From: an uncultured Solimonas sp.
GTDB lineage: Bacteria > Pseudomonadota > Gammaproteobacteria > Nevskiales > Nevskiaceae
Direction of reading: 5' to 3'
DNA length: 56,438 nt
Assembly (NCBI GenBank): GCA_946478985.1
Contig: CAMLDZ010000008.1
Coordinates: 1-56,438 of the forward strand
The translations under genes were made by a program, and so were the position numbers. Positions 1-56,438 of this stretch are shown here, in pieces. The notes beneath the pieces are model-generated. The model was given only the letters and a program-made list of their open reading frames with translations, ran no database searches and was not told where the DNA came from. Each line of letters starts with the position of its first letter. Position 1 is the stretch's first letter.

Positions 1-630
1 GTGGTGAACGCCGCGCAGGCGCGCCTGATCGAGGATCTCAAGCAGCAGGGCATCACCGAGCCCGCGGTGCTGGCGGCGTTGGCCAAGGTGCCGCGCGAGG
101 CTTTCGTCGACGATGCGCTCAAGCGTCGCGCCTACGAGAACAACGCGCTGCCGATCGGCCACGCGCAGACCATCTCGCAGCCGCTGGTGGTCGCGCACAT
201 GACGCAGGCGCTGACGCGCGCGCGCAAGCTCGATCGCGTGCTGGAAATCGGTACCGGCAGCGGCTACCAGACCGCGGTGCTGGCCGAGCTGGTCGGCACC
301 GTCTTCACCGTCGAGCGCATCAAGCCGCTGTCGGAGCTGGCGCGCACGCGGCTGTCGGGCCTGGGCTACCGCAACATCCATTTCGGCTACGCCGACGGCA
401 TGCGCGGCTGGCTGCCGTACGCGCCGTACGAGGGCATCCTTGTCACCGCCGGTGCCGAACAGATTCCGCCGGCGCTGGTGGAGCAGCTCGGCCCCGGCGG
501 CCGGCTGATCATTCCGGTCGGGCCGCAGGGACGGCAGTCGCTGAAGCTGGTCGAGCGGCGCGGCTCCAGCGTGCGCGAGGAAGACCTCGGCTGGGTCAGC
601 TTCGTGCCGCTGCTGCCCGGCAAAATCTAG
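1..630 (+). CDS. pcm: Protein-L-isoaspartate O-methyltransferase
   Basis: Methylates L-isoaspartyl residues in damaged proteins with SAM, starting their repair in the cytosol. The SAM-binding motif I is visible as LEIGTGSGYQTA at about residues 81-92, after the family signature ALPIGHAQTISQP (about 49-61). At 209 residues it matches the usual bacterial length of about 208-225, so little or nothing is missing. It opens with two GTG codons at base 1, and a start just outside the window cannot be excluded. It heads pcm-dedA-nlpD on one strand, an order common in Gammaproteobacteria, where surE normally lies just upstream. Confidence 0.93.
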   Translation: MVNAAQARLIEDLKQQGITEPAVLAALAKVPREAFVDDALKRRAYENNALPIGHAQTISQPLVVAHMTQALTRARKLDRVLEIGTGSGYQTAVLAELVGTVFTVERIKPLSELARTRLSGLGYRNIHFGYADGMRGWLPYAPYEGILVTAGAEQIPPALVEQLGPGGRLIIPVGPQGRQSLKLVERRGSSVREEDLGWVSFVPLLPGKI

Positions 631-649
631 AACTCAAACACGGGCGCGC

Positions 650-1249
650 ATGCAGACGTTCATCAGCTGGATAGAAGCCTACGTCGCGCATCTCGGCTAT
701 GCCGAAATCTTCCTGCTGATGGCGCTGGAGTCCAGCCTGTTTCCGGTGCCGTCGGAGCTGGTGATGATTCCGGCCGGCTACCTGGTGGCCACCGGCGAAC
801 TCAATCCGGTGCTGGCGGTGCTGTCCGGCGCACTCGGCTCGCTGCTCGGCGCCAGCGCCAACTACCTGCTCGGTCGTTACGCCGGCCGTGCCTTCCTGTT
901 GCGCTATGGCCGCTGGTTCCTGATCGACGAGGCCAAGTACCGCGAGGCCGAGCGGCTGTTCCTGCGCAACGCACGGCTGGCGACCTTCATCGGCCGGCTG
1001 ATCCCGGTGATCCGCCATCTGATCTCGCTGCCGGCCGGCGTGTTCGGCATGCCGCTCATGCCGTTCGTGTGGCTGACCACGCTCGGTGCCGGGCTATGGT
1101 GCGCCGTGCTGGTCGCGATCGGTTACTGGTTCGGCGAGTCGGCGGCTGAGGCGATGCGCCACTACTCGAATGAATTCGGCCTGGTCGCCTGTGCAGTGGT
1201 GGCCGTGCTGCTGCTGCGCTTTGTGCTCAAAGGACGGCGACGCGCTTGA
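650..1249 (+). CDS. DedA family inner-membrane protein
   Basis: A 199-residue multi-spanning membrane protein of the DedA/VTT (SNARE-associated) family, whose members support envelope homeostasis, probably as lipid scramblases or undecaprenyl-phosphate transporters. Visible family features are the acidic-proline motif ESSLFPVPSELVMIPAG near the N terminus, a glycine-rich GALGSLLGASANYLLGRYAG segment, and the amphipathic arginine motif FIGRLIPVIRHLISLPAG (about 123-140), followed by C-terminal membrane segments and a basic tail. It resembles the YqaA-like branch that sits between pcm and nlpD. Its stop codon overlaps the next start (TGATG), suggesting coupled translation. The exact substrate cannot be read from sequence. 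Confidence 0.88.
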   Translation: MQTFISWIEAYVAHLGYAEIFLLMALESSLFPVPSELVMIPAGYLVATGELNPVLAVLSGALGSLLGASANYLLGRYAGRAFLLRYGRWFLIDEAKYREAERLFLRNARLATFIGRLIPVIRHLISLPAGVFGMPLMPFVWLTTLGAGLWCAVLVAIGYWFGESAAEAMRHYSNEFGLVACAVVAVLLLRFVLKGRRRA

Positions 1250-2037
1250 TGACACTCCTGGCGATGCGACGGACCCTGGTGGCGGCCCTGCTGGCCGGGC
1301 TGCTGCAGGGCTGCGCCGGATGGTCGAGCTGGGAGGACGACGCGGCCAAGGGGCCGCCGGTGAAACCCGAGCGGATGATCGGCCCTGGCGAGTATCTGGT
1401 GCAGCGTGGCGACACCGTCTACCAGATCGCTTTCCGCAACAGCGTCGACTACCGCGAGCTGGCGCGCTGGAACCAGATCGGCAGCGACTACCGCATCTAT
1501 CCCGGCCAGATCCTGCGGCTCAAGCCGCCGCGCAACGAGCCGCAGCGCCAGCAGGTCGGCGAAATCCGCTCGCAGAGCGTCGACGATGCCGAAGTGGTGA
1601 AGCCGCGCCCGGTTGCCGCCGATGCACCGCCGCTGGTCAGCGCGCCGGCTGCGGCGCCCCGCGCCGAGAGTCGCTACAAGTGGGTGTGGCCGAGCAAGGC
1701 GGCGGTCGGGCGTGCCTACGGCCAGCAGGGCAACAAGGGTCTGGATTTCTACGGCAGCGAAGGGCAGTCCGTGCTCGCCGCCGCGCCGGGCCGCGTCGTC
1801 TACAGCGGCAACGCGCTGCAGGGCTACGGCGAGCTGATCATCATCAAGCACGACGAAGACATGCTCTCCGCCTACGGCTACAACCGCCGCCGCCACGTCA
1901 AGGAAGGCGATGTCGTCACCGCCGGCCAGCCGATCGGCGAGATGGGCCTGGGCCCGGAAAACAAGCCGCTGCTGCACTTCGAGATCCGCGACAAGGGCCA
2001 GCCGACCGATCCGCTGCAGCGTCTGCCGAAGCGATAG
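1249..2037 (+). CDS. nlpD: NlpD-like lipoprotein: LysM and degenerate M23 domains
   Basis: Putative murein hydrolase activator, expected to be an outer-membrane lipoprotein that activates the amidase AmiC during septal peptidoglycan splitting. The N terminus is a lipoprotein signal with lipobox Leu-Gln-Gly-Cys (Cys22 from the ATG at 1249). A LysM peptidoglycan-binding domain follows at about 48-92 ([18 protein letters not shown]), then a linker and an M23 fold. The M23 zinc ligands are mostly replaced: NKGLDFYG where active enzymes have His, SAYGYN for SAYGHN, and LLHFEIR for HLHFEIR. That degeneration is what NlpD/EnvC activators show. TTG at 1246 and ATG at 1264 are other possible starts. 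No rpoS follows, unlike in many relatives. Confidence 0.88.
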
Positions 2038-2074
2038 CGGCGCCGCCCGGCATGCCGCCCACGCTCCTGCGAAC

Positions 2075-3163
2075 CTAGGCTGCCACCCGCGCTGCCGAAC
2101 TCGTCGGCCTGCCGGAAAAGTCCAGCCAGCGCTGCCGCTCCAGGTCGAACAGCTTGCAGCGTCGTGCGGTGGCGAAGTACCAGCGCCACGAGAACGGCTG
2201 GACGATGATCCGCCCCGGCAATGCCGCCTCCAGCGTGCGTTGGGCATCGCCGAGCCGATACAGCGGGATGCCCATGTCCACGTGGTGCGCGGTGTGCTCC
2301 ATGATCTCGTGCGTGGCGGCGCCGAGGCCGTACGGGAACTGGATGTGCACCGTCGTCGACACGAACGGCATCGCCGCCGCCCAGGCCTGTTTGTCGGCGT
2401 ACCAGCGCACCTGCGGATGCGTGTGGTGCAGGTAGACGACCAGGCCGATCATCGTGTTCCAGGCCAGGAACGGCAGCACGAAGCCGCAGCCGATCAACAG
2501 CGCCACCGACTGCTGCGTCAGCGTCGCCAGCGCGTAGAGCCCGCCGATCCACGCTGCCGCGGCGGCGCTGACCAGCAGGCAATCCCAGAAGAAGGCGCGG
2601 CGCTGGGCCTTGAGATAGCGCTGCCGCGGAAAGTACATGCGCAGCCACCAGATCTCGATCAGGTAGTAGAGCCCCGGCGCCCAGCCGCTGCGGTAGATGC
2701 GCTCCAGGCGCTGTCGCCAGCGCGGCAGCGCGCGGTATTCGTCCGCCGTCAGCGGCGCCCAGACGAAGTCGAAGCCCTTGAGGTTGGTGTAGCCATGGTG
2801 AACGACGTTATGGCCGACCTCCCAGAGACTGTATGGCGTCAGCGACGGCAGGAACACCAGCCGGCCGAGCCAGCGGTTGAGCGCCTTGTGGGCGGTAAAG
2901 CTCTGGTGGCAGGCATCGTGGCCGAGGATGAACAGGCGGCCGATCACGAAGCCGCAGAGCAGCGCCAGGCTCAGCTTCAGCCAGAGCGGCTGCGCGCCGA
3001 CGATGCCGGCCTGCAGCGCCACGAACAGCGCCAGATCGAGCGCGACCAGCCACAGTGCGCGGGCGGTGCTGCGCCGGCGCGCGCCGGCGAGCCAGTCGCG
3101 GATCGTCTTGCGCGGCGGGATCGCATCGCTCAGGCGGCCCCTGCGAGGGCGGGAGACGGTCAT
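2075..3163 (-). CDS. Membrane fatty acid desaturase
   Basis: Di-iron acyl-lipid or acyl-CoA desaturase that would introduce a double bond into membrane fatty acids. The histidine boxes that bind iron are all present: HDACH at residues 82-86, HNVVHH at 118-123, HHTHP at 246-250 and EHTAHH at 289-294. Hydrophobic segments at about 35-80, 190-215 and 220-245 fit the usual four-helix membrane topology. The length of 362 residues is typical. It is a single gene convergent with nlpD and divergent from alaC. The regioselectivity cannot be read from sequence. A strong hairpin lies just upstream of its start (3179-3198). Confidence 0.86.
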
Positions 3164-3178
3164 GGCTCGGGCATCGTC

Positions 3179-3198
3179 GGCGCCCGGAAGCGGGCGCC
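3179..3198 (-). other. Perfect hairpin in the desaturase 5' leader
   Basis: GGCGCCCG and CGGGCGCC arms (3179-3186 and 3191-3198) enclose a four-base loop. On the minus-strand transcript the loop is CUUC and the stem ends about 15 bases before the start codon, so it would occlude or flank the ribosome-binding region. No T run follows on either strand, so it is not a terminator. Confidence 0.45.
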
Positions 3199-3341
3199 AA
3201 GAATGCTAGGCGCGCGGATACCGCCGCTGATTGACGGCGGTCATGGCGCGGATGCGGCAAGCGTCCTGCCGCGATGGTGGAAATGCCCCGCCGGCCCGGC
3301 GCAAACCTTGATCGGACAAGGGTTTGGCCGCCGTCCGGTGC

Positions 3342-3370
3342 TTGCGGGGCGGGGCCTGACTTGCTTTAAT
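3342..3370 (+). promoter_or_regulatory. Candidate sigma70 promoter for alaC-hom-thrC
   Basis: TTGCGG (3342-3347), a 17-base spacer and TTTAAT (3365-3370). The -10 matches five of six consensus bases and the -35 three of six. It lies about 100 bases before the alaC start in a locally AT-richer patch. Confidence 0.4.
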
Positions 3371-3469
3371 ACCGCCCCTTTTTTGCTGCCCGCCTGTCCA
3401 AGCTCCGCGGTCCGCCAGCGCAAGCGGCGCGCCTCGCCAGTTTCACCCCGCCACCGAAGGACTTCCCTC

Positions 3470-4702
3470 GTGAAAGCCGTCTTCCCGCGCATTGAGCGCC
3501 TGCCTCCCTACGTCTTCAACATCGTTGGCGATCTGAAGAAGGCAGCCCGAGCTCGTGGCGATGACGTCATCGATTTCTCGATGGGCAATCCGGACCAGCC
3601 GACGCCCAAGCACATCCTCGACAAGCTGGTCGAGGCATCCGTGCGCGGCACCGATTCGGACTACGTCAAGCCCGAACTGCATGACGAGGATGGCACCCAC
3701 ACGCACCGCTACTCGGTGTCCAAGGGCATTCCGCGGCTGCGCCGGGCGATCAGCCGCTGGTACAAGACGCGCTACGACGTCGACCTCAATCCGGAATCCG
3801 AAGTCATCGCCACCATCGGCTCCAAGGAAGGCCTCGCGCACCTGGCGTTCGCCACGCTCGGCGCCGGCGACGTGGTGCTGGTGCCCAATCCCGCGTACCC
3901 GATCCACCCGTACGGCGTGGTACTGGCCGGCGCCGACGTGCGCCACGTGCGGATGACGCCCGACGTCGATTTCTTCGAAGAGCTGCAGAAGGCCATCAAG
4001 GAATCGTGGCCGGCGCCCAAGATGCTGATCCTCAACTTCCCCGGCAATCCGACCACGCAGTGCGTGGAGCTGGATTTCTTCGAGAAGGTGGTGCAGATCT
4101 GCCGCGAGAACGAGATCTGGCTGATCCACGACCTGGCCTACGCCGACATCGTTTTCGACGGCTACACCGCGCCCAGCGTGATGCAGGTGCCGGGCGCCAA
4201 GGACGTGGCGGTGGAGTTCTTCACGCTGTCCAAGAGCTACAACATGCCCGGCTGGCGTGTCGGCTTCATGGTCGGCAACCCGACGCTGGTCGGCGCGCTG
4301 GCACGCATCAAGAGCTACCTCGACTACGGCATGTTCACGCCGATCCAGGTCGCCGCGATCGCCGCGCTCGAAGGCCCGCAGCAGTGCGTGGCCGAGATCC
4401 GCCACATGTACCAGCAGCGCCGCGACGTGCTCTGCGACGGACTCAATGCCGCCGGCTGGAAGGTCGAGAAGCCCAAGGCGACGATGTTCGTCTGGGCCGA
4501 GATTCCGGAGCCGTTCAAGCGCCTCGGCTCGCTGGAGTTCTCCAAGCGCTTGATGGAGGAGGCCAAGGTCGCGGTGTCGCCGGGCATCGGCTTCGGCGAG
4601 TACGGCGACACGCACGTGCGCTTTGCGCTGATCGAGAACGAGCAGCGCACCCGCCAGGCGGTCCGCGGCATCAAGAAATTTCTCAAAGAGGCCAAGGTAT
4701 GA
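3470..4702 (+). CDS. alaC: Alanine transaminase AlaC-type (class I/II aminotransferase)
   Basis: PLP-dependent aminotransferase expected to interconvert pyruvate and alanine with glutamate as donor. It is nearly collinear with E. coli AlaC as I recall that sequence: [38 protein letters not shown] and the PLP-lysine motif [14 protein letters not shown] are all present. The GTG at 3470 gives 410 residues and places the conserved [10 protein letters not shown] at the N terminus; a longer open frame upstream has no family similarity. Between residues about 58 and 76 there is an extra acidic segment ([15 protein letters not shown]) where relatives have only a short RPDTH turn. The stop overlaps the hom start (ATGA). 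Confidence 0.85.
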
Positions 4703-6018
4703 CGCCGCTCAAAGTCGGGGTGATGGGCCTCGGCACCGTCGGCCAGGGCGTGGTCCGCCTGCTGGCTACCAACGCCGAGGAGATCGCCCGCCGCGTCGGC
4801 CGCCCGCTCGTCGTCACGCACGCCTCCGTCCGCGATCCCAGGCGCGCCCGCGATTGCGACACCGCCGGCATCATCCTGGTTGACGATCCGGCGCAGATCG
4901 CCCGCGAGGCGGACGTCGATATCGTCGTCGAGGCGATCGGCGGCATCAGTCCGGCGCGCGAGCTGATCGAGGCCGCGCTGGCGCGCGGCAAGCCGGTGGT
5001 CACCGCCAACAAGGCCCTGCTCGCCGAGGACGGCGACCGCATCTTCGCCAAGGCCCGCGCGGCCGGCGTCAGCGTCGCCTACGAGGCGGCGGTGGCCGGC
5101 GGCATCCCGGTCATCAAGGCGATCCGCGAAGGCCTGGCCGGCAATCGCATCGAGCGCCTGGCCGGCATCATCAACGGCACCTGCAACTACATCCTCACGC
5201 AGATGCAGGCCAAGGGCGAGAGCTTCGCCGACGCGCTCAAGGCCGCGCAGAAGCTCGGCTACGCCGAAGCGGACCCGACTTTCGACATCGAAGGCTTCGA
5301 CGCCGCCCACAAGCTGACCATCCTCGCCAGCATCGCCTACGGCATGCCGCTCAATGCCAAGGCGGTGTCGGTCGAAGGCATCACCGGCGTCACCGCGCAG
5401 GACATCGCGCTGGCGCAGACGCTCGGCTACCGCATCAAGCTGCTCGGCATCGCCAAGCGCGGCAGTCATGCCAACAGCGACCGTGTCGAGCTGCGCGTGC
5501 ACCCGACGCTGATTCCGGAGCAGGCCTTGCTGGCCAAGGTCGACGGCGTGCTCAATGCCGTCGTCGTGCAGGGCAACGCGGTCGGCGAAGTCGGCTTCTA
5601 CGGCCGCGGCGCCGGTGGCGATGCGACTGCTTCGGCGATCGTAGCGGACCTCGTCGATCTGGCCCGCGCGATCGGCGCCGATCCGCGCCATGCCGTGCCG
5701 GCGCTGGCGTTCCAGCCGGACGCCGTGCGGCCGCTGCCGGTGCTGCCGATGGCCGAGGTCGAGAGCGCGTTCTACCTGCGCCTCAAGGTCGCCGACGAGC
5801 CGGGCGTGCTGTCGCAGCTGACGGCGATCCTCGCCGAGCACGACATCAGCATCGAAGCGATCCTGCAGCGCGAGCCGCAGGGCGAAGAGGATGCGCATGT
5901 GGCGCTGATCACCTCGGTGGTGCAGCAGCAGCGCTTCGATCATGCCGTCGCGCAGATCCGCGGGCTGCCGTTCGTGCGTGACGACATCGCGCAGCTGCGC
6001 GTCGAAAAGTTCGGCTGA
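4699..6018 (+). CDS. hom: Homoserine dehydrogenase
   Basis: Reduces aspartate semialdehyde to homoserine with NAD(P)H, the branch point to threonine and methionine. An N-terminal Rossmann motif ([14 protein letters not shown]), the substrate segment [10 protein letters not shown] and the homoserine dehydrogenase signature (from [14 protein letters not shown] through NGTCNYIL to [11 protein letters not shown]) are clear. A C-terminal ACT domain (about residues 355-430, [20 protein letters not shown]) would give threonine feedback control. It is monofunctional (439 residues, no aspartokinase domain). The ATG overlaps the alaC stop by four bases. It is followed by an acetyltransferase gene and then thrC. 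Confidence 0.96.
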
Positions 6019-6025
6019 TGTGGCG

Positions 6026-6661
6026 ATGACACTCTCCGCCGCGCCGACACCCACGCTGATGAAGCTGACGCCGCCGCTGCTCGTCGGCCAGCACGTACGA
6101 CTGGAGCCGCTGCAGTTCTGCCACGCCGAGGCCCTGGTCGAGGCCGGCAGCGACGCGGCGATCTGGACCTGGTTTCCGCAGCCGGCCGCCGACGCGCAGG
6201 CGATGCGCGAGTTCGTGCAGACCGGCCTGACCTGGCAGATGGCCAAGACCGCGCTGGTGTTCGTGCAGATCGATACGCGCACCGGCAAGATCGTCGGCAG
6301 CACGCGGCTGGCGCAGATCGACACGGTCAACCGCCGCGCCGAGATCGGCTGGACCTGGCTGGCGCCGTCGGCGCAGCGCACTGCCATCAATACCGAAGCC
6401 AAGTATCTGCTGCTGCGCCATGCCTTCGAGGCGCTCGGCCTGATGCGCGTCGAGTTCAAGACCGACGTCCTCAACGAGCCGTCGCGCCGCGCGCTGGCGC
6501 GGATCGGCGCCACCGAGGAAGGCATCTTCCGCCGCCACATGATCACCGCCTCCGGACGGGTCCGCGACAGCGTCTGGTTCAGCGTCGTCGACGTCGAATG
6601 GCCGGCGGTCAAGGCCCGGCTCGAAACCCTGCTCGCGCAGCCGTATCCGCGCGCCGCCTGA
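6026..6661 (+). CDS. GNAT family N-acetyltransferase (RimJ/RimL-like)
   Basis: Predicted acetyl-CoA-dependent transferase of 211 residues, resembling the RimJ/RimL branch that acetylates protein N termini or small amines. Typical signs are LLVGQHVRLEPLQFCHAEAL at the start, IVGSTRLAQIDTVNRRAEIGWTWL in the middle, and the C-terminal ALGLMRVEFKTDVLNEPSRRALARIGATEEGIFRRH. The substrate is unknown. It lies between hom and thrC, only 7 bases after hom and 18 before thrC, so it is probably co-transcribed with the threonine genes. I chose the ATG at 6026; ATG at 6059 is an alternative. Confidence 0.8.
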   Translation: MTLSAAPTPTLMKLTPPLLVGQHVRLEPLQFCHAEALVEAGSDAAIWTWFPQPAADAQAMREFVQTGLTWQMAKTALVFVQIDTRTGKIVGSTRLAQIDTVNRRAEIGWTWLAPSAQRTAINTEAKYLLLRHAFEALGLMRVEFKTDVLNEPSRRALARIGATEEGIFRRHMITASGRVRDSVWFSVVDVEWPAVKARLETLLAQPYPRAA

Positions 6662-6679
6662 TTGCCACAGAGAAACCCC

Positions 6680-7798
6680 GTGACCCGCTATACCGGCCTC
6701 GTCGAACACTACCGCAGCCGTCTGCCGCTGGACCCCCAGGCGCGCGCCATCTCGCTAGGCGAGGGCCGCACGCCACTGATCAGGCTCGAGAACCTGCCGA
6801 AGCGGATCGGCTTCGAGGGCGAGCTGTACGTCAAGTTCGAGGGTCTGAACCCGACCGGTTCGTTCAAGGACCGCGGCATGACGGTGGCCGTCACGCAGGC
6901 CGCGCACGAAGGCGCCAAGGCGATCATCTGCGCCTCCACCGGCAACACCTCGGCGGCGGCGGCGGCCTACGCGGTGCGCGGCGGCCTGACCGCCTTCGTG
7001 CTGATTCCTGACGGCAAGATCGCGCTCGGCAAGCTGGCCCAGGCGGTCGTGCACGGCGCCGTGGTGATCCAGATCCAGGGCAACTTCGACGACGGCATGC
7101 GCCTGGTCAAGGAGATCGGCCAGACCACGCCGGTGGCGATCGTCAACTCGATCAACCCGTACCGCCTGCAGGGCCAGAAGACCGCCGCCTTCGAGATCGT
7201 CGAAGACCTCGGCCGCGCGCCGGACTACCACTGCCTGCCGGTCGGCAACGCCGGCAACATCAGCGCCTACTGGATCGGCTATTCCGAGGCCGCCGGCATC
7301 GCCACCCGCGCCAGCGCACTGCACGCGCAGGGCCGTTTCCTCGACGCGCCGTTCACGCTCAACCGTCCGCGCATGGTCGGCTACCAGGCCGCCGGCGCCG
7401 CGCCGTTCCTGCGCGGCGCGCCGGTCGCCCATCCGGAAACCGTGGCCACCGCGATCCGCATCGGCGATCCGCAGTCCTGGGATCTGGCCTGGATCGCGCA
7501 GAAGGAATCGGACGGCTGGTTCGACGAATACAGCGATGCCGACATCGTCGCCACCCAGAAGCTGCTCGCCGGCAGCGAAGGCGTGTTCTGCGAGCCGGCC
7601 TCGGCGACCTCGCTGTGCGGTGCGATCCGCGACATCAAGGCCGGCAAGATCGCGCAGGGCTCGACCGTGGTCTGCACGCTGACCGGCAACGGTCTCAAGG
7701 ATCCGGACATCGTCATGAAGGACGGCCTGAAGTCGCTGATCCAGGTGCCCGCCGAGCGCGGTGCCGTCGAAAAGGCGCTGCTCGCGCACCTGAAGTAA
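6680..7798 (+). CDS. thrC: Threonine synthase
   Basis: PLP enzyme converting O-phosphohomoserine to threonine, the last step of the pathway whose hom gene lies just upstream. The PLP lysine is Lys63 in GLNPTGSFKDRGM, followed by the serine/threonine-rich CASTGNTSAAAAAYA substrate loop. The glycine-rich phosphate cup for the cofactor is PVGNAGNISAYW. GTG at 6680 gives the family-typical start VTRYTGLVEHYRSRLP and 372 residues, as in class I short threonine synthases. A TTG at 6662 would add six residues but is not supported. It is the last gene before a palindromic repeat. Confidence 0.94.
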   Translation: MTRYTGLVEHYRSRLPLDPQARAISLGEGRTPLIRLENLPKRIGFEGELYVKFEGLNPTGSFKDRGMTVAVTQAAHEGAKAIICASTGNTSAAAAAYAVRGGLTAFVLIPDGKIALGKLAQAVVHGAVVIQIQGNFDDGMRLVKEIGQTTPVAIVNSINPYRLQGQKTAAFEIVEDLGRAPDYHCLPVGNAGNISAYWIGYSEAAGIATRASALHAQGRFLDAPFTLNRPRMVGYQAAGAAPFLRGAPVAHPETVATAIRIGDPQSWDLAWIAQKESDGWFDEYSDADIVATQKLLAGSEGVFCEPASATSLCGAIRDIKAGKIAQGSTVVCTLTGNGLKDPDIVMKDGLKSLIQVPAERGAVEKALLAHLK

Positions 7799-7808
7799 GC
7801 CTGCTTTT

Positions 7809-7905
7809 CCCTCACCCAGCCCCTCTCCCGCAAGCGGGAGAGGGGCTTTTCTGCTTTCCCTTCTCCCGCTTGCGGGAGAAGGTGGCGCGCAGCGCCGGAT
7901 GAGGG
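7809..7905. repeat. Palindromic intergenic repeat, copy 1
   Basis: A 97-base element bounded by inverted ends CCCTCA and TGAGGG. It contains two strong hairpins built on CTCTCCCGC/GCGGGAGAG and TTCTCCCGC/GCGGGAGAA, then GGTGGCGCGCAGCGCCGGA. Copy 2 at 14125-14218 shares nearly the whole element. It resembles the REP or MITE-like intergenic palindromes of Xanthomonas and Pseudomonas relatives. A more degenerate hairpin (AAGCCCCTGCGCGGCGAGGGGCTT, about 7940-7965) lies just after it. Confidence 0.85.
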
Positions 7906-7982
7906 CACGCGCGCAGCGCGACGAGCCACCCTTCACCCCAAGCCCCTGCGCGGCGAGGGGCTTTCAGCAATGATTGCGCGCG

Positions 7983-9683
7983 ATGAGTCCCCCAACGATC
8001 CAGCGACGCCCCATCGGCACCCCCGACGCGCTTCCTGACAGCCTGCACCCGGTGCTGCGCCGCATTTATGCGGCGCGCGGTGTGCGCGCCGAGGAGCTGG
8101 CGCTGGACGCGGCGAGGCTGCTGCCGCCGTCCGGCCTGCTCGGCATCGACGTCGCGGCCGCGCTGCTCGCCGACGCCATCCGCAACGCGGTCTCCATCGT
8201 CATCGCCGGCGACTACGACGCCGACGGCGCCACCGGCGTCAGCGTCGCCGTGCTCGGCCTGCGCGCGCTCGGCGCCGCGCGCGTCGACTACGTGGTGCCG
8301 GACCGCTTCCGCATGGGCTACGGCCTGTCGCCGGCGCTCGCCGAACTGGCTGCCGCGACCGGCGCGCAGCTGCTGATCACCGTCGACAGCGGCATCGCCA
8401 GCAACGCCGGCGTGCAGCGCGCCCGCGAACTCGGCCTGCAGGTGGTCATCACCGATCACCATCTGGCGGGTGCTCAGCTGCCGGCGGCCGACGCGATCGT
8501 CAATCCCAACCAGCCCGGCTGCGGCTTCGCATCCAAGCATCTGGCCGGCGTCGGCGTGATGTTCTACCTGCTGCTGGCGGTGCGGGCGCGGCTGCGTGCC
8601 GATGGCTACTACACGATGCGCAGCGAGCCAAACCTCGCAGAGCTGCTGGATCTGGTCGCGATCGGTACCGTCGCCGACGTCGTGCGCCTGGACTACAACA
8701 ATCGCATCCTCGTCCAGCAGGGTCTGGCGCGTATCCGTGCCGGCCGTGCGCGGCCAGGCGTTACGGCGCTGCTGCGTGTCGCCGGCCGCGAACCGCAGCG
8801 GTTGTCGGCAACCGATCTGGGTTTCGTGCTCGGCCCGCGCATCAATGCCGCCGGCCGGCTCGACGACATCCGCACCGGCATCGAATGCCTGCTGGCTGCC
8901 GACGAGGAAACCGCACTGGGCTACGCGCAGCAGCTCGACCGCTTCAACCGCGAGCGTCGCGAGATCGAGGCGCAGATGCGCGAGCAGGCGCTGGAGCTGG
9001 TCGAAGCCGCCGACAGCGAGGCGCCGGGCACCGGCATCAGCGTGTTCCGCGACGACTGGCACGAAGGGGTCGTCGGCCTGGTGGCGTCCAAGCTCAAGGA
9101 CCGGCTGCACCGGCCGGTGATCGCCTTCGCGCGGGCGCAGGAGGCGGGCATGCTCAAGGGCTCCGGCCGCTCGATCGCCGGCCTGCATCTGCGCGATGCG
9201 CTGGCGGCGATCGACGCCGCGCAGCCGGCGCTGATCGAGCGCTTCGGCGGCCATGCGATGGCCGCCGGCCTGAGCCTGCGCGAAGCCGAACTGCCGCGTT
9301 TCATGACGGCCTTCGACGCGGTCTGCGCGCAACTGCTCGATGCCGCAGCGCTGTTGCGCGCGATCGAGACCGACGGCGAGCTGGCGGGCAGCGAGCTGGC
9401 GATCGACACCGCGCGCGCCCTCGAACTCGCCGGCCCCTGGGGCCAGGGCTTCGCCGCGCCGCTGTTCGAGGGCGAGTTCCACATCCTCGAGCGCCGGATC
9501 GTCGGCGAGCGGCACCTCAAGTACCGGCTGCGTCACGCCAGCGGCGCGACGCTGGGCGCGATCCACTTCGGCGGGGTCGAGCACGAGCCCATCGATGATC
9601 GCCTGCGCGCGGTCTATCGGCTGGCGATCAACCGCTGGCAGGACCGTGAGAACGTCGAGCTGGTGATCGAGGAATGCCTCTGA
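7983..9683 (+). CDS. recJ: Single-stranded-DNA-specific exonuclease RecJ
   Basis: 5'-to-3' single-strand DNA exonuclease used in recombination and mismatch repair. The DHH phosphoesterase motifs are intact: DYDADG at residues 77-82, ITVDSG at about 132-137 and DHH at 158-160, with the DHHA1 domain signature GSGRSIAGLHLRDAL and FGGHAMAAGLSL further on, then the C-terminal OB-like region. The length of 566 residues is normal. The ATG at 7983 has a poor Shine-Dalgarno; a TTG at 7974 is in frame. recJ near hom/thrC is seen in other Gammaproteobacteria. It is convergent with the diguanylate cyclase gene, 10 bases apart. Confidence 0.95.
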   Translation: MSPPTIQRRPIGTPDALPDSLHPVLRRIYAARGVRAEELALDAARLLPPSGLLGIDVAAALLADAIRNAVSIVIAGDYDADGATGVSVAVLGLRALGAARVDYVVPDRFRMGYGLSPALAELAAATGAQLLITVDSGIASNAGVQRARELGLQVVITDHHLAGAQLPAADAIVNPNQPGCGFASKHLAGVGVMFYLLLAVRARLRADGYYTMRSEPNLAELLDLVAIGTVADVVRLDYNNRILVQQGLARIRAGRARPGVTALLRVAGREPQRLSATDLGFVLGPRINAAGRLDDIRTGIECLLAADEETALGYAQQLDRFNRERREIEAQMREQALELVEAADSEAPGTGISVFRDDWHEGVVGLVASKLKDRLHRPVIAFARAQEAGMLKGSGRSIAGLHLRDALAAIDAAQPALIERFGGHAMAAGLSLREAELPRFMTAFDAVCAQLLDAAALLRAIETDGELAGSELAIDTARALELAGPWGQGFAAPLFEGEFHILERRIVGERHLKYRLRHASGATLGAIHFGGVEHEPIDDRLRAVYRLAINRWQDRENVELVIEECL

Positions 9684-9693
9684 GCCTGCGCCT

Positions 9694-10863
9694 TCAGGCC
9701 GGCCGGTAGGCCTCGATCACGGCGCGGTCGCGCCCCTGTGCCTTGGCCTGATAGAGCAGCTCGTCGGCGCGGCGCAGTACCGCCAGCGGCTCGGTGGCGG
9801 CGTCGGGAATCAGATGGGTGACGCCGGCGCTGGCGGTGATGCGCACCGCCTGCTGCCGCAGCGGTTCGTGCAGGAGCAGCTGGCGCAGGTCGTCCAGTAG
9901 CGCTTGCGTCAGCGCCTGCACCTGCGTGGCGTCGACGTCGTACCAGAGAATCAGCATCTCCTCGCCGCCGAAGCGGATCTTCAGATCGCTGGAGCGCATG
10001 GCGTGCCTGCGGCTGATCAGCGCGCCGACCTCGCGCAGCACCTCGTCGCCGAACAGGTGGCCGTGGCCGTCGTTGAGCTGCTTGAAGTGGTCGATGTCGA
10101 GCAGCAGGATGGCGATGCGATGGCCGTAACGACGTGCCTGCTGGAAGCGCCGGCCGATCTGCTGGTTGAAGTCGGCGCGGGTGCCCAGTCCGGTCAGGGG
10201 ATCGATGCTGCCGAGCAGGGCGGCGCAGCGGTGATCGATCCAGGCGCTGCGCGCGATGATGTCGAGCGCGATCACTGCCATCACCGCGGTGAGGCCCATC
10301 AGCACCAGGCCGAAGCTGCGGACATTGGCGACCTGTCCTGCTTCCAGATTCATTTCCACCAGGACGCTCAGCGCGAAGCAGACGGTGCCGCCGATCACCA
10401 TGCGCTGTCGCGAGTACCCGCCGAAGGCCAGCAATGAGGTGACCACGACGCAGACCATCAGCGGCGTGAATTCCAGATAGCGCTGGGTTGCGAGGTAGTG
10501 CAGGGCGACCGCGCCAAGGCCCAGCACGTGTACGGCGATGGCCTGGGCGATCTTGGCGAGACGGCTGCCGGCGTGGCGGTAGGTGAGCCAGGCGACGCCG
10601 AGCACCGCTGCGCCGACCAGGTGGAGCACGATCGCCAGCGCCGGCATGCCGCGCGGATCGAACAGAAAGATCGGCTGGCCATACCACGGCGCGGCACCGA
10701 TCAGCAGGCTGTGGATCGTGAACAGCAGGCTGCGCGGGATGCGGTGGTGACGGCGCCGGTAATCCCGATACGCCGCCTCCAGTTCAGCCGGCCAGCGCGC
10801 ATGCAGCTGGCGCTCGCGGCGGATGCGTTGCAGCTCGGCCAGCTCGACCTTCGGCTCGGGCAT
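9694..10863 (-). CDS. Membrane diguanylate cyclase (GGDEF domain)
   Basis: Predicted to make cyclic di-GMP from two GTP. The N-terminal half (about 45-205) holds roughly six hydrophobic segments that may act as an input or anchor. The GGDEF domain begins at DPLTGLGTR (221) and carries LLLDIDHFKQLNDGHGH. The active-site loop is RFGGEEM at 297-303: the catalytic Gly-Gly-Glu-Glu is kept but the usual last Phe is Met. An inhibitory I-site Arg-x-x-Asp (RSSD, 290-293) sits five residues before it. It starts 31 bases after sufS on the same strand, so it may be the tail of the suf operon. Activity is likely but unproven. Confidence 0.88.
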   Translation of the reverse strand: MPEPKVELAELQRIRRERQLHARWPAELEAAYRDYRRRHHRIPRSLLFTIHSLLIGAAPWYGQPIFLFDPRGMPALAIVLHLVGAAVLGVAWLTYRHAGSRLAKIAQAIAVHVLGLGAVALHYLATQRYLEFTPLMVCVVVTSLLAFGGYSRQRMVIGGTVCFALSVLVEMNLEAGQVANVRSFGLVLMGLTAVMAVIALDIIARSAWIDHRCAALLGSIDPLTGLGTRADFNQQIGRRFQQARRYGHRIAILLLDIDHFKQLNDGHGHLFGDEVLREVGALISRRHAMRSSDLKIRFGGEEMLILWYDVDATQVQALTQALLDDLRQLLLHEPLRQQAVRITASAGVTHLIPDAATEPLAVLRRADELLYQAKAQGRDRAVIEAYRPA

Positions 10864-10894
10864 CGCCAGGGGCTCGCTGCGATCCGGGCGGCCG

Positions 10895-12109
10895 TTAACC
10901 GAACAGCCGTTGCACCTTGCGCAAACTGGCGACCAGCTGGTCGATGTCGTCGCGACCGTTGTAGACCGCCAGCGAGGCGCGCGCGGTGGCGGGCAGCCCG
11001 AAGCGCTCCATCAGCGGCATCGTGCAGTGATGGCCGGTGCGGATCGCCACGCCGTCCATGTCGAGCACCGAGCCGATGTCCTGCGGATGCGCGTTGTCCA
11101 TCACGAACGACAGGATGCCGGCCTTGTTCGCCGCGGTGCCGATCAGTTTCAGGCCGCGGATCTCCTGCATCTGCGCGGTCGCGTATTCGAGCAGCTCGTG
11201 CTCGTGCGCGGCAGCGGCATCGATGCCGACGCTCTGCAGCCAGTCGATGCCGGCGGCGCAGCCGATCGCGCCGGCCATGTCCGGCGTGCCGGCCTCGAAC
11301 TTGTACGGGATCTCGTTCCAGGTGCTGCCGGAGAACGCCACCGTGCGGATCATGTCGCCGCCGCCGAGCCAGGGCGGCATCGCTTCCAGGTGCGCGCGCT
11401 TGGCGTACAGCACGCCGAAGCCGGTCGGCCCGTAAAGCTTGTGCGCGGAGAACGCGTAGAAGTCGGCGTCCAGCGCCTGCACGTCGACGCGCAGATGGGC
11501 GACCGCCTGCGCGCCGTCGACCAGCACCGGAATGCCGCGCGCGTGCGCCTCGGCGATCATCTCGGCGACCGGGTTGATGGTGCCCAGCGAGTTGGAGATC
11601 TGGCAGACGGCGACCAGCTTGGTGCGCGGTCCCAGCAGCTTCTTCCACTCGTCGAAGATCAGCTCGCCGCGCTCGTTGACCGGGCCGGCGACGGTTTTGG
11701 CGCCGGCCAGCTGCCAGGGCACGATGTCCGAGTGGTGCTCCATGCCGGTGACCAGCACTTCGTCGCCGGCTTCGAGGCGCGCGCCGACGAAGCAGCGCGC
11801 GACCAGGTTGATGCTCTCGGTGGTGCCGCGCGTGAACACGATCTCGTCACGGCTGCCGGCGTTGAGGAAGGCGGCGATGCGGTCGCGCGCGCCCTCGTAG
11901 GCCAGCGTCGCGCGCTCGGCCAGGTCATGTACCGCGCGATGCACGTTGGCGTTGGACGTGCGGTAGTAGCGGTCCAGCGCCTGCAGCACTGCTTCCGGCT
12001 TCTGCGTGGTCGCGGCATTGTCGAGATAAGCGAGGCGCTTGCCGCGCACCTTCTCGCGCAGGATCGGGAACTCGGCGCGGATCGCTTCCAGGTCGAAAGT
12101 CGCGCTCAT
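10895..12109 (-). CDS. sufS: Cysteine desulfurase SufS
   Basis: PLP enzyme that takes sulfur from cysteine for Fe-S cluster assembly on SufBCD. The PLP lysine is Lys224 (FSAHKLYGPTG) and the persulfide cysteine Cys362 lies in RTGHHCTMPLMERFG, both at positions close to E. coli SufS. It has 404 residues, normal for group II desulfurases. Its ATG overlaps the sufD stop by four bases. No sufE or sufU follows in this cluster, so the sulfur-transfer partner must be encoded elsewhere, or the activator role is met differently. Confidence 0.95.
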   Translation of the reverse strand: MSATFDLEAIRAEFPILREKVRGKRLAYLDNAATTQKPEAVLQALDRYYRTSNANVHRAVHDLAERATLAYEGARDRIAAFLNAGSRDEIVFTRGTTESINLVARCFVGARLEAGDEVLVTGMEHHSDIVPWQLAGAKTVAGPVNERGELIFDEWKKLLGPRTKLVAVCQISNSLGTINPVAEMIAEAHARGIPVLVDGAQAVAHLRVDVQALDADFYAFSAHKLYGPTGFGVLYAKRAHLEAMPPWLGGGDMIRTVAFSGSTWNEIPYKFEAGTPDMAGAIGCAAGIDWLQSVGIDAAAAHEHELLEYATAQMQEIRGLKLIGTAANKAGILSFVMDNAHPQDIGSVLDMDGVAIRTGHHCTMPLMERFGLPATARASLAVYNGRDDIDQLVASLRKVQRLFG

Positions 12110-13328
12110 GCCAGCGCCTCGGTATCGATGCGACTGCCGAGTCGCGCGGCGATCTGCGCGGCGATGCGCCGCCGCAGGCCGTCATGGCCGATCTGCGCCA
12201 GCACTTCGTTGGCGAAGCTCAGCGTCAGCAGCGCGCGGGCCTCGGCCTGCGGCACGCCGCGCGAGCGCAGGTAGAACACCGCCTGCTCGTCGAGCTGGCC
12301 GCAGGCGGCGCCGTGCGCGCACTTGACGTCGTCGGCGTAGATTTCCAGCTCCGGCTTGGCGTCGATCTCGGCGCCCTTGGCGAAGATCAGATTGGCGATG
12401 CGCTGTTCGGAGTCGGTCTTCATCGCGCCGGGTTTTACGACGACGCGGCCATTGAGGATCGAATGGCTCTTGCCGAAGCCGAGGCCACGGAAGGTCTCGC
12501 GGCTCGTGCCATGCGGCGCGGCGTGCTCGATCTCGTACTGGTTGTCGAGATGCGTGCGGCCGTCCGGCGCGAACAGTCCGTAGATCTCGGCGCTGGCGCC
12601 GGGGGCGTTCAGCACCACGTTCCAGTCGTTGCGGATCAGTGCGCCGCCGAAGTCGACGTTGACGATCTTCAGCCGCGCGTCGCGGCCGACGCTGACGCGG
12701 GTCTGCAGCCACTGCGTGGTCGCATCGAATTCGTTCTGCAGGCGGATCAGCGTCAGCTCGGCGCCGTCGCCGAGCTCCGCGCCCAGCGTCTGGGTGATGA
12801 AGCGTGCTGCGCCGGGCAGGCCGATCTGCTCGAGGATGATCACGGCACGCGCGCCGCGCGCCAGCGAAATCCGGTGCGCCAGGTGATGCATCTCGCCGGC
12901 GACGCTGGCCGAGGAGACGCTGATCAGGTGCAAAGGTCTGGCCAAGGCTTCATCGGCGCCGAGCGCGAGTTGCAGGCCGGGCAGGGCGAAGGCCTCGTGC
13001 AGGCCCGACAGGCCCTCGTGCGCACCCGCCATCGGTGCAAGCGCCGCCGCCGTAGAGGCCTGCTGCGTGCGGCCGTTGCGCCAGACGCGCTGCTCGCAGC
13101 CATCGAGCGCGAGCGCCGCGAGATCGGCGCCTGCATCGGCGGCGGCAAGCTGCACCGGCTGCGCGCCGAAGCGCGTCAGGTCGGTGTAGTGCCAGCGCTC
13201 GATGTCACGGCCGGGAAAGCCCTCGCGCTCGAAGGCGCCGAAGGCAGTTTGGCGGCGCGCGCGTTCGGCGGCGGGCAGGGCATCGGCAAAGCGCGTGAAC
13301 GCTTCGCCATACGAAGCATGGATCGTCA

Positions 13329-13329
<1 letters not shown>
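12106..13329 (-). CDS. sufD: Fe-S assembly scaffold subunit SufD
   Basis: Component of the SufBC2D scaffold on which Fe-S clusters form in the cytosol; SufD is needed for iron acquisition. The beta-helix core and conserved C terminus are seen in KSHSILNGRVVVKPGAMKTDSEQ followed by KPELEIYADDVKCAHGAACGQLDEQAVFYLRSRGV, where the last stretch holds the conserved Cys-Ala-His used at the SufB-SufD interface. ATG at 13329 gives 407 residues and overlaps the sufC stop (TGATG); GTG at 13332 is also possible. The divergent N-terminal half is typical of SufD. Confidence 0.94.
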
Positions 13330-14081
<752 letters not shown>

Positions 14082-14124
14082 AACCACGGATTCCACTGAA
14101 TTGATCATCGGGTGAGAGAGATTG

Positions 14125-14218
14125 CCCTCACCCCGGCCCTCTCCCGCAAGCGGGAGAGGGAGAGGTTTTTCCCTTCTCCCGCTTGCGGGAGAAGGTGGCG
14201 CGCAGCGCCGGATGAGGG
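14125..14218. repeat. Palindromic intergenic repeat, copy 2 (inside suf operon)
   Basis: A 94-base element nearly identical to 7809-7905: same terminal CCCTCA/TGAGGG, the same two CTCCCGC hairpins and the same GGCGCGCAGCGCCGGATGAGGG end. It fills most of the gap between sufB and sufC in an operon whose other junctions overlap or nearly overlap. Its stems could stabilise mRNA ends or cause partial termination. Confidence 0.85.
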
Positions 14219-14221
14219 GCT

Positions 14222-15721
14222 TTAGCCCACCGCACCCTCAAGCGACACCTGCAGCAGCTTCTGCGCTTCGACGGCGAACTCCATCGGCAGCTCCTTGAAC
14301 ACGTCCTTGCAGAAGCCGTTGACGATCATCGATACCGCATCTTCCTCGCGGATGCCGCGCGTGCGGCAGTAGAACAGCTGGTCCTCGCTGATCTTCGAGG
14401 TGGTCGCCTCGTGCTCGACGACGGCGCCCGGGTTGCGGATCTCGGTGTACGGGAAGGTGTGCGCGCCGCAGTTGGGGCCGATCAGCAGCGAGTCGCACTG
14501 CGTGTGGTTGCGCGCGCCCTCGGCCTTTTCCAGCACGCGCACCAGGCCGCGGTAGGCCTGCTGGCCATGGCCGGCGGAGATGCCCTTGGAGACGATCGTC
14601 GACTTGGTGTTCCTGCCGATGTGGATCATCTTGGTGCCGGTATCGGCCTGCTGGCGGTGATGCGTCAGCGCCACCGAGTAGAACTCTCCGACCGAGTCGT
14701 CGCCGCGCAGGATGCAGCTCGGATACTTCCAGGTGATCGCGGAACCCGTCTCGACCTGGGTCCACGAGATCTTGCTGGCCCGCCCGCGGCAGTCGCCGCG
14801 TTTGGTGACGAAGTTGTAGATGCCGCCACGTCCGTTCTCGTCGCCCGGATACCAGTTCTGCACGGTCGAGTACTTGATCTCGGCGCGATCCAGCGCAACC
14901 AGCTCGACGACGGCCGCATGCAGCTGGTTTTCATCGCGCTGCGGCGCGGTGCAGCCTTCCAGGTACGACACCTGGGCGTCGTCCTCGCAGATGATCAGCG
15001 TGCGCTCGAACTGGCCGGTGTTGCGCTCGTTGATGCGGAAATAGGTCGACAGCTCCATCGGGCAGCGCACGCCCTTGGGGATGAACACGAACGAGCCGTC
15101 CGAGAACACCGCCGAGTTCAGCGCCGCGTAGAAGTTGTCGGCGAACGGCACCACGCTGCCGAGATACTTCTTGACCAGTTCCGGATGCTCGCGCACCGCC
15201 TCGGAGATCGGACAGAAGATCACGCCGGCGTCCTTGAGCTTCTCGCGGAAGGTGGTGGCCACCGACACCGAGTCGAACACCACGTCGACGGCGACGTTCT
15301 GCACGCCGGCGAGGATCTCCTGTTCCTTGAGCGGAATGCCGAGCTTCTTGTAAGTCTCCAGCAGCTTCGGGTCGACGTCGGCCAGGGTCTTGGGCTTGTT
15401 GGCCATCGACTTCGGCGAGGAGTAGTACGAGATCGCCTGATAGTCGATCTGCGGATACTGCACGTGCGCCCACTTCGGCTCGTCCATCGTCAGCCAGCGG
15501 CGATAGGCCTTGAGGCGGAAGTCGAGCAGCCATTCCGGCTCTTCCTTCTTCGCCGAGATCAGCCGCACGACGTCTTCCGAGAGGCCCGGCGGCACGCGCT
15601 CGGATTCGATGTCGGTGATGAAGCCGGCGTCGTACTTGCGATTGCGCACCAGCTCCTGGATGTCGGGAGCCGGGGCGGGGATCAGAGTCTGGGGAGTGGC
15701 TGGCATGAGCTTGCTATCCAT
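14222..15721 (-). CDS. sufB: Fe-S assembly scaffold protein SufB
   Basis: Main scaffold subunit on which clusters are assembled with SufC and SufD. The protein carries the long conserved run around [14 protein letters not shown], the SufB core [27 protein letters not shown] and the C-terminal [17 protein letters not shown] followed by [21 protein letters not shown], including the conserved Glu and Cys. About 499 residues, as usual. The ATG at 15721 is preferred; ATG at 15706 also fits, and a GTG at 15739 would overlap the regulator stop. It is the first structural gene of the operon. Confidence 0.95.
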
Positions 15722-15735
15722 TGGGCGGGTCCGCG

Positions 15736-16191
15736 TCACAGGCGGACCAGCGGGAATTCCTTGCGACGTGGCGGTGAGGCGCTGGCCGGTGCGGTCTGCA
15801 CCATCTGCGCCAGCGTGACCGCCTCCAGCGCCTCGCGGATCGCGGTGTTGATCAGCCGCCAGTTGGCGCGCGTTGCGCAGTCGGTCTCGATGCTGCAGCC
15901 GCCGCGGTGGCCGGCGCAGTCGGTGACGGCGATCGGGCCTTCGAGCGCACCGATGATGTCGGCGACCGAAATCTGCTCGGCCGGCCGCGCCAGCCGGTAG
16001 CCGCCGCGGGCGCCGCGCAGCGATTCGAGCAGACCGCCCTTGGTCAGGACCTTGAGCAGCTTGGCAACCGTCGGCAGCGGAATGCGGGTGCGTTCGGCCA
16101 GGCCCTGACCCGTCTGCGTCTGTGCCGGTTCACGCGCCACGGCGGTCATCAGCACGGTGGCGTAATCGGCGAGTTTGCTGAGCTTCAACAT
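15736..16191 (-). CDS. Rrf2-family SUF operon regulator
   Basis: IscR-like winged-helix regulator that heads and probably controls the suf operon. The N-terminal Rrf2 helix-turn-helix reads [17 protein letters not shown] with [23 protein letters not shown] as recognition region. Three cysteines, Cys92, Cys99 and Cys105 ([14 protein letters not shown]), could bind a [2Fe-2S] cluster; IscR has them at 92, 98 and 104, so the first gap here is one residue longer. ATG at 16191 gives 151 residues. Its family is the gammaproteobacterial SUF regulator type. Whether it represses or activates cannot be read from sequence. Confidence 0.9.
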
Positions 16192-16227
16192 CGCTGGATG
16201 AAAAGAGACCAAATCAGTACGAATTGA

Positions 16228-16256
16228 ATTTTACGGTTTCGAGACTGCCGCCGCAA
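16228..16256 (-). promoter_or_regulatory. Candidate promoter of the suf operon
   Basis: On the minus strand TTGCGG (16256-16251), a 17-base spacer and TAAAAT (16233-16228), five of six matches in the -10. Transcription would start about 30 bases before the regulator ATG at 16191. The downstream AT-rich stretch 16200-16227 is a natural place for an operator. I see no clear IscR type 1 or type 2 site. Confidence 0.5.
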
Positions 16257-16298
16257 TCTGCAAATCGGTAGGCTTGGCGGCTTTCACCGAACCCTGCC

Positions 16299-16769
16299 AT
16301 GAATGCCGTGCCCGCCTGGGACGTCGCCGATCCCTATATCCAGACGCTGACCGTCGGTCCCGAGCATCTGGACGCCTTCGGCCACACCAACAACGTGGTC
16401 TACCTGGCCTGGCTGGAACAGGTGGCCTGGGCGCATTCGGTGAGCCTGGGCTTCGACTTTGCTGCCTACGAAAGGCTGGGCACCGGCTGCGTCGCGCGCC
16501 GGCACGAACTGGATTACCTGGCGCCCAGCTTCGCCGGCGACCCGCTGCAGATCGCCACCTGGGTGCATGACAACGACTTCCGCCTGAGCATGTGGCGGCG
16601 CTACCAGATCATCCGTGCCACGGACGGCCGGACGCTGCTGCGCGGGCAGACGCAATGGGTGTCGGTGGACCTGAAAAGCGGCCGGCCCAAGCGCATGCCG
16701 CCGGAGTTCCGCGTCTACGCACCCGCTGCGCCGCGCGCGCGCCGGGAGGCGACTGGAGAAGGGGCATGA
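16299..16769 (+). CDS. Acyl-CoA thioesterase, 4HBT hotdog family
   Basis: Predicted thioesterase of the YbgC/4-hydroxybenzoyl-CoA type, hydrolysing acyl-CoA or acyl-ACP thioesters. The catalytic region is LDAFGHTNNVVYLAWLEQVAW (about residues 24-44), with the family Asp and the HTNN motif. The rest follows the single hotdog fold, ending in a basic, low-complexity tail. At 156 residues it is one domain. It diverges from the suf regulator and overlaps the next gene by four bases (ATGA). Confidence 0.85.
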   Translation: MNAVPAWDVADPYIQTLTVGPEHLDAFGHTNNVVYLAWLEQVAWAHSVSLGFDFAAYERLGTGCVARRHELDYLAPSFAGDPLQIATWVHDNDFRLSMWRRYQIIRATDGRTLLRGQTQWVSVDLKSGRPKRMPPEFRVYAPAAPRARREATGEGA

Positions 16770-17050
16770 GCCATCGCATCGAGATCGAGTACTGCCCGCG
16801 CTGCCGCTGGCTGCTGCGCGCCGCCTGGTACGCCCAGGAGCTGCTGACCACCTTCGAGACCGAGTTGGGCGAGGTCGCGCTCAAGCCGGCGCCCAGCGGC
16901 GTGTTCCGCATCCTCCTCGATGGCGAGGTGCTGGCTGACCGCGCGCGCGATCACGGTTTTGCCGATCTGCCGCTGCTCAAGCAGGCGATCCGCGATCGCG
17001 TGGCGCCGGATCGCGCGCTGGGCCACAGCGACCGCAAGAGTCGGACATAG
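16766..17050 (+). CDS. SelT/SelW/SelH (Rdx) family thioredoxin-like protein
   Basis: A 94-residue protein with the redox motif CPRC at residues 10-13 right after the first strand (IEIEYCPRCRW), as in the selenoprotein W-related Rdx family; the position that is selenocysteine in animals is cysteine here. The second half GVFRILLDGEVLADRARDHGFADLPLLKQAIRD is the conserved core. ATG at 16766 overlaps the thioesterase stop and has a good Shine-Dalgarno (GGAGAAGGGG). The bacterial role is unknown; a thiol redox function is likely. Confidence 0.83.
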   Translation: MSHRIEIEYCPRCRWLLRAAWYAQELLTTFETELGEVALKPAPSGVFRILLDGEVLADRARDHGFADLPLLKQAIRDRVAPDRALGHSDRKSRT

Positions 17051-17060
17051 GCGCTCGGCT

Positions 17061-17471
17061 TCAGCGATCCAGCCAGACCAGCTGCGGCGCCTGATCGAGC
17101 GCGCCGTACAGCAGTGCGCTCTGCTCGTAGCGCTGCGCCAGCGCCCGCATCGCGTGATCGGGGGCATCCAGGATGATGTAGCCGGCCTCGCGCCAGTCGC
17201 CGTTGTCGGCCTCGCTGATCGCCGCCGCGTGCTCCCAGGCATGCGTACCCAGCTCGTCGGCGAAGCGGCGCAGGCGCTCGGTATTCTCGAAGGCGTCGAG
17301 TTGTCGCGAGCGCGGATTGCACGGCGTGATCAGGTGCCAGTGCGAACTGCAGCTGGCGTCGCGCAGGCTGGCGTCGATCTGCGCATTGACGACGCCGACA
17401 CGGTGCACGTACACGCCGTTCGGCAGCAACAGGCGGTAGCGGGCCTGCGAATACGCCGCTTCCAGCGTCAT
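17061..17471 (-). CDS. DUF3293-type protein
   Basis: A 136-residue soluble protein that I place in the DUF3293 family from the pattern HWHLITPCNPRSRQLDAFENTERLRRF followed by HAWEHAAAISEADNGDWREAGYIILDA. No catalytic motif or function is recognised. The ATG at 17471 follows the upstream hydrolase stop by 10 bases, so the two are probably co-transcribed. It converges with the Rdx gene, 10 bases apart. Confidence 0.75.
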   Translation of the reverse strand: MTLEAAYSQARYRLLLPNGVYVHRVGVVNAQIDASLRDASCSSHWHLITPCNPRSRQLDAFENTERLRRFADELGTHAWEHAAAISEADNGDWREAGYIILDAPDHAMRALAQRYEQSALLYGALDQAPQLVWLDR

Positions 17472-17481
17472 GGGCGCTGGC

Positions 17482-17991
17482 TCAAGGCTTGTCGGCCAGG
17501 ACCAGGGACAACTGCTGGTCGAGCAGCAGCCCGAGCAGATCCAGCTGCTCGTTGAGGGTGTGTCCGGAATCCAGAATGTGCAGCGCCGCGCTGTGGCGCT
17601 TGGCAAAGCGCTGCGCCTGCGCCAGCGGCACGATGTCATCGTGCCAGCCGTGCACCACGGTGCAGCGTTGCGGAATGCCTTCCGGCTCTTCCTCCCAGCC
17701 GGCGAAATACAAGGCGGGCGCCATCAGGAACAGCGCGTCGGGCTTGAGCGCGGCACAGGCGAGGGCGGACACGTAGCCCCCCATGCTGGAGCCGACCAGC
17801 ACCAGTCGCTTGGCCTTGGGGGCGATTTCCACCAGCTGCGCGACGCGGACGCGCGGATCGGGGGTGTGACTATAATCTGGACTGAGCACCTCGAAGCCGC
17901 GCTGGCGCGCGATATTCGCGAGGTGCGTGATCTTGGTTCCCCACGGGCCGCTTTCTTTTCCGTGGGCGAAGACGAGCAGGTTGTCGGTCAT
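17482..17991 (-). CDS. Small alpha/beta hydrolase
   Basis: A 169-residue alpha/beta hydrolase of the compact YqiA/RBBP9-like kind. The likely triad is Ser69 (VGSSMGGY), Asp118 or Asp119 (HGWHDDIVP) and His144 (DSGHTL). The N terminus LLVFAHGKESGPWGTK carries the His-Gly oxyanion motif. The substrate is unknown. Start ATG at 17991; longer upstream reading has no similarity. It is divergent from the small gene at 18029. Confidence 0.85.
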   Translation of the reverse strand: MTDNLLVFAHGKESGPWGTKITHLANIARQRGFEVLSPDYSHTPDPRVRVAQLVEIAPKAKRLVLVGSSMGGYVSALACAALKPDALFLMAPALYFAGWEEEPEGIPQRCTVVHGWHDDIVPLAQAQRFAKRHSAALHILDSGHTLNEQLDLLGLLLDQQLSLVLADKP

Positions 17992-18028
17992 CGACGCTCG
18001 AGGGGTTTCGGATGAGGGATTGGCGCGC

Positions 18029-18331
18029 ATGATATCGAAAGCTCGCGGCAAGCCCGACGGACCGCAGCCGCGCAAGCGCGGCCGCAAGGCCGAACCGCTC
18101 GACATCGAGCTGACGGTGCGCTTCAACTTCGGCGATCGCCCGCACGAGCGCGTTACCGTGATCGACCAGCGCCGCGTGCCGATGATCGGCGGCCTGATCG
18201 CCAACCGCGATCGCATCCTGCGTGGCTTCGTGCGGCTGCTGCTGCGCGCTGCCTCCCAGCAACCGGCCGTGGCGCGCGAGCTGCTGGTGCCGCTGCGCCG
18301 CACGATGCGGCGGCCCCGCGCCAGGGATTGA
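18029..18331 (+). CDS. Small basic protein of unknown function
   Basis: A 100-residue frame not recognised. The N terminus is very basic and proline-rich (KARGKPDGPQPRKRGRKAE); the middle, LDIELTVRFNFGDRPHERVTVIDQRRVPMIGG, looks like folded beta structure, and the end is helical and basic. It has a fair Shine-Dalgarno (GAGGGA) and stops 22 bases before the next gene on the same strand. The basic character could mean nucleic acid binding, which is speculation. Confidence 0.55.
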   Translation: MISKARGKPDGPQPRKRGRKAEPLDIELTVRFNFGDRPHERVTVIDQRRVPMIGGLIANRDRILRGFVRLLLRAASQQPAVARELLVPLRRTMRRPRARD

Positions 18332-18353
18332 AAACGAAACACCAAAGAAAGGC

Positions 18354-18650
18354 ATGAAGGCTCTGACTCTGTTCAATGCGGTGATGCTGGCGCTGGCGGC
18401 GACGTTCGCGCTGATGCTGGGCGTGGTGTTCATCATCTACTCGTTCTATCTCGACGCGACGCCGCGCATGCGCGGTGAATGGCAGCAGATCGGCCAGATC
18501 ACCGGTCTGTTCGTGCTGCTCAGCGCCGTTGCTGCCGCTGCCTTCGTCGGCCAGCGCCGCGTGGCCCGCTGGCGCTGGCCGGCGCAGGGCGTGCTCCTGC
18601 TGATGCTGGCGGCCGGCGGCGGCTGGCTCGCGCAGCTCCTCCAGAAGTAG
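18354..18650 (+). CDS. Small membrane protein of unknown function
   Basis: A 98-residue protein with three clear hydrophobic segments (about 7-29, 45-65 and 75-94) separated by short charged turns (DATPRMRGEWQQ and GQRRVARWRW). ATG at 18354 has a good AAAGG upstream. It sits between the small basic protein and a membrane-anchored hydrolase, 26 bases before the latter, so the three probably form one transcript. No family is recognised. Confidence 0.65.
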   Translation: MKALTLFNAVMLALAATFALMLGVVFIIYSFYLDATPRMRGEWQQIGQITGLFVLLSAVAAAAFVGQRRVARWRWPAQGVLLLMLAAGGGWLAQLLQK

Positions 18651-18676
18651 TCCTCGGACGCAGAAGACGCGACGGC

Positions 18677-20086
18677 ATGGAATATCCGAAACCGCGACAG
18701 TGGGAACCTCTGGCCTGGCTGCCGATCGTGGCCGGCCTGTTCTGGCTGCTGGCCGGCGACGGCTTCGGCTGGCTGGTCTGGTCGGTGCTGCCGGGCAGCC
18801 TGTTGCTGGCGTCCGGCATCGGCGTGCTGATGACGCCAGGCGATCCGCGCACCATCAGCCTGATGTCGATCGGCGGCTTTCTCGGCCTGCTGCTGACGCT
18901 GCCGGCCTGGCTGGTTTCCGATTTCGGCACCGCGGTATTCGCCGCGGCGCTGTCGCTGGCCAGCGTGCTGGCCTCGGGCCGCATGGCCATGCGCCGCGCA
19001 CCGCGCTTCCTCGGTGCCACGGCGCCGGAGTCGTCGCTGCTGATGGATTTCAAGATCGCCATCGACGAGGCCGTGCTCGGCTATTTCGTCGGCGGCGCAC
19101 GCATTCCGAGCGGGCAGGCCGCAGTGCGCACCTGCGAGGATTCGCTGCGCATGGAGGATGCGCTGCAGGGCCGCGGCTGGGACGTCGATCCGGATGCGAT
19201 GCATCCGGCGCCGCCGGCGCCGGAGGAAAGCTATATCGACCGAGGCCATGTTTATCGCCAGGACTTCGAGATCCTGCGCTTCGACAGCGCCTACCTGCCG
19301 CCGGCCGAGCTGCCCAATGCCTCGACGTGGAAGAGCCACGTCCGCAACGCCGATTGCCACGTCCGCATCCTGCGCCATCCCGGCAAGCCACGGCCGTGGC
19401 TGCTGTGCATCCATGGCTATCGTATGGGTTCACCGTGGACGGATCTGAGCCTGTTCGCGCCGGCCTGGCTGCATCACAAGCTGGGCCTCAACATCATCCA
19501 GCCGGTCCTGCCGCTGCACGGTCCGCGCAGCAGTGGCTGGCGTTCCGGCGACCATTTTCTCGATGGCGATCTCTCCGATCTGGTCTACGCCGAGGCGCAG
19601 GCGCTGTGGGATCTGCGCCGCACGCTGGCCTGGCTGCGCGTCAATGAGCCGGGCGCGCGGGTCGGCGTGTTCGGTATCTCGCTGGGCGCCTACAACGCCG
19701 CGCTGCTCGCCAACTACGAGCCCGATCTCGACTTCGTCGTCGCCGGCATTCCGGTCGTCGATCTGGCGCGCGCGCTGTGGAGCGTCGCGCCGCCGGCGCA
19801 CCGCCGTTTCTACGCCGCACACGGCCTCGACGAGGCGCGCTACCGCAAGGTGATCGCGCCGGTGTCGCCGCTGCAGCGCGCGCCGCGCGTGCCGCGCGAG
19901 CGCCTGTTCATCGTTGCCGCCACCGGCGACCGCATCACCGTGCCGCATCACGCGCTGGCGCTGGCACAGCACTGGAACGTGCCGATCCAGTGGTACCAGG
20001 GCTCGCACCTGTCGATCCGCCGCGAACGCGAGGTCCGCGATACGCTGAACCTGGCGATCTCCAGGGCCGGCTGGAGCATCGAGTAG
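18677..20086 (+). CDS. Membrane-anchored alpha/beta hydrolase
   Basis: A 469-residue protein with about four hydrophobic segments in the first 100 residues, then a soluble alpha/beta hydrolase domain. The oxyanion motif is LLCIHGYRMGSP (about 242-253) and the nucleophile Ser335 lies in VFGISLGAYNAAL. A later ATGDRITVPHHA segment offers the acid residue and QGSHLS the histidine. It may be an esterase or lipase acting at the membrane. The upstream small membrane gene is likely co-expressed. The start ATG at 18677 was chosen because the membrane segment begins directly after it. Confidence 0.75.
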   Translation: MEYPKPRQWEPLAWLPIVAGLFWLLAGDGFGWLVWSVLPGSLLLASGIGVLMTPGDPRTISLMSIGGFLGLLLTLPAWLVSDFGTAVFAAALSLASVLASGRMAMRRAPRFLGATAPESSLLMDFKIAIDEAVLGYFVGGARIPSGQAAVRTCEDSLRMEDALQGRGWDVDPDAMHPAPPAPEESYIDRGHVYRQDFEILRFDSAYLPPAELPNASTWKSHVRNADCHVRILRHPGKPRPWLLCIHGYRMGSPWTDLSLFAPAWLHHKLGLNIIQPVLPLHGPRSSGWRSGDHFLDGDLSDLVYAEAQALWDLRRTLAWLRVNEPGARVGVFGISLGAYNAALLANYEPDLDFVVAGIPVVDLARALWSVAPPAHRRFYAAHGLDEARYRKVIAPVSPLQRAPRVPRERLFIVAATGDRITVPHHALALAQHWNVPIQWYQGSHLSIRREREVRDTLNLAISRAGWSIE

Positions 20087-20133
20087 GCGGGTAGAATCCG
20101 GGCTCTCTCCCTGCAGTTCTCACGCTGGACGCC

Positions 20134-21255
<1,122 letters not shown>

Positions 21256-21305
21256 GCGCGGTCTGAATCCTTCTTCACCGACGTCTCTTTCGAGAGCCAG
21301 AATTC

Positions 21306-23183
21306 ATGTCCGACAAACCGCGTTCCGTGATCGTGCGCCTGTTCAATCTGCTGTGGCTGGCGGTCAGCACGCTGCTCAAGCTGGTGGTGATCGTTTCGGT
21401 GCTGGGCTCGCTGGCATTCGCCTGGTTCATGCTGCGCAGCGGCGGCCGAGCGGTCGTCGAGGACAACATGCCCTTGATCCTGGCGCCGAGCGGCGAGCTG
21501 GTGGACCAGATCGATCTGGACCCGGGCCAGCGTCTGCTGGAGAACCTCAACGGCCTGCCGCCGTCGCAGTCCTCGCTGCGCGCGCTGGTCGAGGCGCTGG
21601 AAACCGCCAAGGACGATGCGCGCATCCCGTTCGCGGTCCTCAAGCTCGACGGCATGACCGGCGCCGGCCTGCCGCAACTGCAGGAGCTGACGGCGGCGAT
21701 GCAGGACTTCCGCGCCAGCGGCAAGAAGATCATCGCCTGGAGCCCGTACTACGACCAGACCGCGTACTACGCCGCCGCGCAGGCCGACGAGGTGGTCATC
21801 GACCCGTTCGGCAGCGTCGACATCGAAGGGTTCAGCGCTTACGGCAACTACTTCAAGGAGGCGCTCGACAAGCTGGGTGTCGATGTCCACGTGTTCCGTG
21901 TCGGCGAGTACAAATCGGCGGTGGAGCCGTTCACCCGCAACGACATGTCGGAACAAGCGCGCGCCGCCAGCCTCGACTGGCTCGGCGACCTGTGGTCGAT
22001 CTACGGCCGCCGCATCGGCGAGGCACGCCAGCAGCAGCCGAACGTCGCCGATCTGTACGTGCGCAATCTGGCCGACGGCATGGACCGCCTGAAAGGCGAT
22101 GCCGCCGCCTACGCCAAGGAAGCCAAGCTGGTCACCAGCATCGAGACCCAGGACGAGTTCCGCAAGCGCATGGGCGCGATCGTCGGTTTCGACGACGAGA
22201 TCGGCAGCTTCCGCCAGGTCTACTACCTCGATTACCTGGCGGCCGCCGCGCGCGACGCGCGCCAGAAGGGCGAGGGCAAGAGCACGATCGCGCTGGTGGT
22301 CGTGCAGGGCGAGATCGTCGACGGCCCGGGCCAGACCGGGCAGGCCGGCGGCGATGCGATCGTCGACCTGCTCGACCAGGCGCGCCGCGACGACGAGGTC
22401 TCCGCCGTGGTATTGCGCGTCAATTCGCCGGGCGGCAGCGTCTGGGCGTCCGAGCAGATCCGCCGCGCCGTCAACAGCCTCAAGGCCGACGGCAAGCCGG
22501 TGGTGGCCTCGATGTCGACGCTCGCCGCCAGCGGCGGCTACTGGATCTCGATGGACGCCGACCGCATCTTCGCGCACGACGCCACGGTCACCGGCTCGAT
22601 CGGCATATTCGGCCTGATCCCGACCATCGACCGCGCGCTGGCCAAGTGGGGCGTGCATAGCGATGGCGTCGGCACCACGCCGCTAGCCGGCAGCCTGCGG
22701 CTCGACCGGCCGCTGCCGGCCGAATACGGCCGCATCATCCAGGCACAGATCGACAAGGGTTATCGCGACTTCGTCGGCGGTGTCGCCAAGGCTCGCGCGA
22801 TGCCGGTCGACAAGGTCGACAGCATCGCCCGCGGCCGCGTCTGGAGCGGCGGCCGCGCCAAGGCGCTCGGTCTGGTCGACGAGATCGGCGGGCTCGATCA
22901 GGCCACGGCGGCGGCGGCGCAGATCGCCGGACTCGACGAGGACCAGTACGAGCTGCGCGAGATGCGGCCGCGGCTGGATTTCGCCAAGCAGCTGATCGCC
23001 GATTTCTCCGGCAGCAGCCGGCTGCAGATCATGGGCCGCTGGCTGCCGTCCGGCGCCGCTCACTGGCTGAGCCGGTTCCTGATGCGCAGCGACATCGAGC
23101 GCGTGCTGACCGGCTTCAACGATCCGCACGGGGTCTACGCGCGCTGCTTCTGCACGCCCAGCCAGGGCTCGCGGGACTACTGA
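21306..23183 (+). CDS. sppA: Signal peptide peptidase SppA, 67K type
   Basis: Inner-membrane serine protease that degrades cleaved signal peptides. One N-terminal transmembrane segment (about 20-44) anchors two tandem ClpP-like domains. The catalytic dyad is Lys203 in VGEYKSAVEPF of the first domain and Ser409 in STLAASGGYWIS of the second, matching E. coli Lys209/Ser409. The 625-residue length is normal for the long form. The stop overlaps the next start as TGATG. Confidence 0.94.
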   Translation: MSDKPRSVIVRLFNLLWLAVSTLLKLVVIVSVLGSLAFAWFMLRSGGRAVVEDNMPLILAPSGELVDQIDLDPGQRLLENLNGLPPSQSSLRALVEALETAKDDARIPFAVLKLDGMTGAGLPQLQELTAAMQDFRASGKKIIAWSPYYDQTAYYAAAQADEVVIDPFGSVDIEGFSAYGNYFKEALDKLGVDVHVFRVGEYKSAVEPFTRNDMSEQARAASLDWLGDLWSIYGRRIGEARQQQPNVADLYVRNLADGMDRLKGDAAAYAKEAKLVTSIETQDEFRKRMGAIVGFDDEIGSFRQVYYLDYLAAAARDARQKGEGKSTIALVVVQGEIVDGPGQTGQAGGDAIVDLLDQARRDDEVSAVVLRVNSPGGSVWASEQIRRAVNSLKADGKPVVASMSTLAASGGYWISMDADRIFAHDATVTGSIGIFGLIPTIDRALAKWGVHSDGVGTTPLAGSLRLDRPLPAEYGRIIQAQIDKGYRDFVGGVAKARAMPVDKVDSIARGRVWSGGRAKALGLVDEIGGLDQATAAAAQIAGLDEDQYELREMRPRLDFAKQLIADFSGSSRLQIMGRWLPSGAAHWLSRFLMRSDIERVLTGFNDPHGVYARCFCTPSQGSRDY

Positions 23184-23983
23184 TGCCGCGGCTGGCGGTC
23201 GACGATCTGCAGCTGCATTACGTCGATGTCGGCAGCGGTCCGGTACTGGTGTTCCTGCACGGCCTCGGCGGCAGCGTCGCCGACTGGGAGCAGCAGATTC
23301 CGCATTTCTCGCACGCCTTCCGCGTGATCGCGCCGGAGCTGCGCGGGTTCGGCCAGACCCCGCGCGGCCACCGCTGGGTGACGATTCCGCGCCTGGCACG
23401 CGACATCTCGCGGCTGCTGCAGCAGCTTGGCGTCGAGCGCTACACGCTGGTCGGTCACTCGATGGGCGGCGCGGTCGCGCAGCAGATGGCGATCGACGCG
23501 CCAGCGCCGATCGAGCGGCTGGTCATCTGCAACAGCCTGCCATCGTTCCGGCCGCGCCGGCCGCGGCATTTCTTCGAGTTCGGCTACCGCTATCTGATGA
23601 TGGCGACGCTGGGACCGAAGCGGCTGGCGCAGCGCATCGCCTGGAAGATGTATCCGGAGGCGGCGCAGTCCGGCCTGCGCGCCAAGACCATCACGCGCGG
23701 TGCACGCAACTCGCGCTGCAGCTATCTGGCCGGGCTGACCGCGTTGACGCACTGGCGCGCCGGCGAGGCGCTCGGGCGCCTGCCGATGCCGGTGCTGGTG
23801 ATCGAGGCCGAGCACGATTATTTCGCCGCCGAGGATATCGCCGAGTTCAGCCGCCTGATGCCGCAGGCGCGATTGCGCACCGTGGCCGGCGCCCATCACG
23901 CGCTGCCGACCGAATTCCCGGCGGCGTTTAACGCCGAGCTCGAAGCCTTCTTCAGCGCTACTGAAATGGAAGCCATGGCATGA
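23183..23983 (+). CDS. Alpha/beta hydrolase
   Basis: A 266-residue hydrolase with the common fold: oxyanion motif FLHGLGG (24-30), nucleophile Ser93 in VGHSMGGAV, Asp212 in IEAEHDYF and His238 or His239 in AGAHHALP. The substrate is not evident; the family covers esterases, haloperoxidase-like enzymes and C-C hydrolases. It is tightly packed between sppA (TGATG overlap) and murI (ATGA overlap), so the three form one operon. Confidence 0.85.
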   Translation: MPRLAVDDLQLHYVDVGSGPVLVFLHGLGGSVADWEQQIPHFSHAFRVIAPELRGFGQTPRGHRWVTIPRLARDISRLLQQLGVERYTLVGHSMGGAVAQQMAIDAPAPIERLVICNSLPSFRPRRPRHFFEFGYRYLMMATLGPKRLAQRIAWKMYPEAAQSGLRAKTITRGARNSRCSYLAGLTALTHWRAGEALGRLPMPVLVIEAEHDYFAAEDIAEFSRLMPQARLRTVAGAHHALPTEFPAAFNAELEAFFSATEMEAMA

Positions 23984-24798
23984 GCCAGGCGCCGATCGGG
24001 GTTTTCGACTCGGGCGTCGGCGGGCTGTCGATCCTGCGCGAGATCCACGCGCTGCTGCCGCATGAATCGACGATCTACTACGCCGATAGCGGCCATTGCC
24101 CGTACGGCGGCAAACCGGCGGCGGAGATCACCGCCCGCGCCGCCGCGATCACCGAGGAGCTGCTGGCGGCCGGCGCCAAGCTGATCGTCGTCGCCTGCAA
24201 TACGGCAACGATCGCGGCGATCGAACAGCTGCGCGCGACGTACCCGATCAGCTTCGTTGGCGTCGAGCCGGCGATCAAGCCGGCGGTCGCGCAGACGCGC
24301 AGCGGCGTGATCGGCGTGCTGGCCACCGGCGCGGCGGTGGCCGGCGACAAGTTCCTGCGGCTGCAGGCGCAGCACGGCCACAATGTTCGCGTGGTGACCC
24401 AGCCTTGTCCGGGTCTGGTCGAGTTTGTCGAGCGTGGGGAACTGCAGGGGCCGGCGCTGGATGCGCTGTTGCGGCGCTATGTCGAACCGCTGCTGGCGCA
24501 GGGCGCCGACACGCTGGTGCTGGGCTGTACGCACTATCCGTTCCTGCGCGCGGCGATCGCGACGATCGCCGGGCCTGAAGTCAGCCTGCTGGATACCGGC
24601 GCCGCCGTCGCACGGCAGACCGAACGCGTGTTGCGGCGTGAAGGCCTGCAAGCAACGGCGGCAGCGGTGCTGCGGAGCTGGCGCACCAGCGGCGATCCGG
24701 CGCGAGTCGGCGCCGTCATCGCCCGGCTGCTGCCTGATGCGATGAACGGTAGCGCCGGAGCGGCCGGACGCGATCGCAGCGCTGGCGGGCTGTCCTAG
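23980..24798 (+). CDS. murI: Glutamate racemase
   Basis: Makes D-glutamate from L-glutamate for peptidoglycan. The two-base mechanism uses Cys73 (VVACNTATI) and Cys183 (LGCTHYPFL), both present, with the N-terminal GVFDSGVGGLSIL substrate loop. At 272 residues it is normal. It is the last gene of the sppA-hydrolase-murI run. A short alanine-glycine-rich tail follows the core. Confidence 0.94.
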   Translation: MSQAPIGVFDSGVGGLSILREIHALLPHESTIYYADSGHCPYGGKPAAEITARAAAITEELLAAGAKLIVVACNTATIAAIEQLRATYPISFVGVEPAIKPAVAQTRSGVIGVLATGAAVAGDKFLRLQAQHGHNVRVVTQPCPGLVEFVERGELQGPALDALLRRYVEPLLAQGADTLVLGCTHYPFLRAAIATIAGPEVSLLDTGAAVARQTERVLRREGLQATAAAVLRSWRTSGDPARVGAVIARLLPDAMNGSAGAAGRDRSAGGLS

Positions 24799-24878
24799 CA
24801 TCTTCATCGATGCGAGGCCTGCGCGCCCGTTTCGAGGCGGACGACAGCGTCCGGCAGAAGCGACCAGGAGAGGGCGGC

Positions 24879-27434
24879 ATGATCGACGATGAGGGGCAGA
24901 CGCACCGCGACGAGGCTTTCGCGGCCGACTTCGCGTTGGCCGCCGCCGTCGACGAAGCGGCGCTGCGTCGCGTCATCGAGGTGATGCCGAACGCGATGCT
25001 GGTGGTCGACGGCAGCGGCGCGATCGCGATGGCCAATGCGCCGGCGCTCGACCTGTTCGGACATGTCCGCGAGCAGCTGCTGGGCCAGCCCATCGACATC
25101 CTGGTGCCGGCGCGCTTTCGCAGCCGCCACGGCGATTTCCGCAATCAGTTCTTCGCGACGCCGGCAACACGCGTGATGGGCGCCGGCCGCGATCTCTACG
25201 GCCTGCGCGCCGATGGCAGCGAGGTGCCGATCCAGATCGGCCTGAACCCGCTGCGCGTGCGCGAGACGAGCTTCGTGCTGGCGTCGATCGTCGACCTCAC
25301 CGAGCGCAAGCGCGGCGAGGAGCGCCTGCGCCTGGTGGTCGAGGCGGCGCCGAACGCGATGTTGATGATCGATCGCGCCGGCGCGATCGCGCTGATCAAC
25401 TCGCAGGCCGAAGCGCTGTTCGGCTACAGCCGCGACGAACTGCTCGGCCAGCCGATCGAGATGCTGATCCCGCCACGCTTCCGCGCCCAGCACGGCCACT
25501 TCCGCGCCCACTTCCTGAGCCAGCCGGCGACGCGTGCGATGGGTGCCGGCCGCGATCTCTACGGGCTGCGCAAGGACGGCGTCGAAGTGCCGATCGAGAT
25601 CGGCCTGAACCCGCTGCGCACCGAGGAAGGCAGTTTCGTGCTCGCCGCGGTGATCGACATCAGCAGTCGCCGGCAGATGGAATTCGCGCAGCGCCTGCTG
25701 CAGGCCAACGAGTTGCGCCAGTCGATCCTCGACAGCCTGCCGTTCAGTGTCATCGCGATCGGCCGTGACGGCGTGATCCTCGCCGTCAATCCGGCGGCGG
25801 TGCGCCTGCTCGGCTATGCGCCGCAGGAGCTGATCGGCGTGTCGACGCTGGTGATGCATGACTCGCGCGAGCTGGAACGCCGCGCCGCCGAACTGTCGCA
25901 GCAGCAGAACCGGCGCATTCCGGCCAACTTCGAAGTCATCGTCGCCTCCGGCAGCCAGGAGGCGGTCGACGAACGCGAGTGGACCTACGTGCGCAAGGAC
26001 GGCTCGCGCGTGCCGGTGAATATCGCGATCACCGCGATCCGCGACGAGAACGGCCAGGTCGGCGGCTTCCTGAAGGTTGCCTACGACATCACTGAGCGCA
26101 AGCGCGCCGAAGCCTATATCCGCCACATGGCGCATCACGATGCGCTGACCGGCCTGCCCAACCGTTCGCTGCTGCTCGATCGCCTCGACATGGCGATCCG
26201 CGGCGCGCAGCGGCATGGCCGTGCCGTCGCCGTGCTGCTGCTCGATCTCGATCACTTCAAGCGCGTCAACGATTCGCTCGGCCACATGACCGGTGACCGC
26301 CTGCTGCTGGCGGTGGCGGCGCGCCTGCAGGGCAGCGTGCGCGAGGCCGACACCGTCGCGCGGCTCGGCGGTGACGAGTTCGTCGTGGTGCTGACCGACG
26401 CCGGCACGCGCGAGTCGCTGGAGCCGGCGATCCGGCTGATGCGCGAGCAGCTCAGTGCGCCGGTGATGATCGACGAGCACGAGCTGCTGGTGACGGCGAG
26501 TGTCGGCGGCAGCCTGTTTCCGGCCGACGGCAGCGAGCCGGCAGAGCTGCTCAAGTTCGCCGATACGGCAATGTACGAGGCCAAGTCGCTCGGCCGCAGC
26601 AACTTCCAGTGGTTCATGCCGGGCCTGCTCAAGCAGGCCGAGGACCGGCTCGCGCTCAGCGGTGCGCTGCGCCGTGCGATCGAGGAGCAGCGGCTGACCA
26701 TCCACTACCAGCCGGAGATCTGTCTGCGCGAGCATCGCGTGGTCGGCATCGAGGCGCTGGTGCGCTGGGAGCATCGCGGACAGGGCACGATCGCGCCGGA
26801 CCGCTTCATTCCACTGGCCGAGGAAACCGGCCTGATCCTGCCGCTCGGCGCCTGGGTGCTGCGCCGCGCCTGCGAGGACTGCGTGCACCTCAGCGAGGCG
26901 CTGGAAACGCCGCTGCGCCTGGCCGTCAATGTCTCGCCACGGCAGTTCCAGCACGGCGACTGGCTGGGCAGCGTGCGCGAGGCGCTGGCCGCCAGCGGCC
27001 TGCCGGCCCAGCGGCTGGAGATCGAGATCACCGAGGGCATCCTGATGCAGAACCCGGGCGAGGGCACGCGCATGCTCGATCTGCTGCGCCGGCTCGGGGT
27101 CACCATCGTCGTGGACGATTTCGGCACCGGCTATTCGAGCCTGTCGTACCTGACGCGGTTTCCGATCGACAAGATCAAGATCGACCGCTCATTCGTCCGC
27201 GATCTGGCCAGCGACGCGGCCGACGCGGCGATCATCAACGCCATCATCGCGATGGCGCACAGCCTGGGCATGCGGGTGATCGCCGAGGGCGTCGAAAGCG
27301 AGCAGCAGCTGCGCTATCTGCGCGACCGTCTCTGCGACGAGGCGCAGGGCTTCTACTTCAGCAAGGCGGTGGCGGTCGAAGAATTCGGCGCGCAGCTGGC
27401 GCTGATCGAATCACGCCTGCACACCGCCGTCTGA
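24879..27434 (+). CDS. PAS-PAS-PAS-GGDEF-EAL cyclic di-GMP protein
   Basis: A soluble 851-residue signalling protein. Three PAS domains come first (about 25-145, 145-265 and 275-408); the first two are near copies of each other, sharing PATR-MGAGRDLYGLR and VPI-IGLNPLR. A GGDEF domain follows (DALTGLPNR at 421, intact GGDEF at 497-501, I-site READ at 488-491), then an EAL phosphodiesterase domain (IEALVRW at 624-630, DDFGTGYSS further on). Both catalytic cores look complete, so the net activity is open. ATG at 24879 has a strong Shine-Dalgarno (AGGAGAGGG); ATG at 24810 would add 23 residues. Confidence 0.9.
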   Translation: MIDDEGQTHRDEAFAADFALAAAVDEAALRRVIEVMPNAMLVVDGSGAIAMANAPALDLFGHVREQLLGQPIDILVPARFRSRHGDFRNQFFATPATRVMGAGRDLYGLRADGSEVPIQIGLNPLRVRETSFVLASIVDLTERKRGEERLRLVVEAAPNAMLMIDRAGAIALINSQAEALFGYSRDELLGQPIEMLIPPRFRAQHGHFRAHFLSQPATRAMGAGRDLYGLRKDGVEVPIEIGLNPLRTEEGSFVLAAVIDISSRRQMEFAQRLLQANELRQSILDSLPFSVIAIGRDGVILAVNPAAVRLLGYAPQELIGVSTLVMHDSRELERRAAELSQQQNRRIPANFEVIVASGSQEAVDEREWTYVRKDGSRVPVNIAITAIRDENGQVGGFLKVAYDITERKRAEAYIRHMAHHDALTGLPNRSLLLDRLDMAIRGAQRHGRAVAVLLLDLDHFKRVNDSLGHMTGDRLLLAVAARLQGSVREADTVARLGGDEFVVVLTDAGTRESLEPAIRLMREQLSAPVMIDEHELLVTASVGGSLFPADGSEPAELLKFADTAMYEAKSLGRSNFQWFMPGLLKQAEDRLALSGALRRAIEEQRLTIHYQPEICLREHRVVGIEALVRWEHRGQGTIAPDRFIPLAEETGLILPLGAWVLRRACEDCVHLSEALETPLRLAVNVSPRQFQHGDWLGSVREALAASGLPAQRLEIEITEGILMQNPGEGTRMLDLLRRLGVTIVVDDFGTGYSSLSYLTRFPIDKIKIDRSFVRDLASDAADAAIINAIIAMAHSLGMRVIAEGVESEQQLRYLRDRLCDEAQGFYFSKAVAVEEFGAQLALIESRLHTAV

Positions 27435-27450
27435 GCGGCGCCGCGCCGGC

Positions 27451-28305
27451 TCAGATGAAACGCATCGACAGATCGACCGCGTGCACGTGCTTGGTGATGG
27501 CGCCGATGGCGATGCGGTCGACGCCACACTCGGCATAGCCGCGCACCGTTTCCAGCGTCGCGCCGCCGGAGTACTCGATCACGGTCTTGCCGCCGCCGGC
27601 GCGGTGCGCGCGCGTCAGCGCCACGGCTTCACGGATCTGCTCGTGGCTGAAATCGTCGACCAGCAGCAGGTCGACGTCGGCCGCCAGTGCGGCGCGGACC
27701 TGATCCATCGTCTCTGCCTCGCTCATCAGCGGCACGCCGGCGTGCAGCGCGCGCGCCTGCGCGATCGCCTGCGTGATGCCACCGGCGGCGGCGACATGGT
27801 TTTCCTTGATCAGAATGCCGTCGTAGAGGCCGATGCGGTGATTGATGCCGCCGCCGCAGAGCACTGCGTACTTCTGCGCATTGCGCAGGCCCGGCAGGGT
27901 CTTGCGGGTGTCGGCGATCTTGCAGCCGGTGCCGGCCACCGCGTCGACGTAGCGGCGCACGGCGGTGGCGGTGCCGGACAGGCATTGCAGGAAGTTCAGG
28001 GCCGCGCGCTCGCCGGTCAGCAGCGCGCGCGCCGGGCCCTTGAGCGTGTAGAGCTGCTGGTCCGGCTGCACCTGCTGGCCGTCCTCGACGTCCCAGCGCA
28101 CGTCGATCGCCGGATCGAGCTGGCGGAACACCTCGTCGACCCAGGGCCGGCCGCAGATCACGGCAGCCTCGCGCGTGATCACGCGCGCGGCGCCGGCCTG
28201 GTCTGCCGGTACCAGCCGCGCGGTGAGGTCGCCGGCGCCCACGTCTTCGGCGAGCGCGCGGCTGACGTTGTCGGCGAGATCGGCAGGAATGCGCAGGGCG
28301 GGCAT
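27451..28305 (-). CDS. nadC: Nicotinate-nucleotide pyrophosphorylase (carboxylating)
   Basis: Quinolinate phosphoribosyltransferase of de novo NAD synthesis. Recognised by [40 protein letters not shown] with the substrate-binding Arg and Lys residues, and LIKENH and the C-terminal [16 protein letters not shown]. Some spots vary (VDDFS for LDNFS, EYSGGAT for EVSGNVT), but the acidic metal ligands are kept. ATG at 28305 has a good GGAG and gives 284 residues; ATG at 28350 would add 15. It is the last gene of a four-gene minus-strand run. Confidence 0.94.
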
Positions 28306-28377
28306 CGGCGGCTCCGGAAGATGGACGTGGGGATCTTGAGGGGGCGCCATTGTAGCGGCGCGGTCCGCGGCGCTGAC

Positions 28378-29073
28378 TCAGCGGGCTGTGGGCAGATAGA
28401 TGTCGTAACGGGCCTGCGTGCCATCGAGCTGGAAGCTCGGCGCGCGGCCAGCGAGGAAAGGCGCTCCGCGCGGCCGCTTGACCACGACGCGCTGCAGCGC
28501 CGCCGCCAGCGCCGGTTCGAGCAGGGCGTCGGCGTCCGGGTCGCCATCGGTCAGTTCGCGCAGCAGCTGCATTTCCTTCTGCGGCAGCGCCTGCTTGCCC
28601 TGATGCGGATACATGGGGTCCAGATGCACCACGTCCCAGCGCCGGCCGGATTCGAGCGTGGCGCGCGCTTCACCGGCGATCAACTCCGTGCGCGCGGCGG
28701 CGGCGCCCAGCGCGGCGTCGGCCAGGGCGCGAGCGCGCGCATCGGCGAGCAGCTGCGCGAAGCGGGGTTCGCGCTCGCACATCGTCACGCGGGCACCGAG
28801 CGCGGCCAGCGTGAAGCCGTCGCGGCCGAGGCCGGCAGTGGCATCCAGCACCGTCAGCTCGGCGCGCTTGTGCAGGCCGATCGCGCGCGCCAGCAGCTGC
28901 TTCTTGCCGGCGGCGATGCGGCGACGGACCTCGGCGCCGGTCCAGTCGCAGCGCAGCGGCTTGAATTGCGGACGATGCAGCGCGCGCAGGCTGAGGCCGT
29001 CGGCGGCGTTTTCAAGGACAAAGGAGGACGCCCGGGCGTCGCCGGCCGGGGCAGGGCAGTCAGGGGTGCTCAA
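28378..29073 (-). CDS. rsmJ: 16S rRNA (guanine1516-N2) methyltransferase
   Basis: SAM-dependent methyltransferase modifying G1516 of 16S rRNA. SAM motif I is LDATAGLGRDGFTLAALG, and the RsmJ signature LDPMYPHQGKQALPQKEM is clear, followed by VVVKRPRGAPFLAG. It is 231 residues long. The only reasonable start is TTG at 29073, which overlaps the SCP2 gene stop as TTGA; no ATG or GTG lies nearby in frame. Confidence 0.91.
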   Translation of the reverse strand: MSTPDCPAPAGDARASSFVLENAADGLSLRALHRPQFKPLRCDWTGAEVRRRIAAGKKQLLARAIGLHKRAELTVLDATAGLGRDGFTLAALGARVTMCEREPRFAQLLADARARALADAALGAAAARTELIAGEARATLESGRRWDVVHLDPMYPHQGKQALPQKEMQLLRELTDGDPDADALLEPALAAALQRVVVKRPRGAPFLAGRAPSFQLDGTQARYDIYLPTAR

Positions 29074-29384
29074 AGCTTGTCGGGGTCGAAGAGGCTGGGC
29101 AGTCGCTGCGCGAGGAACAGATCGCCGTCGACCTGCAGGCGGCCGGTCATGTAGGCGGCCATGCCGTTGAGCTCGCCCCTGAGCAGGGCGATCAGGTCGT
29201 CATCGTCCATGGTCACGGTGACGTCGGGGGCGGCGGCGCTGCCATCGGCGACACTGCAGCGGCCGTTCTGAATGATGGCGTGGACCGGTTCGGAACAGTT
29301 GAACTGGATGATGCAGTCGGCGCCCGTGGCGGCGTCCGGGGTGAACGCCTGCGGCAGGTTCTTCAGCAAGGCTGAGGCTGACAT
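29070..29384 (-). CDS. SCP2 sterol-binding domain protein
   Basis: A 104-residue single-domain protein of the SCP2 lipid-binding fold: FNCSEPVHAIIQNGRCSVADG, then VTVTMDDDDLIALLRGELNGMAAYMTGRLQVDGDLFLAQRL. Members bind lipids or hydrophobic ligands; the role of stand-alone bacterial forms is mostly unknown, though UbiJ-like and UbiT-like members serve ubiquinone synthesis. It is coupled to rsmJ by a four-base overlap. Confidence 0.87.
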   Translation of the reverse strand: MSASALLKNLPQAFTPDAATGADCIIQFNCSEPVHAIIQNGRCSVADGSAAAPDVTVTMDDDDLIALLRGELNGMAAYMTGRLQVDGDLFLAQRLPSLFDPDKL

Positions 29385-29445
29385 GGGCGCTCCCGCCGGT
29401 GGACAGGTCGATGCTAGCGCAGCGTGCCGATGCCGGAAACGCTGC

Positions 29446-29715
29446 TCAGGCGCCGCCGGTCAGTTCGTCGCGCAGCCGCGCGGCCGTCGCCGCGGACAGC
29501 AGGATCAACTTGACGCTGGACGCATAGCAGCGATCGGCCGCGCGCAGCGCCGCGCCCTCGGCGGAATCGGCGTCGACCACGCGGAAGTCGGCGGCTTCCC
29601 GCAGCGTCGGCGCCAGACGCTTGAACGCGCGGAACGCCGCGCCCTTGCCCAGACCGCATTCGCGGTCGAGTTCGCGCAGCGTGGTCCAGCGGTCATCCGG
29701 GGCGCTCTCGTTCAT
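29446..29715 (-). CDS. Small protein with HTH-like N terminus, unknown function
   Basis: An 89-residue frame. The first half, WTTLRELDRECGLGKGAAFRAFKRLAPTL, reads like a small helix-turn-helix; the second half is alanine-rich and helical with a Cys-Tyr-Ala-Ser-Ser-Val segment. I recognise no family with confidence. It starts 62 bases from the divergent Nudix gene and precedes the SCP2 gene by 61 bases, so it may open that operon. A role in DNA binding is inference only. Confidence 0.6.
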   Translation of the reverse strand: MNESAPDDRWTTLRELDRECGLGKGAAFRAFKRLAPTLREAADFRVVDADSAEGAALRAADRCYASSVKLILLSAATAARLRDELTGGA

Positions 29716-29777
29716 CGCGCGATTCTACGGCGCGGCGGCCAAGGGGCCTTTGCAGCGCATCCGTTAGAATCGTCGCC

Positions 29778-30422
29778 ATGACGTCCGCTGTCCCCCATAC
29801 CCCCTTGCTCGAACGCCGCCTGCGGCTCGCGCTGGCCGATACGAAGCTGGAAACGCCGCGCCCCGTCGCCGACCTGGGCCTGTCGCGGCTGCATCAGGAC
29901 AATCTCGACGCGATGATGCGCCGCGGCATGCGACCGGCCGCGGTGCTGGCGCCGGTGCTGCGCCGTGGCGATGCCCTGAGTTTGCTGCTCACGGTGCGCG
30001 CGCCGGACATGCGCTCGCACGGCGGACAGATCGCATTCCCGGGCGGCGCAAAGGACGCGGCCGACATCACTGCGGTCGACACCGCGCTGCGCGAGGCGCA
30101 GGAGGAAGTCGGCATCGACCCGCAGCGGGTCGAGGTGCTCGGGTATCTGGATGATTACCCGACGATCTCCAATTTCATGGTCACGCCGGTGGTCGGCCTG
30201 ATCGATGGCGAGCTGGACTTGCGCCCGCAGGCCGCCGAGGTCGCCGAGGTCTTCGAGGTGCCGCTGAACGTCGCCCTGGACCCGGCCAACTTCGCGCGCA
30301 AGACCATCGAGCGCGGCGGCGCGGCGCTGCCGATCATGGAGCTGATGTGGCAGCACTACCGGATCTGGGGCGCGACCGCCGGCATGCTCTGGGATCTGGT
30401 CGAGCGGGTGGCGCGGCGATGA
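29778..30422 (+). CDS. Nudix CoA pyrophosphatase (NudL/YeaB type)
   Basis: Nudix hydrolase expected to cleave coenzyme A or acyl-CoA to phosphopantetheine and 3',5'-ADP. The UPF0035 motif LLTVRAPDMRSHGGQIAFPGG lies directly before the Nudix box, which ends AVDTALREAQEEVGID with the REAQEE metal-binding helix. Length 214 residues. The stop overlaps the MazG-like gene by four bases (ATGA), which makes the pair a small nucleotide house-cleaning unit. Confidence 0.9.
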   Translation: MTSAVPHTPLLERRLRLALADTKLETPRPVADLGLSRLHQDNLDAMMRRGMRPAAVLAPVLRRGDALSLLLTVRAPDMRSHGGQIAFPGGAKDAADITAVDTALREAQEEVGIDPQRVEVLGYLDDYPTISNFMVTPVVGLIDGELDLRPQAAEVAEVFEVPLNVALDPANFARKTIERGGAALPIMELMWQHYRIWGATAGMLWDLVERVARR

Positions 30423-30799
30423 ACGAGACGCCGCGCGATCCGCTGGCGCAGGCGCTGCAGCAGCAGCGCGAAGCCGCCGCGCTCGGCTTCGACTGGCGCC
30501 ACGTCGACGAGCTGTGGGACAAGCTGGCCGAGGAGATCGGCGAGCTCAAGGACGCCACGCAGATCAGCCGCGACGCCGTCGAGGACGAGCTGGGTGATCT
30601 GCTGTTCATGGCGGTCAACATCGCCCGCCATCTCGGCGTCGACGCTGCCACGGCGCTGGCGCGCAGCAATGCCAAGTTCGCGCGCCGCTTCGCGCATATC
30701 TGCGCCCATCTGCAGCAGCTGCCGCCGCCGGGCGATCCGCAGCGTCTCGAGGCGATGGAAGCGCTGTGGCAGCAGGCCAAGCGTCTGGAGAGGCGCTGA
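30419..30799 (+). CDS. MazG-like nucleotide pyrophosphohydrolase, half-length
   Basis: A 126-residue protein matching the C-terminal catalytic half of Maz[24 protein letters not shown] with the acidic EExxE-type pair, then [38 protein letters not shown] with the second metal-binding Glu-x-x-Asp. Full MazG has two such domains of about 260 residues; only one is present here. It likely hydrolyses non-canonical NTPs. The start at ATG 30419 is set by the overlap with the Nudix gene. Confidence 0.85.
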
Positions 30800-30917
30800 G
30801 CGTCTCGCAGCCTTGGGGCCTTGGGCGGCCATTTGGGGGCGCCGCGGGACGCGGCAGCAGCGCGTCGCTAAGCTATGCGCCCCCCGATTCAACCGTCTTT
30901 GCAGAAGTGACCGCCTC

Positions 30918-31706
30918 ATGAGCACCACCCGCATCGCCATCCTCGGCGCCACCGGCCGCATGGGCCGCGCCCTCATCACCGCCGCCGAGGCCAATGCCCA
31001 GGTCAGGCTCGGCGCCGCCATCGAGCGCGCCGGTCATGCGGAAGTCGGCAGCGCGATCAACCGGGAGGGCCTTAAAGTCGGCGATGACCTGCGGGCTGCG
31101 GCGGCCGACTTCGATGTGCTGATCGACTTCACGCGGCCGGAGGCGACGCTCGCCGCGCTGGACACCTGCATCGCGCTGAACAAGGCCATCGTCATCGGCA
31201 CCACCGGGTTCACCGCCGAGCAGCGTGCGGTGGTCGACGCTGCCGCGCAGAAGATTCCGCTGCTGATCGCCGGCAATTTCAGCATCGGTGTCAATCTCTG
31301 CCTGAAGCTGCTCGAAGACGCCGCGCGCGCGCTCGGCGAAGGTTTCGATGTGGAAGTGGTCGAGGCGCACCACAAGCACAAGGTCGATGCGCCCAGCGGC
31401 ACGGCGCTGATGATGGGCGAGGCGGTGGCGCAGGCGCTGGGCCGCGATCTCAAGGACTGCGCGGTCTACGAGCGCTACGGCCACACCGGCGCGCGCGAGG
31501 GCCAGACCATCGGCTTCTCGACGATCCGCGGCGGCGACGTGGTCGGCGACCACACGGTGATGTTCCTCGGCGACGGCGAGCGCGTCGAGATCACCCACAA
31601 GGCGTCGAGCCGCGCCAACTTCGCCAACGGCGCGGTGCGCGCCGCGGCCTGGCTGGCCGGTCGGGGGCCGGGCCTGTACACGATGCGTCAGGTGCTGGGG
31701 TTCTGA
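30918..31706 (+). CDS. dapB: 4-hydroxy-tetrahydrodipicolinate reductase
   Basis: NAD(P)H-dependent step of lysine and diaminopimelate synthesis. The nucleotide-binding [11 protein letters not shown] is at 10-20, and the catalytic [16 protein letters not shown] holds His151, His152 and Lys155. The end [15 protein letters not shown] is typical. ATG at 30918 gives 262 residues. A 118-base gap precedes it, with no clear terminator or promoter seen. In Pseudomonas dapB lies beside carA; here about 4.7 kb of other genes separate them. Confidence 0.96.
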
Positions 31707-31708
31707 AG

Positions 31709-32200
31709 ATGGGCAGCGGCATTGTGATTCGCTCTGCGCAACGCGCCGATGTGCCGCTGCTGCTGCAGCTGATCCAGGCGCTGGCGGACTACGAGAAGCT
31801 GCGCGATCTGTGCGTGGCCACCGAGGCCGATCTCGCCGAGCACCTGTTCGGCGCGCGGCCGTATGCAGAAGCGCTGATCGCCGAGGCGGACGGTACGCCG
31901 GCCGGCTTCGCGCTGTTCTTCCACAACTATTCGACTTTCGCCGGCAGGCCCGGCATCTGGCTCGAAGACCTGTTCGTGCAGCCGGACCGGCGTGGCCGGG
32001 GCATCGGCAAGCGCCTGCTGGTGGAACTGGCGCGGCTGGCGGTGGCGCGCGGCTGTGCGCGCTTCGAGTGGTCGGTGCTGGACTGGAATACGCCGGCGAT
32101 CCGCTTTTACGAGAGCCTGGGCGCCGAGCTCAAGCGCGAATGGCTGATCAACCGCGTCGACGGCGAGCGCTTGGCGCGACTCGCCGCGACGCAGCTGTAA
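31709..32200 (+). CDS. GNAT family N-acetyltransferase (diamine acetyltransferase-like)
   Basis: A 163-residue acetyltransferase similar to the spermidine/spermine-type branch: LFFHNYSTFAGRPGIWLEDLFVQPDRRGRGIGKRLL contains the acetyl-CoA loop RRGRGIG, followed by RFEWSVLDWNTPAIRFYESLGAEL. The substrate is unknown; polyamines or amino acids are the family's usual ones. It follows dapB by 2 bases, so it is co-transcribed, and it converges with sodB. Confidence 0.85.
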   Translation: MGSGIVIRSAQRADVPLLLQLIQALADYEKLRDLCVATEADLAEHLFGARPYAEALIAEADGTPAGFALFFHNYSTFAGRPGIWLEDLFVQPDRRGRGIGKRLLVELARLAVARGCARFEWSVLDWNTPAIRFYESLGAELKREWLINRVDGERLARLAATQL

Positions 32201-32212
32201 GGCCGGAACCGC

Positions 32213-32791
32213 TTAGAAGTTCGAAGCGGCGAAATCCCAGTTCACCAGCGAGTTCAGGAAGGTCTCGATGAACTTCGGGCGGGCATTGCGGTAGTCGACG
32301 TAGTAGGCGTGTTCCCAGACGTCGAGCGTCAGCAGCGGCTTGTCGGCGGTGGTCAACGGCGTCGCCGCATTGCTGGTGTTGACGATGTCGACCGTGCCAT
32401 CGGCCTTCTTGACCAGCCAGGTCCAGCCCGAGCCGAAGTTGCCGGTGGCGCTGGCGGTGAAGGCTTCCTTGAACTTGTCGAAGCTGCCCCAGCGCGCGTC
32501 GATGGCCTGCGCCAGCGCGCCGGTCGGGGCGCCGCCGCCATTGGGCTTCATGCAGTTCCAGAAGAAGCTGTGGTTCCAGACCTGCGCGGCATTGTTGAAG
32601 ATGCCGCCGCTGGACTTCTTGATGATGGTTTCCAGATCGGCATCTGCGAACTCGGTGCCCTGGATCAGCTTGTTGAGGTTGGTGACGTAAGCCTGGTGAT
32701 GCTTGCCGTAGTGGTACTCGAAAGTTTCCGCGCTCATGTGCGGCGCCAGGGCGTCCTTGGCGTACGGCAGCGGCGGTAGGGTGTGTTCCAT
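32213..32791 (-). CDS. sodB: Superoxide dismutase, Fe type
   Basis: Cytosolic enzyme dismutating superoxide. Metal ligands are His27 (EYHYGKHH), His74 (WNHSFF), Asp157 and His161 (DVWEHAYY). Gln70 in NNAAQVWNH occupies the position that marks the iron form. It has 192 residues and a strong Shine-Dalgarno (AGGAG) before ATG at 32791. It is divergent from a cysteine-rich regulator across 95 bases. On the minus strand TTTACA is visible there as a possible -35, but the -10 is poor. Confidence 0.95.
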
Positions 32792-32886
32792 CGTGAGTCT
32801 CCTGACAGCGGTTGGGAGGGTGGCTTAATTTCCAAGTGAAGGCTTTGTAAACTCCGGGGCAAGCTAAATCAAGCGGAGCTTGCGCC

Positions 32887-33531
32887 ATGCCAGCAACGAC
32901 GCCGGCGGCCGATCGCGTATTGAGTCGCCTGAAGACTCATGGGCCGCAATCGGCGGCGGCTGTGGGCAATGCGCTCGACATCACCGGCGAAGCGGTGCGG
33001 CAGCAATTGCTGCGCCTGCAGGAACAGCAGCTGGTCGAGGCCTCGGCCGAAGCCGCTGCCCAGACCGGCAACGTCGGCCGGCCCGCGCAGATCTGGAAGC
33101 TCACCGCCGCCGGTCACGCGCGCTTTGCCGATACCCATGCGGTGCTGACCGTGCGCCTGCTGCAGGCGATCCGCGAGCAGTTCGGCGAGGCGGCGCTGGA
33201 GCAACTGATCGGCGCCCGCGACCGTGACACGCTGCAGAGCTACCGGCAGGCGATGGCGGGCTGCGCGGATCTGCCGGCGCGCGTGCACAAGCTGGCGGAG
33301 CTGCGCAGCGGCGAAGGCTACATGTGCGAGTGCGAAACGCTGGCGGACGGCGGCTGGCTGCTGATCGAAAACCACTGCCCGATCTGCGCTGCCGCCGCCA
33401 GCTGCCCGTCGCTGTGCGGCGCCGAGCTGCGCCTGTTCAGCGCGGTGCTCGGGCCGCAGGCGCGCGTAGAGCGCAGCGAACACCTGCAAGCGGGCGCACG
33501 GCGCTGCAGCTACCGCATCGCGCCGGCCTGA
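32887..33531 (+). CDS. COG2345-type winged-helix regulator with cysteine cluster
   Basis: A 214-residue regulator. The N-terminal winged helix is RVLSRLKTHGPQSAAAVGNALDITGEAVRQQLLRLQEQQLVEA with a wing GRPAQIWKLT. The C-terminal half holds clustered cysteines: CECE, ENHCPICAAAASCPSLCGAEL and a late RRCSYRI. That layout is shared with the cyanobacterial SufR and related Fe-S sensing regulators. It diverges from sodB, so control of sodB by an iron or redox signal is a reasonable guess. It is followed by a radical SAM gene 4 bases downstream. Confidence 0.82.
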   Translation: MPATTPAADRVLSRLKTHGPQSAAAVGNALDITGEAVRQQLLRLQEQQLVEASAEAAAQTGNVGRPAQIWKLTAAGHARFADTHAVLTVRLLQAIREQFGEAALEQLIGARDRDTLQSYRQAMAGCADLPARVHKLAELRSGEGYMCECETLADGGWLLIENHCPICAAAASCPSLCGAELRLFSAVLGPQARVERSEHLQAGARRCSYRIAPA

Positions 33532-33535
33532 AGCG

Positions 33536-34657
33536 ATGCGTCGCGAATCCAAGCCCGATCACGACCCGAGCGGCGGTGGCCGGGCGCCGCCGCAGCCGCG
33601 CAAAGGCCGCGGTGCGGTGTCCAATTTCGAAGGCCGCTTCGAGACCGCCACGCGCGAAGCCAGTGATGACGGCTGGGATCTCGGCGACGAGCCGCTGCCG
33701 CCGCTGCGTACCACGGTGCTGCCGGAGCAGGCCAAGTCGATCATCTCGCGCAACCAGTCTCCGGACATTCCGTTCGAGCAATCCGTCAATCCTTATCGCG
33801 GTTGCGAGCACGGCTGCGTGTACTGCTACGCGCGGCCCAGCCACGCCTATCTGAACCTGTCGCCGGGACTCGACTTCGAGACCCGGCTGTTCTTCAAACC
33901 GGACGCGGCAGCCCTGCTCGACGCTGAATTGCGCAGACCTGGCTACCGCTGCTCGCCGATCAACCTGGGGGCCAATACCGATCCCTACCAGCCGATCGAA
34001 CGCCAGCTGCGGGTCACGCGGCAGATCATCGAGACGCTGCAGCGGTTCTCGCATCCGCTGACCATCGTCACCAAGGGTGCGGCCCTGGTCCTGCGCGATC
34101 TGGATCTGCTGCGCGAGCTGGCGCAGCGGCAGCTGGTGGCAGTGACGATCTCGCTGACCACGCTGGATGACGCACTCAAGCGCACCCTTGAGCCTCGCGC
34201 CGCCTCGCCGGGCGCGCGGCTGCGCGCCATGCGCATGCTGGCCGACGCCGGCGTGCCGGTCGGCGTACTGGTGGCGCCCGTCATCCCCTTCGTCACCGAC
34301 GCCGAACTCGAGCGTCTGTTGCAGGCCGCCGCTGACGCCGGCGCAACGACCGCGCACTACGTCATGCTGCGGCTGCCGCACGAGGTTTCGCCACTGTTCC
34401 GAGAATGGCTGGACGTGCACTTGCCGCTGAAGGCCGGGCATGTGATGAGCCTGATCCAGCAGATGCGGGGCGGCAAGGATTACGACGCCGAATGGGGCAA
34501 GCGGCAGCGCGGCGAGGGCGAGTACGCCGCGCTGATCGCGCGGCGTTTTGCCCTGGCCTGCCGCCGCCTCGGCCTCGATGCGCGCGACACCCGGCCGCTG
34601 GACTGCAGCGCCTTTGCGCCGCCGCCCGCGGCCGGCGATCAGCTGAGCCTGCTCTAG
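33536..34657 (+). CDS. PA0069-type radical SAM protein
   Basis: A 373-residue radical SAM protein of the SPL-like PA0069 group. Cys90, Cys94 and Cys97 form the CxxxCxxC cluster motif in YRGCEHGCVYCYARPSHAY. Family traits are NLGANTDPYQPIERQLRVTR and the C-terminal KAGHVMSLIQQMRGGKDY. The reaction is not known; related spore photoproduct lyase repairs DNA but needs spores. It starts 4 bases after the regulator, so the two form an operon. Its stop shares the palindrome CTAG with the stop of the convergent DAHP synthase gene. Confidence 0.85.
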   Translation: MRRESKPDHDPSGGGRAPPQPRKGRGAVSNFEGRFETATREASDDGWDLGDEPLPPLRTTVLPEQAKSIISRNQSPDIPFEQSVNPYRGCEHGCVYCYARPSHAYLNLSPGLDFETRLFFKPDAAALLDAELRRPGYRCSPINLGANTDPYQPIERQLRVTRQIIETLQRFSHPLTIVTKGAALVLRDLDLLRELAQRQLVAVTISLTTLDDALKRTLEPRAASPGARLRAMRMLADAGVPVGVLVAPVIPFVTDAELERLLQAAADAGATTAHYVMLRLPHEVSPLFREWLDVHLPLKAGHVMSLIQQMRGGKDYDAEWGKRQRGEGEYAALIARRFALACRRLGLDARDTRPLDCSAFAPPPAAGDQLSLL

Positions 34658-35955
34658 GCTGCCAGCGCCGCCACCGGCGCCCGCATCGCCTCGGCCGCCA
34701 GGCTGGCCAGCTGCACTGCCTGCAGCGCGTTGAGGCGCGGGTCGCACTGCGTGTGGTAGCGCAGGCCCAGGTCGGGCTCGGCCAGGGCCTGTGCGCCGCC
34801 GATACACTCGGTGACGTCCTTGCCGGTCATCTCCAGGTGCAGGCCGCCGGCATGACTGCCTTCGGCACGATGGATCGCGAAGAAGCTCCGCATTTCATCG
34901 GCCACCGCGTCGAACGGCCGCGTCTTGTAGCGGCCGGCGCTGACGGTGTTGCCGTGCATGGGGTCGCAGGACCAGATCACCGGCCGGCCCTCGCGCGCGA
35001 CGGCGCGGATCAGCGCCGGCAGTGCGGCGTCGAGTTTGCCGGCGCCCATGCGGACGATCAGCGTGATGCGGCCCGGCTCGCGCTGCGGGTCGAGGCGGTC
35101 GAGCAGGCGCAGCAGCGCATCGGCGTCCAGCGAGGGCCCGCACTTGAGGCCGAGCGGATTGGCGATGCCGCGGCAGAACTCGACGTGCGCGCCGTCAAGC
35201 TGGCGCGTGCGATCGCCGATCCAGACCATGTGCGCCGAGCCGGCGTACCAGCGCCGGTCGCTCTCGTCCTGATGGGTCAGCGCGGTTTCGTACGGCAGCA
35301 GCAGTGCTTCGTGGCTGGTGTAGACCGGCTGGGCGCCGCCGGCCGGCATCGCGGCGGCGTCGATCGCGACGCCGTGCGCCTGCAGCTCGGCGACGAACCG
35401 CCGATGACGCAGCGCGATCGCCTCGGCACTGCTGAAGCCGGTCTGCTGCAGCGCACGCAGCAGGTTCAGGGTTAGGGCCGACTGGCGGTAGGCCTGCAGC
35501 ATCCGCTGCGGGTCCGGCACCCGGCTGGCAGCGTCGAAGGCAGCGCCGTTGACGATATCGCCGCGATAGCTCGGCAGCTCGATGCCGTCGATCCGTTCCG
35601 TCGGCGAGGAGCGTGGCTTGGCGAACTGGCCAGCGATGCGGCCGACGCTGACGACCGGCTGCTGCTGGCCGAGCAACAGCGCCATTTGCAGCAGGGTCTG
35701 CGTGGTATCGCGGACGGTGCGGGCGTGGAATTCGCTGAACGACTCGGCGCAGTCGCCGCCCTGCAGGAGGAAGGCCTCGCCGGCGGCGACCCGGGCCAGC
35801 TGTGCCTGCAGCGCGCGGACCTCAGGGGCGAGCACCAGCGGTGGCAGTTGCCGGAGCTGCGCGAGCGCGGCCGCGTGGGCAGCGGCGTCCGGGTAGGCGG
35901 GCGCCTGCTGGACCGGATGGGCGGTCCAGCTGAGCGGATTCCAGATCGAACTCAT
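34654..35955 (-). CDS. 3-deoxy-7-phosphoheptulonate synthase, class II
   Basis: First enzyme of the shikimate pathway, joining phosphoenolpyruvate and erythrose 4-phosphate. The plant-like class II motifs are present: LLQGGDCAESF with metal ligand Cys69, YRGDIVNG, CDPMHGNT with the metal His, GLHLEMTGKDVTEC with the Glu and YHTQCDPRLN with the Asp. Length 433 residues, starting MSSIWNPLSW. It is a single gene whose 5' leader carries an aromatic leader peptide and hairpins (36093-36208) and a second short frame overlapping its start. It is related to phzC and to the aroF/aroG function; no symbol is firm. Confidence 0.94.
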   Translation of the reverse strand: MSSIWNPLSWTAHPVQQAPAYPDAAAHAAALAQLRQLPPLVLAPEVRALQAQLARVAAGEAFLLQGGDCAESFSEFHARTVRDTTQTLLQMALLLGQQQPVVSVGRIAGQFAKPRSSPTERIDGIELPSYRGDIVNGAAFDAASRVPDPQRMLQAYRQSALTLNLLRALQQTGFSSAEAIALRHRRFVAELQAHGVAIDAAAMPAGGAQPVYTSHEALLLPYETALTHQDESDRRWYAGSAHMVWIGDRTRQLDGAHVEFCRGIANPLGLKCGPSLDADALLRLLDRLDPQREPGRITLIVRMGAGKLDAALPALIRAVAREGRPVIWSCDPMHGNTVSAGRYKTRPFDAVADEMRSFFAIHRAEGSHAGGLHLEMTGKDVTECIGGAQALAEPDLGLRYHTQCDPRLNALQAVQLASLAAEAMRAPVAALAA

Positions 35956-36014
35956 CGCCGCGTCCCCGGATGCGGGGCGTCGAGGGCGCCGGTGTCGTCA
36001 TTGCAAATGAACAT
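35952..36014 (-). CDS. Possible second upstream frame coupled to DAHP synthase
   Basis: A 20-codon frame (starting Met-Phe-Ile-Cys-Asn-Asp-Asp) with a GGAG seven bases before its ATG. Its TGA overlaps the DAHP synthase ATG as ATGA. It lies downstream of the attenuator hairpin and within the same leader RNA, just after a small hairpin TCTCCG/CGGAGA (36020-36034). It has no run of aromatic codons. It could couple translation, or be chance. Confidence 0.3.
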   Translation of the reverse strand: MFICNDDTGALDAPHPGTRR

Positions 36015-36092
36015 CGCCAATCTCCGTTACGGAGAAGCCGCGCTTGGCGGGAGGCTGTCGTTCTCAGGAAAACCGCGGGACCAGAAACACGA

Positions 36093-36114
36093 AAGCCGCC
36101 TGACAAGGCGGCTT
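36093..36114 (-). terminator. Terminator-like hairpin of the aromatic leader (attenuator)
   Basis: On the minus strand AAGCCGCCT pairs perfectly with AGGCGGCTT around a four-base loop (+ arms 36093-36101 and 36106-36114). It is followed by an imperfect U tract (UCGUGUUUC). It starts 20 bases after the leader peptide stop. Its 5' arm can instead pair with 36139-36143, the competing antiterminator. Confidence 0.65.
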
Positions 36115-36133
36115 CGGTTGAACAGCAAAACCT

Positions 36134-36208
36134 TCAGTCCGCCAGCGTCGTATACGGGCGGTACCAAAATCGTGCGAGCAGGGCGGCCAAGGCCGGTGCG
36201 TTCTTCAT
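36134..36208 (-). CDS. Aromatic amino acid leader peptide for DAHP synthase
   Basis: A 24-codon frame beginning ATG AAG AAC and ending TGA. It contains the consecutive codons CGA TTT TGG TAC CGC CCG TAT, giving Arg-Phe-Trp-Tyr-Arg-Pro-Tyr at residues 13-19, all three aromatic amino acids within six codons. It lies 180 bases before the DAHP synthase start. Just behind the aromatic codons, 36157-36161 can pair with 36139-36143 (hairpin 1:2). The latter can pair with 36107-36111 (2:3, helped by GGTT/AACC), and 36106-36114 with 36093-36101 (3:4). The TGA sits directly after region 2. This is the layout of the trp operon leader. AGG lies about 10 bases before the ATG. The function is inferred from this structure alone. 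Confidence 0.7.
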   Translation of the reverse strand: MKNAPALAALLARFWYRPYTTLAD

Positions 36209-36216
36209 GAGGGCGT

Positions 36217-36245
36217 AGCCTAAAGAGCGATCTTGCGCATTGCAA
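36217..36245 (-). promoter_or_regulatory. Candidate promoter for the aromatic leader
   Basis: Minus strand: TTGCAA (36245-36240), 17 bases, TAGGCT (36222-36217). If used, the transcript would start at or just before the leader peptide ATG at 36208, leaving almost no 5' untranslated region, which weakens the case. Its -35 lies inside the inverted repeat 36238-36263. Confidence 0.3.
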
Positions 36246-36263
36246 ATCGCTGCCGGTGCAATG
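36238..36263. repeat. 7-bp inverted repeat, possible operator
   Basis: CATTGCA (36238-36244) and TGCAATG (36257-36263) are perfect inverted repeats with a 12-base spacer, about two helical turns centre to centre. They lie between the divergent promoters of the aromatic leader and carA and overlap the -35 of the former. The sequence does not match the TyrR or TrpR consensus. Confidence 0.4.
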
Positions 36264-36322
36264 TCTTGGGATACGGCCCCAGGTTTGGGGAATTATCCCG
36301 TGCGAAGATTTCCAACTTTCGA

Positions 36323-36351
36323 TAGACCTTGCGGCACCGCACCAATATAAT
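36323..36351 (+). promoter_or_regulatory. Sigma70 promoter of carAB
   Basis: TAGACC (36323-36328, four of six), 17 bases, and a perfect TATAAT (36346-36351). Transcription would begin near 36358, leaving a leader of about 75 bases before the carA ATG. Confidence 0.65.
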
Positions 36352-36368
36352 GCCGGGCTAATCCGCTG

Positions 36369-36402
36369 CGGGGGCGAACGATCATGATCACGCCCCCGTT
36401 TT
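36369..36402 (+). terminator. Terminator-like hairpin in the carA leader
   Basis: CGGGGGCG (36369-36376) and CGCCCCCG (36391-36398) form a perfect 8-bp stem around a 14-base loop, followed at once by TTTT. It lies between the carA promoter and start, so it would act as an attenuator. A mini-frame ATG ATC ACG CCC CCG TTT TAG (36384-36404) runs through the 3' arm, so its translation would open the stem. Confidence 0.5.
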
Positions 36403-36432
36403 AGTGTCCGCTCCAGGATTAGAAATTCGCCG

Positions 36433-37575
36433 ATGACTGACTTCAAACCGGCCTTGCTTGCGCTTGCCGATGGCTCCATTTTCAAAGGCGTTTCCATCGG
36501 CAGCGATGGGCAGACGGTCGGTGAAGTGGTTTTCAACACCGCGATGACCGGCTATCAGGAGATCCTCACCGATCCCTCCTACCGCGAACAGATCGTCACG
36601 CTGACCTACCCGCATATCGGCAATGTCGGCACCAATGCCGAAGACGCCGAATCCGGCCGCGTCCACATTGCCGGCCTGGTGCTGCGCGAAGTGCCGCGCG
36701 CGCATTCGAACTTCCGCTCGACGCAGGATTTCCGCGAGTACCTCAAGGCCAACAAGACGGTGGCGATCGCCGGTATCGATACGCGCCGGCTGACGCGCCT
36801 CCTGCGCGACAAGGGTGCGCAGAACGGCTGCATCGTCGCCGGCGGACGCATCAGCGAGAAGAAGGCGCTCGACACAGCGCGTGGCTATCCGGGCCTCAAG
36901 GGCATGGATCTGGCCAAGGTCGTCAGCACCGACAAGACCTACAGCTGGACGCGCGGCTCGTGGACGCTGGAGACCAACCGCGAGACCGATCACGCGGCCG
37001 GTCCGTTCAAGTACCACGTGGTCGCCTACGACTTCGGTGTGAAGTCGAACATCCTGCGCATGCTCACCGACCGTGGCTGCCGCGTGACGGTGGTGCCGGC
37101 GCAGACGCCGGCGGCGGATGTCATCAAGCTCAAGCCCGACGGCGTGATGCTGACCAACGGCCCCGGCGATCCGGAACCGTGCAGCTACGCGATCGAGGCG
37201 GCGCGCAAGTTCCTGGCGCGCAAGACGCCGCTGTTCGGCATTTGCCTCGGCCATCAGATTCTCGGTCTGGCGCTCGGCGCCAAGACGCTGAAGATGAAGC
37301 TTGGCCATCACGGCGCCAACCATCCGGTGCAGGATCTGGAAACCGGCCGGGTGATCATCACCAGTCAGAACCATGGTTTTGCGGTGGACGAGGCGACGCT
37401 GCCGGCCAATGTCGTCGCCACGCACCGCTCGCTGTTCGATGGCTCCAACCAGGGCCTGCGCGTGACCGACGCGCCGGCCTTCAGTTTCCAGGGCCATCCG
37501 GAAGCCAGCCCCGGCCCGCACGATGTCGGCGAGCTGTTCGACCGCTTCGTGCGGCGGATGGCCGAGGCATCCTGA
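36433..37575 (+). CDS. carA: Carbamoyl-phosphate synthase small subunit
   Basis: Glutaminase subunit that supplies ammonia to CarB for carbamoyl phosphate, used in arginine and pyrimidine synthesis. The class I amidotransferase nucleophile is Cys271 in [15 protein letters not shown], with the later His-Glu pair in [13 protein letters not shown]. The N-terminal region ([16 protein letters not shown] and [12 protein letters not shown]) is conserved. It is 380 residues long, starting at ATG 36433. It has its own promoter and a hairpin in its leader. carB follows after 145 bases. Confidence 0.97.
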
Positions 37576-37671
37576 GGTCATGCTGATACGTCCGCCCATC
37601 GCCCAGCAGCAGCTTTCGGCGATGGTGTCTGTTGCGGGCGCTCGCGCAGTTGCAGTCCCTGATCCTTATTC

Positions 37672-37699
37672 CGAAGGCGGCGTTGACGCGCCGCCTTCG
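37672..37699. other. Strong hairpin between carA and carB
   Basis: CGAAGGCGGCG (37672-37682) and CGCCGCCTTCG (37689-37699) form a perfect 11-bp stem with a 6-base loop, 21 bases before the carB ATG. No T run follows, so it is more likely an mRNA stability or processing element than a terminator. The gap 37576-37720 holds no credible gene. Confidence 0.45.
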
Positions 37700-37720
37700 C
37701 TGCACCCAAAGAGTTGAAAG

Positions 37721-40966
<3,246 letters not shown>

Positions 40967-40987
40967 GCACGCTGTCGCCCGCCGCCT

Positions 40988-41026
40988 CCCGCCCATCGTG
41001 GCGGGGGTGGGCGGCCGCGATGGGCG
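40988..41026 (+). terminator. Possible terminator after carB
   Basis: Two mutually exclusive hairpins: CGCCCATCG (40990-40998) with CGATGGGCG (41018-41026), and CCCGCC (40988-40993) with GGCGGG (41000-41005). The T content after them is weak (TGTTATCGTT). Termination is possible but not certain. Confidence 0.3.
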
Positions 41027-41099
41027 GTGTTATCGTTCAGCATCCCCCTAACGCCCGCATCGGCTCGCTGCCGGTGCAGGCCTTGTCGTTTCGAATGCA

Positions 41100-41576
41100 A
41101 TGACCAAGACTCCGATGACCCTGCGCGGCGCCGACCAGCTGCGCGAAGAACTCCGGCACCGCAAGAGCGAACTGCGACCGAAAATCATCGCTTCCGTCGA
41201 GGAAGCCCGCGCGCACGGCGATCTCAAGGAGAACGCCGAGTACCACGCTGCCCGCGAACAGCACGGCTTCAATGAGGGGCGGATCCAGGAGATCGAGGCC
41301 AAGCTCGCCAACGCCCAGATCATCGACCCGACGCAGGTCTCGGCCGGCGGCAAGATCATTTTCGGTGCCACCGTCGAGCTGTCGGATGCCGACAGCGGGG
41401 AAGCGATGCGCTACCAGATCGTCGGCGAAGACGAGGCGGACGTGAAAGCCGGGCGGATTTCGTTCAACAGCCCGATTGCGCGGGCGCTGATCGGCAAGGT
41501 CGAGGGCGACATCGTGCAGGTCTCCGCCCCGCAAGGGGTCCGCGAGTTCGAGGTTGTCGGCATCCGCTACGAATAG
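41100..41576 (+). CDS. greA: Transcription elongation factor GreA
   Basis: Rescues backtracked RNA polymerase by promoting cleavage of the nascent transcript. The N-terminal coiled coil (about 1-75) carries the tip acidic residues in [22 protein letters not shown], the family signature. The C-terminal globular domain ends [27 protein letters not shown]. It is 158 residues long, as usual. It lies behind carB as in Pseudomonas. ATG at 41100 was chosen; ATG at 41115 is five codons further on. Confidence 0.97.
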
Positions 41577-41669
41577 GACTTTATTTTGCCCCGGGGCGCC
41601 CGGCCCCGGCCCGGGGGACTTGAAGTTGTCGAAATCGGCCACAGATTGCTGGCATTTCGCGCTTTCGAC

Positions 41670-42299
41670 ATGACCCAGAAACGTCGCCCCAGTTCCGCCC
41701 GTTGGCTTGCCGAGCATGAGGCCGATCCTTATGTGCAGGAGGCGCGCCGTCTGGGGTTCCGCTCCCGTGCGGTGTTCAAGCTCAAGGAAATCCAGGACAA
41801 GGACAAGATCCTGCGCCCCGGCCAGGTCGTCGTCGATCTTGGCGCCGCGCCCGGCGGCTGGAGCCAGTACGCGCGTCCGCTGCTCGGCGCCCGTGGCCAG
41901 CTGTTCGCGCTGGACATCCTGCCGTTCGAGCCGATTCCCGGTGTCGACATCCTGATCGGTGATTTCCGCGAGGACGCCGTCTTGCACCAGCTTGAGTCAC
42001 GCGTCGGCGACCAGATGGTCGATGTGGTGCTGAGCGACATGTCGCCCAATCTCTCCGGCATCGACGCCGCCGATCAGGCCGGCAGCATGTATCTATGCGA
42101 TCTGGCGCTGGAATTCGCCAAGGCGCATCTGAAACCGCGTGGCAGTCTGTTGGTCAAAGCATTCCAGGGCGATGGTTTCGACGCCTATGTGAAAGCGCTG
42201 CGCGAAGTGTTCGAGACCGTCAGCATCCGCAAGCCCAAGGCCTCACGGCCCCGTTCCAGCGAGGTTTACTTGCTGGCGCGCAACTTCCGTGCGGTGTAA
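41670..42299 (+). CDS. rlmE: 23S rRNA (uridine2552-2'-O)-methyltransferase
   Basis: FtsJ/RrmJ family enzyme that methylates U2552 in the large subunit A loop. The SAM motif is VVDLGAAPGGWSQYA, and the catalytic K-D-K-E residues are expected from SRAVFKLKEI, LSDMSPNLSG, LLVKAFQGDGFD and SSEVYLLARNF, all present. ATG at 41670 gives 209 residues starting MTQKRRPSSARWL. It precedes ftsH as in E. coli. No yhbY lies upstream between it and greA. Confidence 0.95.
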   Translation: MTQKRRPSSARWLAEHEADPYVQEARRLGFRSRAVFKLKEIQDKDKILRPGQVVVDLGAAPGGWSQYARPLLGARGQLFALDILPFEPIPGVDILIGDFREDAVLHQLESRVGDQMVDVVLSDMSPNLSGIDAADQAGSMYLCDLALEFAKAHLKPRGSLLVKAFQGDGFDAYVKALREVFETVSIRKPKASRPRSSEVYLLARNFRAV

Positions 42300-42326
42300 T
42301 GTGACTTCGTCACGTGCTTTCCCTAG

Positions 42327-44273
42327 GTGCACAAGTTGAACGATCTGGCTAAAAACCTGCTGCTCTGGGTAGTCATTCTCGTCGTCCTGATGAGCGTGTT
42401 TCAGAGCTTTTCGTCGCGTTCCCGCGCGCAGCCGGAACTCGCGTACTCGGAATTCATGTCGCAGGTAAAGGACGGCAACGTCGCCGAGGTCACCATCGAC
42501 GGCCAGGTCATTCGCGGCGAGATGAAAGGCGGATCGTCGTTCATCGCCATCAGCCCTGAGACCGACAACAGCGCGATGGTCGGTTCGCTGCTCGACAACA
42601 AGGTCAAGTTCAGCGGCCAGCTGCCCAAGGAAACGCCGATCCTGCTGCAGCTGCTGTTCAATGCCTTCCCGATCCTGCTGCTGATCGCTGTCTGGGTTTA
42701 TTTCATGCGGCAGATGCAGGGCGGCGGTGGCGGCCGCGGCGCGATGTCGTTCGGCAAGTCGCGCGCACGCATGCTCTCGGCCGACCAGGTCAAAGTCACT
42801 TTCAACGACGTCGCCGGCTGCGAGGAAGCCAAGCAGGAAGTCTCCGAGCTGGTCGACTTCCTCAAGGATCCGGGCAAGTTCCAGAAGCTCGGCGGCAAGA
42901 TCCCGCGTGGCGTGCTGATGGTCGGCTCGCCGGGTACCGGCAAGACGCTGCTCGCCAAGGCGATTGCCGGCGAGGCGGGCGTGCCGTTCTTCACCATTTC
43001 AGGTTCGGACTTCGTCGAGATGTTCGTAGGCGTCGGTGCCAGCCGCGTCCGTGACATGTTCGAGCAGGCCAAGAAGCACGCGCCCTGCATCATCTTCATC
43101 GACGAAATCGATGCGGTTGGCCGCCATCGCGGTGCCGGCCTCGGCGGCGGTCACGACGAGCGCGAGCAGACGCTGAACCAGTTGCTGGTCGAAATGGACG
43201 GCTTCGAGGGCAGCGAGGGCGTCATCGTCATCGCCGCGACCAACCGTCCGGACGTGCTCGATCCGGCGTTGCTGCGCCCCGGTCGCTTCGACCGGCAGGT
43301 GGTCGTGCCGCTGCCGGATGTACGCGGGCGCGAGCAGGTGCTCAAGGTGCATATGCGCGCCGTGCCGCTGGCCGACAACGTCAAGGCGGAAGTCATCGCG
43401 CGGGCGACTCCGGGCTTCTCCGGCGCCGATCTGGCCAATCTCGTCAACGAGGCTGCCCTGTTCGCGGCGCGCGCCAACAAGCGCCTGGTGGATCACGACG
43501 ACTTCGAGCGCGCCAAGGACAAGATCATGATGGGCGCCGAGCGGCGTTCGATGGTGATGTCCGAGGACGAGAAGAAGCTGACCGCCTATCACGAGGCCGG
43601 CCACGCGATCGTCGGTCTGACCGTGCCGGAGCACGATCCGGTCTACAAGGTGTCGATCATTCCGCGCGGCCGCGCGCTGGGCGTGACCATGTTCCTGCCG
43701 GAAGAGGACCGCTACAGCTACACCAAGCAGCGGCTGAACTCGTCGATCTGCTCGCTGTTCGGCGGCCGTATCGCCGAGGAAGTGATCTTCGGTCCGGAAA
43801 AGGTCACGACGGGTGCCTCCAACGACATCGAGCGTGCCACCGACATTGCCCGCAACATGGTCACCAAGTGGGGCCTGTCGGACAAGCTCGGTCCTCTGGC
43901 GTACTCCGACGACAACGGCGAAGTGTTTCTCGGCAAGTCGGTGACGCAGACCAAGAACGTGTCCGACGAGACCGCGCACACGATCGACGAGGAAGTGCGC
44001 AAGATCATCGAGGCCAACTACGCGCGCGCCAAGCAGATCCTGCTCGACAATATCGACAAGCTGCATGCGATGTCGGCGGCCCTGATCAAGTACGAGACCA
44101 TCGATTCCGAGCAGATCCGTCGCATCATGGCCGGCCAGGATCCTGGCGTGCCGGAGAGCTGGACAGACGGCACGCGTCCGGGCGGCGGCACGGGTACGCC
44201 GACGCGGCCGGCGGCGGAGAGCACGCCTCAGCCGAACGGCGGGACGCAGACTCCTGCGGGCCAGCAGACCTGA
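42327..44273 (+). CDS. ftsH: ATP-dependent zinc metalloprotease FtsH
   Basis: Membrane-anchored AAA+ protease for misfolded and regulatory proteins such as LpxC. It has two transmembrane segments (about 9-27 and 104-126), Walker A GSPGTGKT (200-207; most relatives have GPPGTGKT), Walker [13 protein letters not shown], the second region of homology and the zinc site HEAGH (422-426). The 648-residue length is normal. The GTG at 42327 gives [10 protein letters not shown]; a TTG at 42336 gives the family-typical [11 protein letters not shown] and is better spaced from AGG, so it may be the true start. Confidence 0.95.
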
Positions 44274-44291
44274 GCGCCAATGCGTTACCAC

Positions 44292-44317
44292 AAGGCCGGC
44301 GCTCAGCCGGCCTTTTC
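44292..44317 (+). terminator. Rho-independent terminator after ftsH
   Basis: AAGGCCGGC (44292-44300) and GCCGGCCTT (44306-44314) form a 9-bp stem with loop GCTCA, followed by TTC, making TTTT with the last stem bases. It separates rlmE-ftsH from folP-glmM, so the following genes may be partly independent. Confidence 0.75.
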
Positions 44318-44340
44318 ATTGGACTGTCCTGGACGGGCAC

Positions 44341-45180
44341 GTGCAGCTGCAACTTCGCGATCGCGTACTGAATCTCGACGAGCCGGCGGTGATGGGGATT
44401 CTCAACGTCACGCCGGATTCGTTCTCTGATGGCGGTCTTCACCTGGATCTGGATGCAGCGCTGAAGCGTGCGCGGCAGATGGTGGCAGAGGGCGCACGGA
44501 TCATCGACATTGGCGGCGAATCGACGCGGCCGGGCGCAATGCCCGTCGACGAGGCTGAGGAGATCGCCCGTGTGGTGCCGGTGATCGCGGCGTTAAGAGG
44601 TCAGAGCGACGCGGTGCTGTCGGTCGACACGATGAAGCCTGCGGTGATGCGCGCGGCCTGCGCCGCCGGTGCCGAGCTGGTCAACGACATTCTGGCGCTG
44701 CGGGCGCCCGGCGCGATCGAGGCCGTCCGCGACACCGGTGCAGCGGTTTGTCTCATGCACATGCAAGGCGAGCCGCGGACGATGCAGGCGGCACCGCACT
44801 ACGATGATGTGTTGGGCGAAGTCGTCGATTTTCTGGCGGCTCGCGCGCAGGCCTGCATCGCCGCTGGTATCGCGGCGGAGCGGATTTGCGTCGATCCTGG
44901 CATCGGCTTCGGCAAGACGCTGGAGCATAATCTTCAGTTGATCGCGCAATTCGATGCGCTGGCAGCGGGTGGTTTTCCGCTGTTGGTCGGTGTGTCGCGC
45001 AAGTCCATGTTCGGCAAATTGCTCGATCGGCAGGTCGATGAGCGCTTGCCGGCGACGCTGGCGGCGACGACAGTTGCCGTCTGGCAGGGCGCGGCTATAG
45101 TGCGCACCCACGATGTTCGGGCGACCAGCGACGCGATTCGCGTCGCGCACACGCTGGCCCGGGTCAGGAATAGAGAGTGA
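44341..45180 (+). CDS. folP: Dihydropteroate synthase
   Basis: Joins 6-hydroxymethyl-dihydropterin diphosphate and p-aminobenzoate in folate synthesis; the sulfonamide target. The two signatures are [15 protein letters not shown] and [16 protein letters not shown]. Further conserved blocks are [54 protein letters not shown] and the final IVRTHDV. It is 279 residues, starting at GTG 44341. The stop overlaps the glmM start (GTGA). Confidence 0.95.
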
Positions 45181-46523
45181 GCCGCAAATACTTCGGAACG
45201 GATGGCATCCGCGGGCCGGTCGGCACAGCGCCGATGACGCCCGATTTTGCCCTCAAGCTGGGTTGGGCGGCGGGCAAGGTGTTGGGGGTGGCGGGCGGGC
45301 GTGTGCTGATTGGCAAAGACACACGTCGTTCCGGGTATATGTTCGAGTCGGCGCTCGAAGCCGGTTTCGCCGCTGCCGGTATGGAGGTGGACCTGCTGGG
45401 TCCGCTGCCGACGCCCGGTGTGGCCTATCTGACGCGCGCGCTGCGTGCGCAGGCTGGTGTGGTGATTTCCGCATCGCACAACCCGCACTACGACAATGGA
45501 GTGAAGTTTTTCGACGCCGACGGTGGCAAGCTCAGCGACGAAATCGAGCAGCAGATCGAGCGGCTGCTTGATTCGCCTTTGCAATGCGTTGCCCCGGAAC
45601 ACCTGGGGCGTGCCAGGCGGATCGAGGACGCGGCTGGACGATACATCGAGTTCTGCAAGGGCAGTTTTGGCGAGCGCAAGCTCAAAGGCCTGAAGCTGGT
45701 GATCGATTGCGCCAATGGCGCTGCCTACCGGATCGGCCCGGCGGTGCTGGAGGAACTCGGCGCCGAGGTGATCGCCATCGGCACCAGCCCGAACGGCTTC
45801 AACATCAATGCCGGTTGTGGTTCAACGCATTTGACCCCGCTGAAGGCGGCTGTGCTGCAGCATCGGGCCGACGCTGGTATTGCCCTGGACGGCGATGCGG
45901 ATCGCTGTCTGATGGTCGATGCCGATGGCAACGAAATCGATGGCGACCAGATCCTCTATGTCATCGCCCGGGCGATGCAGGCGCGCGGTGAGCTACAAGG
46001 GCCGGTTGTCGGCACGCTGATGTCCAATCTCGGCCTGGAGCAGGCGTTGCAGCGGCTGGGGCTGCGCTTCGAGCGCGCCAAGGTCGGCGATCGTTATGTG
46101 ATGGAGCGGCTCAAGGCGAGCGGCGGCGTGCTGGGTGGCGAAGGTTCCGGCCACACGATCTGTCTGAACAAGACCAGCACGGGCGATGGGCTGGTAACAG
46201 CGCTGCAGATCCTCACCGCGTTGATCCGCAGCCAGGGTAGCCTGGGGGCGCTGGTGGCGCCGATGCAGAAGCTTCCGCAAGTGCTCATTAATGTGCCGAT
46301 CCGGGGACGAGCCGCCGATCTGCTGCACCACGATAGCGTGCGTCAGGCGGAGGCGAGGGTGGCGGCTGCGCTGGGCAAGCGTGGACGCGTGCTATTGCGG
46401 GCGTCCGGAACGGAGCCGCTGATCCGCGTGATGGTGGAAGCGGATGCGGAGGAATTGGCGCGCTCGCAGGCCGAGGCGCTGGCTGTCGCGGTAGGAGCCG
46501 CTTGCGGTCCCGCCGCGGCTTAA
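45177..46523 (+). CDS. glmM: Phosphoglucosamine mutase
   Basis: Converts glucosamine 6-phosphate to glucosamine 1-phosphate for peptidoglycan and lipopolysaccharide. The phosphorylated serine is Ser100 in [13 protein letters not shown], the metal loop [11 protein letters not shown] is intact, and the sugar-phosphate contact [14 protein letters not shown] is at the end. It is 448 residues long. GTG at 45177 overlaps the folP stop. The block folP-glmM-tpiA-secG is like that of Pseudomonas. Confidence 0.96.
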
Positions 46524-46550
46524 TGTGCACGAGAACCAAGGAGCAGAAGA

Positions 46551-47318
46551 ATGGCACGTCGCAAGATGGTGGCTGGCAACTGGAAGATGAACGGCGCGCG
46601 GGACGCCAACGCGAGCCTGCTGCATGATCTGCTGTTCGATGCCCGCCGCTTTCCGGGCGTCGATATCGTGGTCTGCCCGCCGCCGGTCTATCTGGAATCG
46701 GTCGGTGCCGCAGTCAATGGCAGCAGCATTCAGCTGGGCGCGCAGAATTTGTGCGAGCAGGAGAAGACCGGCGCCTTTACCGGTGAGATCCATGGCGGCA
46801 TGCTCAAGGACGTCGGCTGCTCGTACGTGATCGTCGGCCACTCCGAACGCCGGGCGCTGTACGGAGAAACGGACGCCGTGGTTGCCCGCAAGTTCTGCAC
46901 GGCTCTGCAATGCGGGCTGACGCCGATCTTGTGCCTGGGCGAAACGCTCGACGAGCGCGAGTCGGAGCAGACCGAGACGGTACTGGCCCGACAGCTCGCC
47001 GCAGTGCTGGCGGCTGCCGGTGTCGACGCGTTCAAGACCGCGGTTATTGCATACGAGCCGGTCTGGGCCATCGGCACAGGCCGCACCGCGACGCCGGAGC
47101 AGGCTCAGGCCGCGCATGCGTTCATCCGTGGCGAGCTGGAAGGGGCGAGTGCTAAAATCGCAAATTCGACGCGGATTCTGTACGGCGGCAGCGTGAAAGC
47201 TGATAACGCCGTGGCGCTGTTTGCCAATCCCGACGTCGATGGTGGGCTGATCGGCGGCGCTTCGCTGAAGGCCAGCGAATTCCTTGCGATCTGCGCGGCC
47301 GCGCAGGCGCCTCAGTAG
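46551..47318 (+). CDS. tpiA: Triose-phosphate isomerase
   Basis: Interconverts glyceraldehyde 3-phosphate and dihydroxyacetone phosphate. Catalytic residues are Lys12 (GNWKMNG), His96 (VGHSERR) and Glu168 ([11 protein letters not shown]), with the flexible loop after the latter. The end [11 protein letters not shown] and GGLIGGASL holds the phosphate site. It is 255 residues. It has a GGAG ribosome-binding site and is followed 11 bases later by secG. Confidence 0.97.
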
Positions 47319-47329
47319 TAGGGCCGGGT

Positions 47330-47716
47330 ATGTATAGCATTCTGGTGGTTCTCGAAGTTCTCGTCTCGGTCGCTCTGGTCGGCCTGATCCTGATCCAGCA
47401 CGGCAAGGGCGCCGATGCCGGCGCTGCGTTCGGCAGCGGTGCCTCGGGCACGGTGTTCGGTTCCCGCGGCTCTGCCAATTTCCTGTCGCGAGCGACGGCC
47501 TGGCTGGCCACGGTGTTTTTCTGTCTGAGCCTTGCACTTGCCTATCTTGTCCACGGGCAGCGCAGTGGCGGTTCGATCATCGACAAGGTGCAGGGCGAGG
47601 CGCCGACCGCAATTCAGCCCGCTAACCCGGCGATTCCCGACGAGGCGCCTGAGCAGACGCCGTCGGGCGCGCCCGCTGTCACCGAGCCCTCGCAGCAGCC
47701 GGTTGTACCGGAATAG
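47330..47716 (+). CDS. secG: Preprotein translocase subunit SecG
   Basis: Small membrane subunit of the SecYEG export channel. It has two transmembrane segments (about 3-21 and 51-71) around the conserved cytosolic turn LILIQHGKGADAGAAFGSGASGTVFGSRGSANFLSRAT. A proline- and alanine-rich C-terminal tail (about 80-128) is longer than in E. coli but common in other groups. It precedes the tRNA-Leu gene. Confidence 0.95.
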   Translation: MYSILVVLEVLVSVALVGLILIQHGKGADAGAAFGSGASGTVFGSRGSANFLSRATAWLATVFFCLSLALAYLVHGQRSGGSIIDKVQGEAPTAIQPANPAIPDEAPEQTPSGAPAVTEPSQQPVVPE

Positions 47717-47744
47717 AGACAAATCGAAATTGAGGCGCTAGAAT
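47716..47744 (+). promoter_or_regulatory. Candidate promoter for tRNA-Leu
   Basis: GAGACA (47716-47721), 17 bases, TAGAAT (47739-47744), then a GC-rich discriminator (TCGCGCCCC) of the kind found at growth-rate-controlled stable RNA promoters. It begins exactly at the end of secG. Confidence 0.45.
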
Positions 47745-47765
47745 TCGCGCCCCGTTGAATCCTTG

Positions 47766-47850
47766 GCCCACGTGGTGGAATTGGTAGACACACTACCTTG
47801 AGGTGGTAGCGGCGAAAGTCATGGGAGTTCGAGTCTCTCCGTGGGCACCA
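47766..47850 (+). tRNA. tRNA-Leu (anticodon GAG)
   Basis: An 85-base class II tRNA with encoded CCA. The acceptor stem is GCCCACG/CGTGGGC. The anticodon arm CTACC-TTGAGGT-GGTAG has anticodon GAG, reading CUC and CUU. A variable arm and the T loop TTCGAGT are visible. Same position as E. coli leuU, between secG and metY. Confidence 0.95.
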
Positions 47851-47934
47851 CAGCGGGAAGTTGAGCGTAGTCTGGAAGTAGATGTAGGTAGTTGACGCAA
47901 GTATCGATTTTTAGTTTTGCAGTAGCGATTTTGA

Positions 47935-47963
47935 TTGCCTGTATGTGCCAAACTCGTTATACT
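47935..47963 (+). promoter_or_regulatory. Promoter for the initiator tRNA (and possibly rimP operon)
   Basis: TTGCCT (47935-47940), 17 bases, TATACT (47958-47963, five of six). Start of transcription would be near 47970, 8 bases before the tRNA. The region 47860-47970 is strikingly AT-rich compared with its surroundings. Confidence 0.6.
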
Positions 47964-47977
47964 TTGTTTCTGTCTGG

Positions 47978-48054
<77 letters not shown>

Positions 48055-48069
48055 CTTAGTTGGCTTGAG

Positions 48070-48094
48070 AAAGGCCCCCTCGCGGGCCTTTTTT
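48070..48094 (+). terminator. Rho-independent terminator after tRNA-fMet
   Basis: AAAGGCCC (48070-48077) and GGGCCTTT (48084-48091) form an 8-bp stem with a 6-base loop, with six T at 48089-48094. It lies between the tRNA and rimP, so rimP-nusA-infB expression would depend on readthrough or on a further promoter, as known for the metY operon. Confidence 0.85.
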
Positions 48095-48120
48095 GTTGGT
48101 GTCGCTTTTTGGAGAGCTGA

Positions 48121-48585
48121 GTGGCGGTAATGCAGGAGCGCTTGCAGCAGATGCTTGAGCCGGTGATCGAGAATCTCGGCTATGAACTCGTGCTGCTCGA
48201 ATATAGCCCTAGCACCAAAAGCGCCATGCTGCGTTTGTACATCGATGCGCCGGCCGGCATCACGCTCGATGATTGCGAGCGGGTGAGTAAGGAAGTTTCA
48301 GGCACGCTGGACGTGGCAGACCCCATACGCACGGCCTACCGCCTCGAAGTCTCTTCGCCTGGCCTTGATCGTCCGTTGGTCAAGCCTGCGCACTATCAGC
48401 GTTTCATGGGTGAGCAGGCGAAGCTGCAATTGATTGCACCGCTGAACGGTCGTCGTCGATTCGTCGGATTCATCCGCGGCGTCGACACCAATATGCTCAA
48501 GCTTGAAACAGAAGAAGGACTGGTCGAAATTTCGCTTGCGGATATCGACCGGGCCAGGCTTGTACCGGATTACGATCAGGAGTAG
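48121..48585 (+). CDS. rimP: Ribosome maturation factor RimP
   Basis: Needed for assembly of the 30S subunit. The N-terminal alpha/beta domain (LEPVIENLGYELVLLEY) with LRLYIDAPAGITLDDCERVSKEVSGTLD, then the conserved YRLEVSSPGLDRPL and the C-terminal SH3-like domain. It is 154 residues. GTG at 48121 has a GGAGAG six to eight bases upstream; ATG at 48130 is weaker. First gene of the nusA-infB operon. Confidence 0.95.
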   Translation: MAVMQERLQQMLEPVIENLGYELVLLEYSPSTKSAMLRLYIDAPAGITLDDCERVSKEVSGTLDVADPIRTAYRLEVSSPGLDRPLVKPAHYQRFMGEQAKLQLIAPLNGRRRFVGFIRGVDTNMLKLETEEGLVEISLADIDRARLVPDYDQE

Positions 48586-48592
48586 CCAGAGC

Positions 48593-50083
48593 ATGAACAA
48601 GAACATCCTGCTGATGGTGGATGTCGTCTCGAATGAGAAGGGCGTCGAGAAGGAACTGATCTTTCAGGCTCTGGAAGCGGCGCTGGCTTCGGCGGCAAAA
48701 GAACAGTACGGCGATGAAGCCGAGCTGCGGGTGTCGATTGATCGTGAGACCGGAGAATATGAGACGTTCCGGCGCTGGACGATTCTCGAGGACGACAGCG
48801 AGGACTTCGAGTTTCCCGAACGTCAGATCAAGCTGACGTATGCGCAGAAGGACAATGCCGCAGCCCAGCCGGGCGAAGTCATCGAGCGCAAGGTGGATTC
48901 GGTCGACTTTGGCCGTATCGGCGCGCAGAAGGCCAAGCAAGTCATTGTTCAGAAAGTGCGTGAGGCCGAGCGAGCCCAGATTGTCGCCGCCTATCAGGAC
49001 CGCGTCGGCGAACTGATTTCAGGTCAGGTCAAGCGGCTTGAGCGGGGCAGCGTCATCGTTGACCTTGGCGCCAACTCGGAAGCGATCATCCTGCGCGATC
49101 ATCTGATTCCGCGTGAGCCGATTCGTCCGGGCGACCGCATTCGCGGATTTCTTTACGAGGTCAGTCCGCAGGTTCGCGGTCCGCAGCTTTTCCTGTCGCG
49201 GACGATGTCTGAGTATCTGATGGAGCTGTTCAAGCTCGAAGTCCCGGAAATCGCTCAGGGTTTGATCGAGTTGAAGGGCGCCGCCCGTGATCCGGGACTG
49301 CGCGCGAAGATTGCGGTACAAGCCAAGGACAAGCGCATCGATCCCGTGGGCGCTTGCGTTGGCATGCGCGGTTCGCGAGTGCAGAGCGTCTCCAACGAAC
49401 TTGCCGGTGAGCGCGTCGACATCGTGCCCTGGGACGAGAACGTTGCACAATTCGTGATCAATGCGATGGCACCGGCCGAGGTCGAGACCATCGTCGTCGA
49501 CGAGGAGGCGCACTCGATGACGATCGGAGTTTCCGAAGAAAAGCTTGCGCAAGCCATTGGTCGGGGTGGACAGAATGTCCGCCTGGCGTCGGAGCTGACC
49601 GGCTGGGTCCTCAACGTCATGACGTCCGCCGAAGCGGAGTCGAAGAAGGAAGAGGAAAATCAGTCGGTGCTGCAGATGTTCATGGAGAACCTGGACGTCG
49701 ACGCTGAAGTGGCAGGCGTGCTGGTCCAGGAGGGCTTCACGACGCTGGAAGAGATCGCTTACGTTCCGGCGCAGGAAATGCTGGAAATCGATGAGTTCGA
49801 CGATCAGATCGTTGAAGAGCTGCGCAGCCGTGCGCGCGACATCCTGTTGACCAAGGCGATCGCCAAGGCCGAGCAGCGCGCGCATGCGCAGCCCTCGGAA
49901 GATCTGCTGAGCGTCGAAGGAATGGACGAGGACACGGCTTATCAGCTGGCCGAAGCTGGAATCGCTAGCTGCGAGGCTCTGGCTGATCTGGCAACGGACG
50001 AGTTGCTCGAAACGCTGCCGAATTTCGGCGAGGAGCGCGCATCCAAGTTGATCATGTCGGCGCGCGCGAAGGCTTACGCTTGA
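48593..50083 (+). CDS. nusA: Transcription termination/antitermination protein NusA
   Basis: Binds RNA polymerase and RNA to control pausing, termination and antitermination. Domains in order: N-terminal RNA polymerase-binding domain (1-130), S1 (about 135-200), KH1 and KH2 (KRIDPVGACVGMRGSRVQ and EEKLAQAIGRGGQNVRLA), then two acidic repeats at the C terminus (from about 365 and 440), as in E. coli. It is 496 residues. ATG at 48593 gives the family start MNKNILLMVDVVSNEKG. Confidence 0.97.
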   Translation: MNKNILLMVDVVSNEKGVEKELIFQALEAALASAAKEQYGDEAELRVSIDRETGEYETFRRWTILEDDSEDFEFPERQIKLTYAQKDNAAAQPGEVIERKVDSVDFGRIGAQKAKQVIVQKVREAERAQIVAAYQDRVGELISGQVKRLERGSVIVDLGANSEAIILRDHLIPREPIRPGDRIRGFLYEVSPQVRGPQLFLSRTMSEYLMELFKLEVPEIAQGLIELKGAARDPGLRAKIAVQAKDKRIDPVGACVGMRGSRVQSVSNELAGERVDIVPWDENVAQFVINAMAPAEVETIVVDEEAHSMTIGVSEEKLAQAIGRGGQNVRLASELTGWVLNVMTSAEAESKKEEENQSVLQMFMENLDVDAEVAGVLVQEGFTTLEEIAYVPAQEMLEIDEFDDQIVEELRSRARDILLTKAIAKAEQRAHAQPSEDLLSVEGMDEDTAYQLAEAGIASCEALADLATDELLETLPNFGEERASKLIMSARAKAYA

Positions 50084-50123
50084 AGCAGTTGAGGAAATCT
50101 GGGCTCGCGCCTAGGGAGTACGG

Positions 50124-52832
50124 ATGTCTACGGTAACGGTTCAGGATTTTGCGAAGGAACTCGGACGCCCCATCGAGGAACTGCTCGGGCAGTTCAGCGA
50201 GGCCGGCGTATCGGTCAAAAATGCTACGTCGCCGGTTTCCGCCGATGACAAGGTTGCTCTGCTCAACTATTTGAAGCAGAAGACCGGCCTGTCGAGCAAT
50301 GAGCCTCGGCGCATTACATTGAAGCGCAAGGAAACCACCGAGCTCAAGCTCGGTGGCGGACGTGGTGCGCCCTCCAAGACGATCAGCATCGAAGTGCGCA
50401 AGAAGCGCACCGTGCTCAAGAGCGACGAACTCGAGGTGGAGGCGCCGCCTGCTGTCACCGTCGAGTCGCTCGCTCCGGTGGAGATCGATGCGGAGGCGCT
50501 GCGTCTGGCCGAAGAGGCTCGGGCGCATGAGCAGGCCAGACACGAGGCCGCGGCCGCTCTGGCTGCAGAGGACGAGGCCAAGCGCTTGCAGGAAGAGCAA
50601 GCGCGTCGCGAGCAAGAGGAAGAGCAGTCGAGGCTGCGAGCTGAAGCCGAGGCCGCCCAGAAGGCGGCCCGTGAGGCCCATGACCGCAAGCTCAAGGAAG
50701 ATCCGCTATATCGCGCCAAGTGGGAAGCTGAGCAGGCACGTAGCCGCGCAGCGGAAAATGTCCGGCGCGCTGCGGAAGCAGCCCGTCAGAACGCTGCCCA
50801 GCGTGCCGCCGCGCCGGCGCCAACCCCTTCGCCGTCGCGCGGGGCGCGCTCCGCTGCGCCGTCCACCCCGTCCGCTACCCCGGCTCCCGCTACGCCGTCC
50901 GCAGACCGCGGGCGCGGTGGTCGTGATGATCGTGTGCATCGCCAGGAACTTCATCTTTCCGAAGGCAAGGGCGGCAAGCGCGACAAGAAGCAGAAGAAAC
51001 CGTCCGGCCGCATCAAGTTCGACAACGCGCATGGCTTCGAAAAGCCGGTAGCGCCGATTGTTCGTGAAGTTGAGGTGCCCGAGGCGATCACCGTCGGCGA
51101 GCTGGCCAACCGCATGGCAGTAAAGGCCACCGAGCTGATCAAGGTGATGATGAAGAACGGCGTCATGGCTACCATCAACCAGACGCTCGACCAGGACACG
51201 GCCGCGTTGATGGTCGAAGAAATGGGCCACAAGGCGCGCACTGTCAAGGCCTCGGACTTCGAGGAGAGCCTGGAACAGGCGGTTACCGGCGAAGTTCAGG
51301 ATCTCGAGCAGACGACGCGTCCTCCGGTCGTGACCATCATGGGTCACGTCGACCACGGCAAGACCTCGCTGCTCGACTACATCCGCAAGACCCGCGTGGC
51401 CGCCGGCGAGGCGGGTGGTATTACGCAGCACATTGGCGCGTACCACGTCAAAACCGACAAGGGCATCGTCAGTTTTCTTGACACCCCGGGCCACGCGGCA
51501 TTCACGCGGATGCGCGCACGTGGTGCGCAGGTCACCGACATCGTCATTCTGGTGGTGGCCGGCGACGACGGCGTGATGCCGCAGACGCGCGAGGCCATCC
51601 AGCATGCCCGCGCGGCCAAGGCGCCACTGATCGTTGCGATCACCAAGATCGACAAGCCGGATGCGAATCTGGATCGTGTCAAGAACGAACTGCTGAAAGA
51701 GGAAGTCGTTGCCGAAGATTACGGCGGCGATACACAGGTGGTCGGCGTTTCGGCGCACACCGGGGCCGGCGTGGACGCGCTGCTCGATGCGATTCTGCTG
51801 CAGGCAGAAGTCTTGGAGCTGACCGCGCCGATCAACGCTCCGGCGCGCGGCAACATTCTGGAATCCTCAGTCGAAAAAGGTCGCGGTCCGGTGGCAACCG
51901 TGCTGGTTCGTGTCGGCACACTCAAGCAGGGCGACGTCATTCTCTCGGGGCCGCATTTCGGCCGCGTCCGCGCGATGTTCGACGAAGCCGGCAAGCCGGT
52001 GAAGGAAGCGGGTCCCTCGATTCCGGTGCAGGTGCTCGGTTTGTCCGGCGCCCCGGACGCTGGCGACGACGTGGTGGTGGTCGCCGACGAGCGCAAGGCG
52101 CGCGAACTGGCCCTGCTGCGTGAACAGAAGCTGCGTGAGCAGAAGCTTGCGCACAATCAGGCCATCCGCATGGAGCAGGTCTTCGCCCGCATGGGTGAGG
52201 GCGAGCAGAAGTCGCTCAACATCATGGTCAAGGCCGACGTACAGGGCTCGGCTGAGGCGATCACCGAAGCGCTGCGCAAGATTCCAAGCGAAGAAGTACG
52301 CGTCAATGTGCTGTCGACCGCGGTTGGCGGCATCAACGAGTCCGATGTCGATCTGGCAATGGCGTCGAAGGCGATCATCATCGGCTTCAATGTTCGCGCC
52401 GATGGCGCTGCGCGCAAGCGCGTCCAGGACACCGGCGTCGACGTGCGCTACTACTCGATCATCTACGACATCATCGACGATGTCAGCGATGCGGTTTCGG
52501 GCCTGCTGGGCACCGAGACACGCGAGCAGATCGTTGGTATTGCGCAGGTGCGCGACGTGTTCCGCAGTTCCAAGCTAGGCAACATCGCCGGCTGCCTTGT
52601 CGTGGATGGCTCGGTGCAGCGCAATCTGCCGATCCGCGTGCTGCGCAACAGCACGGTCATTTATGAAGGCGTGCTGGAATCGCTGCGTCGCTTCAAGGAC
52701 GACGTGCAAAAGGTCGAGGCGGGCACCGAATGCGGCATTGGCGTCAAGGACTATAACGACATCAAGGCCGGCGACCAGATCGAGTGCTTCCAGCGCATCG
52801 AAGTCCGCCGCACGGTTCAGGCCGCGGCCTGA
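50124..52832 (+). CDS. infB: Translation initiation factor IF-2
   Basis: GTPase that brings initiator tRNA to the 30S subunit. The N-terminal domain ([20 protein letters not shown]) is followed by a long charged Glu/Arg/Ala region (about 120-230) and a Pro/Ala stretch, both typically variable. The second IF2-N domain ([21 protein letters not shown]) precedes the G domain at residue 400, with P loop GHVDHGKT (407-414), DTPGH and TKID. Domains II to IV follow. It is 902 residues, normal for this group. Confidence 0.97.
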
Positions 52833-52861
52833 GTGCGGCAGGATCGGTCGCGGTCAGCCTG

Positions 52862-53230
52862 ATGAGAGAGTATCCGCGCAAGCTGCGCGTCAATGCGCAG
52901 TTGCAGAGCGAGCTGGCGGCGCTGATCCGTGCCGAGCTGTCCGATCCGCGCGTCGCCGGCGTGACGGTCACTGCGGTCGATGTATCTCCTGATCTGCGTA
53001 ATGCGCGTGTCAGCGTCAGCCTGCTGGGTTCCGACGATCGCCTGAAAGAGGCGCTGAAAGGGCTGACGAGGGCGGAAGGCAAGCTGCGTCATGGCCTGGG
53101 CGAGAAGCTGCGGCTGCGGCTGGTGCCGCATCTGCACTTCGTCGCCGATGCTGCCCTGCGTGAAGGCGACCGCATCAGCGCACTGATCGGCGCGGCCGTC
53201 CGCGACGACGACAGCCACAAACCCTCTTAG
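52862..53230 (+). CDS. rbfA: Ribosome-binding factor A
   Basis: Single KH-like domain protein that binds the 30S subunit and helps 16S rRNA maturation. Conserved ELAALIRAELSDPRVAGVTVTAVDVSPDLRNARVSVSLL and the late LRLRLVPHLHFVADAALREGDRI. ATG at 52862 gives 122 residues. The UAG stop shares its G with the truB GTG start. Confidence 0.93.
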   Translation: MREYPRKLRVNAQLQSELAALIRAELSDPRVAGVTVTAVDVSPDLRNARVSVSLLGSDDRLKEALKGLTRAEGKLRHGLGEKLRLRLVPHLHFVADAALREGDRISALIGAAVRDDDSHKPS

Positions 53231-54150
53231 TGTTAGCGCCTGTTCGCCTGCCGCGACGCAAGGTGTCGGGCATCCTGCTGCTCGACAAGCCGCTGGGCTT
53301 GAGCTCCAACGACGCCTTGCAGCGCGTCAAGCGCTTGTATCGGGCGGAGAAGGCCGGTCATACCGGTAGCCTCGATCCGCTGGCGACCGGCGTGCTGCCC
53401 ATTTGCCTGGGCGAGGCCACCAAGCTCAGCGGCGTCCTGCTTGAATCGGACAAATGGTACCGGGCGACGGTGCGCGTCGGCATCGCCACGACGACCGGCG
53501 ACGCGGAAGGCGAGCCGATCGGCCATTCGGATCCGAGCCAACTCAGCGAGATGCAGTTGCGAGCGGCGCTGCTGCAATTCGAGGGCCTTCAGCAGCAGAT
53601 CCCGCCGATGTATTCGGCACTCAAGAGCGCCGGCCGGCCCCTCTACGAACTGGCCCGGGCGGGCGAGACCGTAGAACGTGCGCCCCGGCAGGTCGTGATT
53701 CATGCGCTGCGCCTGCTGCGCTTCGGCTCGAACGAGTTCGAGTTCGAAGTGCATTGCTCCAAGGGCACTTACATCCGCACACTGGCCGAGGATATCGCCG
53801 CGGCGGCGCACCAGCGTGCTCATCTGATTGGCCTGCACAGGACGGCGGTGACGCCGTTCGACGCCGACCCTCTTGTCAGCCTGACGGCCCTCGAACAGCA
53901 GCGCGACGATCTGCAGGCGCTGGATCGGCTGTTGCTGAGTCCGGGGGAGGCCTTGCGCCACTGGCCGGGCGTGCTGGTGGACGATGTCCGCGCCAGCGCC
54001 CTGGCCTGCGGGCGTCCGCAGCGGATGCCCGGGATTCCCAGGGATAGCCGATTGGCAGTAAAGGACCAGGCCGGACGTCTGCTCGGCTTGGCGCATAGCG
54101 ATGCGGAAGGCTGGGTGCGACCGCAGCGATGGCTGGCAAGCGCCGTCTAA
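53230..54150 (+). CDS. truB: tRNA pseudouridine(55) synthase TruB
   Basis: Makes pseudouridine 55 in the T loop of tRNAs. The catalytic aspartate lies in AGHTGSLDPLATGVLPICLGEATK. Further signatures are QQIPPMYSALKSAGRPLYELAR and VHCSKGTYIRTLAEDI, and the C-terminal PUA-like region ends DVRASALACGRPQRMPGIPRD. GTG at 53230 gives 306 residues, directly after rbfA, so translation is coupled. Confidence 0.95.
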   Translation: MLAPVRLPRRKVSGILLLDKPLGLSSNDALQRVKRLYRAEKAGHTGSLDPLATGVLPICLGEATKLSGVLLESDKWYRATVRVGIATTTGDAEGEPIGHSDPSQLSEMQLRAALLQFEGLQQQIPPMYSALKSAGRPLYELARAGETVERAPRQVVIHALRLLRFGSNEFEFEVHCSKGTYIRTLAEDIAAAAHQRAHLIGLHRTAVTPFDADPLVSLTALEQQRDDLQALDRLLLSPGEALRHWPGVLVDDVRASALACGRPQRMPGIPRDSRLAVKDQAGRLLGLAHSDAEGWVRPQRWLASAV

Positions 54151-54224
54151 CTTGTGGGTAAGGCGCCGGAAAAGCTAATATAGCGGACTGTATAGAGTTC
54201 AAGAATCGTTTGGAGTGGAAGGCA

Positions 54225-54494
54225 ATGACGTTGACGGTTGAGCGCAAGGCGGAAGTGGTCAAGAAGTTCGCCCGCGGAAGTAACGATACGGGTTCTGCGG
54301 AAGTTCAGGTCGCCCTGCTGACGGAGCGGATCAATACGCTCGGTCCGCATTTCGAGCAGAACAAGAAGGACAACCACTCGCGCCGCGGTCTGCTGAAGAT
54401 GGTCAATCAGCGCCGCCAGATGCTGGACTATCTGAAGCGCAAGGATGAAGCTCGATATACGAAGCTCATCGCTGAACTCGGTCTGCGCCGCTAA
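54225..54494 (+). CDS. rpsO: 30S ribosomal protein S15
   Basis: Primary 16S rRNA-binding protein of the platform. At 89 residues it matches E. coli exactly in length, with [26 protein letters not shown] and [32 protein letters not shown] as signatures. ATG at 54225 has TGGAGTGGAAGG upstream. The 74-base gap after truB may hold a weak promoter (TTGTGG, 18 bases, TAATAT). A hairpin overlaps its stop codon. Many rpsO leaders are autoregulated by S15, but I cannot identify such a fold here. Confidence 0.97.
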
Positions 54495-54514
54495 ATAGCG
54501 GCGTAGTCGTTTTT
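54486..54514 (+). terminator. Terminator-like hairpin overlapping the rpsO stop
   Basis: CGCCGCT (54486-54492) and AGCGGCG (54497-54503) pair around AAAT, and the TAA stop of rpsO (54492-54494) lies at the end of the first arm. TAGTCGTTTTT follows. It sits before pnp, where E. coli has terminator t1 and an RNase III site between rpsO and pnp; partial readthrough into pnp is likely. Confidence 0.6.
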
Positions 54515-54541
54515 ACCGTTTAGAAAAAAGAGGGGAAGACC

Positions 54542-56438
54542 ATGGCAGTACCTGCCACTCCCGCCGTGCCTGTCAAAAAGACCTTCCGCTACGGCAAGCA
54601 TGACGTAACGTTTGAAACCGCCGCGATCGCCCGCCAGGCGCACGGCGCGGTGCTCGTGCATGTGGACGAGACGGTGGTTCTGGTTACCGTCGTCGGCAAG
54701 AAAGAAGCCAAGCCGGATCAGGACTTTTTTCCGCTTACCGTCGACTACATGGAGAAGTTCTACGCCGGTGGGCGCGTGCCCGGCGGCTTCTTCAAGCGTG
54801 AGGGCCGTCCGACTGAAAAGGAGACGCTGACTTCGCGCCTGATCGACCGGCCGTTGCGCCCCTTGTTCCCCGACGGCTATTACAACGAAGTGCAGATCGT
54901 CGCGACGGTCATGTCGCTGAACCCGGAAGTCGACGGTGACATCCCGGCGATGCTCGGTGCTTCGGCGGCGCTGGCGCTGTCCGGCATTCCGTTCCTGGGC
55001 CCGATCGGTGCGGCCAAGGTCGGCTACAAGGATGGCAATTACATCCTCAACCCGACTGCCTCCGAACTCGACAGCTCGGATCTGGAACTGATCGTCGCCG
55101 GCACCAAAGACGCCGTGCTGATGGTGGAGTCGGAAGCCAAGATGCTGTCGGAAGCCGTGATGCTGGGTGCCGTGCTGTTCGGCCATGAGCAGATGCAGGC
55201 GGCGATCCAGGCGATCAACGAATTCGCAGCCGAAGCCGGCAAGCCGAAGTGGGACTGGACACCTGCAGACCGCAGTGCGGTCAAGGCTTTTGCGGGCCAG
55301 TTTGAGAACAGCATCGCCGAGGCCTACGGCATCACCGAGAAGCAGGCGCGCTACGCCAAGCTCGATGAAGTCAGCAAGAAGGCCAAGGCCGCCCGCGGCG
55401 CCGACGCACCGTTCTCGGAAAACCAGCTCAAGGCCGAACTCGAAGAGGTCAAGGCCAAGGTCGTCCGCAATCGCATCCTCGACGGCGCGCCGCGCATCGA
55501 CGGCCGCGACCGCTTCACGGTGCGCCCGCTGGCGATTTCGGCCGGCGTGCTGCCGCGTACTCATGGTTCGGCGCTGTTCACCCGCGGCGAAACCCAGGTG
55601 CTGGCGATCACCACGCTGGGCACCGGCAAGGATTACCAGATCATCGACGCCGTCGAGGGCGAGTGGCATGAGCACTTCATGTTCCACTACAACTTCCCGC
55701 CGTACTGCGTTGGTGAAACGGGCCGCATGAATGCGCCGAAGCGTCGCGAAATCGGCCATGGCCGGCTCGCCAAGCGCGGTGTTGCGGCGGTGATGCCGGA
55801 CCTGGACAAGGAATTCCCGTATATCGTCCGTGTCGTTTCGGAAGTCACCGAGTCGAACGGTTCGAGCTCGATGGCCTCGGTTTGCGGCGCCTGTCTGTCG
55901 ATGATGGACGCCGGCGTGCCGCTCAAGGCGCCGGTCGCCGGCGTGGCGATGGGTCTGATCCTCGAAGAAGGTCGCTGGGCGGTGCTCACCGATATCCTCG
56001 GTGACGAGGATCACCTCGGCGACATGGACTTCAAGGTTGCTGGCACCAAGGACGGGGTCACCGCGCTGCAGATGGACATCAAGATCACCGGCATTACCGG
56101 CGAGATCATGGCCCAGGCGCTGCAGCAGGCGCAGACTGCACGTCTGAGCATCCTCGAGCAGATGGTGCAGGTGCTGCCGAGCGCGCGCTCGCAGCTGTCG
56201 CCGCATGCGCCGCGCATCACCACGATCAAGATCAATCCGGACAAGATCCGCGAAGTCATCGGCAAGGGTGGCGCAACCATCCAGTCGATCACCAAGGAAA
56301 CCGGCACGCAGATCGACATCAGCGACGATGGCACGATCAAGATCGCGGCGGTCGACGGCAAGGCGGCGGAAGCGGCGATTAACCGCATCAACACGCTGAC
56401 CCGCGATGTCGAAGTCGGCACGATCTACGAAGGCAAGG
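54542..56438 (+). CDS. pnp: Polyribonucleotide nucleotidyltransferase (partial, 3' end outside)
   Basis: Phosphorolytic 3'-5' exoribonuclease of the RNA degradosome. ATG at 54542 follows AGGGGA. It opens with [21 protein letters not shown] and [30 protein letters not shown] of the first RNase PH domain. The helical domain and second RNase PH domain ([19 protein letters not shown]) follow, then the KH domain with [13 protein letters not shown]. The frame is open to the end of the window, codon 632, so about 70 codons holding the S1 domain are missing by truncation of the window, not of the gene. Confidence 0.97.

Follow-up and report, generated by a model that had tools for sequence, protein, structure and literature searches.

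The question raised by this locus is how the gene for a class II DAHP synthase in an uncultured Solimonas sp. might be tied to the supply of the amino acids made by its pathway. In the window (the whole 56,438-nucleotide stretch of DNA analysed here) a sequence-only reading had described a trp-type ribosome-stalling attenuator on the minus strand upstream of this gene, and the retention of its aromatic codons and stems in distant relatives supports that description. We consider it very likely that the element, placed before a class II DAHP synthase, attenuates transcription through a translating ribosome, in the manner of the trp/phe leaders; as this enzyme carries out the first step of aromatic synthesis, the fit of the target is counted in favour of an attenuator. 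The coordinates of the 24-codon leader with its Arg-Phe-Trp-Tyr-Arg-Pro-Tyr (36208-36134) check out in the sequence, as do two competing pairings, of CCGCC (36157-36161) with GGCGG (36139-36143) and of the same GGCGG with CCGCC (36107-36111). The terminator lies where it had been placed, with a stem of 10 pairs (36106-36115 with 36092-36101) rather than the 9 bp first given, and its U tract is indeed imperfect, being interrupted (UUUCGUGUUUC). The stop codon follows region 2 closely, as described, with a gap of 2 bases in the window and the same order in all nine elements known to us from the screens below (Table 1).

Table 1. Positions in the window of the leader features and of the gene that follows them.
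Feature	Position	Strand	Basis or remark
Promoter-like site, TTGCAA-17-TAGGCT	36217..36245	-	-10 end 8 nt 5' of leader AUG; candidate by consensus match
Leader peptide frame MKNAPALAALLARFWYRPYTTLAD, 24 codons + UGA	36134..36208	-	AUG 36208, UGA 36136-36134; sequence and relatives
Arg-Phe-Trp-Tyr-Arg-Pro-Tyr, leader codons 13-19	36172-36152	-	
Presumed control codons CGA UUU UGG UAC (Arg-Phe-Trp-Tyr)	36161..36172	-	same in window and 7/8 relatives
Region 1, core CCGCC 36161-36157, able to pair with region 2	36157..36169	-	
Region 2, GGCGG, 2 bases 5' of stop codon; partner is region 1 or region 3	36139..36143	-	
Possible inner antiterminator helix, GGUU 36132-36129 with AACC 36119-36116	36116..36132	-	weak; 154/500 spacer shuffles equal
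Region 3, CCGCC; possible partner is region 2 in the antiterminator, region 4 in the terminator	36107..36111	-	
Terminator-like hairpin GAAGCCGCCU-UGUC-AGGCGGCUUU	36092..36115	-	terminator scan, folding, comparison
Interrupted U tract 3' of hairpin (CGUGUUUCU)	36083..36091	-	interruption seen in 9/9 elements
Second short ORF MFICNDDTGALDAPHPGTRR, ATGA overlap with DAHP synthase start	35952..36014	-	
Class II DAHP synthase, 433 aa	34654..35955	-	PF01474

The assignment of the downstream gene to class II DAHP synthases holds (PF01474, E 2e-173), and its score against TIGR01358 (574 bits, under the 614.7 cutoff) suggests that the enzyme is a divergent member of that family. Besides P0001 (99% identical), its nearest matches are Hydrocarboniphaga proteins (66%), a protein of a Solimonas bin (64%) and further ones at up to 69%. 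The carA gene diverges from the leader and DAHP synthase, starting at 36433, and so no recognised gene ends just 5' of the hairpin; CarA is 82-89% identical to named Solimonas proteins among the matches listed. By these two proteins the window belongs to a Solimonas-like gammaproteobacterium. A mechanical frame of 170 codons (36539-36027, minus strand) spans the hairpin region. At positions 34654-34657 the DAHP synthase gene overlaps, by the four bases at its end, with the end of a radical SAM gene that converges on it from the plus strand (33536-34657).

Taken by themselves, the statistics of the window for this element are mixed and only suggestive. A terminator scan found one terminator, where 0.6 were expected per shuffle. 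Folding the RNA, which the sequence-only reading had proposed as a check, bore out the leader as a whole (36085-36212, z -2.46, with 4/200 shuffles equally good) and the terminator segment (36092-36133, z -3.18, with 0/200 shuffles as good), but not the segments holding the 1:2 pairing, which folded about as well as their shuffles (36102-36164, z -0.75; 36112-36164, z -0.20). Comparison across genomes was what separated the element from chance. Upstream DNA from 276 class II DAHP synthase loci gave, with the window, 277 regions (274 distinct sequences, some of the regions being shortened by contig ends), and, after the orientation of each locus had been set by a conserved protein motif, these were screened for short frames that contain an Arg-Phe/Tyr-Trp/Tyr type motif and have a hairpin after them. 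There were 11 matches on the forward strand (the window, L031 and its duplicate L187, L188, L189, L190, L191, L194, L245, L260 and L019) compared to none on the reverse strand; they comprise nine distinct elements, one duplicate locus (L187 being the same place as L031) and L019, a match of this relaxed screen which was judged to be due to chance. A strict screen for leader and hairpin gave 10 forward and 2 reverse matches in 217 regions, and 2 and 1 respectively in 60 more; L003 and L095, among its 12 matches, were dissimilar to the others and were also judged to be chance.

When a covariance model was trained on the eight relatives, leaving the window out, it found the element in the window at 36214-36080 with 52.5 bits and E 2.7e-14. 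The hairpin read on its reverse strand came next (E 0.017), followed by a stretch rich in GC (E 0.1), all of these E-values being rough. A reading in which a chance ORF happens to precede an unrelated terminator could draw on the near-chance yield of the terminator scan in the window and on a same-strand upstream frame that ends nearby at L031; with no reverse-strand motif match in 277 regions, and with the window recovered by a model that had not seen it, we find this reading hardly credible. The screen and the leave-window-out model, rather than the window alone, confirm from sequence comparison that the element is real and beyond chance. A model built from all nine sequences, which its nine sources match by construction, found no additional full element over L001-L276; its best other match, L090 (E 4.6e-4), was rejected as a hairpin 3' of the DAHP synthase stop codon, and L043 was set aside as it has a Tyr-Phe-Trp frame in a region where a similar hairpin was not seen.

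All eight relatives come from one family sample, centred on the L031 genome, a metagenome bin named Acetobacteraceae (alphaproteobacterial), and so the comparison set consists of distant relatives only, eight alphaproteobacterial genomes being set against a gammaproteobacterial window. By these genome assignments, the nine elements span two bacterial classes. A class II match was present in 110/119 genomes of that family sample, and the element in 8 of the 90 upstream regions read (from 119 listed places); it is missing from most of the class II loci read. In searches aimed at Nevskiales, the order to which the window belongs, nothing close to it was found in the phylum sample (a DAHP synthase match in 210/398 genomes, best 62% identity) or in the class sample (7/369 genomes at E 1e-140, best 59% identity). 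Order searches around G048, G436, G519 and G378 gave 0/4, 0/3, 0/11 and 49/164 respectively (best 60%), and in a plasmid collection all 106 of 106 matching records were below 60%.

The alignment of upstream regions that had been suggested as a check on the sequence-only reading did reveal a conserved aromatic-rich leader peptide in these eight distant relatives. The leaders end in RFWYRWYNPAV (L188, L191), RFWYRWYYTPAV (L189), RFWYRRYNPAV (L190), RFWYRWYRPAA (L194), RFWYRWYTPAA (L245), RFWYRRYFPAA (L260) and RFYRRWLYTPVA (L031), so that RFWYR(W/R)Y is found in 7/8 relatives, RFYRRWLY in L031, and consecutive Phe-Trp-Tyr in 8/9 elements. Because the relatives were chosen by an RF(W/Y)-type motif, their agreement in RF(W/Y) is partly by choice; the remaining peptide and the RNA lie outside that choice. 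The RFWYR codons show 12 synonymous and 0 non-synonymous pairwise differences (eight sequences, with the deviating L031 excluded). CGATTTT is invariant in 9/9 elements and CGATTTTGGTACCG in 8/9, and AAGCCGCC, GGCGGCTTT and a U tract with a (C/U)G interruption are present in 9/9. Four neighbouring genes of the window seldom use the codons CGA and UUU (CGA occurs once, and UUU 7 times compared to 69 for UUC); the presence of these rare codons in the leader may serve to slow the ribosome, or may be a consequence of the pairing. The strong conservation within the RNA could also suit a ligand-binding RNA or an attenuator worked by an RNA-binding protein, but the invariant columns sit mostly in peptide codons and pairing arms, and an Rfam scan of the window gave only two tRNAs and no family at gathering score over the leader element, so we regard such a reading as very improbable.

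The locus has, as leader-peptide attenuators do, a short leader ORF with codons for the end products of the pathway and, by sequence, an intrinsic terminator 5' of the structural gene, with its interrupted U tract. In the alignment consensus the 1:2 pairing is a 12-pair hairpin in which the Phe-Trp-Tyr codons pair with the end of the leader frame, from its last codons to its stop. The terminator has 8 invariant pairs; six extra long-range pairs drawn by RNAalifold (columns 40-45 with 134-139) were excluded from the counted structure. Standard pairs filled 98.1% of cells for 1:2, 100% for 3:4 and 98.1% for 2:3. Sliding the partners brought the first set (1:2 and terminator) down to 28-59% and 2:3 down to 24-61%, but a +3 shift of the latter still gave 92.1% of 38 cells. 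The compensatory base changes for which the stems were to be searched did not appear: no pairing has a two-sided change, and covariation among the nine elements was no higher than in shuffled controls. The test has little power here, as each arm has two partners and also encodes protein, and covariation adds nothing to the support for the structure. The inner antiterminator helix was drawn in most sequences, with 16 to 305 of 500 spacer shuffles being as good.

Folding with a ribosome in place, assumed to shield 13 bases counted from where the A-site codon begins, gave a predicted switch. When the ribosome was set on the Phe codon, with RNA made up to the 3' arm, region 3 lay on region 2 with 5/5 bases in 9/9 sequences; one codon past Phe, the 2:3 pairing formed in 8/9 (the exception being L245), and at the stop codon the terminator folded in 9/9. 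In these computed folds the pairings 1:2, 2:3 and 3:4 are mutually exclusive and stalling frees region 2. With no ribosome and RNA ending before the 3' arm, 1:2 was folded only in the window and L190 (2/9) and 2:3 in the other 7/9, which counts against a simple picture of the untranslated leader. The full-length fold with a stalled ribosome still contained the terminator in 8/9, which means that switching would have to depend on kinetics.

The mechanism that we infer from this anatomy and its conservation would begin with RNA polymerase starting at or near the leader AUG. A shortage of Phe-, Trp- or Tyr-tRNA would make the ribosome stall at codons 14-16, after the rare Arg codon, masking region 1 and leaving region 2 free to pair with region 3, so that the terminator would form too late and DAHP synthase would be transcribed; where the aromatic tRNAs are charged, the ribosome would reach the stop codon and mask region 2, so that regions 3 and 4 would pair and transcription would end. 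All three aromatic amino acids would presumably be sensed. In a narrower version, compatible with this attenuator, only one or two amino acids (for example Trp or Phe) would act and the other codons would be passengers. It agrees with the computed stall at Tyr19 of the window, which places only 3/5 region-3 bases on region 2, and with the quoted account of the AroR leader of C. glutamicum (Phe-Tyr-Phe), where Tyr availability is without effect despite the leader Tyr codon (PMC11802643); set against these are the consecutive Phe-Trp-Tyr in 8/9 elements and the service of DAHP synthase to all three end products, and we judge this version possible, though on the unlikely side.

The control might instead take another route through the leader, by Rho-dependent termination, polarity or coupling via the second short ORF, with the hairpin as a constant partial terminator. 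The interrupted U tract of all nine elements would suit this, as would the Shine-Dalgarno-like sequence before the second ORF in 7/8 relatives, but it leaves unaccounted for the constancy in 9/9 of the region order and of a stop codon just past region 2, which makes it improbable. The (C/U)G-broken U tract in all nine elements may also point to a terminator that is deliberately weak. On the attenuator reading it is very probable that this bacterium turns up the first enzyme of aromatic synthesis when aromatic amino acids are short, and the same element precedes class II genes in distant bacteria. Where the DAHP synthase is of class II, entry to the shikimate pathway could in this way be set by all three aromatic end products together, via charged tRNA. 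The conserved RNA provides a profile usable for searching other genomes.

Transcription starting downstream of 36208 had been named as an outcome that would speak against the attenuator. A promoter-like site does lie just 5' of 36208, with 17/1000 shuffles as good, but it is not listed at 36217..36245 by a stricter consensus promoter scan of the window. In all nine elements a TTG hexamer is separated by 17-18 bases from a hexamer resembling a -10 box, which ends 6-8 nt 5' of a leader AUG, a spacing that is partly by construction, as the scan was limited to spacers of 16-18 and to -10 hexamers ending 5-9 nt 5' of the AUG, with shuffles under the same limits. At most 28/1000 shuffles were as good in seven elements, compared to 233 (L190) and 282 (L191) of 1000; where there were two candidate AUGs (L031 and L260) these figures are for the better one, the other giving 581 and 994 of 1000 respectively. 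If the site is real, the leader mRNA would be nearly without a 5' untranslated part, and would then resemble the leaderless leader peptides of Streptomyces lividans as described in excerpts of PMC8079986.

The E. coli trp and pheA leaders share with the window element the logic of regions 1-4 and stalling at cognate codons; unlike it, they each read one amino acid, control branch enzymes rather than the shared first step and have an uninterrupted U tract. The AroF of C. glutamicum is probably a class I enzyme, unlike the class II enzyme of the window. Its gene is among the closest known parallels, as aroR-aroF is described in the quoted parts of PMC4046766 and PMC11802643 as a DAHP synthase gene under ribosome-mediated attenuation with an aromatic (Phe-Tyr-Phe) leader peptide; it differs, by that description, in belonging to an actinobacterium and in a quoted motif without a Trp codon. 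The Acholeplasma uORFC-13-1 motif, a predicted attenuator before the DAHP synthase gene aroF, likewise consists, in the quoted part of PMC8632094, of an upstream ORF (by prediction) that contains Phe, a terminator and a possible promoter just 5'. As described there, it is confined to Acholeplasma and environmental sequences, with at least one Phe quoted and no Trp-Tyr. The suggestion that an attenuator of this class may be new fails for DAHP synthase genes in general and may hold for the class II enzyme, as neither a class II DAHP synthase attenuator nor a Phe-Trp-Tyr leader was reported in the open literature searched (a scope outside which the surveys of Panina 2001 and Vitreschak 2004 fall). 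The combination of three consecutive aromatic codons, a class II enzyme and two bacterial classes seems to be undescribed.

A second short ORF lies between the terminator and the enzyme. In 7/8 relatives (L031, L188, L189, L190, L191, L194 and L245) a frame with DFDV(L/I/V)TGP, preceded by the Shine-Dalgarno-like sequence, has its start 72-83 bases from where the terminator 3' arm begins; the motif was not found in L260. Where the start of the enzyme had been located, the short frame ended within the enzyme in L031, L190 and the window and just before it in L245. The eight-codon stretch shows 69 synonymous compared to 14 non-synonymous codon differences in 168 comparisons, and this predominance of synonymous changes suggests that the second ORF of the relatives is probably translated as protein. 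The window peptide (MFICNDDTGALDAPHPGTRR) occupies the same place and is only loosely alike, enzymes of the Hydrocarboniphaga type have FNLDHDVITGDS in frame and close to the N-terminus, and the peptides tested against Pfam and NCBIfam matched no family. The annotated N-terminus of Hydrocarboniphaga effusa P0010 (MFNESRLRTGGFRVS) reads like a translated terminator, which suggests that its start site has been annotated too far upstream; it is the one hint of the element from nearer relatives of the window.

In a DAHP synthase tree (68 chosen rows, midpoint roots, without L278) the window groups with Nevskiales-type proteins (100/100), and the attenuated copies L187-L191, five in number, share a single clade (100/99) separate from the ordinary enzyme of the family; L194 stands alone, and the G1000 copy (L277, with element L260) falls within the ordinary clade. 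These scattered positions indicate that the element is on several enzyme lineages, and so is either old with losses or has moved. Of the 8 genomes with the element, 6 have a further class II gene that lacks it (L217, L218, L222, L223, L264 and L268, of which L217 is 408 bases only), suggesting a basal and an inducible enzyme. More speculatively, a travelling module for aromatic supply, consisting of a leaderless Phe-Trp-Tyr attenuator, a DFDV(L/I/V)TGP microprotein and a starvation-induced class II DAHP synthase, might be shared by Nevskiales and Acetobacteraceae on more than one enzyme lineage; we hold this to be rather doubtful, but if it were true the microprotein, which in Hydrocarboniphaga shares the reading frame of the enzyme, would act on that enzyme.

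Two minor observations concern the loci of these samples. A HAD-type phosphatase-like frame lies 3' of DAHP synthase in 3/6 attenuated loci (L187, L188 and L191) compared to 0/24 others of the same family, as counted by a motif match within the fetched flank. The class II DAHP synthase match at L169 (G378:C1:595319-596662) has one TGA inside an open frame.
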